A stretch of DNA of 64,000 nt. Origin: Micromonospora sp. WMMD882. GTDB lineage: Bacteria; Actinomycetota; Actinomycetes; Mycobacteriales; Micromonosporaceae. Under the pieces are notes generated by a model. That model worked only from the letters and a program-made list of their open reading frames with translations, was not told the DNA's origin and searched no databases. The DNA is taken from NCBI RefSeq assembly GCF_027497255.1, contig NZ_CP114903.1, forward strand, positions 2,480,001 through 2,544,000. The letters run 5' to 3'. Position numbers and translations under genes: made by a program. Of the stretch, positions 1-64,000 are shown piece after piece (the stretch's first letter is position 1; every line of letters starts with the position of its first letter).

Positions 1-1357
1 GGGCGGCGTCCTTCTGCTGCTTCTGGGTCAGCCGCACCCGGGCCGCGTCGACGATCTTCTGGAGTACGGTGCGCGCCTCGGCCTTCGTCCGCCGGTCGTC
101 GAGCCACCGTTTGAGGTGCTGCTCCACCAGGGACTGGATGACCTTGGTGATGCCGGCCGTGGAGAGCTCGTCCTTGGTCTGCGAGGTGAACTGCGGCTCG
201 GGGATGCGCACGTGCACCACCGCCGTCATCCCCTCCAGGATGTCGTCCAGGGTGGGCGGGTCCTCCTTGGCCTTGAGCAGCCCACGGGTGTTGCGGACGG
301 CGTCGGCGAGGGTACGCGCCAGGGCCCGCTCGAAGCCCTTGCGGTGGGTGCCGCCGTGCGCGTTGCGGATGGTGTTGGTGAAACACTCGACGGTGCGCTC
401 GTAGCCGGTGCCCCAGCGCAGCGCCACCTCCACCTCGGCGCGGCGCTGCACGTTGGACTGCATCACGCCGTTGGCGTCGGCGGCGTTCTCCCGGTACGTG
501 CCCTCACCGGTGATCAGGAGGGTGCCGGAGACCGGCCGGTCACCGGTCGGGGCGAGGAACTCCACCATGTCGGTCAGCCCGGCCGGATAGTGGAACCGCT
601 CCTCGGCCGGCCGGGCCGTGGCCTCCGGGGCGTCCTCGTCGCCGGCCCCGTCGCGGAGCCGGTCGTCGCCGGTCTCGTCGCGGAGCCGGTAGTCGACGCC
701 GGGCACCAGGAACGCGGTGTTGCGCAGCTTCATCCGGACCGCGTCGACGTCCAGGCGCGCGCCGGTCTCGAAGTAGCGGGCGTCGTGCCAGTAGCGGATC
801 GAGGTGCCGGTGCGCTGACCGCGCCGCGCCGAGCCGACCACCTGGAGCCCGGGGCCCGGGGTGAACGGGGCGTCCGGGCCGTCGCCGGCGAAGACCCCCG
901 GCACCCCGTGCCGGAACGACATGGTGTGGATCTTGCCGCCGCGCCGGACCGTGACGTCGAACCGCCGGGACAGGGCGTTGACCGCCGACGCGCCGACCCC
1001 GTGCAGGCCGCCGGAGGTCTTGTAGCCCGCGCCGCCGAACTTGCCGCCGGCGTGCAGCCGGGTCAGCACCAGCTCGACGCCGGAGATGCCGGACTTGGCG
1101 TGCACGTCGGTCGGGATGCCCCGGCCGTCGTCGTCGACCTGCACCGAACCGTCGGCGTGCAGGATCACGTCGATCCGGGTGGCGTGGCCGGCCACGCCCT
1201 CGTCGGTGGAGTTGTCGAGGATCTCGTTGACGAGGTGACCCACGCCACGGCTGTCGGTGGAGCCGATGTACATGCCGGGGCGCTTACGGACGGCGTCCAG
1301 CCCCTCCAGGTGGGTGAGGTCGTCCGCCCCGTAGAGAGGCTCAAGCTCTGCGGTCAA
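1..1357 (-). CDS. Type II DNA topoisomerase B subunit (GyrB/ParE), 3' part beyond window
   Basis: This is the ATPase subunit of a DNA gyrase or topoisomerase IV-type enzyme. The first 452 codons are visible and the gene runs off the left edge, so the TOPRIM domain is not seen. The GHKL ATPase signatures are intact: GMYIGSTDSRG near residue 28, the N-box NEILDN, DDDGRGIP near residue 73 and the lid motif GGLHGVGASAVNALS near residue 115, followed by the transducer domain. The start is taken as TTG at 1357, with GGGAG ten bases upstream, because homology begins immediately after it and no ATG is in frame nearby. Actinomycetes often carry a second GyrB-like protein away from the replication origin; which of the two this is cannot be decided without the partner A subunit. 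Confidence 0.9.
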   Translation of the reverse strand, partial: MTAELEPLYGADDLTHLEGLDAVRKRPGMYIGSTDSRGVGHLVNEILDNSTDEGVAGHATRIDVILHADGSVQVDDDGRGIPTDVHAKSGISGVELVLTRLHAGGKFGGAGYKTSGGLHGVGASAVNALSRRFDVTVRRGGKIHTMSFRHGVPGVFAGDGPDAPFTPGPGLQVVGSARRGQRTGTSIRYWHDARYFETGARLDVDAVRMKLRNTAFLVPGVDYRLRDETGDDRLRDGAGDEDAPEATARPAEERFHYPAGLTDMVEFLAPTGDRPVSGTLLITGEGTYRENAADANGVMQSNVQRRAEVEVALRWGTGYERTVECFTNTIRNAHGGTHRKGFERALARTLADAVRNTRGLLKAKEDPPTLDDILEGMTAVVHVRIPEPQFTSQTKDELSTAGITKVIQSLVEQHLKRWLDDRRTKAEARTVLQKIVDAARVRLTQKQQKDAA

Positions 1358-1706
1358 CTTGCTCGTACTCCCAGGTCTCGGCGGTGCGGGGCCACCCGCG
1401 CGAAGCTCGTCGGCAGGTGCCGCGCCGCAGCGAGCCTAGCCGGGCGTACCGACAGGCCGCCGCCGCCCCGCGCGGGGATCGCCCCCACAGACCGGTCGTG
1501 AGCTGCCCGGGCGACGACGTCCCGGCCCGCTCGCGGATCGTCCCGCGACCGGTCCGGTCAGGTCGGAGCGGCTGGTCTCCCGCCGCGCCGGCCCGCTGTT
1601 CTCGTCGAGGCAAATTGTTACAGGTCGTTGACGCCCCGGAGACAGCCGTGATCTGATCGCGCTCCTAGAGAATCTCTCACATTTCCATCGATGGATGGAG
1701 GACGCG
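1358..1706. other. Divergent intergenic region without a gene
   Basis: This 349-base gap separates two divergently transcribed genes, so it should hold two promoters. I see no convincing small gene. Close to the SGNH hydrolase start there is a short inverted repeat AGAG-AAT-CTCT at 1667-1677 and a perfect ten-base palindrome CCATCGATGG at 1685-1694, either of which could be a regulator site. The hydrolase ribosome-binding site GGAGG lies at 1697-1701. Confidence 0.35.
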
Positions 1707-2963
1707 ATGTCCGTGTTCCGTCGTACCGCGCTCGCGGTGGCGCTGGTCGTGGCCTCGGCCGGGCTCACCACGGCGACCACGCCGCCGGCCCCGGCCACGG
1801 CCGCCCTGCCCACGGCCGCGGTGGCGCTCGGCGACAGCTTCGTCAGCGGCGAGGGGGCCGGCGCGTACGCCCCGGTGGTGGACGTCGGCGGGACCGCCCG
1901 GTCCTTCCCCGGCTGGTCCGCGCCGAACAGCGACGCCTTCTTCTGCCACCGCTCGGCCAACGCCTCCCTGCACCGGGCCAGCCTGCCGGGCATCCAGGAC
2001 CGGTTCAACCTGGCCTGCTCCGGCGGGCAGCCCTACGACATCGCCGCCGCCTCGGCCACCCGGGCCAAGGGCCGGCAGGTGGCCGCCCAGCTCGACCAGC
2101 TCCGCGCCGTCGGCCGGACCCACGACATCGACCTGGTGCTGGTCGGCCTCGGCTCCAACAACAGCTCGTTCACCTTCGGCTCGGTGGCCGAGAAGTGCGC
2201 GAACCGGTTCATCGCCGACGCGTGGACCGGCTGGTGGGAGTTCTGGGCGTACCTCGGCGGACCGGTCCCCCAGCAGCCGTGCGCCGACGCCGACCTGGCC
2301 ACCGGGGCGCAGCTCTCGGCGGCGATCGCCGAGACGACCAACGCGGCCCGCCAGATCCTCACCACGCTCGCCCAGATCGACGCCGACGGGCAGCACCGGA
2401 TCGTCTTCCAGGACTACACCAACCCGCTGCCGCCCGACCTGTACCCCAGCTTCCACGAGGAGGACGGCCGCGCCGACGACCGGGACAAGTTCCGTGACCT
2501 CGGCGCGGAGCGGTACGCCGGCGGCTGCCCGATCCACCGGGCCAGCCTGGCCCCGGGGCACCGCTTCTCGACCGGCCTGGGCACCCTGGTCAAGTCGGCC
2601 CGGGACGCCCTGGCCGTCGAGTTCCCCCGCGCGGACCTGGTCTACCTGAACGTGCAGCGGGCGTTCGACGGGGCCCGGCTGTGTGAGCAGCCGACCAGCC
2701 CGTCCGGCACGCTGGCCACCCCGATCCGCCTCCAGGACGGCCCCTCCGGGGTCTTCGTGACCAGCCTCTCCGGCAAAGACAAGATCGACATTCAGCGGAT
2801 CGCCAACACCTGCGTCAGCTACTTCCAGACCTGCCAGGAGTCGTGGCACCCGAACGCCGCCGGCCACCAGGTGCTCGGGCAGTGCCTGAGCGGGGCCGCC
2901 GGCGCGAACGTCCGGGACGTGTCCTGCGTCCGAGGACCGGACGGCCGGATCACCGTGTCCTGA
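1707..2963 (+). CDS. Secreted SGNH/GDSL-type hydrolase
   Basis: A 418-residue exported esterase- or lipase-fold protein. It starts with a Sec-type signal (RR at residues 5-6, hydrophobic core 8-20, AxA-like cleavage region around 30-35). The SGNH blocks are recognisable: LGDSFVSGEG with the nucleophile Ser44, VGLGSNNSS for the oxyanion Gly and Asn, and the C-terminal SWHPNAAGH holding the catalytic Asp/His-type pair. Paired cysteines suggest disulfides, as expected outside the cell. ATG at 1707 is preferred over the in-frame ATG at 1695 because GGAGG sits five bases before it. The substrate (lipid, acetylated polysaccharide or other ester) cannot be read from sequence. Its 3' end overlaps the converging regulator by 14 bases. 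Confidence 0.85.
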   Translation: MSVFRRTALAVALVVASAGLTTATTPPAPATAALPTAAVALGDSFVSGEGAGAYAPVVDVGGTARSFPGWSAPNSDAFFCHRSANASLHRASLPGIQDRFNLACSGGQPYDIAAASATRAKGRQVAAQLDQLRAVGRTHDIDLVLVGLGSNNSSFTFGSVAEKCANRFIADAWTGWWEFWAYLGGPVPQQPCADADLATGAQLSAAIAETTNAARQILTTLAQIDADGQHRIVFQDYTNPLPPDLYPSFHEEDGRADDRDKFRDLGAERYAGGCPIHRASLAPGHRFSTGLGTLVKSARDALAVEFPRADLVYLNVQRAFDGARLCEQPTSPSGTLATPIRLQDGPSGVFVTSLSGKDKIDIQRIANTCVSYFQTCQESWHPNAAGHQVLGQCLSGAAGANVRDVSCVRGPDGRITVS

Positions 2964-3477
2964 CCGTCCCCACCTCCGGCCCCGTCGCCCGCGGCGGGGC
3001 CGGTCGCCGTCGCGGACGCCTGGCCACCGCGCCGGGCGCCGGTCCGGTCGGCCGCTGGTGGCCCAGGCCGAGCAGGACCGACCCGGCCGCGCCGGCCGCC
3101 AGATCGCCCAACCGCACCTGGTCGAGCACGTCGAGAAAGGCGCGCTGCGCGCGGCGCAGCTCCCCGCGCAGGGCGCAGGCGCCCAGCAGCGGACAGGCCG
3201 GCCGGTGACAGTCGACCACCTCGTCGTCACCCTCGAACGCCCGGACGATCGCGCCGACGGTCAGCGCCGCCGCCGACTCGGCGAACAGCACCCCACCGGA
3301 GCGTCCCCGGATGGTGACCAGCACGCCCAGTCGCTGGAGCCGTTGCACGGTCTTCGCCACCTGGTTACGTGGCAGGACGAGCCGCTCGGCCAACTCGTCG
3401 ACCGTCGTCCGGGCCGTGGACGCCGAGGTCAGCATGGCGATCCGCAACGCCGTGTCGGTGGACCGGTTGAGCTTCAC
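2950..3477 (-). CDS. Rrf2-family regulator, NsrR-like (iron-sulfur, nitric oxide type)
   Basis: A 175-residue winged-helix repressor. The N-terminal Rrf2 domain (VKLNRSTDTALRIAML, then a helix-turn-helix around DELAERLVLPRNQVAKTVQR) is followed by three cysteines spaced C-x4-C-x5-C in CHRPACPLLGAC. That spacing matches the cluster ligands of NsrR, which binds an iron-sulfur cluster and releases DNA on reaction with nitric oxide. The protein ends with a long Pro/Arg/Ala tail not typical of the family. GTG at 3477 is the start supported by homology, with a GGTGG element just upstream. The usual NsrR target, a flavohaemoglobin (hmp), is not adjacent, so its regulon lies elsewhere. Confidence is high for Rrf2, moderate for NO sensing. 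Confidence 0.8.
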   Translation of the reverse strand: MKLNRSTDTALRIAMLTSASTARTTVDELAERLVLPRNQVAKTVQRLQRLGVLVTIRGRSGGVLFAESAAALTVGAIVRAFEGDDEVVDCHRPACPLLGACALRGELRRAQRAFLDVLDQVRLGDLAAGAAGSVLLGLGHQRPTGPAPGAVARRPRRRPAPPRATGPEVGTVRTR

Positions 3478-3777
3478 CCCACCGACCCTAGCCAGGACGA
3501 CCGGCCCGTCACCACGACCGGCCGACACGCTTTCGGCGTGGTCACCGGGCGACCGACGGGGACGGATGTGACCGATCCGTTGGTTAGGCCGGGTGGCTGA
3601 GGGTAGGGACCTGCGCAGGCGGATCGGGCGTCCACTCCGGTCGGGCCGGACGGTCACGGGAACACCACAGGCGGTAGGGAGCCACCGGCGGTGCGGCAGG
3701 CCGACCGGGTCCCGTGGCGGCGTGCGCGACGTGTCGACGCTCCCGGGAGACGGGGACCGGCTGATGAAGGAGGAACC
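3478..3777. other. Divergent intergenic region without a gene
   Basis: These 300 bases lie between the Rrf2 regulator and the glycosyltransferase, which diverge from it. I find no small gene with credible coding signs. A strong ribosome-binding site AAGGAGGA lies at about 3767-3774 in front of the glycosyltransferase. No clear NsrR-type palindrome is visible, so autoregulation is not supported by what I see. Confidence 0.3.
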
Positions 3778-4995
3778 ATGCGTATCGCGCTGATCTCGGA
3801 ACACGCCAGCCCGCTCGCCGTGCTGCCGGACGGGGCGGCCACCGGCCAGCACGCGCACGTCGCCGAACTCGCCGCGGCGCTCGTCGGCGAGGGCCACGAC
3901 GTCCGCGTCTACACCCGGCGGGACTCCGGCACGGCTCCGGAATCGGTCGCCACCTCCGACGGCTACCTGGTCTACCACGTGCCGGCCGGGCCGGCCCAGC
4001 GGATGCCGCGCGACGAGCTGCTGCCGTACCTGGGCGAGTTCGGTCGCTGGCTCGCCGGGCAGTGGCAGGACGGCGACTGGCTGCCGCACGTCGCCCACGC
4101 CCACCACTGGACCTCCGGCCTGGCCACCCTGCACGCGAGCCGCCGGACCGGCGTTCCGGTGATCCAGACGTACCACGGACTCGGCACCGTGAGCAGCCTG
4201 CGCCGGGGCGCCCGGAACACCAGCCCGCCCGGGCGGATCGGATACGAACGGGCCATCGGCCGGGCGGTCGACCGGGTGATCGCGCAGGGCCAGGCCGAGG
4301 TCGGCGAGCTGCTCCGGATGGGCGTGCCCCGCTCCCGGGTGACGCTGGTGCCCGGCGGGGTGAACCAGGAGCTGTTCCAGCCGGAGGGACCGGTGGTCCC
4401 CCGCGACCCGGCTCGGCCGCGGATCGTCACGGTCGGCCGGATGGTCACCCACGAGGGCTTCCCGGACGTGGTCCGGGCGCTGCCGGGCGTGCCGGACGCG
4501 GAGTGCGTGATCGTCGGCGGTCCGCCCGCCACCGAGCTGCCCGCCGACGGCTTCGCCCGCCGGCTGCGTGTTCTCGCCGAGTCCTGCGGCGTCGCCGACC
4601 GGGTCCGCCTCCTCGGCGCGCTCCCCCGGGCCGAGCTGGCCCCCTGGTACCGCTCCGCCGACCTGCTGGTCGCCGCGCCGTGGCACGAGCCCGTCCACCT
4701 GACCCCGTTGGAGGGCATGGCCTGCGGGGTGCCGGTGGTCGGCACCGCGGTCGGAGGCATCGCCGACACGGTGGTCGACGGGCTCACCGGCGACCTCGTC
4801 CCGCCCCGGGACCCCCGCGCGCTCGGCGCCGCGATCCGCCGGCTGCTCCGCGACAAGGTACGGCGCTTCTCGTACGCCACCGCGGCGCTGGACCGGATCC
4901 GCAGCGGCTACTCCTGGAAGCGCGCCGCCCAGCAGCTCACCGCGGTCTACTCGGCGGTCGGCGCGATCAGCCGTCCGGCCTCGGCAGCGGCCTGA
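3778..4995 (+). CDS. Glycosyltransferase family 4 (GT-B fold)
   Basis: A 405-residue retaining glycosyltransferase of the GT4 type, probably cytosolic or membrane-associated. The N-terminal acceptor domain contains the glycine-rich loop GAATGQHAHVAELAAAL typical of the fold. The donor-binding domain begins near residue 215 (RPRIVTVGRMVTHEGF) and carries the E-x7-E signature in HEPVHLTPLEGMACG, followed by VPVVGTAVGGIADTV. ATG at 3778 follows a perfect AAGGAGGA. It stands alone, with no other sugar or cell-wall gene beside it, so donor and acceptor are unknown. Confidence 0.88.
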   Translation: MRIALISEHASPLAVLPDGAATGQHAHVAELAAALVGEGHDVRVYTRRDSGTAPESVATSDGYLVYHVPAGPAQRMPRDELLPYLGEFGRWLAGQWQDGDWLPHVAHAHHWTSGLATLHASRRTGVPVIQTYHGLGTVSSLRRGARNTSPPGRIGYERAIGRAVDRVIAQGQAEVGELLRMGVPRSRVTLVPGGVNQELFQPEGPVVPRDPARPRIVTVGRMVTHEGFPDVVRALPGVPDAECVIVGGPPATELPADGFARRLRVLAESCGVADRVRLLGALPRAELAPWYRSADLLVAAPWHEPVHLTPLEGMACGVPVVGTAVGGIADTVVDGLTGDLVPPRDPRALGAAIRRLLRDKVRRFSYATAALDRIRSGYSWKRAAQQLTAVYSAVGAISRPASAAA

Positions 4996-5093
4996 TCTTC
5001 CACCCCGGTCTGATCCCCACCCGCGGCGCGGGACGAATAGCCGCCCGGGGGTGGGGTATGCCGCACCGCCCACACACGGCGGAAGGGGATCAG

Positions 5094-5732
5094 ATGTCCG
5101 AACGGCACACCGTCCTGCGCTCGATGCACGACCTGGGGCTGGCAGCCTGGTTCGGCGGCTCGTTGATGGGAGCCACCGGGGTCAACGGAGCGGCGGCGCG
5201 GATCAGTGACAACACCCAACGGCTGCCGACGGCCTCGGCGAGCTGGGCCCGGTGGACGCCGGTCAACGCCGCGGCGATCGGGGCGCACCTGATCGGCGCG
5301 GTCGGCGAGCTGGTGACCGAGAGCCCTCGGCTGCTCACCCAGCGCGGCGTGGGCCGGATGAGCGCGGTCAAGACCGGGCTCACCGTCGCCGCTCTGGCGA
5401 TCACCGGGTACAGCCGTCTGCTGGGCATGCGGCTGGAGAGGGCCGGCGCCCAGCCGGTGGCCGGGGTCACCGAGCCGCAACCCGACACGCCCCCGGCGAT
5501 CGTGGGGTCGCAACGTCAGATGAAGGTGCTCCAATGGGCCGTTCCGACCGTCACCGGCGCCCTGATCGTGGTCACCAGTTTCGCCGGCGAGCAGCAGAAG
5601 CCCGGCCAGGTGCTCCGCGGCCTGCTCGGTAGGGCCGGCGGCGTGCTGGGCGGGGCGAAGGGGATGGGCACGGGAATGCTCGTCGCGAACGGCAACGGCC
5701 GGATGCACCGCGTCCTGGCGCACCGCCACTGA
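5094..5732 (+). CDS. Conserved hypothetical protein with hydrophobic segments
   Basis: A 212-residue protein I cannot assign to a characterised family. Three moderately hydrophobic Gly/Ala-rich stretches (about residues 13-30, 55-75 and 145-165) suggest a loosely membrane-associated protein, and the C-terminus is rich in glycine and arginine. ATG at 5094 follows GGAAGGGGA. It reads in the same direction as the glycosyltransferase 98 bases upstream, but nothing links the two functionally. Codon use is typical of the window, so the frame is probably genuine. Confidence 0.7.
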   Translation: MSERHTVLRSMHDLGLAAWFGGSLMGATGVNGAAARISDNTQRLPTASASWARWTPVNAAAIGAHLIGAVGELVTESPRLLTQRGVGRMSAVKTGLTVAALAITGYSRLLGMRLERAGAQPVAGVTEPQPDTPPAIVGSQRQMKVLQWAVPTVTGALIVVTSFAGEQQKPGQVLRGLLGRAGGVLGGAKGMGTGMLVANGNGRMHRVLAHRH

Positions 5733-5894
5733 GCGGCCACCGCACCGCCGTCGGGCGGCTGCCGAACCGCCGCTGAGCGACGCGGCACGACGCCGCCACC
5801 GGGCGGCCGTGGCCGCCCGCGTCGTTTCCGAGACCGCCGGGCGGCCGAGGTGCCCGGCGGTTTCGGGAACGGGACAGCCGGGCAGGACACCGGC

Positions 5895-7163
5895 ATGTCG
5901 TCCCACCGCGCCACACCCCTGGACAGCACCGTCGTGACACCCCTGGACAGCACCCTCGCGCTCGCCGTCGAGGGGTACGCCTGGCTGCCCAACCGAATGC
6001 GCAGGGCCGGCGGGGACGTCCTGTCGACCCGGTTGGCCGGTCGCCGGACGGTCGCGCTGCGCGGCCCGGCGGCGGCCCGTTTCTTCTACGACGAGCGCAA
6101 CGTCCGGCGGCACGGCGCGCTCCCCGAGCCGGTACGGAGCACCCTGTTCGGTCACGGGGCGGTGCACACCCTCGACGGCGCCGCGCACCGGGCGCGCAAG
6201 GCGATGTTCCTGGCCCTGCTGACCGACGCCGGTGGCGTCGACGGGCTGGTCGCCCGGGCCGGGACGGCCTGGGACGAGGCGGTCGCGGGCTGGGCGACCC
6301 GATCCCCCGTGGTGCTGTTCGACGAGGCCGCCCAGGTGCTCACCCGGGCGGTCTGCGACTGGGCCGGGGTGCCGGTCACGCCGGCGCAGACGCCGGGGCT
6401 GGCGGCGGACCTGGTCACGCTGGTCGACGGGTTCGGCACCGCCGGGCCGCGGCACTGGCGGGCCCGGTGGGCGCGCCGCCGGCGCGAGGCGTGGCTGGCC
6501 GACCTGATCGACCGGGTACGGCGCGGCGAGGCGGCGGCCCCGCCCGGCTCGGCGGTGGACGTGGTGGCCCGGCACCGGGACGCCGACGGCGCCGGGCTGG
6601 ACGGCCGGACCGCCGCCGTCGAGCTGCTCAACGTCCTGCGGCCGACGGTGGCGGTGAGCTGGTTCCTCGCGTTCGCGGCGCACGCCGTGCACCAGTGGCC
6701 GTGGCAGCGTGAGCAGCTCCGGGAGGGCGCTCCCGGGTACCCGGGGACGTTCGTCCACGAGGTGCGGCGGTTCTACCCGTTCGCCCCGTTCGTCGGCGGC
6801 CGGGCGGTGCGGGACCTGGAGTGGGCCGGGGAGCCGATCCCGGCCGGCGCGACGGTGCTGCTCGACATCTACGGCCAGCACCACGACGACCGGTTCTGGC
6901 GGGACCCGTACCGGTTCGACCCGGACCGGTTCCTCGACCGGGAGGTCGACCCGTACGAGCTGCTGCCGCAGGGCGGCGGGGACCCGGCGGCCGGGCACCG
7001 CTGCCCCGGCGAGGCGATCACCGAGGCGTTGCTGGGGGCGCTGGCGGTGCGACTGGCCCACCTCGACTACACCCTGCCCGAGCAGGACCTCACCATCGCC
7101 CTGCGCCGGGTACCGACCCGGCCCCGCAGTGGGGTGCTGATCGCCGTCCGGCCGCCCCGGTGA
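5895..7163 (+). CDS. Cytochrome P450 of the CYP152 peroxygenase family, OleT-like
   Basis: A 422-residue haem-thiolate enzyme of the H2O2-using fatty-acid peroxygenase group. The family-specific I-helix motif is NVLRPTVAVSWF with Arg249-Pro250, the residues that anchor the substrate carboxylate. The ExxR-type motif is in FVHEVRRFYPF, and the haem loop LLPQGGGDPAAGHRCPGE carries Cys370. The distal motif TLFGHGAVHTLDG contains Phe85 and His91, equivalent by alignment from memory to Phe79 and His85 of OleT, the alkene-forming decarboxylase; ordinary hydroxylating members have Gln there. It may therefore convert fatty acids to terminal alkenes, though hydroxylation is possible. No ferredoxin or reductase gene is beside it, as expected for a peroxygenase. 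Confidence 0.9.
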   Translation: MSSHRATPLDSTVVTPLDSTLALAVEGYAWLPNRMRRAGGDVLSTRLAGRRTVALRGPAAARFFYDERNVRRHGALPEPVRSTLFGHGAVHTLDGAAHRARKAMFLALLTDAGGVDGLVARAGTAWDEAVAGWATRSPVVLFDEAAQVLTRAVCDWAGVPVTPAQTPGLAADLVTLVDGFGTAGPRHWRARWARRRREAWLADLIDRVRRGEAAAPPGSAVDVVARHRDADGAGLDGRTAAVELLNVLRPTVAVSWFLAFAAHAVHQWPWQREQLREGAPGYPGTFVHEVRRFYPFAPFVGGRAVRDLEWAGEPIPAGATVLLDIYGQHHDDRFWRDPYRFDPDRFLDREVDPYELLPQGGGDPAAGHRCPGEAITEALLGALAVRLAHLDYTLPEQDLTIALRRVPTRPRSGVLIAVRPPR

Positions 7164-7180
7164 CCTCCGGATCACCCGTC

Positions 7181-7240
7181 CCGCCCCGCGTGATCGACCC
7201 CTGATCAGCCGTGCCGCCCCGCGTGATCGACCCCTGATCA
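7181..7240. repeat. Two-copy 27-bp direct repeat containing an inverted repeat
   Basis: Two identical 27-base copies lie at 7181-7207 and 7214-7240 (33-base period). Each begins CCGCCCCGCG and ends TGATCGACCCCTGATCA, in which TGATC and its complement GATCA form a small hairpin around GACCCC. They sit 18 bases after the P450 stop, between converging genes, so they could act as a transcription or processing signal, or be copies of a dispersed repeat. Confidence 0.7.
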
Positions 7241-7345
7241 CGGTGACGGCGCTGTCCCGGTGGGAGGATGCCGCCACTTCCAGGAAGTCGGCCCGGCCGC
7301 TGACCCGGCCCCGCCGGGTCGCCCGGCACCCCGCTGCGGGCCGGG

Positions 7346-8245
7346 TCAGCGGAGCGAGGCGGACGGGCGGGCCGGCACGCGCAGCAGCTCGGCCAGCCGG
7401 GCGGCGTCCCGCTGGGCCTGGTCGCCGCAGCAGTTGTTCATCAGCACGTGCAGCTCGTCCGCCTCGCCGGCCAGCTCGACGAGCAGGTCGGCCCAGCGCG
7501 CGAGCTCCTCGTCCCGGTAGGCGTACCGGAAGCGTTCCTGCTTGTCGCCGCTCTCCCAGGCGGCGCTGTGGCCGTGGAACCGGATCATCGCCAGCCCGGT
7601 GGTGGTGGTGGTGAGGATCGGCGGCACCGAGGAGGCATGCCCCTGGGGCATGTCGACGCAGACGAACGTGAGGTCGTGCGCGCGGAGGAAGCTCAGCGTG
7701 TCCAGCACGTTCTCGTCGGTGAACCACGAGTGGTGGCGCAGCTCGACCCCGACCCGCCAGGGCCGGCAGCGCTCGGCGACGTGGGCGATCCGCCGCTTCG
7801 CCGCCTCGCCGTGGCCGAGCCACGGCGGGAACTGCGCCAGCACCGCGCCGGCCCGGTCGGCCGAGGCGATGGGCGCGAGCGCCGCCCGGAACCGTGCCCA
7901 CAGCTCGTCGTACGCAGGGGCGGGCAGGTCCCGCCGGGTGACCCGACCGGTCGCGCGTTCCGGGCGGAGGTCCCGGGGCAGCATCCGCACCGGCGTCGGG
8001 TGGCCGGTGAACAGGCTGAACGCCTTCACGTCGAAGGTGAACCCGGCCGGGCTGGCCGCCGCCCAGCCCTCGGCGGTCTCCACCGTCGGGATCGCGTAGT
8101 AGGAGGTGTCCACTTCGACCAGGCCGAACCGGTCGGCGTACCAGGCGAGTCGCTGCGCCGGGGTCCGGACCGACCGGGGGTACCAGCCGGAACGCAGCAG
8201 CATCTGGTCCGCCCAGGAGGACGTGCCCACCTTGATCACACCCAT
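7346..8245 (-). CDS. DUF72 (YecE-like) protein
   Basis: A 299-residue protein of the DUF72/YecE family, a TIM-barrel-like fold of unknown biochemical role found in many bacteria. Family features are the opening VGTSSWADQM, the segment VEVDTSYYAIPT, the FTFDVKAFSLFTGH strand, QFPPWLG, VELRHHSWF and MIRFHGH. The length is normal. ATG at 8245 opens the gene immediately at the first strand, leaving no room for a signal peptide, so it is cytosolic. It shares a 131-base divergent spacer with the DinB gene on the other strand. Confidence 0.85.
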   Translation of the reverse strand: MGVIKVGTSSWADQMLLRSGWYPRSVRTPAQRLAWYADRFGLVEVDTSYYAIPTVETAEGWAAASPAGFTFDVKAFSLFTGHPTPVRMLPRDLRPERATGRVTRRDLPAPAYDELWARFRAALAPIASADRAGAVLAQFPPWLGHGEAAKRRIAHVAERCRPWRVGVELRHHSWFTDENVLDTLSFLRAHDLTFVCVDMPQGHASSVPPILTTTTTGLAMIRFHGHSAAWESGDKQERFRYAYRDEELARWADLLVELAGEADELHVLMNNCCGDQAQRDAARLAELLRVPARPSASLR

Positions 8246-8376
8246 GAGTCAAGTTCACCCCCGACCCGCCGACCCGGCAACCGGAGGCGACGGACAGGCG
8301 GTGCGTCGCCGACCGGAAAAGTGTCGGTGGCCGGTCGTAGCGTGTCCCCATCGGACGCCCTGAGAGGACGGCAACC

Positions 8377-8889
8377 ATGACCATGACCAGGCCCGACACC
8401 CGCACCGCAGGCGAACGCGCCGACCTGCTGGAGTCGCTGACCGTGCACCGGGGTTTCCTGCGGCAGACGGCGCGCGGGCTCACCGACGAGCAGGCCGCCC
8501 GCCGCACCACGGTCAGCGAGCTGTGCCTCGGCGGCCTGATCAAGCACGTCGCCGGCGCCGAGCGACAGTGGCTGGAGTTCGCGGTCGACGGAGCGGCGGC
8601 CATGCAGACCGACCCCGCCGAGTGGGGCGGGCGGTTCCGGATGGGCCCCGGCGAGACCCTGGCCGGCCTGCTCGACGAGTACGACCGGGTGGCCCGCCGC
8701 ACCGACGAGCTGGCGGCGACGCTCGACCTCGACGTGTCGCATCCGCTGCCGTCGGCGCCCTGGTTCGCCCCGGGCGCCCGCTGGTCGGTCCGGCGGGTGC
8801 TGCTGCACGTCATCGCCGAGACGGCGCAGCACGCCGGGCACGCCGACATCATCCGGGAGTCGCTGGACGGCGCGAAGACGATGGGCTGA
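8377..8889 (+). CDS. DinB-family four-helix-bundle protein
   Basis: A 170-residue DinB/DUF664-type protein. Such proteins are metal-binding four-helix bundles; some actinomycete members are mycothiol-dependent transferases, others uncharacterised. The three expected metal-ligand histidines appear in LIKHVAGAERQW, and in VLLHVIAETAQHAGHAD near the C-terminus, which is the most conserved family motif. ATG at 8377 follows GAGAGGA. A paralogue of similar size lies at 17432-17944 on the other strand. The substrate is unknown. Confidence 0.85.
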   Translation: MTMTRPDTRTAGERADLLESLTVHRGFLRQTARGLTDEQAARRTTVSELCLGGLIKHVAGAERQWLEFAVDGAAAMQTDPAEWGGRFRMGPGETLAGLLDEYDRVARRTDELAATLDLDVSHPLPSAPWFAPGARWSVRRVLLHVIAETAQHAGHADIIRESLDGAKTMG

Positions 8890-9028
8890 CCAGGCTGGCC
8901 CGGGCGGCGGCGGAGCCACCCGGGGGCCGGGACGGCCCGCCCGGACGGGGCGGGAAGCGTCAGAAGGGGCGAGGGGCGTACGGCGGCCGGGGCTGGCGGG
9001 GGTCGGCCGCCGTACGACGCCGACGCGG

Positions 9029-9292
9029 TCAGGCCCGGGGCGGGCCCTGGTAGCCGGGGGCGACGTACACCGGCAGGCGTTCGCCGTTGGCGCGGGCGTA
9101 GCGACGGGTGTAGGTCACGTGTCCGCGAACGCCGGTCAACTGGGCCGACCCGTGGTCGGCCTGCTCCGGCGGGAGCGGCACGGTGAAGCTGACCGGGAGC
9201 GAACGCAGCGCCGAGGCGGATCGGCTGGGGGTCACGTCGTGACGTTGGTTGTGCCAGGGGCCACCGAGGAAAAGCACCTTCATACGACCCAT
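9029..9292 (-). CDS. Small conserved hypothetical protein
   Basis: An 87-residue protein starting MGRMKVLFLGGPWHN; translation could instead begin three codons later at 9283. AGGAG lies three bases before the first ATG and twelve before the second, so neither spacing is ideal. The compact N-terminal strand ending in GGPWHN, and the polar C-terminus ending in VAPGYQGPPRA, resemble small uncharacterised actinomycete and actinophage proteins, but I cannot name a function. No membrane segment or signal peptide is visible. Confidence 0.6.
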   Translation of the reverse strand: MGRMKVLFLGGPWHNQRHDVTPSRSASALRSLPVSFTVPLPPEQADHGSAQLTGVRGHVTYTRRYARANGERLPVYVAPGYQGPPRA

Positions 9293-9594
9293 CGTCTCCT
9301 GTCGCTGATCGTGACGCCTCATCCGTCGGTCCCGCTACCGGTACCGTCCTGGTTGGACCTTCGGGTACCGATCTGTCCGGTCTGCCGGTGACCAGGTGGA
9401 TGACCCGGGCCGGCGTCGGGCATCGACCGGACGACCCGCCGCCGGGCCGTTCCGGCGGTCCCGTCCGGCAGCCCGTCTCCGGCCCGGGCCGCGGGACGCC
9501 TTCCGGCGAAGGTACCCTCCGGCGCTGAGTCGCTCGTCAGCGGGCCACGCGCCGAGCTGGTGACGACCTCGTCCGGAGCTGCTAGCGTGCCCGG
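9293..9594. other. Divergent intergenic region without a gene
   Basis: About 300 bases separate the small hypothetical gene from the Pr6Pr membrane protein on the opposite strand. I see no coding potential that fits local codon use. A few GGTACC-type hexamers (around 9339-9370) give short palindromes, but no promoter pair stands out. Confidence 0.3.
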
Positions 9595-10329
9595 ATGACC
9601 TTGCGGCGGCCCGGCCCGGTGGTGGCGTTCCGGCTGCTGGTGGTGGGCGCGGTGCTGGCCGGCGTCGGGCTGACCACCGCCGGCCCGGCCACCGTGACCG
9701 GCCTGCTGCCGTACTTCACCATCCAGAGCAACGTCGCGGTCGCGCTGCTCGCCGGGTACGGCGCCGGGCAGATCCGGCGGGGCCGCCCCGACTCCCCGGC
9801 GGCGCTCAGGGGCGCGGTCACCCTCTACGTCACCATCACCGGCGTGGTGTACCACCTGCTGCTGGCGAACCCGGCCAGCCCGTTCGCGATGGCGCAGCCG
9901 GAACGGTCCCTCGCCGACGCGGCCGGCAACCAGCTTCTGCACACGGTGGTCCCGCTGCTGGCGGTGACGGACTGGGCGCTGTTCGCCCCCCGTGGCCGGT
10001 TACGCCCCCGGCACGCCGTCTGGTGGCTGGCGTTCCCGTTGGCGTACCTGGCGTTCGCGCTGGCCCGGGGGCCGGTCGTGGGCTCGTACCCGTACCCGTT
10101 CGTGGATCCGGGCCAGCTCGGCTACCCGGGCGTGAGCCTAGCCGCGGTGGGCTTCGCGGTCGCGTTCTGGCTGCTCGGCCTGGCCTTCGTCGGGGTCGAC
10201 CGGCTGCTGGCCGGGCCCGCCCCGGCGACGACCGACCCGGCGGTCACCGACCCGGCGACGACCGGGGGGATCCCCGCCGGGTGTCAGGAGGAGACCCCTC
10301 CCGACACCGGGGTACGGTCGCGCCCGTAG
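9595..10329 (+). CDS. Pr6Pr-family integral membrane protein
   Basis: A 244-residue protein with about six predicted transmembrane helices, matching the Pr6Pr (FAR-17a/AIG1-like) group by its LLPYFTIQSNVAVAL motif in helix 2 and YPYPFVDPGQLGYPGV before the last helix. Function in bacteria is unknown; eukaryotic relatives include hydrolases of fatty-acid esters of hydroxy fatty acids. The cytosolic C-terminus is a low-complexity Thr/Asp/Pro repeat (ATTDPAVTDPATT). A TTA leucine codon, rare in such genomes, occurs at 10000-10002. Its last 46 bases overlap the end of the converging debranching-enzyme gene. Confidence 0.8.
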   Translation: MTLRRPGPVVAFRLLVVGAVLAGVGLTTAGPATVTGLLPYFTIQSNVAVALLAGYGAGQIRRGRPDSPAALRGAVTLYVTITGVVYHLLLANPASPFAMAQPERSLADAAGNQLLHTVVPLLAVTDWALFAPRGRLRPRHAVWWLAFPLAYLAFALARGPVVGSYPYPFVDPGQLGYPGVSLAAVGFAVAFWLLGLAFVGVDRLLAGPAPATTDPAVTDPATTGGIPAGCQEETPPDTGVRSRP

Positions 10330-12338
10330 GCGTCGGCGTGACCCCAGCGGCCGGGGATGTCGAGCAGCTCGATCCGCCCGTAGCCCGGCGGCAGCGCCGG
10401 GTCGACCAGGAGGTTCCCCGCGCAGGGGCGCAGGCCGAGCAGGGTGCTCAGCATCATCAGCGCCGCCCCCGCCGACCAGGACTGCGGGGCGCCGCCTGCG
10501 GGCAGCGGCACCGGATACCGGGTCGCCTGCCGGTCGTACCCGGCGATCAGCTCCGGCAGCCGGCCCTCGAAGTGCGCGGCCATGTCCAGCACGCCGGCCG
10601 CGACCCGGGCCGCCTCCGCGTCGAAGCCGTACCGCCGCAGCCCGGCCGCGGCCAGGGCGTTGTCGAACGGCCAGACCGCGCCGAGGTGCGAGCCGACCGG
10701 GTTGTAGCGGCGCTGCCGGCTGCCCAGGGTGCGGATGCCGTACCCGGTGAACAGCTCCGGACCGAGCAGGTGCCCGGCCACCTGACCGGCCCGGTCGGCC
10801 GGGACGATGCCGCTCCACAACAGGTGCCCCAGGTTCGAGGCGAGCGCGTCGACCGGTCCGCCGTCGGGGTCGAGCGCGAGCGCGTACGCCGTCCGGTGCG
10901 GCAGCCAGAAATCCCGGTTGAAGCGTTCCCGCAGGTGCTCCGCCTCGCGCTCCAGTCGCTGCGCGTACGCCGGATCACCCCAGAACTCGCGGGCCAGCCG
11001 GGCCCCGCGCCGCTTCGCGTCGTACACGTACCCCTGGAGCTCGCAGGTGGCCCGGGGGAAGCCGGGTTCCCGACCGTCCCGGCCGACGATCGCGTCGTCG
11101 GAGTCCTTCCACACCTGGTTGACCACCCCGTCCGGGTTTCGGCGCTGGTAGCGCAGGTAGCCGTCGCCGAGCGGGTCGCCGTACTCGTCGATCCAGTCCA
11201 GCGCCATCCGGGCGGGGTGGCGCAGCTCGCGGACCAGGTCGGCGTCACCGGACCACTGCTCGTACTCGTCGAGCAGGACCACGAAGAGCGGGGTGGTGTC
11301 CGCCGCGCCGTAGTAGATGATGGTCGGGTCGTCGCCGAACGCGCCGCGCTCGCCGTACCGGAGGGTGGCCAGGATCTTGCCGGGCTCCTCCTCGTGGAAG
11401 TCGTCCAGCCGGCCGCCCTGGGCCAGGGCCAGCATCCGCAGCACGGCCGGGGCGAGGTCGGGCACGAACGGCAGGGTCTGCAGGGCGGTGACGATGGCGT
11501 CCCGGCCGTACAGGGCCATCCCCCAGGGCATGCCGGCCACCGGGACGGGCGCGCTGTAGGACAGCGGGTTGTAGCGCAGCGCGGCCAGGTCGAGCAGGCT
11601 GCGCCGGTACGCCAGCTCCAGCCCCGGCCGTTCGGCGACCAGCGTCGGCGCCTGGTCCAGGAAGCGGCGCAGCTCCGCCCACCGGTCCTCGCGGGCCTTC
11701 CGGCGGTACGACTCCAGGTCGGCCCGGATGTCCCGGCCGGTCCCGGCGCGCAGCACCATGTCGACGTGCAGGTCGGTGGACCACGCCCCGTTCGGCTCCA
11801 CCACGATCCGGAACGTCATCCCGGTCTGGTCGACGTCGGCCGGCGCGGTGGAACGGACCACGCACTCCCGGGAGAAGCGCTTGCGCTCGTACCGCAGGCA
11901 CAGCTCGTGGTCCTCGGGCCGCGGGGTGACCGTGACCGACCGGCGGCCCGGCGCGGCGATCTCGGCGGTGTCGGCGAAGTCGGTGCCGATCTCCAGCCGG
12001 ACGACGAACTCGGCCGGCTCCGGCGAGTGGTTCAGGACGGTGAGCCGTTCGTTGAAGCCCTCGTCGAGCGACCGGTGCCGCAGCACCGACACGTCCGCGT
12101 CCACGTAGTGGCTCGCGGTGCCCGGCACCAGCAGGAAGCGGGTCTCGAAGGAGGACATGTCGTCCCGGGACAGCGAGTGGAAGCGTTTCCCGTCGATGGT
12201 CAGCACCCAGCGGGACAGGAACCGGGTGTCGAAGGAGAACAACCCCACCGGGGTACGCGGGTCGTGTTCCATGTCGCCCTCGGCGTCACTGACCGCGAAG
12301 GTGTTGCCGGCCATGACCTGGACCCGTTGCTCCCTCAC
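10284..12338 (-). CDS. Glycogen-debranching-like amylo-alpha-1,6-glucosidase
   Basis: A 684-residue cytosolic protein. The N-terminal all-beta domain (FAVSDAEGDMEHDPRTPVGLFSFDTRFLSRW, given here only by position, residues 14-45) is the glycogen-debranching N-terminal module. The C-terminal (alpha/alpha)6 barrel of GH15/GH133-like enzymes holds acidic motifs such as YGRDAIVTALQ, FHEEEPGKILATLRYGERG and LGAVWPFDNALAAAGL. It should act on alpha-linked glucans, though some members take part in trehalose or other glucoside turnover. Translation starts at GTG 12338, overlapping by four bases (GTGA) the stop of the SCP2-fold gene upstream, so the two are translationally coupled. Confidence 0.88.
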   Translation of the reverse strand: MREQRVQVMAGNTFAVSDAEGDMEHDPRTPVGLFSFDTRFLSRWVLTIDGKRFHSLSRDDMSSFETRFLLVPGTASHYVDADVSVLRHRSLDEGFNERLTVLNHSPEPAEFVVRLEIGTDFADTAEIAAPGRRSVTVTPRPEDHELCLRYERKRFSRECVVRSTAPADVDQTGMTFRIVVEPNGAWSTDLHVDMVLRAGTGRDIRADLESYRRKAREDRWAELRRFLDQAPTLVAERPGLELAYRRSLLDLAALRYNPLSYSAPVPVAGMPWGMALYGRDAIVTALQTLPFVPDLAPAVLRMLALAQGGRLDDFHEEEPGKILATLRYGERGAFGDDPTIIYYGAADTTPLFVVLLDEYEQWSGDADLVRELRHPARMALDWIDEYGDPLGDGYLRYQRRNPDGVVNQVWKDSDDAIVGRDGREPGFPRATCELQGYVYDAKRRGARLAREFWGDPAYAQRLEREAEHLRERFNRDFWLPHRTAYALALDPDGGPVDALASNLGHLLWSGIVPADRAGQVAGHLLGPELFTGYGIRTLGSRQRRYNPVGSHLGAVWPFDNALAAAGLRRYGFDAEAARVAAGVLDMAAHFEGRLPELIAGYDRQATRYPVPLPAGGAPQSWSAGAALMMLSTLLGLRPCAGNLLVDPALPPGYGRIELLDIPGRWGHADAYGRDRTPVSGGVSS

Positions 12339-12739
12339 CGCCGGTCACCCCCCTCCCGGGCGACGTCCCGGGGGTGCCGGGCGTCCTGGGGGCCCGGGAA
12401 CAGCCGGCGCAGCGACATCAGCAGCGGCAGGCGGCCCTGCGCGGTCAGGTCGTTGCGCAGCAGCGTGGCGGCGATCCGGGCGCGACCGCTGGCCAGCTCG
12501 TCGAAGACCTCCCGGTCGGCCTGGACGACCAGCTCGGCCTCGTCGGCGGAGCGGGTCACCCGGACCACCTGGTCGGCGATGGTCAGATACCAGTGGTCGG
12601 TCCAGCCGTCCTCGGTGACGTCCAGCCGGATCGTCCCGGCGGTGGTCTCCGGCAGGTCGGTGTGCCGGCCGGCCAGCCCGTTCGCCAGGTAGTCCCGCAC
12701 CGAGTCGGTCGCCACCGCGATCCTCGCACGTTCGTCCAC
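12335..12739 (-). CDS. SCP2 sterol-carrier-fold protein
   Basis: A 134-residue protein whose middle (GTIRLDVTEDGWTDHWYLTI, VVRVTRSADEAELVVQ, REVFDELASGRARIAATLL) fits the SCP2 sterol-carrier fold, a small hydrophobic-ligand-binding domain common in actinomycetes. It has no catalytic motif and no signal. Its coupling to the debranching enzyme by a GTGA overlap implies co-expression; whether it binds a lipid or acts as an accessory subunit is unknown. Confidence 0.78.
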   Translation of the reverse strand: MDERARIAVATDSVRDYLANGLAGRHTDLPETTAGTIRLDVTEDGWTDHWYLTIADQVVRVTRSADEAELVVQADREVFDELASGRARIAATLLRNDLTAQGRLPLLMSLRRLFPGPQDARHPRDVAREGGDRR

Positions 12740-12804
12740 GCCGGTGACGATCGCAGCCGGCGGGGTGAGCCGGGTTCACCCGGGACGGGTGAAATCCACC
12801 CCGA

Positions 12805-12882
12805 GCCGGGTAGCCGGCCCGCCCAGGGGCCGCCCGGGCCGGGTAGCCGGCCCGTTCAGGGTCGCCCCGGCCGGGTAGCCGG
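12805..12882. repeat. Three-copy short tandem repeat upstream of the alcohol dehydrogenase
   Basis: Three imperfect units sharing GCCGGGTAGCCGG occur at about 12805, 12838 and 12869, spaced roughly 32 bases apart, in the divergent spacer between the SCP2-fold gene and the alcohol dehydrogenase. A fourth related copy (GGCCGGGTAGCC) is found near 49761 in another spacer, suggesting a dispersed intergenic element rather than a local operator. Confidence 0.55.
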
Positions 12883-12934
12883 AGACCGGACGCCGGCCGG
12901 CGGGACATCAGCACCACGACGAGAGGCGACGATC

Positions 12935-13984
12935 ATGCGCGCGCTACGACTGAACGCCTGGAAGAGCGAGCCGGAGCTGGTCGAGGTGGCCGAGCCGACG
13001 CCCGGACCCGACCAGGTGGTGGTCCGGATCGGGGCGGCCGGCGCCTGCCACTCCGACCTGCACCTGATGCACGACTTCGAGGCCGGCACGGTGCCGTGGG
13101 GTCCGCCGTTCACGCTGGGGCACGAGAACGCCGGCTGGGTGCACGCCCTCGGTGACGGCGTGACCGGGTTGACGGTGGGGCAGCCGGTCGCCGTGTACGG
13201 GCCGTGGGGCTGCGGCGCCTGCGCCCGCTGCCAGGTAGGCGTCGACACGTACTGCGAGAACCCGGCGGGCGCGCCGGTGCCCAGCGGCGGCGGGGGTCTC
13301 GGGCTGGACGGCGGCATGGCCGAGTACCTGCTGGTGCCGGCCTCCCGGCACGTCGTGCCGCTGCCCGAGGGGCTGGACCCGGTGCACGCCGCCCCGCTGA
13401 CCGACGCCGGGCTCACCCCGTACCACGCGGTCCGTCGGTCCTGGCCGAAGCTGCCGCCGGGCAGCACCGCCCTGGTGATCGGGGTGGGTGGTCTCGGGCA
13501 CGTCGGGGTGCAGGTCCTCAAGGCCACCACCGCGGCCCGGGTGATCGCCGTCGACACCCGCGCCGAGGCGCTGGACCTGGCCCGGGCCTGCGGGGCGGAC
13601 CTCGCCCTGCCCGCCGGCGAGGACGCGGCGGAGCAGGTCCGGGCGGCCACCCCGCACGGCCGGGGCGCGGACGTGGTGCTCGACTTCGTCGGCGCGAACA
13701 CGACCCTGAAGCTGGGCGCGGCCAGCGTGCGCACCGTCGGCGACCTGACCATCGTCGGCATCGGCGGCGGCACCCTGCCGGTGTCGTTCTTCTCGGTGCC
13801 GTACGAGGTGAGCATCCAGACCACCTACTGGGGCAGCCGGCCGGAGCTGGTCGAGGTGCTGGACCTGGGCGGGCGGGGCCTGCTGAAGCCGAAGATCACC
13901 ACGTTCGGGCTGGACGAGGCCGTGCACGCCTACCACCTCCTGGCGGAGGGCCGGCTGGAGGGCCGGGCGGTGATCGTCCCCTGA
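12935..13984 (+). CDS. Zinc-dependent alcohol dehydrogenase (MDR superfamily)
   Basis: A 349-residue NAD(P)-dependent medium-chain dehydrogenase. The catalytic-zinc region is GACHSDLHLMH and GHENAGWVH. The structural-zinc loop CGACARCQVGVDTYC has the canonical C-x2-C-x2-C-x7-C spacing. The Rossmann motif is VIGVGGLGHVGVQVL, followed by the acidic VIAVDTR, which favours NAD over NADP. The length is typical. ATG at 12935 follows GAGAGG. No aldehyde dehydrogenase or other pathway gene is adjacent, so the physiological alcohol is unknown. Confidence 0.9.
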   Translation: MRALRLNAWKSEPELVEVAEPTPGPDQVVVRIGAAGACHSDLHLMHDFEAGTVPWGPPFTLGHENAGWVHALGDGVTGLTVGQPVAVYGPWGCGACARCQVGVDTYCENPAGAPVPSGGGGLGLDGGMAEYLLVPASRHVVPLPEGLDPVHAAPLTDAGLTPYHAVRRSWPKLPPGSTALVIGVGGLGHVGVQVLKATTAARVIAVDTRAEALDLARACGADLALPAGEDAAEQVRAATPHGRGADVVLDFVGANTTLKLGAASVRTVGDLTIVGIGGGTLPVSFFSVPYEVSIQTTYWGSRPELVEVLDLGGRGLLKPKITTFGLDEAVHAYHLLAEGRLEGRAVIVP

Positions 13985-14007
13985 CCGGGTGGCCCTAGGG
14001 TGACCCG

Positions 14008-14523
14008 GTGGTCGCCGCGCTGGAGCTGTACCTGGACCCGGACGCCTCCCGACGGATCCGGGCGCTCTGGGACGCGCTGGAAGCCGAGGGCGTGCAGAGC
14101 CTGCGGTACCTGCTTGACCAGCGGCACCGGCCGCACGTCTCCCTCGCGGTGGCGCCCCGGCTGGACCCGGAGCGGGTCGCCGGGGCGCTGGCCGGGTTGA
14201 CCGTCGCCGCGCCGCTGCCGCTGTCGTTCCGGCACGCCGGGCAGTTCGTCGGCCGGGTGCTCTGGCTCGGGCCCACCCCGACCCTGGAGCTGCTGACCCA
14301 CCAGGCCCGGGTGCACGAGCGGCTGGCCGGGGCCGGCGTCGAGCTGTCCGGGCACTACCGGCCGGGCCGTTGGGTGCCGCACTGCACGCTGTCCATGCGG
14401 GTGCCGAACGCGCTGATGGCCACCGCCGTACGTCGGTGTCTGGAGACGCTGCCGATCGAGGCGCGGGTGGTCTCGGCGGCCGTCACCGACCACGCCCGGG
14501 GCATCTCCCACCCGCTTTCCTGA
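14008..14523 (+). CDS. 2H phosphoesterase, 2'-5' RNA ligase family
   Basis: A 171-residue protein of the 2H phosphoesterase fold. Both hallmark tetrapeptides are present: HVSL in RPHVSLAVAP and HCTL in WVPHCTLSM. Family members open 2',3'-cyclic phosphates or ligate RNA halves in vitro; the in vivo role is usually unclear. GTG at 14008 lies 23 bases after the dehydrogenase stop, so the two genes may be co-transcribed. Confidence 0.8.
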   Translation: MVAALELYLDPDASRRIRALWDALEAEGVQSLRYLLDQRHRPHVSLAVAPRLDPERVAGALAGLTVAAPLPLSFRHAGQFVGRVLWLGPTPTLELLTHQARVHERLAGAGVELSGHYRPGRWVPHCTLSMRVPNALMATAVRRCLETLPIEARVVSAAVTDHARGISHPLS

Positions 14524-14646
14524 TCCCACCCGCTTTCCTGACCGGCCGACGATTCGCCCGCGCCCGGCCGGGTACATCCTGCCCCGACGGCGGGACGAAG
14601 GACCGCCGGACCAGGATCCGGGGGTGCGGACAGCGTGGAGGGCGGG

Positions 14647-15093
14647 GTGGACACGGAACGGACGGAGGTGGACGCCCCGGTCGAGACGTGCCTGCTGACC
14701 GTGGCGTTCGACCTCGACCACCTGAGCCGGGTACGGCACGAGGTCGGTCGACGGCTCGCCGAGGCGGGCCTGCCCGAGCAGGAGGCCGAGGACTTCCTGC
14801 TGGCGGTGAACGAGGCGATGGCGAACGCGCTGCGGCACGGCCCCGGCAGCGGCCACCTGCGGCTGTGGCGCGACGGGTCGGTGGTCTGCGAGGTCGCGGA
14901 CACCGGCCTCGGGTTCCCCGACGGGCCGCCGCAGCGCCCGTTGCGCCCCCCGGGGCCGCGTCAGCAGGGCGGCCGGGGGCTGTGGCTGGCCCAGCAGTAC
15001 TCGGACGAGCTGCGCATCGACAGCAGCCCGGAAGGCACCAACGTACGGCTGAGCAAGGCCCTGCCGCCCGCCCCCGGCCCGACGCCCCGGTGA
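14647..15093 (+). CDS. RsbW-like ATP-binding regulatory protein (anti-sigma factor type)
   Basis: A 148-residue GHKL ATPase domain protein. The N-box NEAMANALRHG and the G1 box VADTGLGFP identify the histidine-kinase-like fold used by RsbW/SpoIIAB anti-sigma kinases, and the G2 region is GGRGLWLAQQYSDEL. In actinomycetes such proteins sequester stress sigma factors and are released by STAS-domain antagonists. No sigma factor or STAS gene is adjacent, so it is an orphan. GTG at 14647 is chosen because GGAGG sits five bases before it; GTG at 14635 is an alternative giving four more residues. Confidence 0.82.
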   Translation: MDTERTEVDAPVETCLLTVAFDLDHLSRVRHEVGRRLAEAGLPEQEAEDFLLAVNEAMANALRHGPGSGHLRLWRDGSVVCEVADTGLGFPDGPPQRPLRPPGPRQQGGRGLWLAQQYSDELRIDSSPEGTNVRLSKALPPAPGPTPR

Positions 15094-15130
15094 CCGTCGG
15101 CGTCGCGGTGGCCCGGACCGGTCGGCGCGG

Positions 15131-15625
15131 TCAGCGCCAGCCGTAGCCGGCGCGCAGGGCCTCGGCGACCCGGTCGAAGCGGGCCCGGTCCAGGATCGCG
15201 CCCTCCCGACGGATGCCGTCCTCCCGCATGGTGAGCACCCGGTCGAGCCGGACCCAGCTCGGCCGGTTGTCGTCGTCCCACCCGCCCGCGCCGAGCGCCA
15301 GCCAGTGCCGCTGGCCGTCGCGGTCGGCCCGGCTGGAGAGCAGGAGACCGAAGAGGGTACGGCTCTGCCGGCCCACCACGAGCACCGGCCGGTCCTTGCC
15401 CTGTCGGGGGTCGTCCTCGTAGCCGACCCAGGTCCAGACGATCTCGCCGGGATCGGCCTGGCCGTCCAGCTCCGGCGCGTACGTCAGCTCGCGTTGACGC
15501 AACGTGGCGACCTGACGTCGCCGGGCCACCTGCGCGGGGATCTGCGCGGGGCTGCCGACCGGACCACCGCCGGCCCGCACGACCCGACCGACCCGCTGCG
15601 CCACGTCTCTCCACAGCCCTGCCAC
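15131..15625 (-). CDS. PemK/MazF-family toxin-like protein, solitary
   Basis: A 164-residue protein whose C-terminal 110 residues match the PemK/MazF fold: PGEIVWTWVGYEDD and KDRPVLVVGRQSRTLFGLLL are the diagnostic first strands. MazF-type proteins are sequence-specific endoribonucleases neutralised by a cognate antitoxin. An N-terminal extension of about 50 basic residues is present, and no antitoxin-sized gene lies on either side; the immediate neighbours are an anti-sigma-like protein and an MFS pump. Many actinomycete genomes carry such antitoxin-less, extended members, so it may not be an active toxin. Confidence 0.8.
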   Translation of the reverse strand: MAGLWRDVAQRVGRVVRAGGGPVGSPAQIPAQVARRRQVATLRQRELTYAPELDGQADPGEIVWTWVGYEDDPRQGKDRPVLVVGRQSRTLFGLLLSSRADRDGQRHWLALGAGGWDDDNRPSWVRLDRVLTMREDGIRREGAILDRARFDRVAEALRAGYGWR

Positions 15626-15695
15626 CGCGGTAGCCTAACCGCTCCCCCGGCGCCCCGCCCGCCGCCGGGGCCCGGGCCTAGGAAGGGGCTCCCAC

Positions 15696-16991
15696 GTGGA
15701 CGGTTGGCGTCGAGGGGCGGTGCTGCTGGCGCTCGCGGTGTCCGCCTTCGCCTTCAACACCACCGAGAACCTGCCGATCGGGCTGCTCCCGCTGATCTCC
15801 GCGGACCTGGATGTGCCGTCCTCCTCGGTCGGCTACCTGGTCACCGGCTACGGCCTCACCGTGGCCGTCGTGTCGTTGCCGGTCGCGCAGCTCACCCGGA
15901 ACCTGCCCCGACGGTGGGCGCTCACCGGGGTGTTGGCCGTCCTGGTCGGGGCCACCCTGGTGTCGGTCGTCGCGACCGGCTACGGGGCGCTACTCGCCGC
16001 CCGGGTGGCGACCGCCATCGCCCAGGCCCTCTTCTGGGCGGTGAGCGCGCCGGTCGCGGTCGGGCTGTACGCTCCCGGCGTCCGGGGCCGGGTGCTGGCC
16101 GTGCTGTCGGTGGGCGGCTCGGCGGCCACCGTGCTCGGCGTGCCGGCCGGCGCGTGGCTGGGGCAGCAGGGCGGCTGGCGCACGCCGTTCCTGGCGCTGG
16201 CCGCCCTGTCGCTCGCCGCCCTGGTGGTGGTCGCCACGCTGCTGCCGACCAGTCGACCGCAGGAGAGCCACGGCGCGTACGGCGCCGACCCGCACACCGG
16301 GCGGTTCCTGGTCACGCTGCTGGTCACCGCCGTCTCGGTGACCGGCATGTTCACCGGTTTCACCTACGTGGCCCGGCTGGTGACGCAGGTCGCCGGGTTC
16401 ACCGACGCGGCGTTGGCCGGGTTGCTGGCCGGGTTCGGGCTCGCCGGCCTGGCCGGGGTGGCCGTCGTCGGCCGGGCGCTCGACCGGTTTCCCCGTGGCG
16501 TGCTGGTGGCGACCGTCGGGGGGCAGGCGGTGGCGCTGCTCGGGCTCCACCTGCTGGCAACCGAGCGGGTCGCCGTCGCCGTGCTGCTGGCCCTGCTCGG
16601 CGGTACGGCCGCCCCGGTCTTCCTGGTGACGCAGGGCCGGATCCTGGCGGTCGCGCCGGGGCGCACCGAGCTCGGCTTCGCGGCCAACTCGGCCGCGTTC
16701 AACGTCGGCATCGCGGGCGGCGCGCTGGCCGGCGGCCTGCTCCTGACGCCGCTGGGCGCGCGGGGCGTGTTCGCGGTCGGCGGGCTGATCACCGTCGGGG
16801 CGCTGCTGGTCGTGCTCGCCGAGCCGCTGGTCACCGGCCCGGGTACGGCCACCACCGGCGTCCGGCCCCGAGCCGCCGCCGACTCGGCAGGCCCCGTCAC
16901 CCGGACCGGTCCCGCCGGCCCTGCCGCTTCCGCCGGCCCTGCCGCTTCCGCCGCTTGCGAGGTCACACCGGGACGGGACGGAACCGGCTGA
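15696..16991 (+). CDS. MFS drug-efflux-type transporter (12 TM)
   Basis: A 431-residue inner-membrane transporter of the DHA1-like major facilitator group, resembling Cmx/CmrA chloramphenicol exporters. The first helix contains FNTTENLPIGLLPLIS and the loop 2-3 motif corresponds to QLTRNLPRRW. About twelve hydrophobic helices alternate with short loops, and the C-terminal 45 residues form a Pro/Ala/Gly-rich tail with a repeated GPAAS motif. GTG at 15696 starts the protein. Substrate specificity cannot be inferred. Its end overlaps the converging phosphatase by 29 bases. Confidence 0.85.
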   Translation: MDGWRRGAVLLALAVSAFAFNTTENLPIGLLPLISADLDVPSSSVGYLVTGYGLTVAVVSLPVAQLTRNLPRRWALTGVLAVLVGATLVSVVATGYGALLAARVATAIAQALFWAVSAPVAVGLYAPGVRGRVLAVLSVGGSAATVLGVPAGAWLGQQGGWRTPFLALAALSLAALVVVATLLPTSRPQESHGAYGADPHTGRFLVTLLVTAVSVTGMFTGFTYVARLVTQVAGFTDAALAGLLAGFGLAGLAGVAVVGRALDRFPRGVLVATVGGQAVALLGLHLLATERVAVAVLLALLGGTAAPVFLVTQGRILAVAPGRTELGFAANSAAFNVGIAGGALAGGLLLTPLGARGVFAVGGLITVGALLVVLAEPLVTGPGTATTGVRPRAAADSAGPVTRTGPAGPAASAGPAASAACEVTPGRDGTG

Positions 16992-17403
16992 CGTACCGCT
17001 TCTGCCAGGGCGTCTCGACGGCGCCCGGGTGGTAGTGCCGCCGCACCCAGGCCACCGCCTCGTCCGCCGGCACCCCGTCGACGACCGCCAGGCAGGCGAG
17101 GGCGGTGCCGGTGCGGCCCCGGCCGCCGCCACAGGCCAGCTCGACCCGTTCGGTCGCGGCCCGTTCCCAGACCTCGCGCAGCAGCGGCCCGACGGCCTCC
17201 CGGTCGCGGGGCAGCCGGAAATCCGGCCAGGGCAGCCACCGGCTCTCCCAGTCGACGGCCGGCGGCGGCTTGCCGAGCAGGTAGACGCCGAAGGTCGGCG
17301 GCGGACCGACCGGCGGGCCGGCGCGCAGGCCACGGCCGCGTACCAGCCGGCCCGAGGGTAGACGCAGCACTCCGGCGACGGAGGGATCCCACGGCGTCGT
17401 CAT
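16963..17403 (-). CDS. Small protein-tyrosine/dual-specificity phosphatase-like protein
   Basis: A 146-residue protein containing the cysteine-phosphatase P-loop C-x5-R in ACGGGRGRTGTAL, preceded by RVEL, the usual strand leading into the loop. The general-acid loop probably lies in WLPWPDFRLP, where Asp is the candidate acid. ATG at 17403 is used, since the upstream extension has no homology. It could dephosphorylate phosphotyrosine or another phosphomonoester; no kinase is adjacent. Confidence 0.8.
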   Translation of the reverse strand: MTTPWDPSVAGVLRLPSGRLVRGRGLRAGPPVGPPPTFGVYLLGKPPPAVDWESRWLPWPDFRLPRDREAVGPLLREVWERAATERVELACGGGRGRTGTALACLAVVDGVPADEAVAWVRRHYHPGAVETPWQKRYVSRFRPVPV

Positions 17404-17431
17404 GCCGCCGATCGTAGGGGCCCGGCGACGG

Positions 17432-17944
17432 TCAGTAGTAGCCTTTCTCGCCGTCCAGCAGCTCACGGATCGTGTCGAGGTGACCGGCGTGCCGGGCGGT
17501 CTCCTCGACCATGTGCAGCAACATCCAGCGCAGTGAGGCGGCAGCCGACCGGAAGTCCGGGTGCCGGCCCGCCTGGTCCAGCGGATGGGCGGCGATGATC
17601 TCGTTGGACCGGGCGCACTGCTCGTCGTACTCGGCGAGCAGCCGGGCCAGCGGCACGCCGTCGACCCGCATGTCGGCGTCCTCCGGGTCGTCGCGGAACT
17701 GCGGGCCGTCGGCGGGGCCGCCGAGGAAGAGCACCTCGAACCAGGTCTGCTCGGTCCAGCGCAGGTGGGAGACGATCCCCGCCACCGTCATCAGCGGCGA
17801 GGTGGGCAGGACGACCCGGTGGGCGTCGGCCTCGGCGAGGCCCTCGCACTTGAGGTGGACGATGGCGCGTTGCAGGTCGAGCCAGCCGACGAGCTGGGCC
17901 CGCTCGTCGGCGTCGAACGGGGGACGGACCCGGGGAGGCGGCAT
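17432..17944 (-). CDS. DinB-family four-helix-bundle protein (second copy)
   Basis: A 170-residue DinB/DUF664 protein. Candidate metal histidines are in IVSHLRWTEQTWFEVLF and in WMLLHMVEETARHAGHLDTI, the conserved C-terminal helix. It is a distant paralogue of the protein at 8377-8889. ATG at 17944 is preferred because family similarity starts directly after it. It lies 28 bases upstream of the phosphatase gene in the same direction, so the pair may be co-transcribed. Confidence 0.85.
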   Translation of the reverse strand: MPPPRVRPPFDADERAQLVGWLDLQRAIVHLKCEGLAEADAHRVVLPTSPLMTVAGIVSHLRWTEQTWFEVLFLGGPADGPQFRDDPEDADMRVDGVPLARLLAEYDEQCARSNEIIAAHPLDQAGRHPDFRSAAASLRWMLLHMVEETARHAGHLDTIRELLDGEKGYY

Positions 17945-18060
17945 GGTCCCCGACGGTAACCGGTTCCGCTGCGGTCGGCACGGCATTTTCCGGCCCGTCG
18001 ACGGGTCGGCCCGGCCCGGACGGCCTGCCGACGGGTCAGCCCGGCCCGGGCCGTCGACAG

Positions 18061-18636
18061 TCAGCCCAGGCCCATGGCGCGGACGTGCCGTTGGGCGGCG
18101 TCCGGGGCTCCGGCCGGCTCCGGGCCGAGCCGGTAGACCCCGTCCGCCCGGGACAGGATCCGCAGGTCGACCAGGTAGCGGCGGATGGTCACGTGGTCGA
18201 CCTCGCCGCCGTCGCACCAGGCCCGCAGCCGGTCGTTCACGGCCCGTTCCGGGTAGTCGACGCCCGGCTCGAAGGCGCGGTCGGCGACGTAGGTCAGCAC
18301 CGCCCGCCGCCGGCTCTGCTGCGCCGGCACGCTGACCAACCGGTCACCGCGCAGGAAGGGTCGCAGCCCGGGCTCCACGGTGGACGGCTCGGCGGCGGCC
18401 GGCAGGGCGCGGGCCGCCTCCCGCAGGGTGTCGTAGTCGACCCGGAGGTCGTCGCCTCCGCCGGCCGTCATCAGCCCCTGCTCGCCGAGACGATGCAGGG
18501 CCGCCGCCACGACCCGTGGGGACAGGCCGGTCGCCGCCGCCACCTCGTCGGGCGTACGTGCGCCGAGCGCCACCGCGCCGAGGGCCCGCATCCGGTCCGG
18601 TTCCGCCAGCAGCCGCACCACCGTCTCAGGAGTCAT
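18061..18636 (-). CDS. Winged-helix regulator with DUF2087 domain
   Basis: A 191-residue protein. Residues 1-75 form an ArsR-like winged helix (VVRLLAEPDRMRALGAVAL, then EVAAATGLSPRVVAAALHRL). Residues 100-175 match DUF2087, recognisable by LVSVPAQQSRRRAVLTYVAD, the YPERAVNDRLRAW stretch and IRRYLVDLRILSR. This architecture is common in actinomycetes and is thought to be transcriptional; the ligand is unknown. The start is ATG 18636. Confidence 0.82.
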   Translation of the reverse strand: MTPETVVRLLAEPDRMRALGAVALGARTPDEVAAATGLSPRVVAAALHRLGEQGLMTAGGGDDLRVDYDTLREAARALPAAAEPSTVEPGLRPFLRGDRLVSVPAQQSRRRAVLTYVADRAFEPGVDYPERAVNDRLRAWCDGGEVDHVTIRRYLVDLRILSRADGVYRLGPEPAGAPDAAQRHVRAMGLG

Positions 18637-18713
18637 GGCCCCATTACCGCCCGCCCCGCCGTCGTCCTTCAAGGGGTTTTCCCGTCCGTCGGGGCTCGCC
18701 CTGAGCCAGGCCG

Positions 18714-19625
18714 TCAGGCGCCCGGGGCGGGGGCGACGTCGGCGTGGGCCGCGCCGTCCGGTGACCGGCGGCCGAGCCGGGCGGCGACCAGGCCGAAGCC
18801 GGCGGCGGTGAAGAACATGACCGTGCCGTAGACCACCGAGGGCATCGCCATCGTGCTGTTGTCCAGCAGGGCCGGGCTCATCCCGATCGTGATGGCCAGG
18901 GGCGCGTTGTGCAGGCCGATCTCGAACGAGGAGGCGACCGACTCGCGATGCCCGACGCGCAGCAGCCGCGGCGCCAGGTAGCCGATCGCCAGGCTGACCA
19001 GGTTGAACAGCAGGACGATCACGATGATCTCGCCCAGGGTGGCGAGGACGTCGTCCTTGATGCCGCTGAGCGCCCCCACGATCATGACGGCCAGGACCAC
19101 CGCCGAGAGGATCTTCACCGGGCGCTCCATCCGGGCGGCGAAGGCGGTGAACCGGGCCCGGACCAGCATGCCGATGCCGATGGGGACCAGCACCAGGGCG
19201 AACACCTGCACGACCTTGTCGAACTGCAGGCCGATCGAGGTGTCCGAGCCGACGAAGCCGGCCACCGACAGGTTGACGATCACCGGCAGGGTGAACAGCG
19301 CCAGCACGGAGTTGACCGCGGTCAGCGACACGTTGAGCGCGACGTTGCCCCGGAACAGGTGACTGTAGAGGCCGGCCGTGCTGCCGCCCGGCGAGGCGGC
19401 CAGCAGCATCATGCCGACGGCCAACTCCGGGCGCAGGTCGAAGGCGAGCACCAGTCCCAGGCCGATCGCCGGCAGGAGCACCATCTGACAGGCGAGGCAG
19501 ACCACCACGACCCTGGGATACCGCAGGATCCGGCGGAAGTCCGCGACGGTGAGGCTGAGTCCGATCCCCAGCATGACGATGCCCAGGGCGAACGGGAAGA
19601 GCACGAGCGCCAGGCCGGAACTCAC
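18714..19625 (-). CDS. Bile acid:sodium symporter (BASS) family transporter
   Basis: A roughly 303-residue membrane protein with nine to ten hydrophobic helices. BASS signatures include MLLAASPGGSTAGLYSHL in helix 4 and FEIGLHNAPLAITIG in the second half, the conserved unwound regions that bind sodium. Family members import organic anions such as bile acids, pyruvate or pantoate. GTG at 19625 is the likely start. It diverges from the GntR-controlled operon across 285 bases, so it may belong to the same regulon and supply a carboxylate-containing substrate; this is inference. Confidence 0.82.
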   Translation of the reverse strand: MSSGLALVLFPFALGIVMLGIGLSLTVADFRRILRYPRVVVVCLACQMVLLPAIGLGLVLAFDLRPELAVGMMLLAASPGGSTAGLYSHLFRGNVALNVSLTAVNSVLALFTLPVIVNLSVAGFVGSDTSIGLQFDKVVQVFALVLVPIGIGMLVRARFTAFAARMERPVKILSAVVLAVMIVGALSGIKDDVLATLGEIIVIVLLFNLVSLAIGYLAPRLLRVGHRESVASSFEIGLHNAPLAITIGMSPALLDNSTMAMPSVVYGTVMFFTAAGFGLVAARLGRRSPDGAAHADVAPAPGA

Positions 19626-19813
19626 GACGACCACACCCTTTTGATTGACGGCGGTCAGTTGCCGGGAATCATCACACCGGCGTCGAGGGCGGGGCATCTC
19701 GCAACGTGCTCAGGCCGTCACCGCGCCCCACGGGGCCGCCCGGCCGCCCCGACGCACCGGGTGCCACCGCCGCTGACCTGCGGGTTTACCGAGATCAATC
19801 TGTCGCCGAGGGG

Positions 19814-19843
19814 TTGACCTGGGTCACATGTTACGGCTACGTT
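19814..19843 (+). promoter_or_regulatory. Putative sigma-70-type promoter for the GntR operon
   Basis: TTGACC at 19814-19819 and TACGTT at 19838-19843 are separated by 18 bases and lie about 70 bases before the GntR start. The stretch following the -10 (TACCGTACACCGTCGACG, 19850-19867) has partial dyad symmetry and could be the GntR operator, but no consensus confirms this. Confidence 0.4.
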
Positions 19844-19910
19844 TCCGTCTACCGTACACCGTCGACGATAGCGGCTCGGTGGTGAGATCAACGGGCAGAA
19901 GGGTGACGTC

Positions 19911-20675
19911 ATGCCTGGTCCAGCCGGAACGGCGCCGGTGACTGCCGGCCTCCGCGTTCCGCAGAAGGTGGTGCTGAGCGAGTCCACCTACGACGTGCTC
20001 CGCACGGCGATCCTGGACGGGACACTCCCACCGGGCACCCGGATCGTCGAGGAGACGCTCGCCCGCCAACTCGGCGTGAGCCGGGCGCCGCTGCGCGAGG
20101 CGATCTGGCTGCTCAAGCGGGACGGGTTGCTGGTCGACGAGTCGGCCCGCAGCACCCGGGTCGTCCAGCTCACCGAGGACGACGTGCACGAGCTGCACAT
20201 GATCCGTACCGTGCTGGAGACCCTGGCCTACCAGCACGCCGCGCCCCGGTTGCAGCCGACCGACGTCACCACGCTCAACGAGATCATCGAGCAGATGCAG
20301 GTGGCCGCGGACGCCGGCGACGTACGGGCGATCGCCGACCTGGACTACCGGTTCCACCGGTCGCTGTGCCAGCCGTGCGGCCTGCCCCGGGTCCTGAAGA
20401 CCTGGGACGAGCAGCACGTGCTGTTCCGACTGTGGCTGAACATGGTCGGCCGCTCGCTGGAGCTCGGCGACATCGCGCAGAGTCACCGACTGCTGCTCGA
20501 CACGGTGCGCGGCGGTGACCCGGACGCCATCTCCGAGCAGGTCATCGCGCACGTCTACCTGGTCGGCGGCGTGATGACCGAGCAGCGCCGGCGGTGGGCG
20601 GCGGCCCAGCCGCGACTCTGCCTGCCCGACCCGGACCAGACCCGAATCCCCCGCCCGGCCACCGAGCAGGAATGA
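19911..20675 (+). CDS. GntR-family regulator with FCD ligand domain
   Basis: A 254-residue regulator of the FadR/FCD subgroup. The N-terminal winged helix is seen in TLPPGTRIVEETLARQLGVS followed by RAPLREAIWLLKRDGLL. The all-helical FCD domain spans residues 95-225 and contains the metal-ligand histidines in DLDYRFHRSL and QSHRLLLD. FCD proteins usually sense small carboxylates or sugar acids. ATG 19911 is the first gene of an operon continuing to 27758; the next start lies 11 bases after its stop. It probably represses this operon and perhaps the divergent BASS transporter. Confidence 0.9.
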   Translation: MPGPAGTAPVTAGLRVPQKVVLSESTYDVLRTAILDGTLPPGTRIVEETLARQLGVSRAPLREAIWLLKRDGLLVDESARSTRVVQLTEDDVHELHMIRTVLETLAYQHAAPRLQPTDVTTLNEIIEQMQVAADAGDVRAIADLDYRFHRSLCQPCGLPRVLKTWDEQHVLFRLWLNMVGRSLELGDIAQSHRLLLDTVRGGDPDAISEQVIAHVYLVGGVMTEQRRRWAAAQPRLCLPDPDQTRIPRPATEQE

Positions 20676-20686
20676 GGCAGCCGCCA

Positions 20687-21529
20687 ATGAACACCGTCAA
20701 CCTGACACTGCCGCTCTACCCGTTCATGCCGGTCGGCAACGTGTGGGCGTGGGACTCCCCGTTCCAGCTCACCCCCACCATGACCCACGAACGGCACGGG
20801 GTGGCGACCCACCAGATGAGCTTCCACAGCGAGGCCGGCACCCGGCTCATGCTCGGCGCCTGCTACGACGACGCCGCCCCCCGGGTGCACGAGCTGGACT
20901 ACAGCACGCTGGTCAACCGGAACACCGTCGTCATCGACGTGCCGAAACAGGCCGGCGAGGAGATCCTCGCCGAGGACATCGACCGGACGCTGGCCGTCGA
21001 CCCCGACTACCGGGACGGGGACGCGGTGCTGCTGCGCACCGGCTGGGGCGACGACGAGCGGTACCGCACGCTCGGCGACGCGTACGCCAGCACCACGCCG
21101 CACTTCTCGCTGGAGGGCGCGCACCGGCTGGCCGAGGTGATGAAGCAGCGCGGCAGCGACCTGATGCTCACCGACTGCGCCTACATCGGCAACCTCGGGG
21201 AGAAGTTCATGTACCCCGAGTGGTCGTCCCGGGCCCCGTGGGACCGGCCGCCGTTCCCGTCCCCGCAGGCCCGCATCTACCTGCGGCACTACACCCCGGC
21301 GCGGGGCGCCGGCGGCGGCGCGCCGGACTGGGCCTCCTCGGTGGTGCTGCACGGCGCGATGTCACCGGTCGCGGCCCTGGCCAACTGCGGCGCGCTGCGC
21401 GGCAAGCGGGTCCAGGTGACGGTGCTGCCGCTGTTCCTGGCCGGCGCCGAGGGCGCGCCCTGCACCGTGCTGGCCGTCGACGGCGAGCCGACCCAGCCCA
21501 CCGACGAGATCAGGGAGACCACCCGATGA
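20687..21529 (+). CDS. Cyclase-family (kynurenine-formamidase-like) protein 1
   Basis: A 280-residue protein of the cyclase superfamily (isatin hydrolase, KynB), normally metal-dependent amide or lactone hydrolases. The C-terminal core SPVAALANCGALRGKRVQVT and FLAGAEGAPCTVLAV is typical, as is DGDAVLLRTGWGD. The metal motif HxGTHxD is replaced by SEAGTRLMLGACYDD: the second His is Arg and the following Asp position is changed. Either the metal site differs or the protein has lost hydrolysis. ATG 20687 follows GAGG; its stop overlaps the next start (ATGA). Confidence 0.82.
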   Translation: MNTVNLTLPLYPFMPVGNVWAWDSPFQLTPTMTHERHGVATHQMSFHSEAGTRLMLGACYDDAAPRVHELDYSTLVNRNTVVIDVPKQAGEEILAEDIDRTLAVDPDYRDGDAVLLRTGWGDDERYRTLGDAYASTTPHFSLEGAHRLAEVMKQRGSDLMLTDCAYIGNLGEKFMYPEWSSRAPWDRPPFPSPQARIYLRHYTPARGAGGGAPDWASSVVLHGAMSPVAALANCGALRGKRVQVTVLPLFLAGAEGAPCTVLAVDGEPTQPTDEIRETTR

Positions 21530-22359
21530 CCACCGTCAACCTGACCCGGCCCATCCGGACCGACTCGGCGGCCGGCCGCCTCTTCCCCTGGGAGGCGCCG
21601 TACCGGACCGAGGAGATCGCCACCCTCACCTACAACGGCGCCAACCTGTTCCACATCACCATGGGCAGCGGCGCGGCGACCCGACTGATCGGGCCCGCCC
21701 TCTCCTCGCCGGGCGGCGCCACCGTCGACCAGCTCACGCCGGAGAAGCTGGTCAACCGTCCGGCGACCGTCGTGACGTGCCGACCGGGCGAGGACGGTCG
21801 GATCACGGCCGCGCTGGTGGCCGACGCGTTCGCCGAGGCCGGACCGGCCCACGGGGACGCGATCGTGCTCGCCACCGGCTGGGGTGACCAACCGGACCGG
21901 CTGGACACCGACGAGTACCTGCTCGACGGCCCCCACCTGGACCCGGAGGCGGCCACGACGCTCGTCGAGCTGCTGGCCGGGAACGGCTCGGACCTGCTGC
22001 TCACCGACTGCGGCTACCTGGACCGGCCGGGCGGGGAACACGCCCGCGCCGAATGGACCGCCCTGCAACCGTGGCTGCGCCCGACCTTCCCGTCGGACGC
22101 CGCGCGGACCTACCTCGAACACTACCGGCCGGAGAAGGTCCGGCGGGACTGGGCGGCGACCATCGCCCTGACCGCCTCGATCTGGACCGTCGTCGGCCTG
22201 GTCGGATGCGCCGCCCTCGACGGGCGCCGGATCCGGCTCACCCTCGCCCCGCTGCCCGTCCAGGGCGTCGGCGAGGTCCCCTGCACCGTGGTCGCCCAGT
22301 TCGTCGGCGACGACGGTCAGCCCGTGACACCGGTCCCCCTCCGAGGAGATCCGACATGA
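21526..22359 (+). CDS. Cyclase-family protein 2 (paralogue)
   Basis: A 277-residue paralogue of the preceding protein, sharing its opening (TTVNLTRPI), GDAIVLATGWGD, DLLLTDCGYL and the C-terminal VPCTVVAQ. The position of the HxGTHxD motif reads GSGAATRLIGP, so it shares the Thr-Arg-Leu replacement with its neighbour. Two such paralogues encoded by overlapping genes (ATGA on both sides) could form a heteromer. Function is unknown; hydrolysis of a lactone or amide of the imported compound is a plausible guess only. Confidence 0.8.
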   Translation: MTTVNLTRPIRTDSAAGRLFPWEAPYRTEEIATLTYNGANLFHITMGSGAATRLIGPALSSPGGATVDQLTPEKLVNRPATVVTCRPGEDGRITAALVADAFAEAGPAHGDAIVLATGWGDQPDRLDTDEYLLDGPHLDPEAATTLVELLAGNGSDLLLTDCGYLDRPGGEHARAEWTALQPWLRPTFPSDAARTYLEHYRPEKVRRDWAATIALTASIWTVVGLVGCAALDGRRIRLTLAPLPVQGVGEVPCTVVAQFVGDDGQPVTPVPLRGDPT

Positions 22360-23705
22360 CCCGAAAGACCAGCACCGCGATCCGGGCCCTCGCCGTGGGC
22401 CTCTGCGCCGTACTCAGCGTCACCGCCTGCGGCTCCGGCGGGTCCGACAGCCAGGGCCCGCAGTACGAGGGCGACAGCTTCGACTGGAAGCGGTACGACG
22501 GCACGTCCCTGAAGGTGTACGTCGCCGACACCGGCCAGGTGGAGAGCCTGCGCGCCAAACTCCCCGAGTTCCAGGAGCTCACCGGGATCACCGTGGAGAT
22601 CGAGGGCTCCGACGTGACCAGCTACCGGCAGAACCTGCCGGTCCGGCTCACCTCACGGGCCTCCGACTTCGACGTGATGGCCACCTTCCCCGAGGTCGAC
22701 GGTCTCCAGTTCGCCAGCAACGGCTGGTACACCGACCTCACGCCGTACCTGGACAACCCGGGCGTGACCAACCCGGAGTACGACTTCGAGGACTTCCAGG
22801 AGGGGGTCCGCAACGCGATGACGGTCGAGGACCAGACCGTCACCGTGCTCTGGGAGATGCAGACCGACCTGGTCTACTACCGCAAGGACCTGCTGGAGCA
22901 GGCCGGTCTGCCGGTGCCCACCACGTTCGCCGAGTGGGACGCCGCCGCCGCCAAGGTGCACGACCCGGCCAACCGGCAGTACGGTTTCGCGCTGCGCGGC
23001 ATCCCGTACCAGACCACCACCCCGTTCTCGTCCTTCCTCTACGCGCACTGCGGGCAGTGGGTCGCCGACGGCAAGGCGGTCATCAACTCGCCGGAGGCGC
23101 TGAAGGCGTTCGAGACGTACGGCCAGCTGGGCAACAAGTACGGCCCGCCGGGCATCGCCGGCTTCGACTGGCCGGTGCCGTCCCAGCAGTTCGCCCAGGG
23201 CAACGTGTTCGCCTTCCTCGACGTGAACCTGTTCGTCAAGGACCTGGAGGACCCGACGAAGTCCCGGGTCGCCGGCAAGGTCGGCTACACGACCGTGCCG
23301 CGGGCCGACTGTGACGCCGCCCCGTTCATCGGCGGCTGGGGTTACAGCCTCAACCCGTTCTCCGAGAAGCGGGACGCCGGCTGGTACTTCATCCAGTGGG
23401 CCACCGGCAAGCAGATGAACCTGGACCTGAAGCTGACCGGCTGGCCCAGCCCGCGCGCCTCCGCCTGGGAGTCGACGGAGTTCACCCGGTCCGACAAGAC
23501 GCCGGAGTTCACCCGGACCGTGCTGACCAGCACGCAGACCGCCCGGGCCCAGATGAACCCGCCGGTCACGCCGGGTGTCGAGGCGCGGGAGGTGGCCGGA
23601 CTGGTCGCCAACAAGGCGCTGGAGGGGCAGACCGGCGCCACGCTGCGGTCCACCGCCGACCAGCAGAACGCCCGGCTCCAGGAACTGCTCGACGCGATGC
23701 GCTGA
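22356..23705 (+). CDS. ABC importer substrate-binding lipoprotein
   Basis: A 449-residue extracellular solute-binding protein of the sugar (family 1) type. The signal ends in a lipobox, LSVTACGSGGSD, with Cys25 as the lipidation site. The rest is a two-domain periplasmic-binding fold with GNVFAFLDVNLFVKDL and NPFSEKRDAGWYFIQWATG, typical of carbohydrate binders. ATG overlaps the previous stop (ATGA) and has GAGGAG upstream. It delivers a substrate, probably a sugar, polyol or glycoside, to the two permeases downstream. Confidence 0.9.
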   Translation: MTRKTSTAIRALAVGLCAVLSVTACGSGGSDSQGPQYEGDSFDWKRYDGTSLKVYVADTGQVESLRAKLPEFQELTGITVEIEGSDVTSYRQNLPVRLTSRASDFDVMATFPEVDGLQFASNGWYTDLTPYLDNPGVTNPEYDFEDFQEGVRNAMTVEDQTVTVLWEMQTDLVYYRKDLLEQAGLPVPTTFAEWDAAAAKVHDPANRQYGFALRGIPYQTTTPFSSFLYAHCGQWVADGKAVINSPEALKAFETYGQLGNKYGPPGIAGFDWPVPSQQFAQGNVFAFLDVNLFVKDLEDPTKSRVAGKVGYTTVPRADCDAAPFIGGWGYSLNPFSEKRDAGWYFIQWATGKQMNLDLKLTGWPSPRASAWESTEFTRSDKTPEFTRTVLTSTQTARAQMNPPVTPGVEAREVAGLVANKALEGQTGATLRSTADQQNARLQELLDAMR

Positions 23706-23721
23706 CGCAGCGCCACGCCCC

Positions 23722-23766
23722 GGGACCGGGGTGGGTCGGCCGGCACCCCGGCCCACCCCCGGTCCC
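23722..23766 (+). terminator. Stem-loop between binding protein and permease
   Basis: GGGACCGGGGTGGG at 23722-23735 pairs with CCCACCCCCGGTCCC at 23752-23766 with one bulged base and a 16-base loop. It has no T-run. Its place directly after the binding-protein gene fits an attenuating or RNA-stabilising hairpin that raises binding-protein output above permease output, a common arrangement in ABC importer operons. Confidence 0.6.
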
Positions 23767-23848
23767 GGCCCCGGAGATCCGGGCCGGCCCCGGATCCGCG
23801 TCGGCCCGGGTGATCCGGCCCGGCCCAGGAGAGAGGAAGTGACAGGCG

Positions 23849-24796
23849 ATGGCACAGCTCACCGACAGCCCGTCGCGCCAGCGGCCGGCGTCCGCGACGC
23901 CCCCGCCGCCACCGCGACGGTCCGTGCTGGACGTCCTCGACCGGTACGACCGGTGGATCCTGCCCGCCCCGGCGTTGATCGTCGTGGTCGTGATGCTCGC
24001 CTTCCCGATCGTCTACACCATCTACCTCAGCTTCCACGAGTGGTCCGGTGGGCTGCGTCCGCCGGAGTTCGTCGGGCTGGACAACGTCACCCGGTCGCTG
24101 ACCGACGGCCAGTTCTGGGGCAGCATCTGGCGCACGGTCTACTTCGTCGGCCTGTCGGTCGGCATGCAGGTCGTCCTCGGGGTGGGCGCCGCGCTGCTGT
24201 TCCACCGCCGGTTCCCCGGCCGTGGCCTGGCCCGGACGTTCTTCATGTTCCCGATGATCGCCACCCCGGCCGCGGTGGCCCTGGTCTGGAAGATGATGTT
24301 CGACCCGACGATCGGGGTGCTCAACTACCTCGTGCAGTCCGTCGGCGGGCCGACCCTGCTCTGGATCAGCGACGCCAACCTGGTCATCCCGGCACTGGCC
24401 ATCGTGGACACCTGGATGTGGACGCCGCTGGTCATGTTGATCGTGCTGTCCGGGCTCGCCGCCCTGCCGCAGGAGCCGTTCGAGGCGGCGAAGGTCGACG
24501 GGGCCGGCGAGATCCGCACCTTCCTCAGCGTCACCCTGCCGCTGCTGCGTCCGGTCATCCTGGTCGCCGCGCTGTTCCGGCTGATCGACGCGATCAAGAC
24601 CTTCGACATCATCAAGGTGATCACCGACGGCGGGCCGGGCCACGCCTCGGAGACGCTCAACCTCTACGCCTTCAAGCAGGGCCTGTCCTACCTGCACTTC
24701 GGCTACGGCTCGATGCTGCTGGTCTGGCTGACCCTGCTGGTCTTCGGCGTGGCGATCGTCTTCACCCGCCTCCGTGCCCGCAGCGAACAGGGGTGA
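23849..24796 (+). CDS. ABC sugar permease 1 (MalF-like)
   Basis: A 315-residue inner-membrane permease with about six helices after a 35-residue proline-rich N-terminus. The EAA loop is EPFEAAKVDGAGEIRTFLSV, which contacts the ATPase. ATG 23849 follows AGGAGAGAGGAAG. It is transcribed with the second permease, which begins six bases after its stop. No ATPase gene is in the operon, so the transporter probably uses a shared MsiK-type ATPase encoded elsewhere, as is common in actinomycetes. Confidence 0.92.
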   Translation: MAQLTDSPSRQRPASATPPPPPRRSVLDVLDRYDRWILPAPALIVVVVMLAFPIVYTIYLSFHEWSGGLRPPEFVGLDNVTRSLTDGQFWGSIWRTVYFVGLSVGMQVVLGVGAALLFHRRFPGRGLARTFFMFPMIATPAAVALVWKMMFDPTIGVLNYLVQSVGGPTLLWISDANLVIPALAIVDTWMWTPLVMLIVLSGLAALPQEPFEAAKVDGAGEIRTFLSVTLPLLRPVILVAALFRLIDAIKTFDIIKVITDGGPGHASETLNLYAFKQGLSYLHFGYGSMLLVWLTLLVFGVAIVFTRLRARSEQG

Positions 24797-24801
24797 GTCT
24801 G

Positions 24802-25695
24802 ATGACCGTGCTCGAAGCCGACCCCCGGCCCCCGACCCCGCGGCCCACCGCCGCCCGGCCCGTGCCCCGCCGCGCCCCGGGCGTCGGCGGCGTGCTCCGA
24901 CGGGTGGCGTTCACGCTGACCGTGGTGATCGCGCTGGCCCCGGCGGCGTTCGTGTTCTTCTGGATGGTCACCTCGTCGTTCAAGCAGCAGGTGGACATCT
25001 ACAGCATCCCGCCGAAGTGGCTGGACTTCACACCGACGCTCGACAACTACCGGGACGCGTTCACCCGCACCCCGTTCGGCCAGTACATGACGAACAGCCT
25101 GGTCGTGGCGACCTGCTCCAGCGTCCTCGGCCTGGTGATCGGCCTGCCGGCCGCCTACAGCATCGCCCGGTACCGGCAGCACCGGCTGTCGCTGTCGCTG
25201 CTCACCGCGCGGCTGCTGCCCGGCGTGGCGTACCTGGTGCCGTTCTTCGTCGCCTTCGCCGCGCTGCGGATGGTCGGCACCTACCCGGCGCTGATCCTGT
25301 CCCACGTGATCATCACGTTCCCGTTGACCGTCTTCATCATGGTGAACTTCTTCGCCGGGCTGCCGCAGGAGATCTACGACGCGGCCGAGGTGGACGGCTG
25401 CGGGCGACTGGAGACGTTCTGGCGGATCGCCCTGCCGCTGACCCGGCCGGGCATGCTCACCGCCGGCATCCTGGCGTTCATCTTCTCCTGGAACGACTTC
25501 AAGATGGCGCTGATCCTGTCGGACGCGGACAGCCGCACCCTGCCGGTCGCCGTCTTCAACTTCGTGCACGAGGCGTCCCTGGACTGGGGCCCGATGATGG
25601 CGTACGCATCGATCATCATGCTTCCGGTCCTGGTGCTGACCCTCGTCGCCCAACGCCACATCGTCACCGGAATGACGATGGGCAGCGTCAAGTAA
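24802..25695 (+). CDS. ABC sugar permease 2 (MalG-like)
   Basis: A 297-residue permease with six helices and the EAA loop QEIYDAAEVDGCGRLETFWR. It ends in the HIVTGMTMGSVK tail common in MalG-type proteins. ATG 24802 has AGGGG eight bases upstream; an alternative GTG at 24793 would overlap the preceding stop. Together with the lipoprotein and permease 1 it forms the membrane channel of a carbohydrate-type importer. Confidence 0.92.
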   Translation: MTVLEADPRPPTPRPTAARPVPRRAPGVGGVLRRVAFTLTVVIALAPAAFVFFWMVTSSFKQQVDIYSIPPKWLDFTPTLDNYRDAFTRTPFGQYMTNSLVVATCSSVLGLVIGLPAAYSIARYRQHRLSLSLLTARLLPGVAYLVPFFVAFAALRMVGTYPALILSHVIITFPLTVFIMVNFFAGLPQEIYDAAEVDGCGRLETFWRIALPLTRPGMLTAGILAFIFSWNDFKMALILSDADSRTLPVAVFNFVHEASLDWGPMMAYASIIMLPVLVLTLVAQRHIVTGMTMGSVK

Positions 25696-25714
25696 CCGAC
25701 CCCGAGGAGACACC

Positions 25715-26236
25715 ATGACCAGCACCATCCCCGCCGTCGTCAGCCGGGCGGCCGGCAACGGCCGGATCATCGCGGCGAGCCTGCCGCCGGGCAGCCAGTT
25801 GACCGACGGCATCGAGCAGGTCTGCGTCGAGCACGGCGTCGAGACCGCCGTGATCCTGTCGGTGATCGGCACCATCGAGGAGATCCGGCTGCGCAACCCG
25901 CGTGACATCACCACCCTGCCGATCCACCAGGAGCACGAGTTCGCCGACGAGATCGACACCGTCGTGCTGCGCCGGCCGATGGAGATCCTCTCCATCCAGG
26001 GCAACGTGATGATGCTGGAGGGCAAGCTGTGGGCGCACTGCCACGGGCTGTTCTCCGAGGCCGGCGGCCAGGTCCGGGGCGGGCACGTGTTCCGGGGCAC
26101 CATCTGGAGCCAGGGCGAGGTGTTCATCCAGGAGCTCAGCGGCATCCGGATCGACCGGGAGAAGGAAATGGAGATCACCGGGCTGCCGCAGATCCGACTG
26201 CACGGCTGCGACGTCGGCCCCGGCGATGGCCGCTGA
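25715..26236 (+). CDS. PPC-domain (DUF296) protein
   Basis: A 173-residue protein consisting mainly of a PPC/DUF296 domain, the small trimer-forming fold found alone in bacteria and fused to AT-hooks in plants. The recognisable core is LWAHCHGLFSEAGGQVRGGH followed by VFRGTIWSQGEVFI. The conserved histidines could bind metal. No AT-hook is present, so DNA binding is doubtful and a metabolic or enzymatic role seems likelier. ATG 25715 follows GAGGAG; its last 11 bases overlap the kinase gene. Confidence 0.82.
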   Translation: MTSTIPAVVSRAAGNGRIIAASLPPGSQLTDGIEQVCVEHGVETAVILSVIGTIEEIRLRNPRDITTLPIHQEHEFADEIDTVVLRRPMEILSIQGNVMMLEGKLWAHCHGLFSEAGGQVRGGHVFRGTIWSQGEVFIQELSGIRIDREKEMEITGLPQIRLHGCDVGPGDGR

Positions 26237-27758
26237 GCCCTCCCCCGGTGGGCGCGGCACCGGTCCGGGCGGGGCCGGCGGCGACGGTCCGTGCCTGCTC
26301 GGGGTGGACGTCGGCACGTCCAGCACGAAGGGCGTCCTGACCGACCCGGTCGGCCGGATCCACGCCACCGCCACCCGCCCGCACCGGGTGTCCCGGCCCC
26401 GGCCCGGCTGGGTCGAGCACGACCCGGAGACGACCTGGTGGGACGAGTTCGTCGCGGTGGTCCGCGAACTGCTCGCGGTGGCGCCCGGGCCGGTCGCCGG
26501 GGTGGCGGTCAGCGGCATCGGTCCGTGCCTGCTGCCCGCCACCGCCGCCGGTCGCCCGCTGCGGGCGGCCATCCTGTACGGCGTGGACACCCGCGCCACG
26601 GCCGAGATCACCGAGCTGACCGACCGGCTCGGCGCGGACCGGATCGTCGCCCGCTCCGGCAACCGGCTCACCAGCCAGGCCGTCGGCCCGAAACTGCTCT
26701 GGGTACGCCGCCACGAACCGCAGGTGTGGGCGGACACCCGCCGCTTCTTCATGGCCAGCAACCTGCTGGTGCACCGGCTCACCGGCGAGTACGTGCTCGA
26801 CCACCACTCGGCCAGCCAGTGCGACCCCCTCTACGACCTGCGGGAACAGCGGTGGATCCCGGAGCTCGCCGAGGAGGTGGCCCCCGGCCTGGAGCTGCCC
26901 CGGCTGCTCTGGCCGACCGAGACCGCCGGCCGGGTCACCCCCGCCGCCGCCGAGGCCACCGGCCTGCCGGTCGGCACGCCGGTCACCGCCGGCACGATCG
27001 ACGCCTGGGCGGAGTCGGTGAGCGTGGGCGCCACCCGCCCCGGCGACCTCATGCTGATGTACGGCACCACGATGTTCCTCAGCCGGGTCGTCGAGCGGCC
27101 GACGCCGCACCCGGCGCTCTGGTCCACGGTCGGGGTGCTGCCCGGCAGTTTCTGCCTGGCCGGGGGGATGGCCACCTCCGGCGCGGTGGTGGAGTGGCTG
27201 CGGGAGCTGACCGGCGGCACGCCGTACGAGCGGTTGACGGCCGAGGCGGAGCCGCTGCCGCCGGGCGCGGACGGCCTGGTCGTGCTCCCCTATTTCGCTG
27301 GCGAGCGGACCCCGCTCTTCGACGACCGGGCGCGCGGGGCGGTCGTCGGGCTGACCCTGGGCCACGGCCGGGGCCACCTGTACCGGGCGGTGCTGGAGGG
27401 CACCGCGTACGCGGTGCGGCACCACCTGGACACCATGGCCGAGCAGCTCCCGCCGCCGGAGCGGATGATCGCGGTGGGCGGCGGGGCCCGCGCGTTGTGG
27501 ACCCGGATCGTCTCCGACGTCACCGGTCGACCCCAGCTCGTGCCCCGGCACACCATCGGGGCGAGCTACGGTGACGCCTTCCTGGCCGGTCTCGCCGCCG
27601 GGCTCACCCGGATCGGGCAGGACTGGACGGAGTTCGTCGACGAGGTCCGGCCGCAGCCGTCGACCGCCGCCGCCTACGACCGCTCGTACCAGGTCTTCCG
27701 GGAGCTGTACCCGGCGACCCGCGCCCTCGTGCGCCGACTCGGCCAACCGGCCGGCTGA
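26226..27758 (+). CDS. FGGY-family carbohydrate kinase
   Basis: A 510-residue sugar or polyol kinase of the xylulose/glycerol kinase superfamily. The phosphate-1 loop is LLGVDVGTSSTKGVLTD, the catalytic Asp lies in AGTIDAWAESVSVG, and the adenosine motif is MIAVGGGARALW. The N-terminus has a 20-residue Gly/Pro-rich extension. ATG 26226 lies inside the preceding gene (11-base overlap), so the operon is translationally coupled. It probably phosphorylates the imported or processed compound as the committing catabolic step; the identity of the sugar is unknown. Confidence 0.9.
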   Translation: MAAEPSPGGRGTGPGGAGGDGPCLLGVDVGTSSTKGVLTDPVGRIHATATRPHRVSRPRPGWVEHDPETTWWDEFVAVVRELLAVAPGPVAGVAVSGIGPCLLPATAAGRPLRAAILYGVDTRATAEITELTDRLGADRIVARSGNRLTSQAVGPKLLWVRRHEPQVWADTRRFFMASNLLVHRLTGEYVLDHHSASQCDPLYDLREQRWIPELAEEVAPGLELPRLLWPTETAGRVTPAAAEATGLPVGTPVTAGTIDAWAESVSVGATRPGDLMLMYGTTMFLSRVVERPTPHPALWSTVGVLPGSFCLAGGMATSGAVVEWLRELTGGTPYERLTAEAEPLPPGADGLVVLPYFAGERTPLFDDRARGAVVGLTLGHGRGHLYRAVLEGTAYAVRHHLDTMAEQLPPPERMIAVGGGARALWTRIVSDVTGRPQLVPRHTIGASYGDAFLAGLAAGLTRIGQDWTEFVDEVRPQPSTAAAYDRSYQVFRELYPATRALVRRLGQPAG

Positions 27759-27836
27759 GCCGCGCGGGCCCGGTCCGGGGGCCTGCGGGCGGCCCCGGTC
27801 CGGCCACCCCGGTGTCGGCCGCCCCGTGCCGGTCGC

Positions 27837-28550
27837 TCAGGTCAGCAGGGCCGGGCGCAGCTCCCCGCCGAGGTTGATCCCGCCGATCGGCCGGCCGGCC
27901 GAGTCGTGGACGGCGAGGGTGTTGTTGCGGCGCATCAGCTCCCGGACCGGGGGCGGCAGCGGCGGCGCGTCGTCACCCATCTCCGCCCGCAGGTCACGGG
28001 TCGTGCCGATCAGCCGCATGGCCAGGGTCGCCCCGTCGACGTCCACCGGCACCCCACCGAACTCCCAGCCGGCGGTGACCGCGTCGAAGACCTCGAACAG
28101 GTGGGCCAGCAGCGGGTACGGGTCGGTGACCCGTCCGCAGCGGGACGCCTGCCCGCCGACCACGCCGACCGCCGCGACCACCTGCACGTACGGGTGGAAG
28201 CCGGACGGCAGCGCGAACAGCGGCGAACGCAGGTGCGGCCCGACCGCCCGCCACCCGGTCCGGTAGTTGCGGCGGTTGACCATCAACCGGTGACCGGTAC
28301 GTTCGTACAGGCCGGGAGCCTGCGCGAGGAACGCCGCGTGGGTCTCGTCGGCGACCTGCCGCAGGATCCGGGCGGCCACGGCGAGGCCGTCGTCGCCGGC
28401 CAGCAGCCGGGTGACCGCCTCGACCTGCTCGACGGGCCGCGCCGGCTGACCCGGGCCGAACCGTTGCCGGGCCTCCTGGAACAGCGTCTCCTGCCGATCG
28501 GGGTCGTGCTCGACCTGTTCCCTACCCAGCATTCGCTGGAGCCACCGCAT
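27837..28550 (-). CDS. Hypothetical protein
   Basis: A 237-residue soluble protein I do not recognise. The N-terminal 60 residues are charged and probably helical. The centre (NRRNYRTGWRAVGPHLRS and YVQVVAAVGVVGG) may be a mixed alpha/beta domain, and the C-terminus (LAVHDSAGRPIGGINLGGEL) suggests a final beta hairpin. There is no signal peptide or membrane helix. It converges on the FGGY kinase gene and is not part of that operon. Confidence 0.65.
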   Translation of the reverse strand: MRWLQRMLGREQVEHDPDRQETLFQEARQRFGPGQPARPVEQVEAVTRLLAGDDGLAVAARILRQVADETHAAFLAQAPGLYERTGHRLMVNRRNYRTGWRAVGPHLRSPLFALPSGFHPYVQVVAAVGVVGGQASRCGRVTDPYPLLAHLFEVFDAVTAGWEFGGVPVDVDGATLAMRLIGTTRDLRAEMGDDAPPLPPPVRELMRRNNTLAVHDSAGRPIGGINLGGELRPALLT

Positions 28551-28663
28551 GTCGCCTCGTCTCCACAGTCGCCGCAGGATCCGGCCATGCTAGCGGAGCT
28601 TCCCGCCACCCGGCGTGGCCGGTCACGGGGAGTTGGTGGCTTCGACCCGCGGAGGTTGCCGGA

Positions 28664-29419
28664 TCAGGCGGCGGGGACCGGTCCGGGGCCACCCGGATCG
28701 GCCGTCGGCTGGATGCCGGTGCGTTGCTGGATCCAACCGGCGATGGTGTTGACCATCAGGGCGTACGCGAAGCGAGCCTGGTCACCGGCGATGTGGACGC
28801 CGACCACCCGGTTGGAGTAGTAGACGCCGGCTCCGGAGTCCCCGGGGCCGGGGACTCCGGAGCCCTTCTCCACGAGGAACATGGCGCTGTCGCCGGCCCC
28901 GACATAGTCGTGGTGCACGTTGGTCAGCCCCACCCGCATGGAACAGATCTGCAGGAAGTCGGCGGGCGTGGGGCCGCCCGGGACCGTGGTCCCCCAGCCG
29001 CTGATCGCGGGGTTGGAGTTGATCGGTGGGACCCCGAGGGCATAACCGACCACGAGGCTCCCCGCGTTGGGGACGTTGTTCCAGAGGTTGAGGAGCATCG
29101 CGTCCTGCTCCGGGTGCCGGTAGATCCCGGCGATCGTCATCCGGTGGCCCTCGCCCAGCCTACGGTCGCCCGCGAGGACCACGCTGTTCTTGACGGTACC
29201 GCCGACGTCGTCCAGGCAGTGGCGTGCCGTCAGCACCCAGTTGCCGCCGATGAGCGTGCCGGCGCACCGGTAGCTGTTGTTGACGAAGATCTGCACCTGG
29301 CCGCGTAGATGCCCTGCGGACGTCCCGCCGATGACGGCCGCCGCCGGCTGCGCGGTGACCAGCAGGTGCGTCACCAGCAGCACGAAGCCGATGGTGATCA
29401 GCCGTATCCGTCGTCGCAT
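28664..29419 (-). CDS. Secreted trypsin-like serine protease (S1 family)
   Basis: A 251-residue exported protease. A signal peptide (residues 1-28, ending TAQPAAA) leads straight into VIGGTSAG, the place where trypsin-like enzymes begin after activation. The catalytic triad is His67 in LTARHCLD, Asp106 in HPEQDAMLLNL and Ser195 in PGPGDSGAGVY. The pro-region is essentially absent, so it may be active at once on export. The mature enzyme has four cysteines for disulfides. A degraded Nudix gene lies upstream. Confidence 0.88.
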   Translation of the reverse strand: MRRRIRLITIGFVLLVTHLLVTAQPAAAVIGGTSAGHLRGQVQIFVNNSYRCAGTLIGGNWVLTARHCLDDVGGTVKNSVVLAGDRRLGEGHRMTIAGIYRHPEQDAMLLNLWNNVPNAGSLVVGYALGVPPINSNPAISGWGTTVPGGPTPADFLQICSMRVGLTNVHHDYVGAGDSAMFLVEKGSGVPGPGDSGAGVYYSNRVVGVHIAGDQARFAYALMVNTIAGWIQQRTGIQPTADPGGPGPVPAA

Positions 29420-29579
29420 GGGTGGGTCCTTCCGTCAGCCTGCCTGTGGCGACCGAACGGCAGCCCGCGCTCATCATGTCGACGACCCGGGTTCTCCGGC
29501 AAGGACAGTCCGATGTATCCGACGTCACCAGGGTCATGCCGCCAACACTGGCGTCGGCGGCATGACCAGCGTAAGGACA

Positions 29580-29815
29580 GCAACGGCTCCACCGCCTGGG
29601 GCCGCCACCCGGTCTCCTCCTCGACCTCACGCACCGCACTGCGTCAACAGCAGGCGCTCCCGATCGTCGAGTACGGCGACCATGGCCGACCGGGGAGCCC
29701 GGATCACGTACTGCTCGAAGCGGACCCCGTCCGGCAGCTCCACCTCGGCGATACTCAACCGGGCTCGGCGGGTGTCGTCCACGACCCGCTCGCCATGGAT
29801 GGCCCACCGGGTCAA
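29580..29815 (-). pseudogene. Decayed Nudix hydrolase remnant
   Basis: Two fragments of one gene lie in different frames. The 5' part reads WAIHGERVVDD, then IAEVELPDGVRFEQYVIRAP and RSAMVAVLDDRERLLL, the N-terminus of a common actinomycete Nudix protein, and then meets a stop near 29627. The next frame carries VREVEEETGWRPQAVEPLL, the core of the Nudix box. The roughly 25 residues that should join them are missing, as is everything after the box. This indicates an internal deletion, a frameshift and 3' loss. The rest of the 29420-30076 interval holds no intact gene that I can support, although AT-richer, atypical sequence suggests further decay. Confidence 0.7.
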
Positions 29816-30076
29816 CTCCGTCGCCTGCTCCTCCACCACCCCGCCGGTATCCGCACCGCACCCCGTCGCGAGGCGCAGGCAGCGGTACGCAGGCACCGCG
29901 AGTTGATGGCCGAGCAGAAGCGCCAAGAAGCGGAGGCACGTCGCGAGGCAGTGGGACCGCCGTTAGACAACGCCGCCCTGAGTAGGTCACGTCCACGGCG
30001 ACCCGGGACGCCCTGAAGCGCCTCGGCGATTCCCTCGACGGTTGACGTACCACCGCCCCCGAGGCCGACGCCGGGC

Positions 30077-30412
30077 TCAGCTCTCGTCCGCCCCGGCGGC
30101 CGGCAGGTCGAGATAGGCCAGCAACCGCAGCATCCCGGCCAGGTGTTGCAGGTCGTGCCAGAGCACCGGCTCCTCGGCCGCCGGCCGGCGCGACAGCGCG
30201 CGTAGCTCCGCCACGTCGTCACTGCTCTGCCCGACATCGATTCCGGATTCCGGGTCCTCTCGGATGGTGAAGGCCGAACGTAGGTCGACGTTCCAGTAGT
30301 GGTCGACGTCGAGGACCGACAGATCGATCTCCGAGCCGAACCGCTCCTGCACGGCGTCCAGCAAGAGCGCACACACCTGACGAAGATCCTCGACCCTGAG
30401 CGTCTCTGTCAC
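30077..30412 (-). CDS. Conserved hypothetical protein
   Basis: A 111-residue acidic soluble protein. Motifs such as VDHYWNVDLRSAFTI, the GQSSDDVAELRAL stretch and VLWHDLQHLAGMLRLLAYLD resemble a conserved actinomycete family with no known function, often near small regulatory genes. It has no signal or membrane helix. Its closest neighbour upstream is the tRNA-Val gene with its terminator, so it has its own promoter. Confidence 0.65.
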   Translation of the reverse strand: MTETLRVEDLRQVCALLLDAVQERFGSEIDLSVLDVDHYWNVDLRSAFTIREDPESGIDVGQSSDDVAELRALSRRPAAEEPVLWHDLQHLAGMLRLLAYLDLPAAGADES

Positions 30413-30473
30413 GTGCGCCCCATTCCGGAGTAGCGACCGCCGTTGCTGTACTTCGCTGTTGTACGGGCAGCAG

Positions 30474-30507
30474 AAAGGCCACCTCCCGAAGCCGGGAAGT
30501 GGCCTTT
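30474..30507 (-). terminator. Intrinsic-type terminator after tRNA-Val
   Basis: AAAGGCCAC at 30474-30482 pairs with GTGGCCTTT at 30499-30507. An inner helix TCCCG/CGGGA follows a single mismatch, leaving a small loop. On the minus strand the stem ends in TTT, and it lies nine bases downstream of the tRNA 3' end, so it most likely ends the tRNA transcript. Confidence 0.7.
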
Positions 30508-30515
30508 GAGCTGCG

Positions 30516-30587
30516 TGGGCGATACTGGGATCGAACCAGTGACCTCTTCGGTGTGAACGAAGCGCTCTCCCGCTGAGCTAATCGCCC
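30516..30587 (-). tRNA. tRNA-Val (CAC)
   Basis: The minus strand folds into a complete 72-base cloverleaf. The acceptor stem is GGGCGAT paired with ATCGCCC, followed by discriminator A. The D arm is GCTC/GAGC, the anticodon stem CTTCG/CGAAG encloses the loop TTCACAC, and the T arm is ACTGG-TTCGATC-CCAGT. The anticodon CAC reads GUG valine codons. CCA is not encoded. Confidence 0.95.
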
Positions 30588-30637
30588 TCAGCGCGTGTGA
30601 CTGTACCCGATCGGGTCCGCGCCGCGCGAATCCGGGG

Positions 30638-31204
30638 TCAGTGCGTCGCGAGGTAGTGCAGGGCCCGGGCGACGACGTCGACGCCGAGGCCGTACTTGAG
30701 TGAGAGCCAGGCCACGGCGCCGACGAAGACCAGGCCGACCGAGCCGAGGAGCAGGCGCAGCGGCAGCGGCCGGCTGGTCGCCCATCTGGTCCACCGTTGC
30801 ACGTGCCGGCGGGTGAAGACGAGCAGCCGCCTGGCCCAGTGGAACTCGACGGCCCAGATGCCGAGCCCGGCGATCACCAGCAGCCAGCCGGGGCCGGGCA
30901 GCGGGATGAGCGCCACCCCGATGGCGACCACCAGCGCCCCGGCCACCGAGATGAAGATCTTGAGCGCGATGCGGCCGGTGGGGTTGGCCCGGATCAGGTC
31001 CAGGGTGGTGCGCAGCCGCCCCCAGCGGACCCGCCGTTCGGCGAGCTGGAGGCCGCCTCCGACGTTGGCGCCGCGGTCGCGCAGCCCCTCTCGGCCGCGA
31101 TCGTTCTCCGGCACCACGTACCCCCGCTGCTCGGTCCTCGTCACCATCGTGCCCGGCTTCGGGACCCTCGGCACCTGCTCCACTGAGGAATGTTTCGTGA
31201 CCAT
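30638..31204 (-). CDS. TIGR02611 family membrane protein (PGPGW motif)
   Basis: A 188-residue protein with a charged 70-residue N-terminus and about three membrane helices. The family-defining stretch is IPLPGPGWLLVIAGLGIWA, followed by EFHWARRLL. The function is unknown. ATG 31204 is supported by GGAGG four bases before it; an in-frame ATG at 31147 would shorten the N-terminus. The gene precedes tRNA-Val on the same strand and diverges from the SsgB homologue. Confidence 0.85.
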   Translation of the reverse strand: MVTKHSSVEQVPRVPKPGTMVTRTEQRGYVVPENDRGREGLRDRGANVGGGLQLAERRVRWGRLRTTLDLIRANPTGRIALKIFISVAGALVVAIGVALIPLPGPGWLLVIAGLGIWAVEFHWARRLLVFTRRHVQRWTRWATSRPLPLRLLLGSVGLVFVGAVAWLSLKYGLGVDVVARALHYLATH

Positions 31205-31476
31205 CTCACCTCCCAGTGTCGCCCGCGCCCGTCACTCTCACCGACCACTGGACGTTACCGGAGTAAGTCGACGACTGACCCACCCGATCCGGGCGGGAAA
31301 ATTTTCTGGGCAGAACCGGATATCGTACATGAATTTTCACATTCTAGCGGCGTTTCCGTCCCCCTTCCCACCACTGGGTGAAGTCAGCGTATGGCGGAGC
31401 GTAGCCATGAGGAGCGCCTGAGTATGGAAAAGCGGAACACGCGCGTTCCGCAGCGGGTGCCGGGGGGAGAACGTCC

Positions 31477-31908
31477 ATGAGTGTCATCCGACCGACGACC
31501 GTCGAGGTCGAGACGTCGCTAAGGCTCGTCGCGCCAGACGCCACCGCCTTGCCGGTGCGCGCCAGTCTACGGTACGACCCTGCTGACCCGTACGCGGTCC
31601 ATGTCCTGTTTCATGCCGATTCTGCCGGCGGCGAGGCGGTGAGCTGGTCGTTCGCCCGTGAGCTGCTGGTCACCGGCCTCGACGAGCCGGCCGGCATCGG
31701 CGATGTCCGGGTGTGGCCGTGGGCCAGCCCGCGCGGCGACTTCGTCGCGCTGGCGTTGTCGTCGCCTGACGGCAACGCCCTGTTCGAGGTGCCGCGCAGC
31801 GTGCTGGTGCGCTTCCTGCGCCGCACCTACGTCGTCGTCCCGCGCGGCCGGGAGGCCGAGCACCTGGACGTCGACACCGCGGTGAGCCGGCTGCTGGCCG
31901 GTCGCTGA
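31477..31908 (+). CDS. ssgB: SsgB-like sporulation and cell-division regulator
   Basis: A 143-residue SsgA-like protein, closest in pattern to SsgB, which recruits FtsZ to sporulation septa in Streptomyces. Diagnostic segments are VRASLRYDPADPYAVHVLFH, VSWSFARELLVTGL, GIGDVRVWPW and VPRSVLVRFLRRTYVVVP. Length is typical. ATG 31477 follows GGGGGAGAA. The upstream spacer (31296-31347) is unusually AT-rich and contains the palindrome GAAAATTTTC at 31297-31306, a likely control region. Presence of this family indicates a mycelial, sporulating actinomycete. Confidence 0.88.
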   Translation: MSVIRPTTVEVETSLRLVAPDATALPVRASLRYDPADPYAVHVLFHADSAGGEAVSWSFARELLVTGLDEPAGIGDVRVWPWASPRGDFVALALSSPDGNALFEVPRSVLVRFLRRTYVVVPRGREAEHLDVDTAVSRLLAGR

Positions 31909-31975
31909 CCACCACCGCTGCCGTCCTGGGGCCGCGCGGAGCTGCCGAATCCGCGCGGCGCCGGACCTCGACCCC

Positions 31976-32015
31976 GGATCCGGAGACCGCGACCCGGATC
32001 CGGAGACCGCGACCC
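31976..32015. repeat. Two-copy perfect 20-bp tandem repeat
   Basis: The 20-base unit GGATCCGGAGACCGCGACCC occurs twice head to tail at 31976-31995 and 31996-32015, in the 120-base spacer between converging genes. Its location suggests a termination or repetitive spacer element rather than a promoter site. Confidence 0.8.
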
Positions 32016-32028
32016 GGTCCCCGGCCGG

Positions 32029-32805
32029 TCAGCCGTGCGTCGTGATGCCACCGTCGACCGGGATGACCGCCCCGGTCAGGTACGACCCGGCACGGGACGC
32101 GAGGTAGATCGCGGTGCCGGCGATGTCCTCGGGGCGGCCGATGCGGCCCAGCGGCACCTGCTGTTCGATGCCGGCCCGGGTGGTCGGGTCGTCCAGGGCG
32201 AACGCCGTCATCCGGCTCTCGAACGGGCCGGGCGCGATCGCGTTGACGGTGACGTGCTCCCCGGCCAACTGGTGGGCCAGGCTGCGGGTCAGCATGTGCA
32301 CCGCGGCCTTGGTGGCGGAGTACGCGTACACCTCCATCCAGGGCACCCGGATGCCGTCCACCGAGCCGATGTTGATCACGCGGGCCGGGTCGTCGGGGGT
32401 GGCCGCCGCGCGCAGCGCCGGCAGCAGGGCGGTGGTGAGCCGGAACACCGCCTTGACGTTGACCGCCCAGAGCTTGTCGAAGGCGCTCTCCGGGTACGCC
32501 TCGAGCGGCGCGCCCCAGGTCGCCCCGGCGTTGTTGACCAGCACGTCGAGCCGGTCGACGCGCTCGCGCACGGCGGCGGCGAGTTCCTGCGCGCCGGCGT
32601 CGACGCCCAGGTCGGCCGGGATCGCCACGCACCGGCCCAGCTCGCCCAGTTCGGCGGCGACCCGCTGGCAGACCTCGGCCTTCCGGGACGAGACGATCAC
32701 GTCCGCGCCGGCGGTCACGAAGCCTCGGGCGATCATCAGGCCGATGCCCCGGGATCCGCCGGTTACCAGGACGGTCTTGCCTTCGACCGAGAACAGATCC
32801 GTCAT
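32029..32805 (-). CDS. SDR-family oxidoreductase
   Basis: A 258-residue classical short-chain dehydrogenase. The cofactor loop is VTGGSRGIG, NNAGATW marks the central strand, the catalytic Ser is in INIGSVDG, and the active-site YxxxK is in YAYSATKAA. VSSRKAEV after strand 2 suggests NADP use. The C-terminal VIPVDGGITTHG is typical of 3-oxoacyl-reductase-like or sugar/polyol dehydrogenases. ATG 32805 follows AGGGAGGA. It diverges from an AraC regulator across 106 bases, which probably controls it. Confidence 0.9.
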   Translation of the reverse strand: MTDLFSVEGKTVLVTGGSRGIGLMIARGFVTAGADVIVSSRKAEVCQRVAAELGELGRCVAIPADLGVDAGAQELAAAVRERVDRLDVLVNNAGATWGAPLEAYPESAFDKLWAVNVKAVFRLTTALLPALRAAATPDDPARVINIGSVDGIRVPWMEVYAYSATKAAVHMLTRSLAHQLAGEHVTVNAIAPGPFESRMTAFALDDPTTRAGIEQQVPLGRIGRPEDIAGTAIYLASRAGSYLTGAVIPVDGGITTHG

Positions 32806-32911
32806 CTGCGCGTCCTCCCTCGTCGTCGTCCGGGACCGCATCGGGAGCCTAGTCCGGCGGGAGTGGCGGGGCTCGACATGCGGTCGTTGCGGTGCCGGGC
32901 TACCGTCGCTG

Positions 32912-33796
32912 ATGATGGTCGCTTCCGGTCACCCCTCCCCGGCGGCGGATGCCGGTCCACCGCCTGCCCCGACCGGGATCCGCGCGCTCACCCTGGGTGA
33001 GCTCTGCGCTGATCCGGCGTGGCGTCGGCCCGTGCTCGCCCCGGCCGAGCTGCTGATCCTGGTCACCGGTGGGCACGGCGCCCTGGAGGTCGACTTCCGG
33101 CCGCTGACCTGCCGACCGGGTTCCCTGCTGCGGGTCCGTCCCGGTCAGGCGCTGCGCCGCGCCGACGGGTTGGACGCCCACGTGATCTGCTGGAGCATCG
33201 GCGCGCTGCACGGGCTGGACGTCGGCCCGGACACCGCCCCCACCCACACCCAGCTCGCCGGTGAGGACGAGGAGGCGGTGGTCACCGAGATCAGCCAGCT
33301 CATGGTGGACTGCCACCGGTACCGGGGCGACCCGACCGGCGAGCGTCTGCTGCGCCACCAGCTCGCCGTACTGCTGCTGCGGTTGACGCTGACCGCCGCC
33401 GTGGACGCGCCGGGCACCGAGCTGCGCACGTTCCGCCGACTCTGCCAGGAGGTGGAGCGAAACTACCGGTACACCCGGCGGGTCGAGGACTACGCCGAGC
33501 GGCTGGGCTGTTCGGTGCGTACCCTCACCCGGGCCTGCCTGACGGTGACCGGACGCAGCGCGAAGCAGGTCATCGACGAGCGGGTGGCCCTCCAGGCCCG
33601 CCGGCTGCTCGCAGCGACCGACGAGCCGGTGGCCCGGATCGGCCGGCACCTGGGTTTTCCCGAGCCGACCAACTTCGGTCGGTTCTTCAGCCGGGAGGTC
33701 GGGCTGAGCCCCGGTTCGTTCCGGGCTACCGGCGGAAGGGTGGCCCCGACCCGGGTGGCCCGCCCACGACCACCGCACTGGACGGACCGGGCATGA
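32912..33796 (+). CDS. AraC-family transcriptional regulator
   Basis: A 294-residue regulator with an N-terminal cupin-like sensing domain (APAELLILVTGGHGALEVDF, then LRVRPGQALRR). A C-terminal pair of helix-turn-helices follows, seen in VEDYAERLGCSVRTLTRACL and PVARIGRHLGFPEPTNFGRF with FSREVGLSPGSFR. Translation starts at one of two consecutive ATGs (32912 or 32915). Cupin-AraC proteins usually sense small molecules and act on a neighbouring enzyme gene; the divergent SDR gene is the obvious candidate. Confidence 0.88.
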   Translation: MMVASGHPSPAADAGPPPAPTGIRALTLGELCADPAWRRPVLAPAELLILVTGGHGALEVDFRPLTCRPGSLLRVRPGQALRRADGLDAHVICWSIGALHGLDVGPDTAPTHTQLAGEDEEAVVTEISQLMVDCHRYRGDPTGERLLRHQLAVLLLRLTLTAAVDAPGTELRTFRRLCQEVERNYRYTRRVEDYAERLGCSVRTLTRACLTVTGRSAKQVIDERVALQARRLLAATDEPVARIGRHLGFPEPTNFGRFFSREVGLSPGSFRATGGRVAPTRVARPRPPHWTDRA

Positions 33797-33803
33797 TGAC
33801 ATC

Positions 33804-34259
33804 GTGCAGATCTCCGCTCGCGGCGACTACGCGGTACGGGCGGCCCTGAGCCTCGCCATCGCGTACCCCTCGCTGCTGTCCACCCAGTCCATCGCCGCGG
33901 AGCAGGACATGCCGCGCAAGTTTCTCGAAGCGGTCCTGGCGGACCTGCGGCGGGCCGGCATCGTCCGCGCCCAGCGGGGCGCCGAGGGCGGTTACACCCT
34001 GGCCCGACCGCCCCGGGAGATCGCCGTCGGGGCGATCCTGCGGGCGGTGGACGGGCCGCTGGCCGGCGTCCGGGGCGTCCGGCCGGAGGAGACCAGCTAC
34101 CTGGGCGCGGCGGAGAACCTCCCCCGGCTCTGGGTGGCGGTCCGCGCCGCCGTACGGCAGGTGGTGGACGAGGTGAGTCTGGCCGACCTGGCCGGTGGCC
34201 GGCTGCCGGCGCACGTCCGGCGGCTGACCGCCCGCCCGGACGCCTGGGAGCCCCGCTGA
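33804..34259 (+). CDS. Rrf2-family regulator without cluster cysteines
   Basis: A 151-residue Rrf2-type winged-helix protein: MQISARGDYAVRAALSLA, then AEQDMPRKFLEAVLADLRRA and the wing RGAEGGYTLARPP. It contains no cysteine, so it cannot hold an iron-sulfur cluster like NsrR or IscR and must respond to something else. GTG at 33804 lies seven bases after the AraC stop, so the two regulators are probably co-transcribed. Confidence 0.86.
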   Translation: MQISARGDYAVRAALSLAIAYPSLLSTQSIAAEQDMPRKFLEAVLADLRRAGIVRAQRGAEGGYTLARPPREIAVGAILRAVDGPLAGVRGVRPEETSYLGAAENLPRLWVAVRAAVRQVVDEVSLADLAGGRLPAHVRRLTARPDAWEPR

Positions 34260-34406
34260 CCGCCCTCCCCTTTGCACCACCCGGGTCGAGACCGCGCTAC
34301 ATCAGGGCAGTGGTGGCCTCCGAGACCGCCACTGCCGACAGGTAGCGCGATCCTGCCGTCCGGGCAGGGTGAGGATAGTGACGTTTGGCTATGTGATGGA
34401 TAACAT

Positions 34407-34420
34407 TGTTAACGCTAACA
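34407..34420. promoter_or_regulatory. LacI-type operator upstream of the GH43 gene
   Basis: TGTTAACGCTAACA is a near-perfect palindrome with a central CG and only one mismatch between arms. LacI-family repressors of plant-polysaccharide genes bind this kind of site. It lies about 120 bases before the GH43 start, within an AT-richer patch (34381-34424) likely to include the promoter. No LacI gene is in the window. Confidence 0.6.
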
Positions 34421-34540
34421 CCGTGTCCGCGCGGCGGGGGGCGCCTGCCGCCCGGGCAGGTGTGTCGCGTCCCGCCTCCCACCACCGGCCCCTGCCGTGG
34501 TCCGCCCGCCGGTCAGGGGCGACTCCGAAGGAGAACCCGC

Positions 34541-35998
34541 ATGCTGAGAAGCCTGGCCAGAGCGGTGGCGTCCATCGCCGTCGCCGGCCTGCTGTTCGCC
34601 TCGTCGGCGCTGGCCGTCGGCCGTCCCGCCGCCGCCGCGCTCGACCCGTTCACCGGCTACCTGATGGCCCACTTCACCGGCGAGTCGGCCACCGGCGAGC
34701 AGATCTACCTGGCCCACAGCAAGGACGGCCTGACCTGGCGGGACCTGAACAACGGCCAGCCCGTCCTGCTCTCCACCCTGGGCACCCGGGGCGTCCGCGA
34801 CCCCGCGCTGGTCCGCTCGCCCGCTGGTGACCGGTACTGGATCGTCGCCACCGACCTGCGCATCGCCAGCGGCACCTCGTGGAGCGACGCGGTGAACCGG
34901 GGCAGCACCTCCCTGGTCGTCTGGGAGTCGCGGGACCTGGTGAACTGGTCCGCGCCCTGGCTGATCAACGTGGCCGGCGGCATCTCCGGGGCCGGCAACG
35001 CCTGGGCGCCCGAGGCGATCTGGAACCCGCAGACCGGCGACTACGTGCTGTACTGGGCGACGAACTCCCCGCGCGACGGCGTGACCAAGAACCGGATCTG
35101 GTACGTGCGTACCGCCGACTTCCGTACCTTCACCGCGCCGCAGGTCTACATCGACCGCCCCGGCACCCAGGCGATCATCGACACGCAGATCGTCGAGGCG
35201 CCCAACAGCGTCGGCGGCTACCGCTACTACCGGGCGTCCGCCGACGGGCACATCCCGATCGAGGCCAGTAACTCGGTGCTCGGCACGTGGACCAGCCTGG
35301 GTAACCTCTCCCACCTGGGCATCAGCAACGGCACCGGCGGCGGCAACGTCGTCGAGGGACCGATGTGGATGCAGTTCAACGGCCGAAACGAGTGGGCCCT
35401 GTGGCTGGACCAGTTCGCCACCGGCCGGGGCTACCTGCCGATCACCTCGACCAACCTGGGCAGCGTGCAGAACTTCCAGCACCGTTCCGGCTACCAACTG
35501 GGCGTGAACCGCAAACGGCACGGCTCGATCCTGAACCTCACCGCCGCCGAGGAGAGCCGGGTGCTCGGCCGGTGGGGCGCGACCGCCCCGACGCAGCGAC
35601 TCCAGTCGTACAACTTCCCCGACCGGTACGTGCGGCACGTCGACTACGACGTACGCATCGACGCCAACGTCAGCCCGGCCCAGGACGCCCAGTTCCGGGT
35701 GGTGCCCGGCCTGGCCGCGAACTCCGGGTACGTGTCGTTCGAGTCCGTCAACCACCCCGGCCACTACCTGCGGCACTACGCGTACGACTTCGTGCTGGCG
35801 GCCAACGACGGCAGCGCCACGTTCGCCGCCGACGCCACCTTCCGGCCGGTCGCCGGACTCGCCGACTCGGGCTGGACGTCGTTCCAGTCGTACAACTTCC
35901 CGGACCGCTACCTCCGACACTACGGCTACCTGCTGAAACTCGATCCGATCAGCGACGCGACGGGACGCGCCGACGCCACCTTCCGGCTGACGAGCTGA
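34541..35998 (+). CDS. Secreted GH43 glycosidase with AbfB (CBM42-like) domain
   Basis: A 485-residue exported enzyme. The signal peptide covers residues 1-34. A five-bladed propeller of the GH43 type spans about 37-350; RDPALVRSP and AWAPEAIWN carry acidic residues expected for catalysis. The C-terminal 135 residues hold an AbfB arabinose-binding module, recognised by repeated LQSYNFPDRYVRH and FQSYNFPDRYLRH with a FESVNHPGHYLRH repeat between. It probably removes arabinofuranosyl side chains from arabinan or arabinoxylan. ATG 34541 follows GAAGGAG. The operator upstream suggests sugar induction. Confidence 0.88.
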   Translation: MLRSLARAVASIAVAGLLFASSALAVGRPAAAALDPFTGYLMAHFTGESATGEQIYLAHSKDGLTWRDLNNGQPVLLSTLGTRGVRDPALVRSPAGDRYWIVATDLRIASGTSWSDAVNRGSTSLVVWESRDLVNWSAPWLINVAGGISGAGNAWAPEAIWNPQTGDYVLYWATNSPRDGVTKNRIWYVRTADFRTFTAPQVYIDRPGTQAIIDTQIVEAPNSVGGYRYYRASADGHIPIEASNSVLGTWTSLGNLSHLGISNGTGGGNVVEGPMWMQFNGRNEWALWLDQFATGRGYLPITSTNLGSVQNFQHRSGYQLGVNRKRHGSILNLTAAEESRVLGRWGATAPTQRLQSYNFPDRYVRHVDYDVRIDANVSPAQDAQFRVVPGLAANSGYVSFESVNHPGHYLRHYAYDFVLAANDGSATFAADATFRPVAGLADSGWTSFQSYNFPDRYLRHYGYLLKLDPISDATGRADATFRLTS

Positions 35999-36111
35999 GC
36001 CCGGCCCCGGCGTCCCTGACCCGCCCGTACACATGTCGGGTTTCGTGAATCGGCCGTCTGGGCATCTTCGCCTCAGACACGGACGGCTGGTCACGAAGGG
36101 AGGCCCCCGCC

Positions 36112-36297
36112 ATGGGCCTGATGTTCCGTAAGCGGAAGAAGTACGGTCCGATCATCCTCAACTTCACCGAGAACGGGTTCTCCTCCTGGAGCATCAAGAT
36201 CGGTCGCTGGTCCTGGAACTCGCGCGCCAAGGCGCACCGGGTGGACCTGCCCGGCCCGCTGTCCTGGAAGCAGGACAAGTCCCGCTCCCGGGCGTAA
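36112..36297 (+). CDS. DUF4236-like small protein
   Basis: A 61-residue basic protein. It resembles the short DUF4236 proteins of actinomycetes: MGLMFRKRKKYGPIILNFTE followed by NGFSSWSIKIGRWSWNSR and VDLPGPLSWKQDK. The amphipathic beta-rich pattern is conserved but function is unknown. ATG 36112 follows GAAGGGAGG. A strong hairpin terminator follows its stop, so it forms its own transcription unit. Confidence 0.8.
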   Translation: MGLMFRKRKKYGPIILNFTENGFSSWSIKIGRWSWNSRAKAHRVDLPGPLSWKQDKSRSRA

Positions 36298-36304
36298 CGC
36301 CCCG

Positions 36305-36346
36305 ACGTCGAGGGGGCGCCGGTGTCGACCGGCGCCCCCTCGACGT
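36305..36346 (+). terminator. Perfect 19-bp stem terminator
   Basis: Bases 36305-36323 (starting ACGTCGAGGGGGCGCC) pair without mismatch with 36328-36346 around a GTCG loop, eight bases after the DUF4236 stop. There is no T-run, as is usual for very GC-rich actinomycete terminators. Confidence 0.8.
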
Positions 36347-36421
36347 GTCCGGGTCGATGGTTCCGGCCCGCCCGCGTCCCCGTGTCGTGTCCGGGTCGAT
36401 GGTTCCGGCACGCCCGCGTCC
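36345..36421. repeat. Two-copy 35-bp direct repeat
   Basis: Two 35-base copies at 36345-36379 and 36387-36421 differ at one base. Each begins GTGTCCGGGTCGATGGTTCC and ends CGCCCGCGTCC. They lie directly after the terminator and before the potassium-channel gene. Confidence 0.8.
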
Positions 36422-36485
36422 ACCCGGTCGGGTGCGGGTCGGCGGTTCCCGACGGTCGGCGTCCGGCCGGGCCGACAATCGCCAC

Positions 36486-37001
36486 ATGACCCGCGAGCGG
36501 CCCCACCGGCGGCATCGCCGGCAGGCGTCGCTGGCGTCGGCGGCGCTGCTGGTGGCGTACTTCGTGGCGCCGGTCGAGCCCGACGTGGACGGCCCGCGGC
36601 TGGCGCTGCGCGCCCTCGCCACCGCGCTGCTGGTGCTGCTGGTGGCCCGGCTGGTCGTCGGCCAGGTGCGCGGGCAGCTCACCGACGCCGCGACGCCGAC
36701 GTCGGTGTGGCACCTGGCGGTCGCGCTGGTCGCCGGCGTGCTGACCTTCGCCCTCGCCGACTACGTCATCGCGATCAGCGCCCCGGACCAGTTCGTCAAC
36801 CTGCGCACCCGGGTCGACGCGCTCTACTTCGCCGTCGCCACGCTGACCACCGTCGGTTACGGCGACGTGCACGCCAACGGGCAGCTCGCCCGGATGGCGG
36901 TGATCGCGCAGATGGTCTTCAGCATCGGGGTGCTGGCCGGCGGCGCGTCGCTGGCGGTCGGCCGGCTCACCGGACGTCCCCCGCCGACGCCGCCTCGATG
37001 A
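36486..37001 (+). CDS. Two-transmembrane-type potassium channel
   Basis: A 171-residue membrane protein. A basic N-terminus is followed by two helices that may form an accessory hairpin (about residues 14-27 and 40-58), a third helix (80-95), a pore loop with the selectivity filter TTVGYGD and a last helix ending GGASLAVGRL. This is the Ion_trans_2 channel core without a visible RCK or cyclic-nucleotide domain, so gating would be by voltage, pH or membrane state. The start is ATG 36486. Its end overlaps the converging gene by 35 bases. Confidence 0.85.
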   Translation: MTRERPHRRHRRQASLASAALLVAYFVAPVEPDVDGPRLALRALATALLVLLVARLVVGQVRGQLTDAATPTSVWHLAVALVAGVLTFALADYVIAISAPDQFVNLRTRVDALYFAVATLTTVGYGDVHANGQLARMAVIAQMVFSIGVLAGGASLAVGRLTGRPPPTPPR

Positions 37002-37980
37002 CCACGTCCCCGGCGAGCCGGCCGACCGCCGGCTCCCGGCGGGCCGCGCCCGACTCCAGCAGGACCGCCAACGCCCGCAGCGCGTCGGTGGCCCGGTAGT
37101 CGGTCGCGCTGACCGTGTGCCGCCGCAGCTCGGTCACCGGACGCGGCCCGGTGCGGACCAGCTCGGCGTGCAGCAGGGCGGCCAACGGGGCCGGATCGGG
37201 CTCGGCGGCCAGCTCGCCCGGCTGCCCGTCGGCGTCGCGCCGCCGCAGCCCGGCAGCCGCGCCGACCTGCCACAGCGACTCCTTGAACGCGTCCAGGTTG
37301 CGGTCCGAGCCGGTGGCCAGGGCGAACGACCGCGGGGCCGGATCGCCGGCCGACACCATGGCGACCTCGGCGACCAGCGGGAACCCGGCGGCGGACAGCT
37401 CGGCCCGGACGCCCGCGCCGGCGGCGACCAGCAGGTCGGCCGGACGGCCGGCGGCGACCACCGCGCGGGCCACCGAGCCGACCAGCCCACCCGCCCCCGG
37501 GCCGGCAGGAGCCGCCGAGCCGGCGGAGGCCGATGAGGCCACGGGGCCGGTCGACGTCCCCGGGCCGGCCGGGGGCGGTGGAGCTGCCGGGGCGGGCGCG
37601 GTCGGGACGTACAGGGCGGCCAGCAACGGCGCGCCGGCCGCGCCGGCCGCCTTCAGCACCACCGGCAGCCGGCCGGGGTCACCGGGTACGACATGAACGG
37701 CCACGTCGGCGGGCAGGGCCGCCTCCACCGGGCCGAGCCGGGTCGGCAGGTCCGGGCCACCGCCGAGCACCACGACGGTGAGCCGGTGCCCGCGTACCCG
37801 GTCGGCGACGGCGCCGATCGACCGGAGGGCGGTCTCGGCGCTCCCGCCCGCCGGCCCGGCGTCCGCGTACGCCAGGGCGATGGTGGCCCGGCGGGACCGC
37901 CGCAGCGCCCCGGTGAGCCAGGTGTCGATCTGGCGGGCGAGCAGCTCGCCGTGGACGGCGTCGGACGGGGTAGCGGACAT
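36967..37980 (-). CDS. Hypothetical protein, possibly TcmP-like
   Basis: A 337-residue protein. The N-terminal half (YADAGPAGGSAETALRSIGA) and the C-terminal winged-helix-like part (FKESLWQVGAAAGLRRRDAD, then AALLHAELVRTGPRPVTELR) faintly resemble three-Cys-motif partner (TcmP) proteins. A long Ala/Pro/Gly linker sits between them, around residues 125-165. The three-Cys-motif gene normally paired with tcmP is absent. I rate this only as a weak similarity; the gene may be a lineage-specific protein of unknown role. Confidence 0.6.
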   Translation of the reverse strand: MSATPSDAVHGELLARQIDTWLTGALRRSRRATIALAYADAGPAGGSAETALRSIGAVADRVRGHRLTVVVLGGGPDLPTRLGPVEAALPADVAVHVVPGDPGRLPVVLKAAGAAGAPLLAALYVPTAPAPAAPPPPAGPGTSTGPVASSASAGSAAPAGPGAGGLVGSVARAVVAAGRPADLLVAAGAGVRAELSAAGFPLVAEVAMVSAGDPAPRSFALATGSDRNLDAFKESLWQVGAAAGLRRRDADGQPGELAAEPDPAPLAALLHAELVRTGPRPVTELRRHTVSATDYRATDALRALAVLLESGAARREPAVGRLAGDVVIEAASAGDVR

Positions 37981-38092
37981 GTTGTCGTTCTACCAGGCGA
38001 CCGGGGGCGGCCGACGGACGACGTGATCGACACGACCGGCGGGGACGCGCCCGGCAGCCGACACGGACGGCAGCGGGGTGGGCGACGGGTCG

Positions 38093-38614
38093 TCAGGCGG
38101 GGACGGAGACGCCGACGCCGCCCCGGGTCTGCCCGCCGTAGCGCTGCCGTTCCCGGGCCAGGTCGAGCCGGCCGATCCGCTTGCGGGCGGCCAGCGCCGC
38201 GTCGTCGAGCCGGTCGGCCGGGACCAGCCAGACCACCTCGAACTCGAGGCCGTCAGGGTCGCGGGCGTAGAGGCTCTTGGTGGTGCCGTGGTCGGAGGTG
38301 CCGACGAGCGCGCCGGCGGCGGCGAGCCGGTCGGCGGTGGCGGCCAGCTCGTCGAGGGTGTCGACCTCCCAGGCCAGGTGGTAGAGACCGACCGTGCCGC
38401 GGCCCGCGCCGGACGGGCCGGCGTTCTCGCCCACCGCGAACAGGCCGAGGTCGTGGTCGTTGGTGGAGCCGGGGGCCTGGAGGAAGGCGGCGCCGGTGAA
38501 GCCGTCCGGCGTCATCGCCACCGGCCGGAAACCGAGCACGTCGCGGTAGAAGGCGACGCTGCGGTCGAGGTCTCGGACGAACAGCACGGCGTGGTTGAGG
38601 CGATGGATTCCCAT
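38093..38614 (-). CDS. VOC-family (glyoxalase/dioxygenase-like) protein
   Basis: A 173-residue vicinal-oxygen-chelate protein with two beta-alpha-beta3 modules. The metal ligand His is in IHRLNHAVLFVRDLDRSVAF, a second His in VGLYHLAWEVDTL, and the final Glu in YARDPDGLEFEVVWL. The arrangement fits extradiol dioxygenases, glyoxalases or fosfomycin-type resistance proteins. ATG 38614 diverges from a MarR regulator with a perfect palindrome between them, so expression is probably induced by a toxic or aromatic compound. Confidence 0.87.
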   Translation of the reverse strand: MGIHRLNHAVLFVRDLDRSVAFYRDVLGFRPVAMTPDGFTGAAFLQAPGSTNDHDLGLFAVGENAGPSGAGRGTVGLYHLAWEVDTLDELAATADRLAAAGALVGTSDHGTTKSLYARDPDGLEFEVVWLVPADRLDDAALAARKRIGRLDLARERQRYGGQTRGGVGVSVPA

Positions 38615-38637
38615 GTCGCCCACGGTAGCGTCGGTTT

Positions 38638-38651
38638 GTTGAACGTTCAAC
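38638..38651. promoter_or_regulatory. MarR-type operator palindrome
   Basis: GTTGAACGTTCAAC is a perfect 14-base palindrome in the 59-base divergent spacer between the VOC and MarR genes. MarR proteins bind such sites and control both directions, so it is the probable operator for both genes. Confidence 0.7.
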
Positions 38652-38673
38652 CATCGGCCGTATGATGGTGGTC

Positions 38674-39138
38674 ATGACCCGGTGGTTGGACCCTGACGAG
38701 CAGCGCGCCTGGCGGGCGTTCCTGGCCGCCTCCCGGGCGCTGATGGCCACCCTGGACCGCGAGTTGCAGCGCGACGCCGGCATGCCGCACGCGTACTACG
38801 AGATCCTGGTCCGGCTCTCCGAGGCGTCGGGCCGGCAGCTCCGGATGACCGACCTGGCCCGGCTCACCGACTCGTCGCGCAGCCGGCTCTCCCACGCGGT
38901 CAGCCGGTTGGAGGCGGCCGGTTGGGTGCTCCGGCGGGACTGCCCCACCGACCGGCGCGGGCAGCTCGCCGTCCTGACCGACGCCGGCTTCGCGACGCTG
39001 GCCGCCGCCGCCCCCGGCCACGTCGAGGGGGTACGCCGGCACCTGTTCGACGCGCTCAGCCCGGCCCAGGTCGACCAGTTGCGCCGGATCAGCGAGTCCC
39101 TGGTGGACCATCTCGCGACCGATCGCCCGTTATCCTGA
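38674..39138 (+). CDS. MarR-family transcriptional regulator
   Basis: A 154-residue MarR winged-helix protein: helix-turn-helix QLRMTDLARLTDSSRSRLSH, wing RRDCPTDRRGQLAVLTDAG, and dimerising helices at both ends. ATG 38674 is preferred over upstream in-frame ATGs at 38662 and 38665 because these fall very close to the operator. The penultimate sense codon is TTA (39130-39132), so full translation may depend on the rare leucyl tRNA used as a developmental switch in actinomycetes. It likely represses itself and the divergent VOC gene. Confidence 0.9.
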   Translation: MTRWLDPDEQRAWRAFLAASRALMATLDRELQRDAGMPHAYYEILVRLSEASGRQLRMTDLARLTDSSRSRLSHAVSRLEAAGWVLRRDCPTDRRGQLAVLTDAGFATLAAAAPGHVEGVRRHLFDALSPAQVDQLRRISESLVDHLATDRPLS

Positions 39139-39195
39139 CCAAACTGCCGCCTGACGGGTCTTGTACATACCGTCGCGGAATGAGCACGATGGGGC

Positions 39196-41007
39196 GTGTC
39201 CTACCCCTTCGGTGAACTGACCGCGCAGGCCCACCACCTCGTGGCCTCCGGCGACCTGTCCGGCGCGCAGGAACTGCTCGCCGACGCGCTCGCCGACGCG
39301 GACCCCCGCCCGGCGAACGCCTCGCCCGAGCTGGCCGAGGCGGCCGGGTTGCAGGCCCGGGTGCTGGTCACCCTCGGCGAGCCGCACTCCGCCCGGGGCT
39401 GGGCGGCCTTCGCGTACGCCGCGATGTCCCGGCTGCACGGCCCGTCCGACCAACGGACCGTGGCCGCCGCCGCCACCCTCGCCGCGGTGCTGCACCGGGT
39501 CGGCAGCTACGCCCGCGCCGCCCGCCTCTACGAGGAGGTGATCATCGAGCTGACCGCGCTCGACGGTCCCGAGTCGCTGCGGGTGCTCGCCGCGCACGCC
39601 GACCTGGCCACCGTCGAGTACGCCCGGGGCGAGTGCGCCATCGCCCGGGAACGCCTCCAGGACGCCTGGGAGCTGCACCGCGAGGTGTACGGGGACGGGC
39701 ACGTCAGCGGCATCAAGATGCTCGCCCGGCTCGGCGCGATGCAGCGCGACTGCGGGCGCTTCGCCGAGGCGCACGACAGCCTGGCGCTGGCCCGGGAGCT
39801 CTGCCGGCAGCAGCTCGCCCCCGACGACCCGCTCGCCGCGCAGGTGGCCAGCCTGGCCAGGGCCGCCGCGAACCCCGACCACGTCTGCGTGGACGCCGCC
39901 CCGGTCGGACCGGCGGCGGGCGCCACCGACGGGGACCCCGACGACGGCTGGCCGGCCGACGAGATCCACCCGCCGACCCGCCCCACCCCGGACCCCGACC
40001 CGCCGTACCAGCCGGCCCCGCCGTACCAGCCAGAGCCGCCGTACCAGCCAGAGCCGGCCTACCAGGCGGAGCCGGCCTACCAGGCGGAATCCGGGTACGC
40101 CGCCCAGGTGCCGCGTCCCCGCGCGCCGGGCGACCAGCCCGGGTACGCCGACCAGGGGCGTCCGCACGACGACGGCACGTACCCGTACGACGACCCGGGC
40201 CCCGCGTACGGCGACCAGCCGTACCCGTACGACGAGCCCGGGCGGGCGTACCCGCCCGACGGGCGCTCGTATCCGCAGGAGCGGCGGTACGGCACGGACG
40301 TGCGGTCCGGAGGCGACCAGCCGGACGCCGGGGACTTCTGGCCGCCGGAGCACGACATGGACCGCCCCGGCGAGGAGCCCGCCGTCCGGACGCCGGCCGC
40401 GCCCGCGGTGCCGCCCTCCGTGGTGGGGTTGGCGCGGGCGTACCGGGAGGAGGCGGCCGGGGTGCACCGGAACTCCCGGCTGCCCGTGCCGGTCGGCTCC
40501 CGACTGCCCGTGCACGTGCCGCGACCGCCCGCCGACCCGCCCCGCCGGCTCGCGCCACTGGTCGTCGCGGGGGTCGTCGTGGCGCTGCTCGGGACGGGCG
40601 CGGTGATCGCCGGAGTGGCCCGGGTCGACGAGGGCCCCGGGCAGCCGCCACCTCCGGGCGCCGGCACGCCCACCCCGCCCGGGGACGCCTCGCCCGACGC
40701 GACCGGGGGCGGCACCGCGCCGGCCCCCGCGCCGCCCGGCGCCCCGCCGAGCGGGGTGGCCCTGCGCGACAACCGGGACAGCGTCGCGTTGAGCTGGACG
40801 TACCCGGCGGGCGCGGAAGGCCCGGTGGTGGTCTCCGGCGGCCGGACGGGGCAGAACCCACGCGCCTTCCAGGAGCTGCCGGCCGGGTCGACCAGCTACA
40901 TCGTGTACGGCCTGGACCGCGACACCGACTACTGCTTCACGGTCGCGGTCGTGCACTCGGCGGATCTGGTGGGCCGGGCGAAGGCGGTCTGCACCAAGCG
41001 GCGCTGA
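39196..41007 (+). CDS. TPR protein with Tyr/Pro repeats, one TM helix and an external FN3-like domain
   Basis: A 603-residue protein with an unusual layout. Residues 1-220 are TPR-like helical repeats, as in SARGWAAFAYAAMSRLHGP and ARAARLYEEVIIELTALDG. Residues 250-450 are disordered, Pro/Tyr/Asp-rich, with YQPEPPYQPEP repeats near 270-295. A single membrane helix (LAPLVVAGVVVALLGTGAVI) follows at about 453-475, then a Pro/Thr/Gly linker and a C-terminal fibronectin type III-like domain (SVALSWTYPAGAEGPVVVSG). The N-terminus should be cytosolic and FN3 external. GTG 39196 has only a weak ribosome-binding site. The role is unknown; envelope-linked signalling or scaffolding is possible. Confidence 0.75.
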   Translation: MSYPFGELTAQAHHLVASGDLSGAQELLADALADADPRPANASPELAEAAGLQARVLVTLGEPHSARGWAAFAYAAMSRLHGPSDQRTVAAAATLAAVLHRVGSYARAARLYEEVIIELTALDGPESLRVLAAHADLATVEYARGECAIARERLQDAWELHREVYGDGHVSGIKMLARLGAMQRDCGRFAEAHDSLALARELCRQQLAPDDPLAAQVASLARAAANPDHVCVDAAPVGPAAGATDGDPDDGWPADEIHPPTRPTPDPDPPYQPAPPYQPEPPYQPEPAYQAEPAYQAESGYAAQVPRPRAPGDQPGYADQGRPHDDGTYPYDDPGPAYGDQPYPYDEPGRAYPPDGRSYPQERRYGTDVRSGGDQPDAGDFWPPEHDMDRPGEEPAVRTPAAPAVPPSVVGLARAYREEAAGVHRNSRLPVPVGSRLPVHVPRPPADPPRRLAPLVVAGVVVALLGTGAVIAGVARVDEGPGQPPPPGAGTPTPPGDASPDATGGGTAPAPAPPGAPPSGVALRDNRDSVALSWTYPAGAEGPVVVSGGRTGQNPRAFQELPAGSTSYIVYGLDRDTDYCFTVAVVHSADLVGRAKAVCTKRR

Positions 41008-41016
41008 GCAGTCGGG

Positions 41017-42633
41017 TCACCCGGTCGGGTCGGTCCGGACGCGCTGGTCGGCGGCGCCGGTCTCCTGGTCGGGGCCGGCGGTCAGGGCCGGCAGGCGCAC
41101 CTCGACGCGCAGCCCCGGGTCCGCGTCGGCGAGCCGCACCGTACCGTCGTGTCGGCGCACGAGTTCCCGCACGATGGCCAGCCCCAGACCGGCGCCACCG
41201 GCGTCCCGGGCGCGGGCGTCGTCCAGCCGGGTGAACCGGTCGAAGACCCGGTCCCGGTCGGCCGCCGGGATCCCGGGCCCGTCGTCGGTGACGGTCACCA
41301 GGTGCTCCCCCGTTGCGGCGGACGGACCTGCGTCCGACTCGGCGGCGGTCACCGCGACCACCACCGCGTCCCGGCAGTGGCGCGCCGCGTTGTCGAGCAG
41401 GTTCGTCAGGACCCGGCGCAGTTGGTCGTCGTCGCCGACCGTCCAGGTCGGCCCGGGGGCGGGCTCGACGCGTACCGGTGGGGTGGGGAAGCGGGCCGCG
41501 ACGGCCTGGACCAGCGAGGTCAGCTCGACCGGCCCGGTCGGTCGAGCCCGGAGCCGCCCACCGCCCACGGTCCCGGAGCCGACGGCGGGGGCCGCGGAAC
41601 CGGCGGGCATCGCGGAACCGGCGGCGGCGGACGGGCCGGCGGCGGCCTCGTCGAGGCGGGCGAGGAGCAGCAGGTCGTCGACGAGCCGGCTGAGGCGTTC
41701 GGTGTCGACCAGCAGGTCCCGGGCCACCGCCGGCCAGTCGGTCCGCTCACCCAGCCGACCGGCCACCTCCAGTTCGGTGCGCATGTTGGTCAGCGGGCTG
41801 CGCAGCTCGTGGGCGGCGTCGGCGAGGAACGCCCGTTGCCGGGCGCGGCTCGCCTCGACCCGGTCCAGCATGTCGTTGAGGGTGACCGCCAGCCGGTGGA
41901 TCTCGTCGTGCGACCCCGGCACCGGCAGCCGGCCGCCACCGGAACCGCCGGTGATCTCCTCCGCGCCGCTGCGCAGGGCCTCGACCGGCCGCAGGGTCGC
42001 CCCGACCACCCGCCAGGTCACCGCGCCGAGCAGCGCGACCAGCAGGGGGAAGCTGACCAGCAGGACGGAGCGGACCACGTCGACGCTGTGCGTGACGTCC
42101 GCCATCGACTTGCCCACCAGGACGGTCAGCGGCCCGTCCGGCGAATCCACCGGCAACGGCCCGTCCGGCGAGCCTGCCGGCAGCGGTACGGCCGACCCGG
42201 TGACCGGGACGGTGACCACCCGCACCGGGCCGGGCAGCCCCAGCCGCTCCCCCCGGACGAAGGCGCGCTGCCGGCTGGTGTGGTCGATCCGGTCCACCGG
42301 CAGCATCGGCACCAGCCGGTCCGCGTCGATCGAGGCCGCCCGGACCCGCCCGCGTACGTCGACCACCTGCACCCGGACCTGGCCGGCGGCGACCGGCAGG
42401 GGGTCCGGCAGGGCGTCCTCGGCGGCCAGCAGGGCGACCGCGTCGGCGGTCCGGAACGCCTCGTCGTCGACGTTGCGCTGCACGGTGTGGTCGAGCGCGC
42501 CGAGCAGCACCACCCCGCCGACGGCCAGCCCCACGGTCAGGCCGAGCACGGTGAGCGCGGTCAGCCGGCCGCGCAGTCCGCGCGCCGGTCGGGCGGGACG
42601 GCCGGTCGGTCGACGGGCGGGACGGCCGGTCAT
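41017..42633 (-). CDS. Sensor histidine kinase
   Basis: A 538-residue membrane kinase. Helix TM1 (about 22-46), an extracytoplasmic sensing domain of roughly 140 residues, TM2 (188-210), a HAMP linker, the HisKA box FLADAAHELRSPLTNM with His275, and a HATPase_c domain (LTNLLDNAARH, DDGPGIP, GLGLAIVRELV) occur in order. The sensor domain has a duplicated SPDGPLPVDSPDGPL segment. ATG 42633 overlaps the response-regulator stop by four bases, so both are coupled. The signal sensed outside the cell is unknown. Confidence 0.92.
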   Translation of the reverse strand: MTGRPARRPTGRPARPARGLRGRLTALTVLGLTVGLAVGGVVLLGALDHTVQRNVDDEAFRTADAVALLAAEDALPDPLPVAAGQVRVQVVDVRGRVRAASIDADRLVPMLPVDRIDHTSRQRAFVRGERLGLPGPVRVVTVPVTGSAVPLPAGSPDGPLPVDSPDGPLTVLVGKSMADVTHSVDVVRSVLLVSFPLLVALLGAVTWRVVGATLRPVEALRSGAEEITGGSGGGRLPVPGSHDEIHRLAVTLNDMLDRVEASRARQRAFLADAAHELRSPLTNMRTELEVAGRLGERTDWPAVARDLLVDTERLSRLVDDLLLLARLDEAAAGPSAAAGSAMPAGSAAPAVGSGTVGGGRLRARPTGPVELTSLVQAVAARFPTPPVRVEPAPGPTWTVGDDDQLRRVLTNLLDNAARHCRDAVVVAVTAAESDAGPSAATGEHLVTVTDDGPGIPAADRDRVFDRFTRLDDARARDAGGAGLGLAIVRELVRRHDGTVRLADADPGLRVEVRLPALTAGPDQETGAADQRVRTDPTG

Positions 42634-43289
42634 CTGCCGGCGAGGCGGTAGCCGGCGCCCCGGACGGTCTCCAGCCGGTGTCGGCCGATCTTGCGACGGA
42701 GGTAGCCGACGTACACCTCGACCGAGTTCGGCGCGGTCTCCAGGCTGGCGTCCCAGACGTGGTCGAGGAGCTCGGTCTTGGACACCACCTCGCCCGGGCG
42801 GCGCATCAGGTACTCCAGCAGCGCGTACTCGCGGGCGGTCAGGGCGACCTCGGCGTCGGCGACGGTCACCCGCCGGCCGGCCGGGTCCAGGCTCAGGTCA
42901 CCTGCGGTGAGCACGGTGGGCCGCTGCGGCGCGCCCCGGCGCAGCAGCGCCCGCAGGCGGGCCAGCAGCACCACGTACGAGAAGGGTTTGGTGAGGTAGT
43001 CGTCGGCCCCGCAGTCCAGGCCGTCGGCCTGGTCGTACTCGCCGTCCTTGGCGGAGAGCATCAGCACCGGCAGCCAGTGCCGCTCGGCCCGCAACCGACG
43101 TACCAGCTCGTACCCGGACAGACCGGGCAGCATCACGTCGAGGATCATCGCGTCGTACCCGCCGTGCCGGGCGGCGTCCAGACCGGCCGGGCCGGTCACG
43201 GCGACGTCCACCGCGAAACCCTCGGCCGTCAGGCCCCGCTGCAACGCCCCGGCGAGCCGGGTCTCGTCCTCCACCACCAGCAGTCGCAC
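42630..43289 (-). CDS. OmpR-family response regulator
   Basis: A 219-residue regulator. The receiver domain has the acidic pocket VVEDE, phospho-acceptor Asp51 in MILDVMLPGLSGYE, and Lys101 in DDYLTKPF. The C-terminal winged helix (LTAREYALLEYLMRRPGEVV, VEVYVGYLRRKIG, VRGAGYRL) is the OmpR/PhoB type, which binds tandem direct repeats. It is encoded upstream of its kinase and diverges from a LolA-like gene; the tandem repeat between them is a likely target. Confidence 0.93.
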   Translation of the reverse strand: MRLLVVEDETRLAGALQRGLTAEGFAVDVAVTGPAGLDAARHGGYDAMILDVMLPGLSGYELVRRLRAERHWLPVLMLSAKDGEYDQADGLDCGADDYLTKPFSYVVLLARLRALLRRGAPQRPTVLTAGDLSLDPAGRRVTVADAEVALTAREYALLEYLMRRPGEVVSKTELLDHVWDASLETAPNSVEVYVGYLRRKIGRHRLETVRGAGYRLAGR

Positions 43290-43330
43290 GCCGTCAAGGG
43301 TGCCACCGGCGCGCCGCCGGGCGGCCGTCG

Positions 43331-43368
43331 CTCCTCAGCCCGCTCTCAGCTCCTCAGCCCGTTCTCAG
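43331..43368. promoter_or_regulatory. Tandem 19-bp direct repeat, probable response-regulator site
   Basis: CTCCTCAGCCCGCTCTCAG (43331-43349) is followed directly by CTCCTCAGCCCGTTCTCAG (43350-43368), one mismatch. Each copy contains two CTCAG pentamers eleven bases apart, the one-helical-turn spacing typical of OmpR-family sites. It lies midway in the 115-base divergent spacer between the response regulator and the LolA-like gene. Confidence 0.65.
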
Positions 43369-43404
43369 CATGGGTCGGGCAGAGTGGAGGCCGAGGAGGT
43401 GCAC

Positions 43405-44553
43405 ATGTCTGTTCTGACCAACCGTCCGGTGCTGCGCTGGGTGGTGCCGGCGCTCGCCGCGGTGACCGTCGTCGGCGGGGGCGCGGCCCTCGGCCGGTTC
43501 GCCGCCGAGGCCGAGCCGGCCCTGCCGCCCCGGACCGCCGCACAGCTTCTGGTGGACCTGCAGACGTCCCGGCTGGAGGGGCTCTCCGGCACCGTCGTGC
43601 AGCGCGCGGACCTGGGACTGCCGCCGGTGGCCGGGATGCTCGCCGAACGCAGCGACGACCTGACCGCGCTGCTGGCCGGCACGCACACCATGCGGGTCTG
43701 GTACTCCGGCCCGGACAAGGCGCGGATCGCGTTCAAGGACACCCTCGGCGAGCGGGACGTCATCCGCAACGGGACCGACCTGTGGGTGTGGAACAGCCGG
43801 ACCAACGAGGCCGCCCACCGGACGCTGCCGGCGGCGAAGACCGGCGAGCGCCCGGCCACGCCCGAGCTGCCGGTCACCCCGGCCGAGGCCGCCGACCAGG
43901 CGCTGGCCGCGATCTCGCCGAGCACCGAGGTCAGCGTCGGCCGGTCCGCCACGGTGGCCGGCCGCAGCGCGTACGAGCTGGTGCTCAAGCCGCGTGACGC
44001 GGCCTCCCTGGTCGACCAGGTGCGTATCGCCCTGGACGCCGAGGAGCACGTGCCGCTGCGCTTCGAGCTCTTCGCCGCCGACCGCGACGAGGCGACCGTC
44101 GAGGTGGCCTTCACCCAGGTCGACTTCGGTCGCCCCGACGCCGACCAGTTCACCTTCAACCCGCCCCCGGGCGCGAAGGTGAACGAGGACGCGAAGGTGG
44201 ACGGGGACGAGCCGACCGACCGGCGGCCGGAGGGTCGGACGCCGAAGGGCGCCGCGGCCGGGAAGCCGGACGCCACCACGGTCGGGGAGGGTTGGGCCAC
44301 CGTCTTCGTCACCCGGCTGGACGCCGGGGCGACGAAGGGCGCCGCCGGCAGGCCGGACGCCACGAAGCCGGACGCCGGCGAGCCGGACGCGGCTGCCCTG
44401 GACCTGCTGGGCGCGTTGCCCGAGGTCAGCGGCGACTGGGGCAGCGGGCGACTGTTCCGCGGCACGATGTTCAGCGTGCTGCTGACCGACGACGGCCGGC
44501 TGCTCGCCGGGCTGGTCGCCCCCGAGCGGCTGTACGAGGTCGCCCGCGGCTGA
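43405..44553 (+). CDS. Membrane-anchored LolA/RseB-like protein
   Basis: A 382-residue protein with an N-terminal signal or anchor (VVPALAAVTVVGGGAALG). Residues 45-255 form an extracellular LolA/DUF2092-like beta domain (LEGLSGTVVQRADLG, MRVWYSGPDKARIAFKD, DLWVWNSRTNEA and VEVAFTQVDFGRPDADQF). In Gram-positive actinobacteria such domains bind lipid moieties or sense envelope state. The C-terminal third has repetitive Lys/Pro/Asp segments (GRPDATKPDAGEPDA). ATG 43405 follows GAGGAGG. Its position opposite the two-component operon suggests it is a target or auxiliary of that system. Confidence 0.8.
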   Translation: MSVLTNRPVLRWVVPALAAVTVVGGGAALGRFAAEAEPALPPRTAAQLLVDLQTSRLEGLSGTVVQRADLGLPPVAGMLAERSDDLTALLAGTHTMRVWYSGPDKARIAFKDTLGERDVIRNGTDLWVWNSRTNEAAHRTLPAAKTGERPATPELPVTPAEAADQALAAISPSTEVSVGRSATVAGRSAYELVLKPRDAASLVDQVRIALDAEEHVPLRFELFAADRDEATVEVAFTQVDFGRPDADQFTFNPPPGAKVNEDAKVDGDEPTDRRPEGRTPKGAAAGKPDATTVGEGWATVFVTRLDAGATKGAAGRPDATKPDAGEPDAAALDLLGALPEVSGDWGSGRLFRGTMFSVLLTDDGRLLAGLVAPERLYEVARG

Positions 44554-44601
44554 CGACCAGGCTGGCAGGCGCCTCACGTCGGCCGTCCGCGCGGACCGTC
44601 C

Positions 44602-44643
44602 AGGATCCGTGTCACCGGAACCCGTTCCGGTGACACGGATCCT
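44602..44643 (+). terminator. Long perfect-stem terminator
   Basis: Bases 44602-44621 (AGGATCCGTGTCACCGGAAC) pair perfectly with 44624-44643 around a minimal CC loop, followed by TTTCG. It lies 48 bases after the LolA-like gene and just before the helD promoter, so it probably insulates the two units. Confidence 0.8.
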
Positions 44644-44654
44644 TTCGTGTGGAC

Positions 44655-44684
44655 TTGGTCGCCAACCCCGGGGCAGGCTATCTT
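44655..44684 (+). promoter_or_regulatory. Putative helD promoter
   Basis: TTGGTC at 44655-44660 and TATCTT at 44679-44684 are 18 bases apart, a fair housekeeping-sigma promoter. Transcription would start near 44691 and give a leader of about 70 bases containing the hairpin at 44707-44729. Confidence 0.5.
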
Positions 44685-44706
44685 TCTCAGTTCAGGCACA
44701 AAAAAA

Positions 44707-44729
44707 GAACGGCAATGTAAATGCCGTTC
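44707..44729. other. Leader hairpin with flanking A-tract ahead of helD
   Basis: GAACGGCA (44707-44714) and TGCCGTTC (44722-44729) form a perfect eight-base stem with a seven-base loop, preceded by a run of seven or more A residues. Read on the minus strand this is hairpin plus T-run, the textbook intrinsic terminator; on the plus strand it is a structured 5' leader. Such AT-rich sequence is exceptional in this window. Confidence 0.6.
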
Positions 44730-44758
44730 GCCGCCATTTTAGCGAATTGGGAGAAGGC

Positions 44759-47044
44759 TTGTCAACGCAGTCCGGCGAGCAGCGGCACACCGACGAGATC
44801 GGCCGGGAACAGGAGTACGTCTCCATGCTGTACGGCCGGCTGGACGCGCTGCGGGACCAGGCCGGCCGCCGGCTGGCCGCGGAGCTCCGCGCCGACGGCG
44901 GCAGCATGCAGGCCCGCTCCCAGCGGGACACCGCGGTACGGATGTACGCCGAGCAGGTCGAGCAGTTCTCCGCCGTGGAGCAGGGCCTCTGCTTCGGCCG
45001 GTTGGACACCGACGACGGCTCCCGCCGCTACGTCGGCCGGATCGGCATCTTCGACAGCGGCGACGACTACGACCCGTTGCTGATGGACTGGCGGGCCCCG
45101 GCCGCCCGCCCGTTCTACCTGGCCACCGCCGCCAACCCACAGGGCGTACGGCGGCGGCGGCACCTGCGCACCCGGGACCGCAAGGTGGTCGGGCTGCACG
45201 ACGAGACCCTCGACCTGGACACCGCCTCCCCCACCGGGCACGACGAGCTGACCGGCGAGGCGTCCCTGCTGGCCGCGTTGAACGCCAGCCGGACCGGCCG
45301 GATGCGGGACATCGTCGAGACCATCCAGGCCGAACAGGACCGGGTGATCCGCGCCGACCTGCACGGCACGCTCGTGGTGCAGGGCGGCCCGGGCACCGGC
45401 AAGACGGCGGTGGCGCTGCACCGCGCCGCGTACCTGCTCTACACCCACCGGCGGGAGCTCTCCACCCGCGGCGTGCTGCTGGTCGGGCCGAACGCGACGT
45501 TCCTGCGGTACATCTCGCAGGTGTTGCCGACCCTCGCCGAGACGGGCGTGCTGCTGCGCACCCCCGGTGACCTCTTCCCCGGGGTGTCCGCGCGGCGGGC
45601 CGAGTCGGCGCGGGTCGCGGCGCTCAAGGGCCGGCTGGTGATGACCGAGGTGCTCGCCGGCGCCGTCCGGGACCGGCAGCGGGTCCCGGACGCGCCGGTC
45701 GATATCGAGCTGGAGCAGCGTGACGTGCTGACCCTCACCCCGCAGGTCTGCCGGGCCGCCCGGGACCGGGCCCGGCGCTCCGGCCGACCGCACAACCTGG
45801 CCCGTGCCCTGTTCGACATCGAGGTCATCCACGCGCTCGCCGACCAGGAGGCCGACCGCATCGGCGCCGACCCGCTGGGCGGGGAGAACCTCCTCGACGA
45901 GGCCGACGTCGCGGAGATCCGCCGGGAGCTGCGCGAGGAGCCCGCGGTCCGCGCCGCGCTCGACGAGCTCTGGCCGGTGCTCACCCCGCAACGCCTGCTG
46001 GCCGACCTGTACGCCGACCCGGACCGGATCGCCGCCGCCGCGCCCATGCTGACCGCCGCGGAACGGGCGCTGCTGCGCCGGGAGCCGGGCGGCTGGGCGG
46101 TCGCGGACACGCCGCTGCTGGACGAGGCCGCCGAACTGCTCGGCGAGGACCAGCGGGCCGCCGCGGTCCGCCGGGAACGAATCCGCGCACAGGCCCGCGA
46201 GTACGCCGAGGGCGTGCTGGAGATCTGGCGGGGCTCCCGCTCCATCGACGTCGAGGACGAGGCGGAGGGCGGCGAGATCCTCGGCGTCGCCGACCTGATC
46301 GACGCCGACCGGCTGCTGGAACGGCAGGAGACCGGCGACTCGCTGACCACCGCCGAGCGGGCCGCCGCCGACCGGAGCTGGGCGTTCGGACACGTCATCG
46401 TGGACGAGGCGCAGGAGCTGTCGCCGATGGCCTGGCGGCTGCTGATGCGCCGGTGCCCGAGCCGGTCGATGACCATCGTCGGGGACGTGGCGCAGACCGG
46501 GGCGCTCGCCGGCACCCCGTCCTGGCGGGAGGCGCTGGCCCCGTACGTGGCGGACCGGTGGCGACTGGAGGAGTTGACGGTCAGCTACCGTACGCCCGCC
46601 GAGATCATGGCGGTGGCCGCGGACGTGCTGGCCCGGATCGACCCCGACCTGCGTCCGCCCCGCTCGGTGCGCAGCACCGGAACGGCGCCGGTGGACCGTA
46701 CGACGCCGGCGGGGTCGCTGACCGCCGACGTCGTCGACACGGCGCTCGCCGAGGTGGCCGACCTCGGCGACGGGCGGCTCGGGGTGATCGTGCCGGCCGC
46801 GCGGGTCGCCGAACTCGGCGCGGCGGTCACCGCGGCGCTGCCCGAGGCCGCGGTCGGCGACGACCCGGCCCTGGAGAGCCGACTGGTGGTGCTGACCGTC
46901 GCCCAGGCCAAGGGCCTGGAGTTCGACGCGGTCGTCCTGGTCGACCCGGACGGCATCGTGTCGGAGTCCCCACGCGGCCACAGCGACCTCTACGTCGCCC
47001 TCACCCGGGCCACCCGCCGCCTCACCCTGCTGCGGCCGGTGTGA
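44759..47044 (+). CDS. helD: HelD-type RNA polymerase-recycling ATPase
   Basis: A 761-residue superfamily 1 ATPase of the HelD group. These proteins push into the channels of stalled RNA polymerase and release nucleic acid; relatives protect against rifampicin. The N-terminal coiled region (EIGREQEYVSMLYGRLDALR) is the secondary-channel arm. Walker A is QGGPGTGKTAVALH (about 208-221), Walker B is HVIVDEAQELSP (about 544), and late helicase motifs include VSYRTPAEIM and LTVAQAKGLEFDAVVLVD. TTG 44759 is chosen because GGGAG lies five bases before it; an upstream extension would cross the hairpin. Whether it gives antibiotic resistance is unknown. Confidence 0.87.
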   Translation: MSTQSGEQRHTDEIGREQEYVSMLYGRLDALRDQAGRRLAAELRADGGSMQARSQRDTAVRMYAEQVEQFSAVEQGLCFGRLDTDDGSRRYVGRIGIFDSGDDYDPLLMDWRAPAARPFYLATAANPQGVRRRRHLRTRDRKVVGLHDETLDLDTASPTGHDELTGEASLLAALNASRTGRMRDIVETIQAEQDRVIRADLHGTLVVQGGPGTGKTAVALHRAAYLLYTHRRELSTRGVLLVGPNATFLRYISQVLPTLAETGVLLRTPGDLFPGVSARRAESARVAALKGRLVMTEVLAGAVRDRQRVPDAPVDIELEQRDVLTLTPQVCRAARDRARRSGRPHNLARALFDIEVIHALADQEADRIGADPLGGENLLDEADVAEIRRELREEPAVRAALDELWPVLTPQRLLADLYADPDRIAAAAPMLTAAERALLRREPGGWAVADTPLLDEAAELLGEDQRAAAVRRERIRAQAREYAEGVLEIWRGSRSIDVEDEAEGGEILGVADLIDADRLLERQETGDSLTTAERAAADRSWAFGHVIVDEAQELSPMAWRLLMRRCPSRSMTIVGDVAQTGALAGTPSWREALAPYVADRWRLEELTVSYRTPAEIMAVAADVLARIDPDLRPPRSVRSTGTAPVDRTTPAGSLTADVVDTALAEVADLGDGRLGVIVPAARVAELGAAVTAALPEAAVGDDPALESRLVVLTVAQAKGLEFDAVVLVDPDGIVSESPRGHSDLYVALTRATRRLTLLRPV

Positions 47045-47047
47045 CGG

Positions 47048-47452
47048 TCACTCGTCGGTGAAGCCGCCGGCGTGGCTGGCGGGGCCGGACTGGTCGCTGG
47101 TGCTGGCCCCGGCCGGGGTGCCCAGGCCGCCGGTCGTCGCGTCCCCGGTGGTGGTCGGGGCGACCGTGCCGGGGTGCCGTTCCGGCTGCCGGGCCACCCG
47201 TCGCACGCTCGCCGGGCCGGCCGTGCCGCCGGTCGTGGTGACCGCCCCCTGCCCCCGGGTCGGGCCGCCGTCGCGCAGCACCGCCGGGTCGACCGGCACG
47301 TCCGCCGGGTCGCCCGGGTCCTGCCGCTGGATCTCCTGCTGCACGTCGGTCGCGGGCTCGTTCACCTCGGCCAGGGCGTCGTCGCCGTAGACGCCGGCCA
47401 GGAGCCGCTCCTCGGCGCGCCGGGCGGACTCGCGCATGCTGTTCTCGGTCAC
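47048..47452 (-). CDS. Hypothetical disordered acidic protein
   Basis: A protein of about 134 residues. An amphipathic N-terminal helix (SMRESARRAEERLLAGVYGD) precedes a Pro/Asp/Thr/Gly-rich, probably unstructured remainder. GTG 47452 or GTG 47461 may start it. I do not recognise a family. It converges on helD with only three bases between the stops. Real expression is likely from codon bias and the helical N-terminus but not certain. Confidence 0.5.
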   Translation of the reverse strand: MTENSMRESARRAEERLLAGVYGDDALAEVNEPATDVQQEIQRQDPGDPADVPVDPAVLRDGGPTRGQGAVTTTGGTAGPASVRRVARQPERHPGTVAPTTTGDATTGGLGTPAGASTSDQSGPASHAGGFTDE

Positions 47453-47663
47453 GTCACTCACCTCGCACTGTCGGCAACCCACTGAGTGACCGGCTGCCGC
47501 CCGGCTAAACCCGGTCGGGTCCCACCGCGACCTGCCCGGTCGTGCCCGTGGACGTACCCGTCGGTTCATCCGGGCGTCTCCCGCCGGCCACTCCCGCGCG
47601 CCCGGGCCAGACGATGCTGACCGGCGGGTTGGCGGGACCCGCCCGCCCCCGGAGGGAGCAAGC

Positions 47664-49706
47664 GTGCGGACAGTACGCCGTACCGCGACCGCCGCCCTGG
47701 CGGCGCTGGTCGTGACGAGCGGGCTCACCGGGCCCGCGCAGGCGCGGCCACGGCCGGACCGCGCCTTCGACGTGCAGGCCCACCGGGGCGGGCTGGGTCT
47801 ACGGGTGGAGAGCACCCTCGCGTCGTTCGGCAACGCGCTCCAGCTCGGCGTCACCACGCTGGAACTGGACGTGCAGATCACCGAGGACGGCCAGGCGGTG
47901 GTCACCCACGACCGGCGGGTCAGCGCCACCAAGTGCGTCGACACCGCGCCGGTCGTCCCCGGTGACCCGGAGTTCCCGTACGTCGGGAGGTACGTCAACA
48001 CGCTCAGCCTGGCTCAGACGCGCACCCTGGACTGCGGCACGCGGACACTGCCCGACCGGCCGGGCCAGCTCGCCGTGCCGGGGGCCCGGATGCCCCTGCT
48101 GCGCGAGGTGTTCGACCTGGTGAAGCGGTACCGGGCCGACGACGTGACGCTGAACGTGGAGACGAAGGTGGAGGCGGGCGCGCCGCACGAGACCGCTCCT
48201 CGGGAGCAGTTCGTGCAGGTGACCGCCGCCGAGATCCGGGCCGCCGGGCTGCGTGACCGGGTGACCGTCCAGAGTTTCGACTGGGGCGCGCTGATGCGGA
48301 TGCGCCAGGTCGACCCGAAGCTGCCGCTTGTCGCGCTGACCAACTACGACTTCCTCCAGGTCGGGCAGCCGGGCGCGTCGCCGTGGCTGGGCGGCATCGA
48401 CATCGACGACTTCGACGGTGACCCGGTCCGGGCCGTCCGCAGTTTCGGGGCGGACGCCTTCTCCCCGGTGCACGGCTTTCCGCAGAACGGCACGGTCACC
48501 GACCCCGACTACCGCCCGTACGTGACGAAGGAGCTGGTGCGGCACGCGCGCCGTAACGGGCTCGCGGTGATCCCGTGGACGGTCAACGACGTGCCCACCA
48601 TGGCGAAGCTTCTCGACGACGGCGTGGACGGCCTGATCACCGACTACCCGGACCGGCTGCGTGAGCTGCTCGCCCAGCGCGGACGCCGGCTGCCGGAGGG
48701 GTACGCCGCGCCGTTCGACATCCAGGCGCACCGGGGCGGCCGGGCCGACCGGCCGGAGAACACCCTGCCGGCGTTCGGGTACGCGCTGGAGCACCCGGGG
48801 ATCTCCACGCTGGAGCTGGACACCGGCGTCACCGCCGACGGCCACCTGGTGGTGCTGCACGACCGGCGGATCAACGGCAGCCACTGCCGGGACACCGCCC
48901 CGGCGACCCCGGGCGACCCCGCCTTCCCGTACGTGGGGAAGCTGGTGCACGAGCTGACCCTGACCCAGGTCAGGACGCTGGACTGCGGCACGCTGACCGA
49001 CCCGGCCCTGCCCGACCAGGCGCCCGTCCCGGGCGCCCGGATTCCCACCCTGGACGAGGTGTTCGACCTGGTGCGCGCCAGCGGCCGGGACGACGTGCGA
49101 CTCAACGTCGAGACGAAGATCAGCCCGTTGGTGGCGGACACCGCGCCGTACCGGGAGTTCACCCGGAAGCTGGTCCGGGCGATCGAGCGGGCCGGTCTCA
49201 CCCGCCGGGTCACCATCCAGTCGTTCGACTGGCGCACCATCACCTACGCCCGGACGCTGAACCGACGGATCGACACGGTCGCCCTGGTCTGGCAGTACGG
49301 TCCGGCCGAGTGCGCCGGCCTCGCCGACGAGTGCTCGCTGCGCGCCGTGTACGACGACCCGTGCGTGAAGAGCCCGTGGACGGCCGGTCTGGACTGGTGG
49401 CGGTACCAGGACCTCGGCAAGCTGGTGCGCGCGTCCGGGGCGACCACGGTGTCGGCGAACTGGCAGGTGCACGACCCCGGGCAGGGCACCGTGCCGGCCG
49501 CCGACTGGTACCTGCGGGAGAACCCGGCGTACTTCCACGGACCGGACGTGTCGACCCTGCGGCGGCGGTACGGGTTGACCGTGGTGCCGTACACGGTGAA
49601 CGACCCCGCGGTGATGCAGCGGGTCATCGACCTGGGGGTGGACGGGATCATCACCGACGACCCGCGGCTGCTGGTCGAGGTGGCCGTCCGCAACGGGCTG
49701 CGCTGA
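47664..49706 (+). CDS. Secreted protein with two tandem GDPD domains
   Basis: A 680-residue exported protein carrying two glycerophosphodiester phosphodiesterase TIM barrels (about 35-335 and 350-680). Domain 2 has the standard QAHRGGRADRPENTLPAF, LELDTGVTADGHLVVLHDR and LNVETKI motifs. Domain 1 has QAHRGGLGLRVESTLASF, where the usual Asn is Ser, but keeps HRGG, LELDVQITEDG and THDR. Catalytic His pairs and metal-binding Glu/Asp appear intact in both. GTG 47664 follows GGAGGGAG and the signal peptide ends near residue 28. It likely hydrolyses glycerophosphodiesters or teichoic-acid-type polymers outside the cell. Confidence 0.88.
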   Translation: MRTVRRTATAALAALVVTSGLTGPAQARPRPDRAFDVQAHRGGLGLRVESTLASFGNALQLGVTTLELDVQITEDGQAVVTHDRRVSATKCVDTAPVVPGDPEFPYVGRYVNTLSLAQTRTLDCGTRTLPDRPGQLAVPGARMPLLREVFDLVKRYRADDVTLNVETKVEAGAPHETAPREQFVQVTAAEIRAAGLRDRVTVQSFDWGALMRMRQVDPKLPLVALTNYDFLQVGQPGASPWLGGIDIDDFDGDPVRAVRSFGADAFSPVHGFPQNGTVTDPDYRPYVTKELVRHARRNGLAVIPWTVNDVPTMAKLLDDGVDGLITDYPDRLRELLAQRGRRLPEGYAAPFDIQAHRGGRADRPENTLPAFGYALEHPGISTLELDTGVTADGHLVVLHDRRINGSHCRDTAPATPGDPAFPYVGKLVHELTLTQVRTLDCGTLTDPALPDQAPVPGARIPTLDEVFDLVRASGRDDVRLNVETKISPLVADTAPYREFTRKLVRAIERAGLTRRVTIQSFDWRTITYARTLNRRIDTVALVWQYGPAECAGLADECSLRAVYDDPCVKSPWTAGLDWWRYQDLGKLVRASGATTVSANWQVHDPGQGTVPAADWYLRENPAYFHGPDVSTLRRRYGLTVVPYTVNDPAVMQRVIDLGVDGIITDDPRLLVEVAVRNGLR

Positions 49707-49860
49707 GCGGGCCGGTCCGTGCTGCTATCCGGCCGGTGGGTGGGGTTACTGCCCTGCCCCGGCCGGGTAGCCAGGCCGTGCCCCGCCGAGTACCGCGTCG
49801 TGATCGGAACACGGAGCGGGGGCGTGGGCGCAGGACTCATCGCATCCTGAGGAGGACAAG

Positions 49861-50232
49861 ATGAGCACACAGGCTGCAAGCACCAGGCCGCAGAACCGGA
49901 GCACGCAGGACATGTCCCGCCAGTCGATGGCGGACGCGCCCACCCGGCACATGCCGGCGATGTCCGACGGCCGCCAGCCGGCGACGGCGCCCGGCACGGA
50001 GACCAAGAACGCGCTGCTCACCACCGAGTTCTGGGTCTACGCCGCCGCCGTGACGGTGCTGGTGATCTCTGCCTTCTGGCGGGGCGGGGCCGGCAACGGG
50101 CTGAACATCAACAACCCGCAGCAGGCCTGGTTCTTCCTCACCCTGCTGACCCTGGGTTACCTGGGTAGTCGTGGCCTGGCCAAGGTCGGCAACGCCTTCC
50201 GCAGCGGTACGGAGCGGTCCAACCGGCGTTGA
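49861..50232 (+). CDS. Small two-helix membrane protein
   Basis: A 123-residue protein with a 50-residue polar, Met/Gln/Thr-rich N-terminus and two membrane helices (FWVYAAAVTVLVISAFW and AWFFLTLLTLGYLGSRGLA) separated by GGAGNGLNINNP. Similar small proteins are widespread in actinomycetes without known function. ATG 49861 follows GAGGAGGA. A perfect palindromic terminator follows. Confidence 0.75.
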   Translation: MSTQAASTRPQNRSTQDMSRQSMADAPTRHMPAMSDGRQPATAPGTETKNALLTTEFWVYAAAVTVLVISAFWRGGAGNGLNINNPQQAWFFLTLLTLGYLGSRGLAKVGNAFRSGTERSNRR

Positions 50233-50251
50233 CGCGCATGCCGTGACACCG

Positions 50252-50287
50252 ATGGTGGCCTCCGGGGACGTCCCCGGAGGCCACCAT
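50252..50287. terminator. Perfect 36-bp palindrome, shared terminator
   Basis: The 36 bases from ATGGTGGCCTCCGGGGAC to its exact complement form an 18-base-pair stem without mismatch, midway between the converging ends of the membrane protein (50232) and the Spo0M-like gene (50318). It can terminate both transcripts. Confidence 0.8.
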
Positions 50288-50317
50288 TCGTCCCGTCCGG
50301 CGCGACGGACGGGCGGG

Positions 50318-51280
50318 TCACTCCTCGAAGTCACCCTCGTCGTCGCCCTCGAACGCCTCCTCGATCAGCTCGCCGGCCACCAGGCCGCCGGCCACGCCGA
50401 GCGCCCCGGCGGCCACCATGCCGCCCATGCCGCCGCCGTGACCGTGACCGTGACCGCCGTGGCCGTAGCCGTGCGGGGCGGCGAAGCCCCCGCCGCGCAG
50501 GCCGCCGAACCGGTTGACGGTCTCGCCCAGCCAGCCGTCGACCACCTGGGTCCAGTCGACCCGGTCGGCGTCGGCGTGGGAGACCGTGTACCGGCCGAAA
50601 CTGTCCTGGCCGGGGGTGAGGAAGCCGCCGCGCTTGTCGCACTCCAGGACGACGTCGACGCCCTGCTGGCTCGTCACGAAGGTCAGCTCGACCTCGTTGA
50701 CGGTGTGCGCGTACTGCGGGGCGGCGAAGAACTCGATCTCCTGGTAGAAGGGCAGCGTCTGCTGGACGCCGTAGATGTGCCCGCGCTCCAGGTCGGCCTT
50801 CTTGAAGCGGAAGCCGAGCCGCTGGAACGCCTCCAGGATCCGCTCGTGCACCGGCAGCGGATGCACGTTGACCTGGTCGAGGTCGCCCTTGTCGACCGCC
50901 CGGGCGATCGCCAGCTCGGTGCGCAGGCCCATGGTCATGCCGTGCAGCCGCTGACCGTAGACGTCGGTGATCGGCGTCTCCCAGGGCACCGGCAACTGGA
51001 ACGGGATGGCGAGCTGCTGCTTCGGCGCGAGCTGAAGCGGGCCGCTGACGCCCATCCGGTGGAACTCCATGACTCCGGCGTACTCGCCGTCACCGCTCTC
51101 CACCTCGACCCGGGTGACCAGGCCGAGGGTGATGTGCTCGATGTTCGCCGGAGCGTCTCCGCCGACCAGGTTGACCTGGCCGTCGAGGGTGAGGCCGGGC
51201 CGGGTGTTGGGGTTGGCGAGGACGGTGTCCACACTCGGCCCGCCGACCCCGAACGCGCTCAACATCTTCTTGAAGACCAT
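50318..51280 (-). CDS. Spo0M-like sporulation-control protein
   Basis: A 320-residue arrestin-fold protein of the SpoOM family. Motifs are MVFKKMLSAFGVGGPSVDTV, LTLDGQVNLVGGDA, LAIPFQLPVPWETPIT and VELTFVTSQQGVDVVLECDK. In Bacillus, Spo0M affects sporulation and division; the actinomycete role is unknown. The C-terminus adds a Gly/His-rich segment (HGYGHGGHGHGHGGGMGGM) that could bind metal, and an acidic tail. ATG 51280 is the only sensible start. Confidence 0.87.
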   Translation of the reverse strand: MVFKKMLSAFGVGGPSVDTVLANPNTRPGLTLDGQVNLVGGDAPANIEHITLGLVTRVEVESGDGEYAGVMEFHRMGVSGPLQLAPKQQLAIPFQLPVPWETPITDVYGQRLHGMTMGLRTELAIARAVDKGDLDQVNVHPLPVHERILEAFQRLGFRFKKADLERGHIYGVQQTLPFYQEIEFFAAPQYAHTVNEVELTFVTSQQGVDVVLECDKRGGFLTPGQDSFGRYTVSHADADRVDWTQVVDGWLGETVNRFGGLRGGGFAAPHGYGHGGHGHGHGGGMGGMVAAGALGVAGGLVAGELIEEAFEGDDEGDFEE

Positions 51281-51504
51281 GTCGCAAACTCCCGGTGAAT
51301 CGCGCCGGCCCTCCACGGTGGAACCGCGCGCTACTGCGCGCAGCGTATCGGCCTCCACTGGGAGCTGCCTGTGAGGACACGGCGACCACGTCGGTCGGCC
51401 GGGACGCCTACCGGGACCGGGAACCGCCGTCCGACGCCGGCCGGCCACCAGGGCCGACCGGCGCCGTCGTCCGGACCGGAACCGCCGATTCCGATCCGGA
51501 CGGG

Positions 51505-52905
51505 TCAGGCGGCGGCGCAGCTCAGCGTCGGAGCGGGATTGCTGCTCTGCGCCGAGCCGATGAAGCCGAACGTCGTGCTGACGCCGGCGCCGAGGCTGCC
51601 GTTGTAGCTGACGTTCTTCGCGGTCACCGACGAGCCGCTGCCGGTGACCGTGGCGTTCCAGAACTGGGTGACCCGCTGGCCGTTGGCGTAGGTCCAGGTC
51701 ACCGTCCAGCCGTTGATCGCGGACGGGCCGGCGGTCACCTTCACCTCGGCCTGGAAGCCGCCCTGCCAGGAGCCGATCAGGGCGTACGTGGCCGCGCAGC
51801 TCCGGCCGGCCGGCGGCGGCGTGGTCGGGGCCGGGGTGGTCGGCGCCGGGGTGGTCGGCGCGGGCGTGGTGGGCGCCGGGGTGGTCGGCGCGGGCGTGGT
51901 CGGGTTGGGCGTGGCGTTGCCGTAGACGGACGCCTCCCGGGCGGTCTGCTTGATGCCGTTGGCGCCGTCGAAGAGGCGCTGACCCCAACTGCTCAGGTTG
52001 TTCGGGTCGAAGTTGACCGCCAGGTCGAGGTACTCGACGCCGCCGCCGTTGCCGCTCCACGACCAGCCCAGCCAGCCGATGCCGTTGGCCTGGGAGTAGG
52101 AGAGGATGGCGTCCTCGTCGGGGTTGCCGTCGGAGTGGTCGTGCCCGAACTCGCCCACCACGATCGGCAGCTTGGCGCTGCGGAACCGGCCCAGGTAGTC
52201 GCTGACCTCCGCGGCGGTGTCGAACACCCCGTACATGTGGATGGAGAACACGGTGTTCCGCGCCGGGTCGGCGGCGAAGACCGACGCCGCGTTGTCCCGC
52301 ATGGTGAAGGACCAGTCCTGGCCCCAGTTCGGGGCGTCCACCATGATGGTGTGCTCGAAGCCTGCGGTCCGCAGCCGCTTGATCGCGTTCGAGGTGTCGG
52401 TGGCCCAGGTGCCGTAGCCCTGGTTGCCGTACGGCTCGTTGCCGATGTTGAGGATGACGTACTTCTCCTGGCCGGCCAGGGCCGACTTGACGCTGATCCA
52501 GTAGTCGACCGCCTGGGCCAGGGTCGCCGCGCCGGCCTGCTCGCCGTACCCGGTGGTGTCGTGCACCTCCAGCACACAGATCAACCGGTTTTGCTTGCAC
52601 AGCGAGACGACGTTGGTGACGTCCGCGGTGTCGTTCTTCGTCCAGCGCTGGCCGCTGGCGAGCACCACCCGGACGCTGTTCGCGCCGAGCCGCTTGACGT
52701 CGGCGAAGGAGCTGGTCTGCTGGGGGTACCAGGTGTGCGCGTGGTTGACGCCGCGCATGATGAACTCGTTGCCGTTGGCGTCGAGGAGCTTGCCGTCGGC
52801 GACGGTGAAACCGGCCGCCGCGTGTGCCGGTGACATGCCGAACGCCACCAGGCCGACGACGAACGCCAGCAACGCGGAGGCGACGACGGAGAGTCGTGTC
52901 TTCAT
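51505..52905 (-). CDS. Secreted GH5 endo-beta-mannanase with CBM2
   Basis: A 466-residue exported enzyme. After a signal peptide (1-30) comes a GH5 barrel of the subfamily containing Streptomyces mannanases (MRGVNHAHTWYPQQT). The acid/base Glu157 is in LNIGNEPYG and the nucleophile Glu252 in VVGEFGH. A linker of PTTPA repeats (about 333-365) leads to a CBM2 cellulose-binding domain (SCAATYALIGSWQGGFQAEV). It should cut beta-mannan in plant walls while held on cellulose. Mannanase is favoured over cellulase by the N-terminal motif. A LacI-like palindrome lies upstream. Confidence 0.9.
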   Translation of the reverse strand: MKTRLSVVASALLAFVVGLVAFGMSPAHAAAGFTVADGKLLDANGNEFIMRGVNHAHTWYPQQTSSFADVKRLGANSVRVVLASGQRWTKNDTADVTNVVSLCKQNRLICVLEVHDTTGYGEQAGAATLAQAVDYWISVKSALAGQEKYVILNIGNEPYGNQGYGTWATDTSNAIKRLRTAGFEHTIMVDAPNWGQDWSFTMRDNAASVFAADPARNTVFSIHMYGVFDTAAEVSDYLGRFRSAKLPIVVGEFGHDHSDGNPDEDAILSYSQANGIGWLGWSWSGNGGGVEYLDLAVNFDPNNLSSWGQRLFDGANGIKQTAREASVYGNATPNPTTPAPTTPAPTTPAPTTPAPTTPAPTTPPPAGRSCAATYALIGSWQGGFQAEVKVTAGPSAINGWTVTWTYANGQRVTQFWNATVTGSGSSVTAKNVSYNGSLGAGVSTTFGFIGSAQSSNPAPTLSCAAA

Positions 52906-53041
52906 GGCCTTCCTCAGGGAACGACCCCCGGCCCAAGGGGGTGCGGGATGTGACAGTCAGCGGCTGCAGCCCGACAGCCGGCCGCCCGGCGACCCGGCGA
53001 CGTGGGCATCAGCGTAGGCCGATGCGACAGCCAGGGGCAAC

Positions 53042-53055
53042 CTGAACCGGTTAAG
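53042..53055. promoter_or_regulatory. Possible LacI-type operator of the mannanase gene
   Basis: CTGAACCGGTTAAG is a 14-base near-palindrome with central CG and one mismatch, about 140 bases upstream of the mannanase start in the divergent spacer shared with the F420 oxidoreductase. The form matches LacI-family sites, but distance and lack of a local repressor leave the assignment tentative. Confidence 0.4.
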
Positions 53056-53140
53056 AGATTCGGTCACCGACGGGCAGGCAGGGATTGACCGACCGCCGGC
53101 GGGGTACCCGGAGAGGATCGACGGCGAGAGGAGACGGGTC

Positions 53141-54103
53141 ATGGTCAAGGTCGGCTACACCCTGATGTGCGAGCAGGCCGGTCCGAAGGAACTGGTCGAC
53201 TACGCGGTACGGGCGGAGGCGGCCGGCTTTGACCAGCTCGTCGTCTCCGACCACTACTACCCGTGGCTGGAGTCGCAGGGCCACTCGCCGTACGCGTGGT
53301 CGGTGCTCGGCGCGGTCGCGCACGCCACCTCCCGCGCGGAGCTGATGTCCTTCGTGACCTGCCCGATCCGCCGCTACCACCCGGCGGTGGTGGCGCAGAA
53401 GGCCAGCACCGTCGGCGTGCTCTCGGACGGGCGGTTCACCCTCGGGGTGGGCGCCGGGGAGAACCTCAACGAGCACGTGGTCGGCGGTTGGCCGCACGTG
53501 CAGCAGCGGCACGAGATGTTCGAGGAGGCGTTGCAGATCATCCGGCCGCTGCTCAACGGGGAGACGCTGACCTTCTCCGGCAACCACTACGACGTGCCCG
53601 ACGCGTACGTGTGGGACCGCCCGTCGCGTCCGGTGCCGATGGCCGTCGCCGCCTCCGGCCGGCAGTCGGCCACCCTGGCCGCCGAGTACGGCAACGGCGT
53701 CATCTCCACCGAGCCGGACCGCCACCTGATCGAGATGTACGACGACGCGGGCGGCGCGGGCCAGCCCCGGTACGGCCAGGTGGCGATCTGCTACGGGCCG
53801 GACGAGTCGGAATGCCGCAAGATCGTGCACGACCAGTTCCGCTGGTTCGGGCTCGGCTGGAAGGTCAACGCCGAGCTGCCCGGCCCGGACTCCTTCGAGG
53901 CGGCCACCGAGTACGTCCGGGAGGAGGACGTCGCCGAGGGCATCTCCTGCGGCCCGGACGTCGACAGGCACGTGGCCGCGTTCAAGAAGTTCGTCGACGC
54001 CGGCTTCAGTCACGTCGCCCTCGTCCAGGTCGGCGGGGACACCCAGCCGATGTTCCTGGACTGGGCCCGCGAGGAGCTGCTCCCCCGGCTACGCGAGCTG
54101 TGA
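53141..54103 (+). CDS. F420-dependent LLM-class oxidoreductase (TIGR03557-like)
   Basis: A 320-residue luciferase-like TIM barrel. VKVGYTLMCEQAGPKELVDY, FDQLVVSDHYYPWLESQGH, the FTLGVGAGENLNEHVVG stretch and VAASGRQSATLAAEYGNG match the F420-dependent glucose-6-phosphate dehydrogenase-like subfamily. Such enzymes move hydride between F420 and a substrate that is mostly unknown. ATG 53141 follows GAGAGGAG. The stop overlaps the next start by four bases (GTGA), so it is coupled to an alpha/beta hydrolase. Confidence 0.9.
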   Translation: MVKVGYTLMCEQAGPKELVDYAVRAEAAGFDQLVVSDHYYPWLESQGHSPYAWSVLGAVAHATSRAELMSFVTCPIRRYHPAVVAQKASTVGVLSDGRFTLGVGAGENLNEHVVGGWPHVQQRHEMFEEALQIIRPLLNGETLTFSGNHYDVPDAYVWDRPSRPVPMAVAASGRQSATLAAEYGNGVISTEPDRHLIEMYDDAGGAGQPRYGQVAICYGPDESECRKIVHDQFRWFGLGWKVNAELPGPDSFEAATEYVREEDVAEGISCGPDVDRHVAAFKKFVDAGFSHVALVQVGGDTQPMFLDWAREELLPRLREL

Positions 54104-54975
54104 GCCGGCCCGCCCCGGCACCGCCCGCGCCCCGGTCGGCTCGGACGGAGGTGACCCGGGACGGCTTCGGCCCCGCCCGGTTGCGGCTCGCGCTCGCCGC
54201 GCCCCGCCCGGCCGCCGGTCTGGTGAGCCAGTGGCGGGTGGTCGACGGCATCCGTACCCACTGCCGCCGTACCACCGAGCCGGCCGGCGGCCGCCTGCCC
54301 GTGGTGCTTGTGCACGGGCTGGCCGTCTCGCACCGGTACCTCACCCCGCTGGCGGTGGCGCTTGCCGCCACCCACCCGGTGTTCGTGCCGGACCTGCCGG
54401 GCTTCGGGTTGAGCAGCCCGCCCGCCGCCGCCTACGACGCGACGCGGCACGCCGCCCACCTGGCCGCCTGGCTGGACGCGTACCGCCTGGAGTCGGTCTG
54501 CCTGGTCGGGCACTCGTTCGGCGCGGAGGTGGCGGCGGCGCTGGCCGTCCGGCGACCCGAGACGGTCGCCGCGCTGGCGCTGGCCGGCCCGACCAGCGAC
54601 CCGGCGGCCCGCTCCCGGCGGGGGCAGTTCGGCCGGTTCCTGGTGGACACCCTCCGGGAGGCGAAACTCCAGGCCCCGGTCCTGCTCCGGGACATCCTCG
54701 ACGCCGGGCCGCGTCGGGTGCACGCCACCCTGTCGCACTCTGTACGCAATCCGGTCGAGACCGACCTGGTCCGGATCAGCGCCCCCACCCTGGTGGTGAC
54801 CGGCAGCCGGGACCCGATCGCCCCGCCTGCCTGGCGGGACACCGTCGGCCGGCTTGTCCCGACGGCACGTGTGGTGGCCGTGCCGGGGGCCGCGCACAAC
54901 GTCGCGACCACCGCGCCGGCCCAGGTCGCCGACGCGGTAAGCGCCTTCCTCGATCACTGTCCCAGGAACGGGTGA
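54100..54975 (+). CDS. Alpha/beta hydrolase
   Basis: A 291-residue alpha/beta-fold hydrolase. The oxyanion strand is VVLVHGLAVSHRYLTPLA, the nucleophile elbow VGHSFGAEVA holds the catalytic Ser, the acid is Asp in VVTGSRDPIAP, and the His is in VPGAAHNVAT. GTG 54100 overlaps the oxidoreductase stop, giving a 30-residue Pro/Ala/Arg-rich N-terminus; GTG near 54150 is an alternative. Coupling suggests it works in the same pathway as the F420 enzyme. Confidence 0.86.
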   Translation: MSRPAPAPPAPRSARTEVTRDGFGPARLRLALAAPRPAAGLVSQWRVVDGIRTHCRRTTEPAGGRLPVVLVHGLAVSHRYLTPLAVALAATHPVFVPDLPGFGLSSPPAAAYDATRHAAHLAAWLDAYRLESVCLVGHSFGAEVAAALAVRRPETVAALALAGPTSDPAARSRRGQFGRFLVDTLREAKLQAPVLLRDILDAGPRRVHATLSHSVRNPVETDLVRISAPTLVVTGSRDPIAPPAWRDTVGRLVPTARVVAVPGAAHNVATTAPAQVADAVSAFLDHCPRNG

Positions 54976-54981
54976 ACAGCC

Positions 54982-55101
54982 ATGCGTATCGGCAACACGG
55001 AGATCCGGCCGCTCGGTGGTGGCCTCGGCTGCCTCCTGATGATCCTCTTCTCGGTGGTCGCCTCCATCGTGCTGACCGTCCTGGTCAACGTGGTGCTCTG
55101 A
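54982..55101 (+). CDS. 39-residue single-helix membrane protein
   Basis: ATG 54982 begins a 39-codon gene six bases after the hydrolase stop. The product has a polar start, MRIGNTEIRPLGGGLG, followed by one hydrophobic helix (CLLMILFSVVASIVLTVLVN). GC-biased third positions and operon position support reality, although the ribosome-binding site is weak. Function is unknown. Confidence 0.55.
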   Translation: MRIGNTEIRPLGGGLGCLLMILFSVVASIVLTVLVNVVL

Positions 55102-55111
55102 GGGTGACCCG

Positions 55112-55261
55112 GGATCACCCCCGCGTACGCGGGGAAGAGGCCCTCGGGGTCGGTGCAGAGGAGGGCGCCGGGGGATCACCCCCGCGTGCGCGGGGAAGAG
55201 TCCAGCGTCGCCGCCCACTGCCGGAGGATCCGCGGATCACCCCCGCGTGCGCGGGGAAGAG
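55112..55261 (-). CRISPR. Type I-E mini CRISPR array: three repeats, two spacers
   Basis: Three 28-base repeats at 55112-55139, 55173-55200 and 55234-55261 are separated by two 33-base spacers. On the plus strand each repeat starts GGATCACCCCCGCGT and ends GCGGGGAAGAG. The first has one A-for-G change, as expected for the trailer end. In the reverse orientation the repeat (CTCTTCCCCGCGCACGCGGG) matches the usual type I-E form, so transcription should be leftward from an AT-rich leader at about 55262-55320. No cas gene is in the window. Confidence 0.88.
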
Positions 55262-55324
55262 ACTTCTTGACCTGGGGCGCTAAAGATCAACTGCCGCGTT
55301 TTCCTTCACTTTGATTCGCTTGCT

Positions 55325-55366
55325 GTCCACGATGTGGACGGTGTCATCACACCGGACAGTGTCCGG
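55325..55366. repeat. Three consecutive short inverted repeats
   Basis: GTCCAC-GAT-GTGGAC (55325-55339), CGGTGT-CATC-ACACCG (55339-55354) and CCGGACA-G-TGTCCGG (55352-55366) follow one another and share bases at their edges. Only one of two overlapping hairpins could form at a time, which would suit a regulatory RNA or a protein-bound cluster next to the CRISPR leader. Confidence 0.6.
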
Positions 55367-55788
55367 GATCCCTCCGCCCGAAGGCAACCGCCGAAGCGAG
55401 CGAGGCCCACTCCACCAGCGGCGCCCGAGACCCGCCCCCGCAAGTACGCGAGTTCTCTTTCAACCAAGCGAGGGCCGAGCGCGGGATGGCTCCCCACCTT
55501 GCAGCGACGGAACGCACAGAGCGCTACCCGGGCTGACGAGGACCACCAGTCCGCATCAATGAAACTAAATCCTTCCGATCGGCACGACCACCCCGGATCA
55601 AGGAAATCGCATCCATGCCATCCCTCAAACGCAGACGCACACGCTATTTGCACGCGTGGGAATTGCGCATCTATAGCGGTTGTCGGAGGCAGCCGGTAAG
55701 GTCCATCGAGTTGGCGCGAACGCATGAGTCGCCAGCGGCCGAAATCGTTCCTGACTCGACAGAGCGACGTTCCACCGCTGGCGTCCTG

Positions 55789-55807
55789 ATGTAACAAAAC
55801 GCTACAT
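55789..55807. promoter_or_regulatory. Possible operator before the XRE regulator
   Basis: ATGTAACAAAACGCTACAT has five-base inverted arms (ATGTA/TACAT) around an AT-rich centre and ends 15 bases before the XRE start codon, a good position for autoregulation. Confidence 0.4.
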
Positions 55808-55822
55808 GGAGAGGAGTGGCGA

Positions 55823-56704
55823 ATGGCCGACGATATGGGATCGACCGTCCCGAGACGACAGCTCGGGCGGGCCCTGCGGGAACTGCGCTCCGAGGCCCAG
55901 ATGACCTTGGACGGCGCGGCGGACGCGCTGCACTGCAGCCGACAGAAGGTGTGGCGCATCGAGAGCGGCCTCGGCCCCATCCGCCCCCTCGACGTCCGCG
56001 CTCTCTGCGATCTCTACAGCGCCACCCCCGAACTCACCCAGGCCCTCATCGCCCTCGCCCAGGAAACCAAAGCCAAAGGCTGGTGGCACTCCTACCTCGA
56101 CGCCATCCCCGAATGGTTCGAGCTCTATCTCGATCTGGAGTCGAGCACGTCCCGCCTACGCGAGTACGACGACACCCTGATCCCTGGACTGCTCCAGACC
56201 CGAGGCTATGCCCGTGGCGTGTATCAACATCGACTCCGCATCTCAGAGGAGGAACGGGAGCGACTGGTCGAAGCTCGGCTCCAACGTCAGACACTCCTCC
56301 AACGCCGCCTACCACCCGCGCCGCGCTTCGAGGTGGTTGTTTCCGAGTCGGCGCTCCTTCGAGTCGTGGGCGACCCAGCCACCATGGCCGAGCAGCTACG
56401 ACACCTCATCGGCATGAGCACGCTCCCCCACATCGTGATCCGGGTGCTCCCGTTCAGCACGGGCCTGCACTTCGGCGCGGTGGCTGGCCCCTTCGTCGTA
56501 CTGGACTTCCCGGTCGGCAAGCGCATCGATCCCGCGCCCTCGATCATCTACAAGGAGTCGCTGACCGGGGCGCTCTACCTTGACCGCAAGGAAGAACTCG
56601 CGATCTACGAAGAAGTGTGGGCAAGCCTCACGTCGCTGGCCCTTGATGAGCAACAATCAAGGAGGCTGATTGACAAGATCACGACGGAGGTCCACCGTGG
56701 CTGA
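55823..56704 (+). CDS. XRE-family regulator with DUF5753
   Basis: A 293-residue protein. Residues 13-66 form a lambda-repressor-like helix-turn-helix (TLDGAADALHCSRQKVWRIE). Residues 105-285 are the DUF5753 domain of the many actinomycete paralogues (LIPGLLQTRGYARGVY, RFEVVVSESALLRVVG, VIRVLPFSTGLHFGAVAGPF). Such genes are nearly always followed by a DUF397 gene, as here, with an eight-base overlap. Several pairs influence development and antibiotic production. ATG 55823 follows GGAGAGGAG. Confidence 0.93.
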   Translation: MADDMGSTVPRRQLGRALRELRSEAQMTLDGAADALHCSRQKVWRIESGLGPIRPLDVRALCDLYSATPELTQALIALAQETKAKGWWHSYLDAIPEWFELYLDLESSTSRLREYDDTLIPGLLQTRGYARGVYQHRLRISEEERERLVEARLQRQTLLQRRLPPAPRFEVVVSESALLRVVGDPATMAEQLRHLIGMSTLPHIVIRVLPFSTGLHFGAVAGPFVVLDFPVGKRIDPAPSIIYKESLTGALYLDRKEELAIYEEVWASLTSLALDEQQSRRLIDKITTEVHRG

Positions 56705-56894
56705 CCTGACCGGCGCTCAGTGGCGCAAGAGCACCCGCAGCGGTGACAACGGCGGCAACTGCGTCGAGGTAGCCGACAACCTGCCCGGCATCGTCGCCGT
56801 ACGCGACAGCAAGGACCCGACCGGTCCCGCCCTCACCTTCTCCCGCGACGCCTGGGCCGCCTTCACTGCCGTGACCGCCAGGCGCCACCGTTGA
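56697..56894 (+). CDS. DUF397 protein
   Basis: A 65-residue DUF397 protein: LTGAQWRKSTRSGDNGGNCV then EVADNLPGIVAVRDSKDPTG and FSRDAWAAFTA. GTG 56697 overlaps the XRE stop by eight bases. DUF397 proteins act with the upstream XRE/DUF5753 regulator, probably as a small partner or antagonist. Confidence 0.92.
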   Translation: MADLTGAQWRKSTRSGDNGGNCVEVADNLPGIVAVRDSKDPTGPALTFSRDAWAAFTAVTARRHR

Positions 56895-56955
56895 GCCAAC
56901 GGGTCGACACGGGAGAGACCGCGACGTAGCTGACTGGTCACCCGACAGCCCGAGG

Positions 56956-56988
56956 GGCGGGCGGGCCGCCCACGCCGACCCGCCCGCC
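56956..56988. terminator. Hairpin between converging genes
   Basis: GGCGGGCGGG (56956-56965) pairs with CCCGCCCGCC (56979-56988) around a 13-base loop, between the ends of the DUF397 gene and the protease gene. It could terminate both. Confidence 0.5.
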
Positions 56989-57005
56989 GTCCCGCCGGGA
57001 TCCGC

Positions 57006-58235
57006 TCAGGCCAGGTCGTACGCCAGGCCGGGCCAGAACCTCGGCAGGGCGCTGAACCACGCCTTGCCCGGTCGCACGTTGCACCCCGACACGCTGCGGC
57101 TGTGCAGGCCGAACGCGTACCGCTTGCCCGACGAGGGAAGCCAGTAGACGCCGCCTCCGCTGTCCCCGGGACACGGGTCGTACCCCTCGTACCGGACCAG
57201 ACCCCGCTGCGACGCGTCACTGGTCTTGGTGATCACACCGCACGGGTTGCCGAACGTGGCGGGCGCCGCGTACCGGGCCGACACGCAGACCACGTCGCCG
57301 ACCCAGATGAACGACATCGTGTGCGCCCGGCCCTTGACCGGCACCCAGGTCGAGGCGGAGATGGCGATCCGGCCGAGGGTGTCCGCCGCGTACCCGGCGT
57401 TGGTGACCTGGATGGCCCCGGCGTCCACCGCGCCGGAGTTGAGCGCGTTCACCGGGTGCATCGGGCCGATCGGGGTGCCGGCGGTGGACCAGTTGGTCAC
57501 CGAGCCGCCGCCGCAGTGGCCGGAGGTCAGCGCCCACCGCGTGCCGGTGCTGCTGCGCGCCGTGAAGCCCAGCGAGCAGCCGCCGCCGGAGCGCCGGATC
57601 ACCAGGCCGGAGCGCAGGTTGTCGTTGCAGTTGGCCCGGGACGTGCAGACGTCCTCCTCGACCTCGTCGACGCTAGCCGGCACGATGGTCGCCCAGCTCG
57701 GCACGGCGCCCTTCGGGAGGCTGGCCTCCTCCTGCGCGGTGAGGGCGACGGTGACCTTGTTGCTCTCCACCTCGACCCCGACCCGGCCCTTGGCCAGCAC
57801 GGCGAGCTGGTCGGCGCCGGCCCGGACCGTGTCGGCGAGCCGCTCCAACTCGTCGTAGCTGCGCTCGACCACCCGGGCCTGGACGGTGAGCCCGAGGGAG
57901 CGCCCGACCGTCGCGGCGCGGTCCGCGCTCGCCTGATCGGTCAGCGCCACGTGGGTGACGCCCGACAGCGGGTCGAAGTGCCCCCCGCCGTACGTCTGGG
58001 GCTCCTTGGCCAACTGCTCGTGCAGCTGCTTGCGGGCGTCCTGCTGGCTGGCGGCGAGCCTGGCGGCGCCGTCCGAGATGGTCGGGTAGACGGTCCGGTA
58101 GGCGAGGATCGCCGCCTGGATCTCGTCCTGGCCGCTGTCGGCGGCGACCGGGTCGGCCGCGTACGCCGGCGCGGACAGCGTCGACGCGATCAGCGCCAGC
58201 ACGACCGCCCCGGTCAACAGTCGAATACTCCTCAT
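57006..58235 (-). CDS. Secreted streptogrisin-like serine protease with pro-domain
   Basis: A 409-residue S1-family protease. Residues 1-27 are a signal peptide; 35-195 look like an alpha-lytic/streptogrisin pro-region (TYGGGHFDPLSGVTHVALTD); the protease domain follows. The triad is His240 in ALTSGHCGG, Asp271 in GAVDAGAIQV and Ser359 in CPGDSGGGV. Cysteine pairs around each element fit extracellular disulfides. The pro-domain should act as a folding chaperone removed by autolysis. ATG 58235 follows GGAGGAGCG. Confidence 0.9.
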   Translation of the reverse strand: MRSIRLLTGAVVLALIASTLSAPAYAADPVAADSGQDEIQAAILAYRTVYPTISDGAARLAASQQDARKQLHEQLAKEPQTYGGGHFDPLSGVTHVALTDQASADRAATVGRSLGLTVQARVVERSYDELERLADTVRAGADQLAVLAKGRVGVEVESNKVTVALTAQEEASLPKGAVPSWATIVPASVDEVEEDVCTSRANCNDNLRSGLVIRRSGGGCSLGFTARSSTGTRWALTSGHCGGGSVTNWSTAGTPIGPMHPVNALNSGAVDAGAIQVTNAGYAADTLGRIAISASTWVPVKGRAHTMSFIWVGDVVCVSARYAAPATFGNPCGVITKTSDASQRGLVRYEGYDPCPGDSGGGVYWLPSSGKRYAFGLHSRSVSGCNVRPGKAWFSALPRFWPGLAYDLA

Positions 58236-58319
58236 GCGCTCCTCCTCGGAGAGGGTTGACTACCGGTAGAGGAGTCGCAGGCGGCGCGCGAAATACATGT
58301 GGATCGACATCTGATCCGG

Positions 58320-59120
58320 TCAGGCCGGGTCGAGGTCGAGGTCGACGACGACCGGGTAGTGGTCGGAGGCGTGCTCGGTCTCGCCGCCGCGCGCCACCCG
58401 GCAGCCCCGGGCCAGCGCCGCCAGCGCGGGCGTGCCGAGCAGGTAGTCCAGCCGCATCCCGGAGAACTCCACCCCGCCGCCGCACGCGGTCGGGGCGGTC
58501 TCCGGCGGGCCGTCGCCGGCGCGGTCGAACAGGTCGACCAGCCCGGCCCGACGCAGCCGGGCCACCGCGCGGGTCTCCGGCGTCCGACCGTCGCGGCGCA
58601 GGTGCCGGGAGCGGTACGCGGCCGGCAGTCGGGCGATCCGGGCGGTATGGTCGACGCCCGGCTCCAGGGTGTTCAGGTCCCCGGCCAGCAGCGCCAGCTC
58701 CCCCGGGGCGCGGCGGACGGCGGCGGCCAGCCAGCCCGCCTCGACCCGCCGCCGCCACCCCCGGTACGGGTCCAGGTGGGCGCTGACGACGGTCAACGGC
58801 CCGGCGGCGGTGTCCACGGTGACCCGCTGCGCGGCGTGATGGAACGGGCGACGCACCGGGCCGGCGGCCCGCGCCCGCCACGGCGGCCGGACCAGCACCG
58901 CGACCGGCTGACCGAACCGGGACCGGACCAGGTACGCCCGCATCCCCACCGCCTCGGCGAACCGGTCGGCCGTCCCGTCCCGGTCGAAGCCGCGCAGCTC
59001 CTGCACGGCCAGCAGGTCGGGACGCTGCTCGGTGACCACCCGGACCACCCGGTCCAGGCGGTCGGGGCCGCCCCGGTCCCGGCCGCCGGTGCGGATGTTC
59101 CAGGTGATCACCCGCAGCAT
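58320..59120 (-). CDS. Endonuclease/exonuclease/phosphatase-family protein
   Basis: A 266-residue EEP-fold metal-dependent phosphoesterase. Motifs are VITWNIRTGG, LLAVQELRGFDRD with the metal Glu, VVSAHLDPYRGW, LLAGDLNTLEPG, MRLDYLLGTP and ASDHYPVVVDLDL, giving all catalytic residues. Substrate could be DNA, a phosphoinositide or another phospholipid. It starts 16 bases after the double PAP2 gene, so a role in lipid headgroup or phosphate turnover with that operon is plausible. Confidence 0.88.
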   Translation of the reverse strand: MLRVITWNIRTGGRDRGGPDRLDRVVRVVTEQRPDLLAVQELRGFDRDGTADRFAEAVGMRAYLVRSRFGQPVAVLVRPPWRARAAGPVRRPFHHAAQRVTVDTAAGPLTVVSAHLDPYRGWRRRVEAGWLAAAVRRAPGELALLAGDLNTLEPGVDHTARIARLPAAYRSRHLRRDGRTPETRAVARLRRAGLVDLFDRAGDGPPETAPTACGGGVEFSGMRLDYLLGTPALAALARGCRVARGGETEHASDHYPVVVDLDLDPA

Positions 59121-59136
59121 CGGCGGCCCCTCCGGC

Positions 59137-60627
59137 TCAGTCGACCCGCCCGGCCCTGACCAGCTCGTCGTCGAGGGTGTCGACGTCCTCCGACTCGATG
59201 GCCGGCTGGTTGCCCTCGGCCACGTCGGCGTTGGGCCGGATCACCCAGTAGAGCAGGCCGATCCAGCAGACGGTGAGCAGGATCGCGCCCATGAAGTCGG
59301 TCGGGTGGTGCATGCCCCGGTACATCCGGGACACCGCCACGCCGACCGGCATGACCACCGCGAGGGCCACGAAGACCCAGCGCCACCACCGGTCGGTGCG
59401 CGGGAACACGACGATCGCGATGGCCGTCCACAGGCAGAGGGTGGCGGCGATGTGTCCGGACGGGAACGACGAGGTGGGCATCGGACCGTCCAGGTTCTCG
59501 ATCGGCGGGCGCGGCCGGTCCACCGCCGCCGCGCTGGCGAGGAAGAGGCTCAGCTCGCCGAACATGGTCAGCGCCACGAACAGCACCGGCCGCCAGCGCC
59601 GCCAGACCGCCAGCACCAGTGGGCAGAAGACCAGCGAGATCAGCAGGATGGCGTGGGTGTCGCCGACCTTGCTCCACCAGTAGCTCAGGTCGTCGCGCCC
59701 CGGGGTGCGGTGCGCGTCGAACCAGTTCGGCACGGCGGTGTCCAGGGTCGCGAAGAAGGTGCCCTGCGCGTGGTAGCTGACGAAGGTGCCGAAGCCGTAC
59801 AGCACCCCGAGGACCAGCACCCAGCCGATGACCAGCTCGGCCACCCCGGCCCGGGGGTGCGGCAGCAGCCGCTCCTCGTCGGGGGCGGGGGCCACGTCGT
59901 GCGCGGCCTCCGGCTCCAGACCCTCCCCCAGCGGTACGGCGGGCCGGCCGCGCTCCAGCCGCCACAGCCGGAACGCGTACGCGGTGACGCCGAGCCACGC
60001 CGCGCCGAGCAGCCACGCCCCGAGCACGTCGGAGACGAAGTGGACGCCGAGCGCGACCCGGGTCAGGCCGACCAGGAACACGACGACGGCGGTCACCACC
60101 ATCGCCGGTCGCCGCCACCGGGGCCGCATGGCCGGCAGGAAGACCAGCAGCAGCGCGCCGTACGCGACCATCGAGCCGAGCGCGTGCCCGCTGGGGAAGC
60201 TCTCCCCCGCGTAGCTGCCGATCGGCACGTCCACCTCGGGGCGCAGCCGGTCGACCAGGGTCTTGAGGGTCGGGTCGAGGATCAGCGCCCCGGCCCCGGT
60301 GACCAGCAGGTACACCGCCAGCCGGCCCTGCCTGCGGATGAGCAGGCCGACCACCCCGACCGAGACCAGCCAACCGATGACCGTCAGCCCGCCCAGACCG
60401 GTGAGCGCGTTGAGCACCGTCACCAGTGGACCGTGCGGGGCGACCTGCGCGTTGAGCCAGGCGGCGACGCCGTGGTCCACGTCGTACAGGGGCGTCCACT
60501 GGCTGCGCACCAGCACCAGCAGCACCCCGAAGCCGACCCCGGCGCCCAGCACCAGGGCCAGACCGGCGAGGCTCCGCTCGGTGAAGTGCCCCAGGGGTCG
60601 ACGTAGAACATCCTTGACCGCGGCCAC
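59137..60627 (-). CDS. Membrane protein with two fused PAP2 phosphatase domains
   Basis: A 496-residue protein with about twelve membrane helices and two type 2 phosphatidic acid phosphatase units. Unit 1 has LKTLVDRLRP, FPSGHALGS and a third motif with VALGVHFVSDVLGA. Unit 2 has AAAVDRPRPP, SFPSGHIAATL and SRMYRGMHHPTDFMGA, in which motif 1 is weaker. Most PAP2 proteins carry one unit. GTG 60627 is chosen because GAGGGAGG lies five bases upstream. It probably dephosphorylates phosphatidate, lysophosphatidate or undecaprenyl pyrophosphate outside the membrane. Confidence 0.9.
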   Translation of the reverse strand: MAAVKDVLRRPLGHFTERSLAGLALVLGAGVGFGVLLVLVRSQWTPLYDVDHGVAAWLNAQVAPHGPLVTVLNALTGLGGLTVIGWLVSVGVVGLLIRRQGRLAVYLLVTGAGALILDPTLKTLVDRLRPEVDVPIGSYAGESFPSGHALGSMVAYGALLLVFLPAMRPRWRRPAMVVTAVVVFLVGLTRVALGVHFVSDVLGAWLLGAAWLGVTAYAFRLWRLERGRPAVPLGEGLEPEAAHDVAPAPDEERLLPHPRAGVAELVIGWVLVLGVLYGFGTFVSYHAQGTFFATLDTAVPNWFDAHRTPGRDDLSYWWSKVGDTHAILLISLVFCPLVLAVWRRWRPVLFVALTMFGELSLFLASAAAVDRPRPPIENLDGPMPTSSFPSGHIAATLCLWTAIAIVVFPRTDRWWRWVFVALAVVMPVGVAVSRMYRGMHHPTDFMGAILLTVCWIGLLYWVIRPNADVAEGNQPAIESEDVDTLDDELVRAGRVD

Positions 60628-60714
60628 GGCAGCCTCCCTCGTCCTCTGGCGTGCCGCTTTACCCGAACGGTCGATCCGGTACACGTGGCGGCCGGCGGTC
60701 GTCCGCCCGCCGCG

Positions 60715-61716
60715 CTACAGCCCGGTCATCTCCCCGGTGTCGTGGATCTCGGCACGTCGGGCCTCCGGCTCCCACAGGTCCGGCTGGGCCGGGTCCTGCA
60801 CGCCGATGCGTACGGCTTCGAGCTGGGCGGCGAAGGCCAGCCCCCCGAAGAGCGCCATGCCGGTGAGGTTCGCCCAGAGCAGCAGGGCCATGATCCCGGT
60901 CAGCGACCCGTACGTCTGGCCGAAGTTGTCGGCGAACGCGACGTACCCGGCGAGCAGCAGGCTGGCCAGCCACCACAGGACGGTGGCGATGATCGCGCCG
61001 AACAGCAGCCAGGACAGGCCGGGCTGCCGGCGGCGGGGGGTGTGCCGGAACAGCACCGCGACGGCGAGCACGGTCAGCGCGAGGCTGAGCGGCCAGCGCA
61101 GCAGGTTCCAGGCGCCTTCGAGGGTGTGCCCCCAGGCGTAGTGCCGGCGTACCGAGTCGCCCATCGGGCCGCCGCCGACCAGGATGAGGAACCCGGTGAG
61201 CGCCGGCAGGCCGGCGGTGACCGCGAGCACGGCGGCGCGCAGGTACTTCCCCAGCGCCGGCCGGTCCCGCTCCACGCCGTAGATCCGGTTCGCGCCGCGT
61301 TCGATCTGGGCCATGGTGGAGGTCAACGCGACCAGGCCGGTCAGCAGGCCGAGGGTCAGCGCCAGCTCGCCGACGCTCTCGGTGCGCTCCCGGTCGTCGA
61401 GCAGCTCGGTGACCATCTGCTCGCTGGCGCCGGGGGTGAGGGCCAGGACGGTGTCCGCGACGATCTCGCCGCCCTCCTCGACGCCCAGCTCGCTGATCAG
61501 CCCGGTCAGGGCGATCATGAACGGGACGACGGCGAGGCAGAGCTGGAACGCGAACGCGCGGGCGTGACTGAAACCGTCGCCGTAGCGGAACCGGATGAAC
61601 GCGTCCCGCAGCAGGTGCCAGCCGCCCTCCCGGCGCAGCGTGTGCCAGGCGTCGTCGGCGGACAGCTCCTCGTCGGCCATCAGCCGGGTCTCCGGGACGA
61701 TGCGGGTGCTACTCAC
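60715..61716 (-). CDS. YihY/BrkB-family membrane protein
   Basis: A 333-residue protein with about six helices. Family marks are FAFQLCLAVVPFMIALTGLI, the STMAQIERGANRIYGVER stretch, and YGSLTGIMALLLWANLTGMA near the C-terminus. YihY proteins have been linked to lipid transport in the envelope, but earlier nuclease claims are doubtful. GTG 61716 overlaps the lipid kinase stop by eight bases, so the two are coupled. Confidence 0.9.
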   Translation of the reverse strand: MSSTRIVPETRLMADEELSADDAWHTLRREGGWHLLRDAFIRFRYGDGFSHARAFAFQLCLAVVPFMIALTGLISELGVEEGGEIVADTVLALTPGASEQMVTELLDDRERTESVGELALTLGLLTGLVALTSTMAQIERGANRIYGVERDRPALGKYLRAAVLAVTAGLPALTGFLILVGGGPMGDSVRRHYAWGHTLEGAWNLLRWPLSLALTVLAVAVLFRHTPRRRQPGLSWLLFGAIIATVLWWLASLLLAGYVAFADNFGQTYGSLTGIMALLLWANLTGMALFGGLAFAAQLEAVRIGVQDPAQPDLWEPEARRAEIHDTGEMTGL

Positions 61717-62713
61717 CGCGTGCCTCCTCGACCCGGCGCTCACCCCGCTCCGCGACGGCCTCGGCGTCCTCGGCGAGGTCGGGGTCCTCGGCCGGACGTG
61801 GCACGCAGAGCCACAGCGCCTGGGGGCGGATCTCGGCGAGCAGCCGCCGACCGGGCTCGATCAGGTCGCCGTCCAGCTCCCGGGGCTGGGCGCGGTTGCT
61901 GGTGATCTCGACGCGCCGGCCGCGGTAGACCTCCAGCCGGGGCACCTGGTCGCGGCGACGCAGCACCGCCCAGCCGAGCGCCAGCCAGTGCCGCAGGGTG
62001 CGGGGGGTGAGCACGGCGACGTCGAGGTGGCCGTCGTCCGGCTCGGCCTCGGTGAGCAGGGTCAGCCCGCCCTGGAGCCGGCCGACGTTGGCGATCAGCA
62101 CCGAGCGGGCGCGGCGGCGCAGCGGCTCGCGGTCGTCGACGCGGATGGTGACCCGCATCGGCCGGTCCCGCAGGTGTCGGGCGGCCCCCATCACGTACGC
62201 GGGCCAGCCGATGCGCGCCTTGGTGGTCTCGGAGGTGTCGGCGAGCATCTGGGCGTCGAAGCCCATGCCGGCCATCACCACGAAGTGGTGCTCGTCGACG
62301 GCGCCGACGTCCAACCGGCGGCGTCCGCGTTCGATCGCCACCTCCAGCCCGGCGGCGAGGTCGCCGGAGAGGCCGAGGTTGGCGGCGAGCAGGTTGCCGG
62401 TGCCCTGCGGGAGCACCGCCAGGGCGACGTCGGTGCCGACCAGCCCGCTCACGCAGGACATCACGGTGCCGTCGCCGCCGCAGGCGAAGACCACGTCGAC
62501 GCCCTCGGCGACGGCCTGTTCGGCCTGGCCGCGGCCGGGGTCGTCGAGGGTGGTCTCGTACCAGATCGGCGCCGGCCAGCCGGCGGCGGTGAGGGTTTCG
62601 TCGACGGTGCGACGTAACGTGTCGAGATCGGGCACCTTGACCGGGTTGACCACCACGGCGGACCGCAGCCCGTCCGGTCGCGCCGCGCGCCGCGTGTCCT
62701 CTCCAGCTTCCAC
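61709..62713 (-). CDS. Diacylglycerol/lipid kinase family protein
   Basis: A 334-residue soluble kinase of the DagK/YegS fold. The nucleotide motif is VVFACGGDGTVMSCVSGL and the next conserved block VLPQGTGNLLAANLGL. The second domain has VVMAGMGFDAQML and ELDGDLIEPGRRL. It probably phosphorylates diacylglycerol to phosphatidate, which the PAP2 protein downstream could reverse. GTG 62713 is the likeliest start, although the ribosome-binding site is poor. It is coupled to YihY. Confidence 0.9.
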   Translation of the reverse strand: MEAGEDTRRAARPDGLRSAVVVNPVKVPDLDTLRRTVDETLTAAGWPAPIWYETTLDDPGRGQAEQAVAEGVDVVFACGGDGTVMSCVSGLVGTDVALAVLPQGTGNLLAANLGLSGDLAAGLEVAIERGRRRLDVGAVDEHHFVVMAGMGFDAQMLADTSETTKARIGWPAYVMGAARHLRDRPMRVTIRVDDREPLRRRARSVLIANVGRLQGGLTLLTEAEPDDGHLDVAVLTPRTLRHWLALGWAVLRRRDQVPRLEVYRGRRVEITSNRAQPRELDGDLIEPGRRLLAEIRPQALWLCVPRPAEDPDLAEDAEAVAERGERRVEEARGE

Positions 62714-62813
62714 GGCGCAAGTGTGCAGCACGACCGCCCTGGCAGCGACCCGACGGCGACCGTCGTTGAACAAACCACAAAAAGGTTTCGGCTCGTCCGG
62801 CCGCCCGAGAGGG

Positions 62814-63377
62814 TCAGGCCGCCGCCCGCAGCGCCGTCTCGACCCGGCGGCGCAGGTCGGTCAGGTCGACGCCGGCGTCGTGGAGCGCCCGGGCGGCGAG
62901 CCCGTCGCCCTCGTGGAGCAGGCCGAGCAGGACGTGCTCGGTGCCGATGTGCCGGTGACGCAGGCGCAGCGCCTCCCGCAGGGCCAACTCCAGCGCCTTG
63001 CGGGAGCCCGGCGCGAAGGGGCCCCTGCCGCTTCGCCGCCACCAGCCATCCCGGCGCGGCGGCGGCGGTCGGCGTAGCGCGCCCGGCCCGAAGGACTCCT
63101 CGATCCGGGCTTCGATCGCGGCCAGGTCGATACCGATCTGGCGCAGCGCGTCGGCGTCGTCCTCGCCGGGAACCGCCCCTTGATCGAGGCGTCGGCTGAT
63201 CCGGATCCGCAGGTCGTCGCCGGTGACCCCGGCGTCGGCCAGTAGCCGGGTGGCCAGCGCGTCCCGGTCGGCGAGGAGCGCCAGCAGGAGGTGGTGGGTG
63301 CCGACCGGCTCGCGGTCGGCCTCCCGTCGGGCCTGCCGGACCACCTCGCGGGCACGGTCGGTGAACCGTTCGAACAT
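62814..63377 (-). CDS. Protein with two Clp N-domain repeats (ClpC N-like, no ATPase)
   Basis: A 187-residue protein built of Clp_N repeats. Repeat 1 starts FERFTDRAREVVRQARREAD and includes VGTHHLLLALLADRD; repeat 2 includes ALELALREALRLRHRHIGTE then HVLLGLLHEGDG. The AAA+ modules of ClpC are missing, so it may act as an adaptor or competitor for Clp substrates or bind phosphoarginine-type signals. ATG 63377 shares one base with the stop of the HTH gene upstream (TGATG) and follows GGAGG, so the pair is coupled. Confidence 0.88.
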   Translation of the reverse strand: MFERFTDRAREVVRQARREADREPVGTHHLLLALLADRDALATRLLADAGVTGDDLRIRISRRLDQGAVPGEDDADALRQIGIDLAAIEARIEESFGPGALRRPPPPRRDGWWRRSGRGPFAPGSRKALELALREALRLRHRHIGTEHVLLGLLHEGDGLAARALHDAGVDLTDLRRRVETALRAAA

Positions 63378-63613
63378 CACGCCTCCCAGGAGCGCTCGAC
63401 CGCCGGTCGCCCGGCGTGTTTCTTGTGGACCGCCTGCCGGCTCACCTCGAGCGCGTCGGCGATCTCCTGCCAGGACCAGCCCGCCCGTCGGGCGTTGTCC
63501 ACCTGGACCACCTCCAACCGCTCCAGCAGCCGGCGCAGAGCGAGCACCGCCCGCAGGCCGACCCGGGGGTCGGCGCTGCCGGCCGCTGCCGCGAGTTCCG
63601 TAGCCTGACTCAT
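63377..63613 (-). CDS. Small helix-turn-helix regulator paired with the ClpN protein
   Basis: A 78-residue protein with a sigma-region-4-like helix-turn-helix near the C-terminus (RAGWSWQEIADALEVSRQAV, then HKKHAGRP). The N-terminal helix (LRAVLALRRLLERLEVVQVD) may dimerise. Such HTH genes next to Clp N-domain genes recur in actinomycetes. The ATG sits about seven bases after a strong -10 hexamer, so the message is probably leaderless. It likely represses its own promoter through the twin palindromes that cover it. Confidence 0.85.
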   Translation of the reverse strand: MSQATELAAAAGSADPRVGLRAVLALRRLLERLEVVQVDNARRAGWSWQEIADALEVSRQAVHKKHAGRPAVERSWEA

Positions 63614-63968
63614 GCCGTCAATCTACGTTGATAGCACCCTCTTGTCAATCCTGGTTGACGCCCTGGCGGGCCACCCCGGTGATCCGTACCATCGAAGGTC
63701 GTCTTCGAATTTCCGGACGAACGGTCGCGTCCGGTCTCCTCGACGCCGGGACGGCGCCTTCGACGACCGTCCCGTCCCGACCGCCCTGCGAGGCGGCGCC
63801 CAACCTCGTCGAGTGACCGCCGGCCCCCTGCCGAACTGTCCACGGCAGGGGGCCGGCGTCCGCCGGCCGACCGCCGCGCCGGCCCGCCAGTTCCGCGGAG
63901 TCACCCCGACGCCGCCGGTCCCGCCACTACTGTCGGCGGTGGTACCGCGACCCGGGAGGTGACCCGCG
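63614..63968. other. Divergent intergenic region without a gene
   Basis: About 355 bases separate the HTH regulator from the next rightward gene. The left 45 bases hold the promoter and operators of the HTH gene. The rest is GC-rich with no supported gene; GGGAGGTGA at about 63954-63962 is the ribosome-binding site of the gene at 63969. Confidence 0.35.
63617..63659 (-). promoter_or_regulatory. Leaderless promoter covered by two palindromic operators
   Basis: On the minus strand TTGACA (63643-63648) and TAGATT (63620-63625) are 17 bases apart, a near-consensus promoter whose start point falls at the ATG (63613). Two inverted repeats of the form GTCAA-N6-TTGA(C/T) lie at 63617-63632 and 63644-63659, 27 bases apart, one over each hexamer. 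Confidence 0.7.
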
Positions 63969-64000
63969 ATGAGCGCAGCCGCCGACGCTCCCGTGGTGGT
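63969..64000 (+). CDS. Start of an unidentified rightward gene (truncated by window end)
   Basis: ATG 63969 follows GGGAGGTGA at a good distance and opens a frame reading MSAAADAPVV before the window ends. Too little is visible to name the product. Confidence 0.6.
   Translation, partial: MSAAADAPVV

Follow-up and report, generated by a model that had tools for sequence, protein, structure and literature searches.

The 64,000-nt window analysed here (Micromonospora sp. WMMD882, contig NZ_CP114903.1, positions 2,480,001 to 2,544,000) encodes a cytochrome P450 whose active site recalls that of the alkene-forming decarboxylase OleT. This raises the question of whether the enzyme converts fatty acids to 1-alkenes or hydroxylates them. 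The gene (5895..7163, + strand) is a single open frame of 422 aa with a coding-type third-position GC of 0.95, measured from an alternative in-frame GTG start at 5850. We favour 5895 as the probable start, because the homologues P0004 and P0005 begin with MSAHR, which corresponds to MSSHR in the query. Shortly after this start lies a 24-bp tandem duplication (5913..5954, + strand; codons TPLDSTVV then TPLDST), which is missing from the close homologues P0003-P0005. Among named homologues, that of Micromonospora cathayae comes closest, at 81%.

Sequence and structure matches, the alignment and an AlphaFold model all reveal a P450 fold with a cysteine haem ligand, by homology the thiolate of Cys370 (7002..7004, + strand). 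The I-helix carries Arg249-Pro250 instead of the acid-alcohol pair, and both residues are present in 60/60 loci. The AlphaFold model, which carries no haem, has a mean pLDDT of 92.4. It superposes on the engineered P450BS-beta L78I/Q85H/G290I (7WYG) over 402 residues at 1.5 Å and on OleT over 408 residues at 1.8 Å. 7WYG is also the top match in both sequence and structure, its structure-match Z being tied with that of wild-type BS-beta. The NCBIfam CypC model matches with 441.8 bits, under its equivalog cut-off of 600. The query is thus predicted to be an H2O2-driven fatty-acid peroxygenase and adds a member to the known CYP152 enzymes.

The first-pass annotation had equated Phe85, His91 and Arg249 with Phe79, His85 and Arg245 of OleT, and translation and alignment bear this out. 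The same three residues align with F79, Q85 and R242 of BS-beta. Phe85 (6147..6149, + strand) is thus also Phe in BS-beta; Arg249 (6639..6641, + strand), the expected carboxylate-binding residue, is Arg in 60/60 loci; and His91 (6165..6167, + strand) is replaced by Gln in BS-beta, SP-alpha and CYP152K6. As the hydroxylating BS-beta has the Phe and the Arg too, only the His discriminates within the triad. It is common to the alkene formers whose sequence was checked (OleT, its clade and three solved actinobacterial decarboxylases). The alignment does not place His91 outside the distal haem pocket, in which the residue would be expected to lie. Nor does the match appear to be due to chance, because His occupies this site in 118 of the 120 listed hits of the initial protein search (query included; Val at OleT position 170 in 119/120) and in 263/269 sequences of the query's clade. 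This clade comprises the sequences with at least 54% identity to the query, itself included, within a 484-sequence alignment of search hits picked by similarity, in which some genes appear twice, as protein and as locus.

His by itself, however, does not make a decarboxylase, because CYP152T1 (His89) is classed as a beta-hydroxylase and BS-beta L78I/Q85H/G290I is one. CYP152T1 is the P450 KR of Kocuria rhizophila, for which His89 is described in PMC5818669 (this and the papers below are cited from excerpts); it is listed as a beta-hydroxylase in PMC12284513, where CYP152T7, CYP152T8 and OleT-PRN appear as alkene formers. The engineered BS-beta enzyme has a beta/alpha ratio above 20 (PMC13107396). 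According to Rude et al., as recounted in PMC5377825, BS-beta has an alkene/hydroxylation ratio of 0.19 and OleT one of 3.32; the single Q85H change brought BS-beta to 0.30, with less alpha-hydroxylation and more beta-hydroxylation and alkene. On palmitic acid, the ratio of the double mutant Q85H/V170I was about 1.3 (PMC5588734). For OleT itself the excerpts conflict: H85Q still favours alkene and had a larger effect on the spin shift than on the products in PMC5377825, whereas all H85X and I170X mutants, including I170V, lost myristic acid decarboxylation in PMC5343568. PMC13049924 calls it an open question what tips CYP152 enzymes towards decarboxylation or hydroxylation.

Beyond the triad, the pocket of the query departs from OleT at several positions. 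In the alignment, Leu173 (6411..6413, + strand) stands for OleT Met166, Val177 (6423..6425, + strand) for Ile170 (Val in BS-beta), Trp256 in the I-helix region (6660..6662, + strand) for Arg252, and Ala297 (6783..6785, + strand) for Val292 (Gly290 in BS-beta). Comparing six OleT-clade sequences and the three actinobacterial decarboxylases with BS-beta, SP-alpha and CYP152K6 yields six columns that are fixed in the former and absent from the latter: His85, Asn133, Met166, Val292, Pro296 and Thr361 in OleT numbering. The query has H91, V140, L173, A297, G301 and A366 at these columns and so shares one of the six, the His; the sample is small, with two decarboxylase groups, and most of its OleT-clade members count as decarboxylases by clade and not by known assay. 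The OleT clade has 42 columns specific to it, and the query shares six of these (H91, T92, L201, L356, A388 and I416). OleT position 170 is Ile in 25/27 OleT-clade sequences and Val in 2/27. The F-G segment of the query has 15 residues, the BS-beta length, compared with 18 in OleT and 18-19 in 27/27 sequences of its clade. Similarly, the directed-evolution variant BS-beta V74I/Q85H/F166M/G290V is cited among those with decarboxylation ability (excerpt of PMC10992877); all four changes lead to the OleT residue, and the query has only the His.

Among characterised enzymes, BS-beta (CYP152A1, 1IZO) resembles the query in Phe79, Val170, Phe173 and F-G loop length. At about 42% identity, it differs in having Gln85, Gly290 and a Tyr where the query has His, Ala and Trp256; 7WYG shares the His85. 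OleT-JE (CYP152L1, 4L40) and its clade are about 36% identical to the query, which lacks the Ile170, Asn133, Met166, Arg252, Val292, Pro296 and three-residue F-G insertion of OleT. The solved enzymes of Rothia nasimurium (8D8P), Kocuria marina (8VWK) and Corynebacterium lipophiloflavum (8W1J) have His85 and a short F-G loop, like the query. At 37-38% identity, however, they carry Leu170, Val292, Pro296 and Arg252 (Phe in 8W1J), all of which the query lacks. CYP152T1, compared here from its published description, is likewise actinobacterial, with His at the same site. SP-alpha (CYP152B1, 3AWM) shares family and fold but carries Leu, Gln and Phe at the positions of Phe85, His91 and Val177 of the query. 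We also considered whether Val177 or the short loop could serve as proof against decarboxylation. This was rejected, as Leu170 and a short loop are found in all three solved decarboxylases; since they decarboxylate with neither Ile170 nor the long loop, these absences do not by themselves exclude the reaction. OleT-PRN, too, decarboxylates with a shorter F-G loop (excerpt of PMC13049924).

The phylogeny places the query apart from OleT. In an 85-row tree, the query falls with the actinobacterial named members (37 rows, 100/98). OleT, BS-beta and CYP152K6 share another clade, in which every named member belongs to the Bacilli (27 rows, 98/100). A 49-row tree agrees, with OleT among Bacilli and the query among Actinobacteria, so that the query lies outside the OleT clade in the free trees. 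8VWK, 8D8P and 8W1J join the query clade in a group of 26 rows including L089 (98/93). The trees are unrooted, and the bootstrap of the 85-row tree and of the 8D8P-containing tree is not fully settled. Rows of the 85-row tree were chosen partly to include His/Gln variants, and this tree excludes the long-branch sequences L089, L079 and L074. AU tests that held OleT and the actinobacterial His rows together did not reject this grouping (p 0.148 and, with the 49-row tree, p 0.356). A single clade of all sampled decarboxylases, with L089, was not rejected either (p 0.089); one clade of all His lineages including the 8D8P-type rows gave p 0.037. Inheritance of the His jointly with OleT was considered and set aside, given that the free trees place OleT with Bacilli, although the AU tests made without the 8D8P-type rows do not reject it. 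Separate gains of His in the OleT and actinobacterial lineages are favoured, but not proven.

Taken together, the comparisons tip us modestly towards an enzyme that attacks C-beta and makes beta-hydroxy acid as its main product, with 1-alkene as a minor to substantial one. In such a mechanism, the fatty-acid carboxylate would be bound by Arg249, standing in for the missing acid-alcohol pair, and would help H2O2 to generate compound I at the haem, which Cys370 ligates. His91, lying against Phe85, would steer hydrogen abstraction to C-beta. The resulting radical could then either undergo OH rebound, giving the beta-hydroxy acid, or lose CO2, giving a 1-alkene of n-1 carbons. The steps involving Arg, compound I and C-beta would follow the established chemistry of the family, and the preference for C-beta would follow from the His by analogy with BS-beta Q85H. 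We infer the partition between rebound and decarboxylation in the query, its product ratio and its physiological role. Rebound is predicted to dominate because the query has Leu, Val, Trp, Ala and Gly in place of Met166, Ile/Leu170, Arg252, Val292 and Pro296 (OleT numbering), which accompany decarboxylation in other enzymes. Beta-hydroxylation is also supported because the best match 7WYG, BS-beta Q85H, OleT I170V and CYP152T1 all point in this direction. Against it stand the nearest solved enzymes by tree branching, which are the actinobacterial decarboxylases, the ability of CYP152T1 to form 1-pentadecene, the close relatives that carry Met166 with Val292 and the conflicting reports on OleT H85Q.

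The same observations could be read as a mainly decarboxylating enzyme that yields chiefly 1-alkene, like OleT and its counterparts in Rothia, Kocuria marina and Corynebacterium lipophiloflavum. His91 is common to all four, the tree unites the query clade with the three actinobacterial decarboxylases, and these too have the short F-G loop and lack Ile170. Moreover, CYP152T1, with its His89, can form 1-pentadecene; excerpts of PMC5818669 and PMC6167049 describe this product for the Kocuria rhizophila enzyme, for that of Corynebacterium efficiens and for others. We nevertheless regard this outcome as rather unlikely: the query has one of the six columns that set the sampled decarboxylases apart from the three hydroxylases, its identity is 35-38% to OleT and the three others compared with about 42% to BS-beta, and BS-beta variants with the His but without the other OleT residues mainly hydroxylate in the excerpts cited above. 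The OleT-like reading of the first-pass annotation is thus partly supported: its His91 is real, but that residue alone is insufficient and Val stands at the OleT 170 site. The broader suggestion of alkenes or alpha/beta-hydroxy acids is safe as worded, with beta-hydroxy acid the likelier main product.

An improbable alternative is a mainly alpha- or alpha/beta-hydroxylating enzyme with traces of alkene, in which the main effect of His91 would be on spin state or substrate affinity. An excerpt of PMC12284513 lists several alpha-selective CYP152 enzymes, and the effect of OleT H85Q on spin shift more than on products would fit. Phe at position 79, however, goes with beta-hydroxylation, as F79L raised alpha-hydroxylation in BS-beta (told in PMC5377825), and the other CYP152 of the same genome already has the SP-alpha-like Leu-Gln pair. 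Finally, we give very little credence to another substrate or a redox-partner drive in the cell, in which peroxygenase turnover of plain fatty acids would be incidental: OleT can be driven by redox partners (excerpt of PMC5343568) and the gene is an accessory one that stands by itself, no partner having appeared across genera, but the carboxylate-binding Arg and the Pro next to it recur in 60/60 loci, as for free-acid substrates.

Whichever products are formed, the query's clade is apparently a large and so far uncharacterised actinobacterial group, found in Micromonospora, Streptomyces, Nonomuraea, Geodermatophilus and others. A literature search, thin on subscription journals, returned no assay of any clade member and, among the matches listed, no characterised Streptomyces or Micromonospora CYP152. 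Left out of the 484-sequence alignment were fragments (P0257, P0258, P0259, P0173, L085, L090 and L069), an antisense translation (P0002), the query's own locus (L001), L003-L006 and L067. Trp at query position 256 is present in 269/269 clade sequences, in 46/49 of a sister set and in 7/139 of the rest. This clade-invariant residue follows the I-helix Arg-Pro; Arg stands there in OleT, 8D8P and 8VWK. Stops inside some relatives might have indicated broken genes, but this was rejected: the re-read loci are open to the end of the match or beyond, with the sole exception of L143, where the match runs 9 bases beyond the stop. For relatives with a fetched locus, we read these stops as normal C-terminal ends.

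Within the clade, His-Val occurs in 261 sequences, Gln-Val in 6 and His-Ile in 2. At least 11 His/Gln changes are found on the 85-row tree, and the His appears to be a lineage trait that changed repeatedly. The Gln variants lie on several branches and comprise F-Q-V (P0028, L125 and L140) and L-Q-V (L093, P0007 and L139; P0007 and L093 look like one gene). P0113 and L063, the latter from Pilimelia terevasa, are F-H-I and have the full Phe-His-Ile-Arg quartet of OleT at less than 40% identity to it. His, Met166 and Val292 occur together in 13 Streptomyces loci of the clade (L009, L011-L017, L019, L021, L024, L032 and L064). Judged by these residues, the Streptomyces relatives would be better candidates for alkene formation than the gene in the window. 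In the sister set, defined slightly differently here (50 rows against 49 for the Trp256 count), Met166 accompanies Val292 in 33/50 sequences.

The clade thus holds natural versions of the disputed active-site states: F-H-V in the query, F-H-I, F-Q-V, L-Q-V and His with Met166 and Val292. Natural H/Q, V/I and A/V variants make chemoselectivity testable site by site without an engineered background, which bears directly on the disagreement between the two mutational studies of OleT His85 (excerpts of PMC5377825 and PMC5343568). A bolder and doubtful proposal is that the His91/Trp256 clade represents unrecognised C-beta-directed peroxygenases that make 1-alkenes in many actinomycetes, its natural H/Q, V/I, L/M and A/V variants forming a graded series from hydroxylase to decarboxylase.

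In the genome, the P450 gene sits between a conserved pair of genes for a glycosyltransferase and a 201-aa protein and a second pair for a DUF72 protein and a mycothiol S-transferase. The next upstream gene encodes the 201-aa protein (5127..5732, + strand), which has no Pfam or NCBIfam match; the next downstream gene, on the opposite strand, encodes the DUF72 protein (7346..8245, - strand); both neighbours serve as context only. The P450 gene is present at this site in 7/20 fetched Micromonospora regions, in each of them beside the 201-aa protein. It is an accessory single gene here, because three Micromonospora genomes without it keep the flanking order, including the 201-aa protein. The gap between the 201-aa protein and DUF72 matches measures 246, 1051 and 627 bp in these genomes compared with about 1.6 kb in the window. 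No operon or partner recurred across genera: the top 40 open-frame families in 57 loci recur only within Streptomyces or within Micromonospora, in a search with crude open-frame calling and at most 14 members shown per family, which could miss a short or rarer shared gene.

CYP152 matches with E 1e-40 or better occur in 142/160 Micromonospora genomes. In a phylum sample, 12/296 genomes have a match. Matches with at least 60% identity to the query are found in 33/160 Micromonospora genomes, its own included and one being a contig-end fragment. The second CYP152 of the query's genome (L002, G000:C1:6134687-6135877), outside the window, has Leu-Gln-Ile where the query has Phe-His-Val. It is 49% identical to the query, its closest solved sequence is SP-alpha (3AWM), and matches equally distant from the query occur in most of the Micromonospora genomes listed. 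Elsewhere in the window, a PemK/MazF-like protein of toxin-antitoxin type is encoded at 15131-15625 (- strand). A 461-aa open frame at 116-1501 (+ strand), with no Pfam or NCBIfam match, has matches at 69-78% identity in 5/7 syntenic Micromonospora regions.
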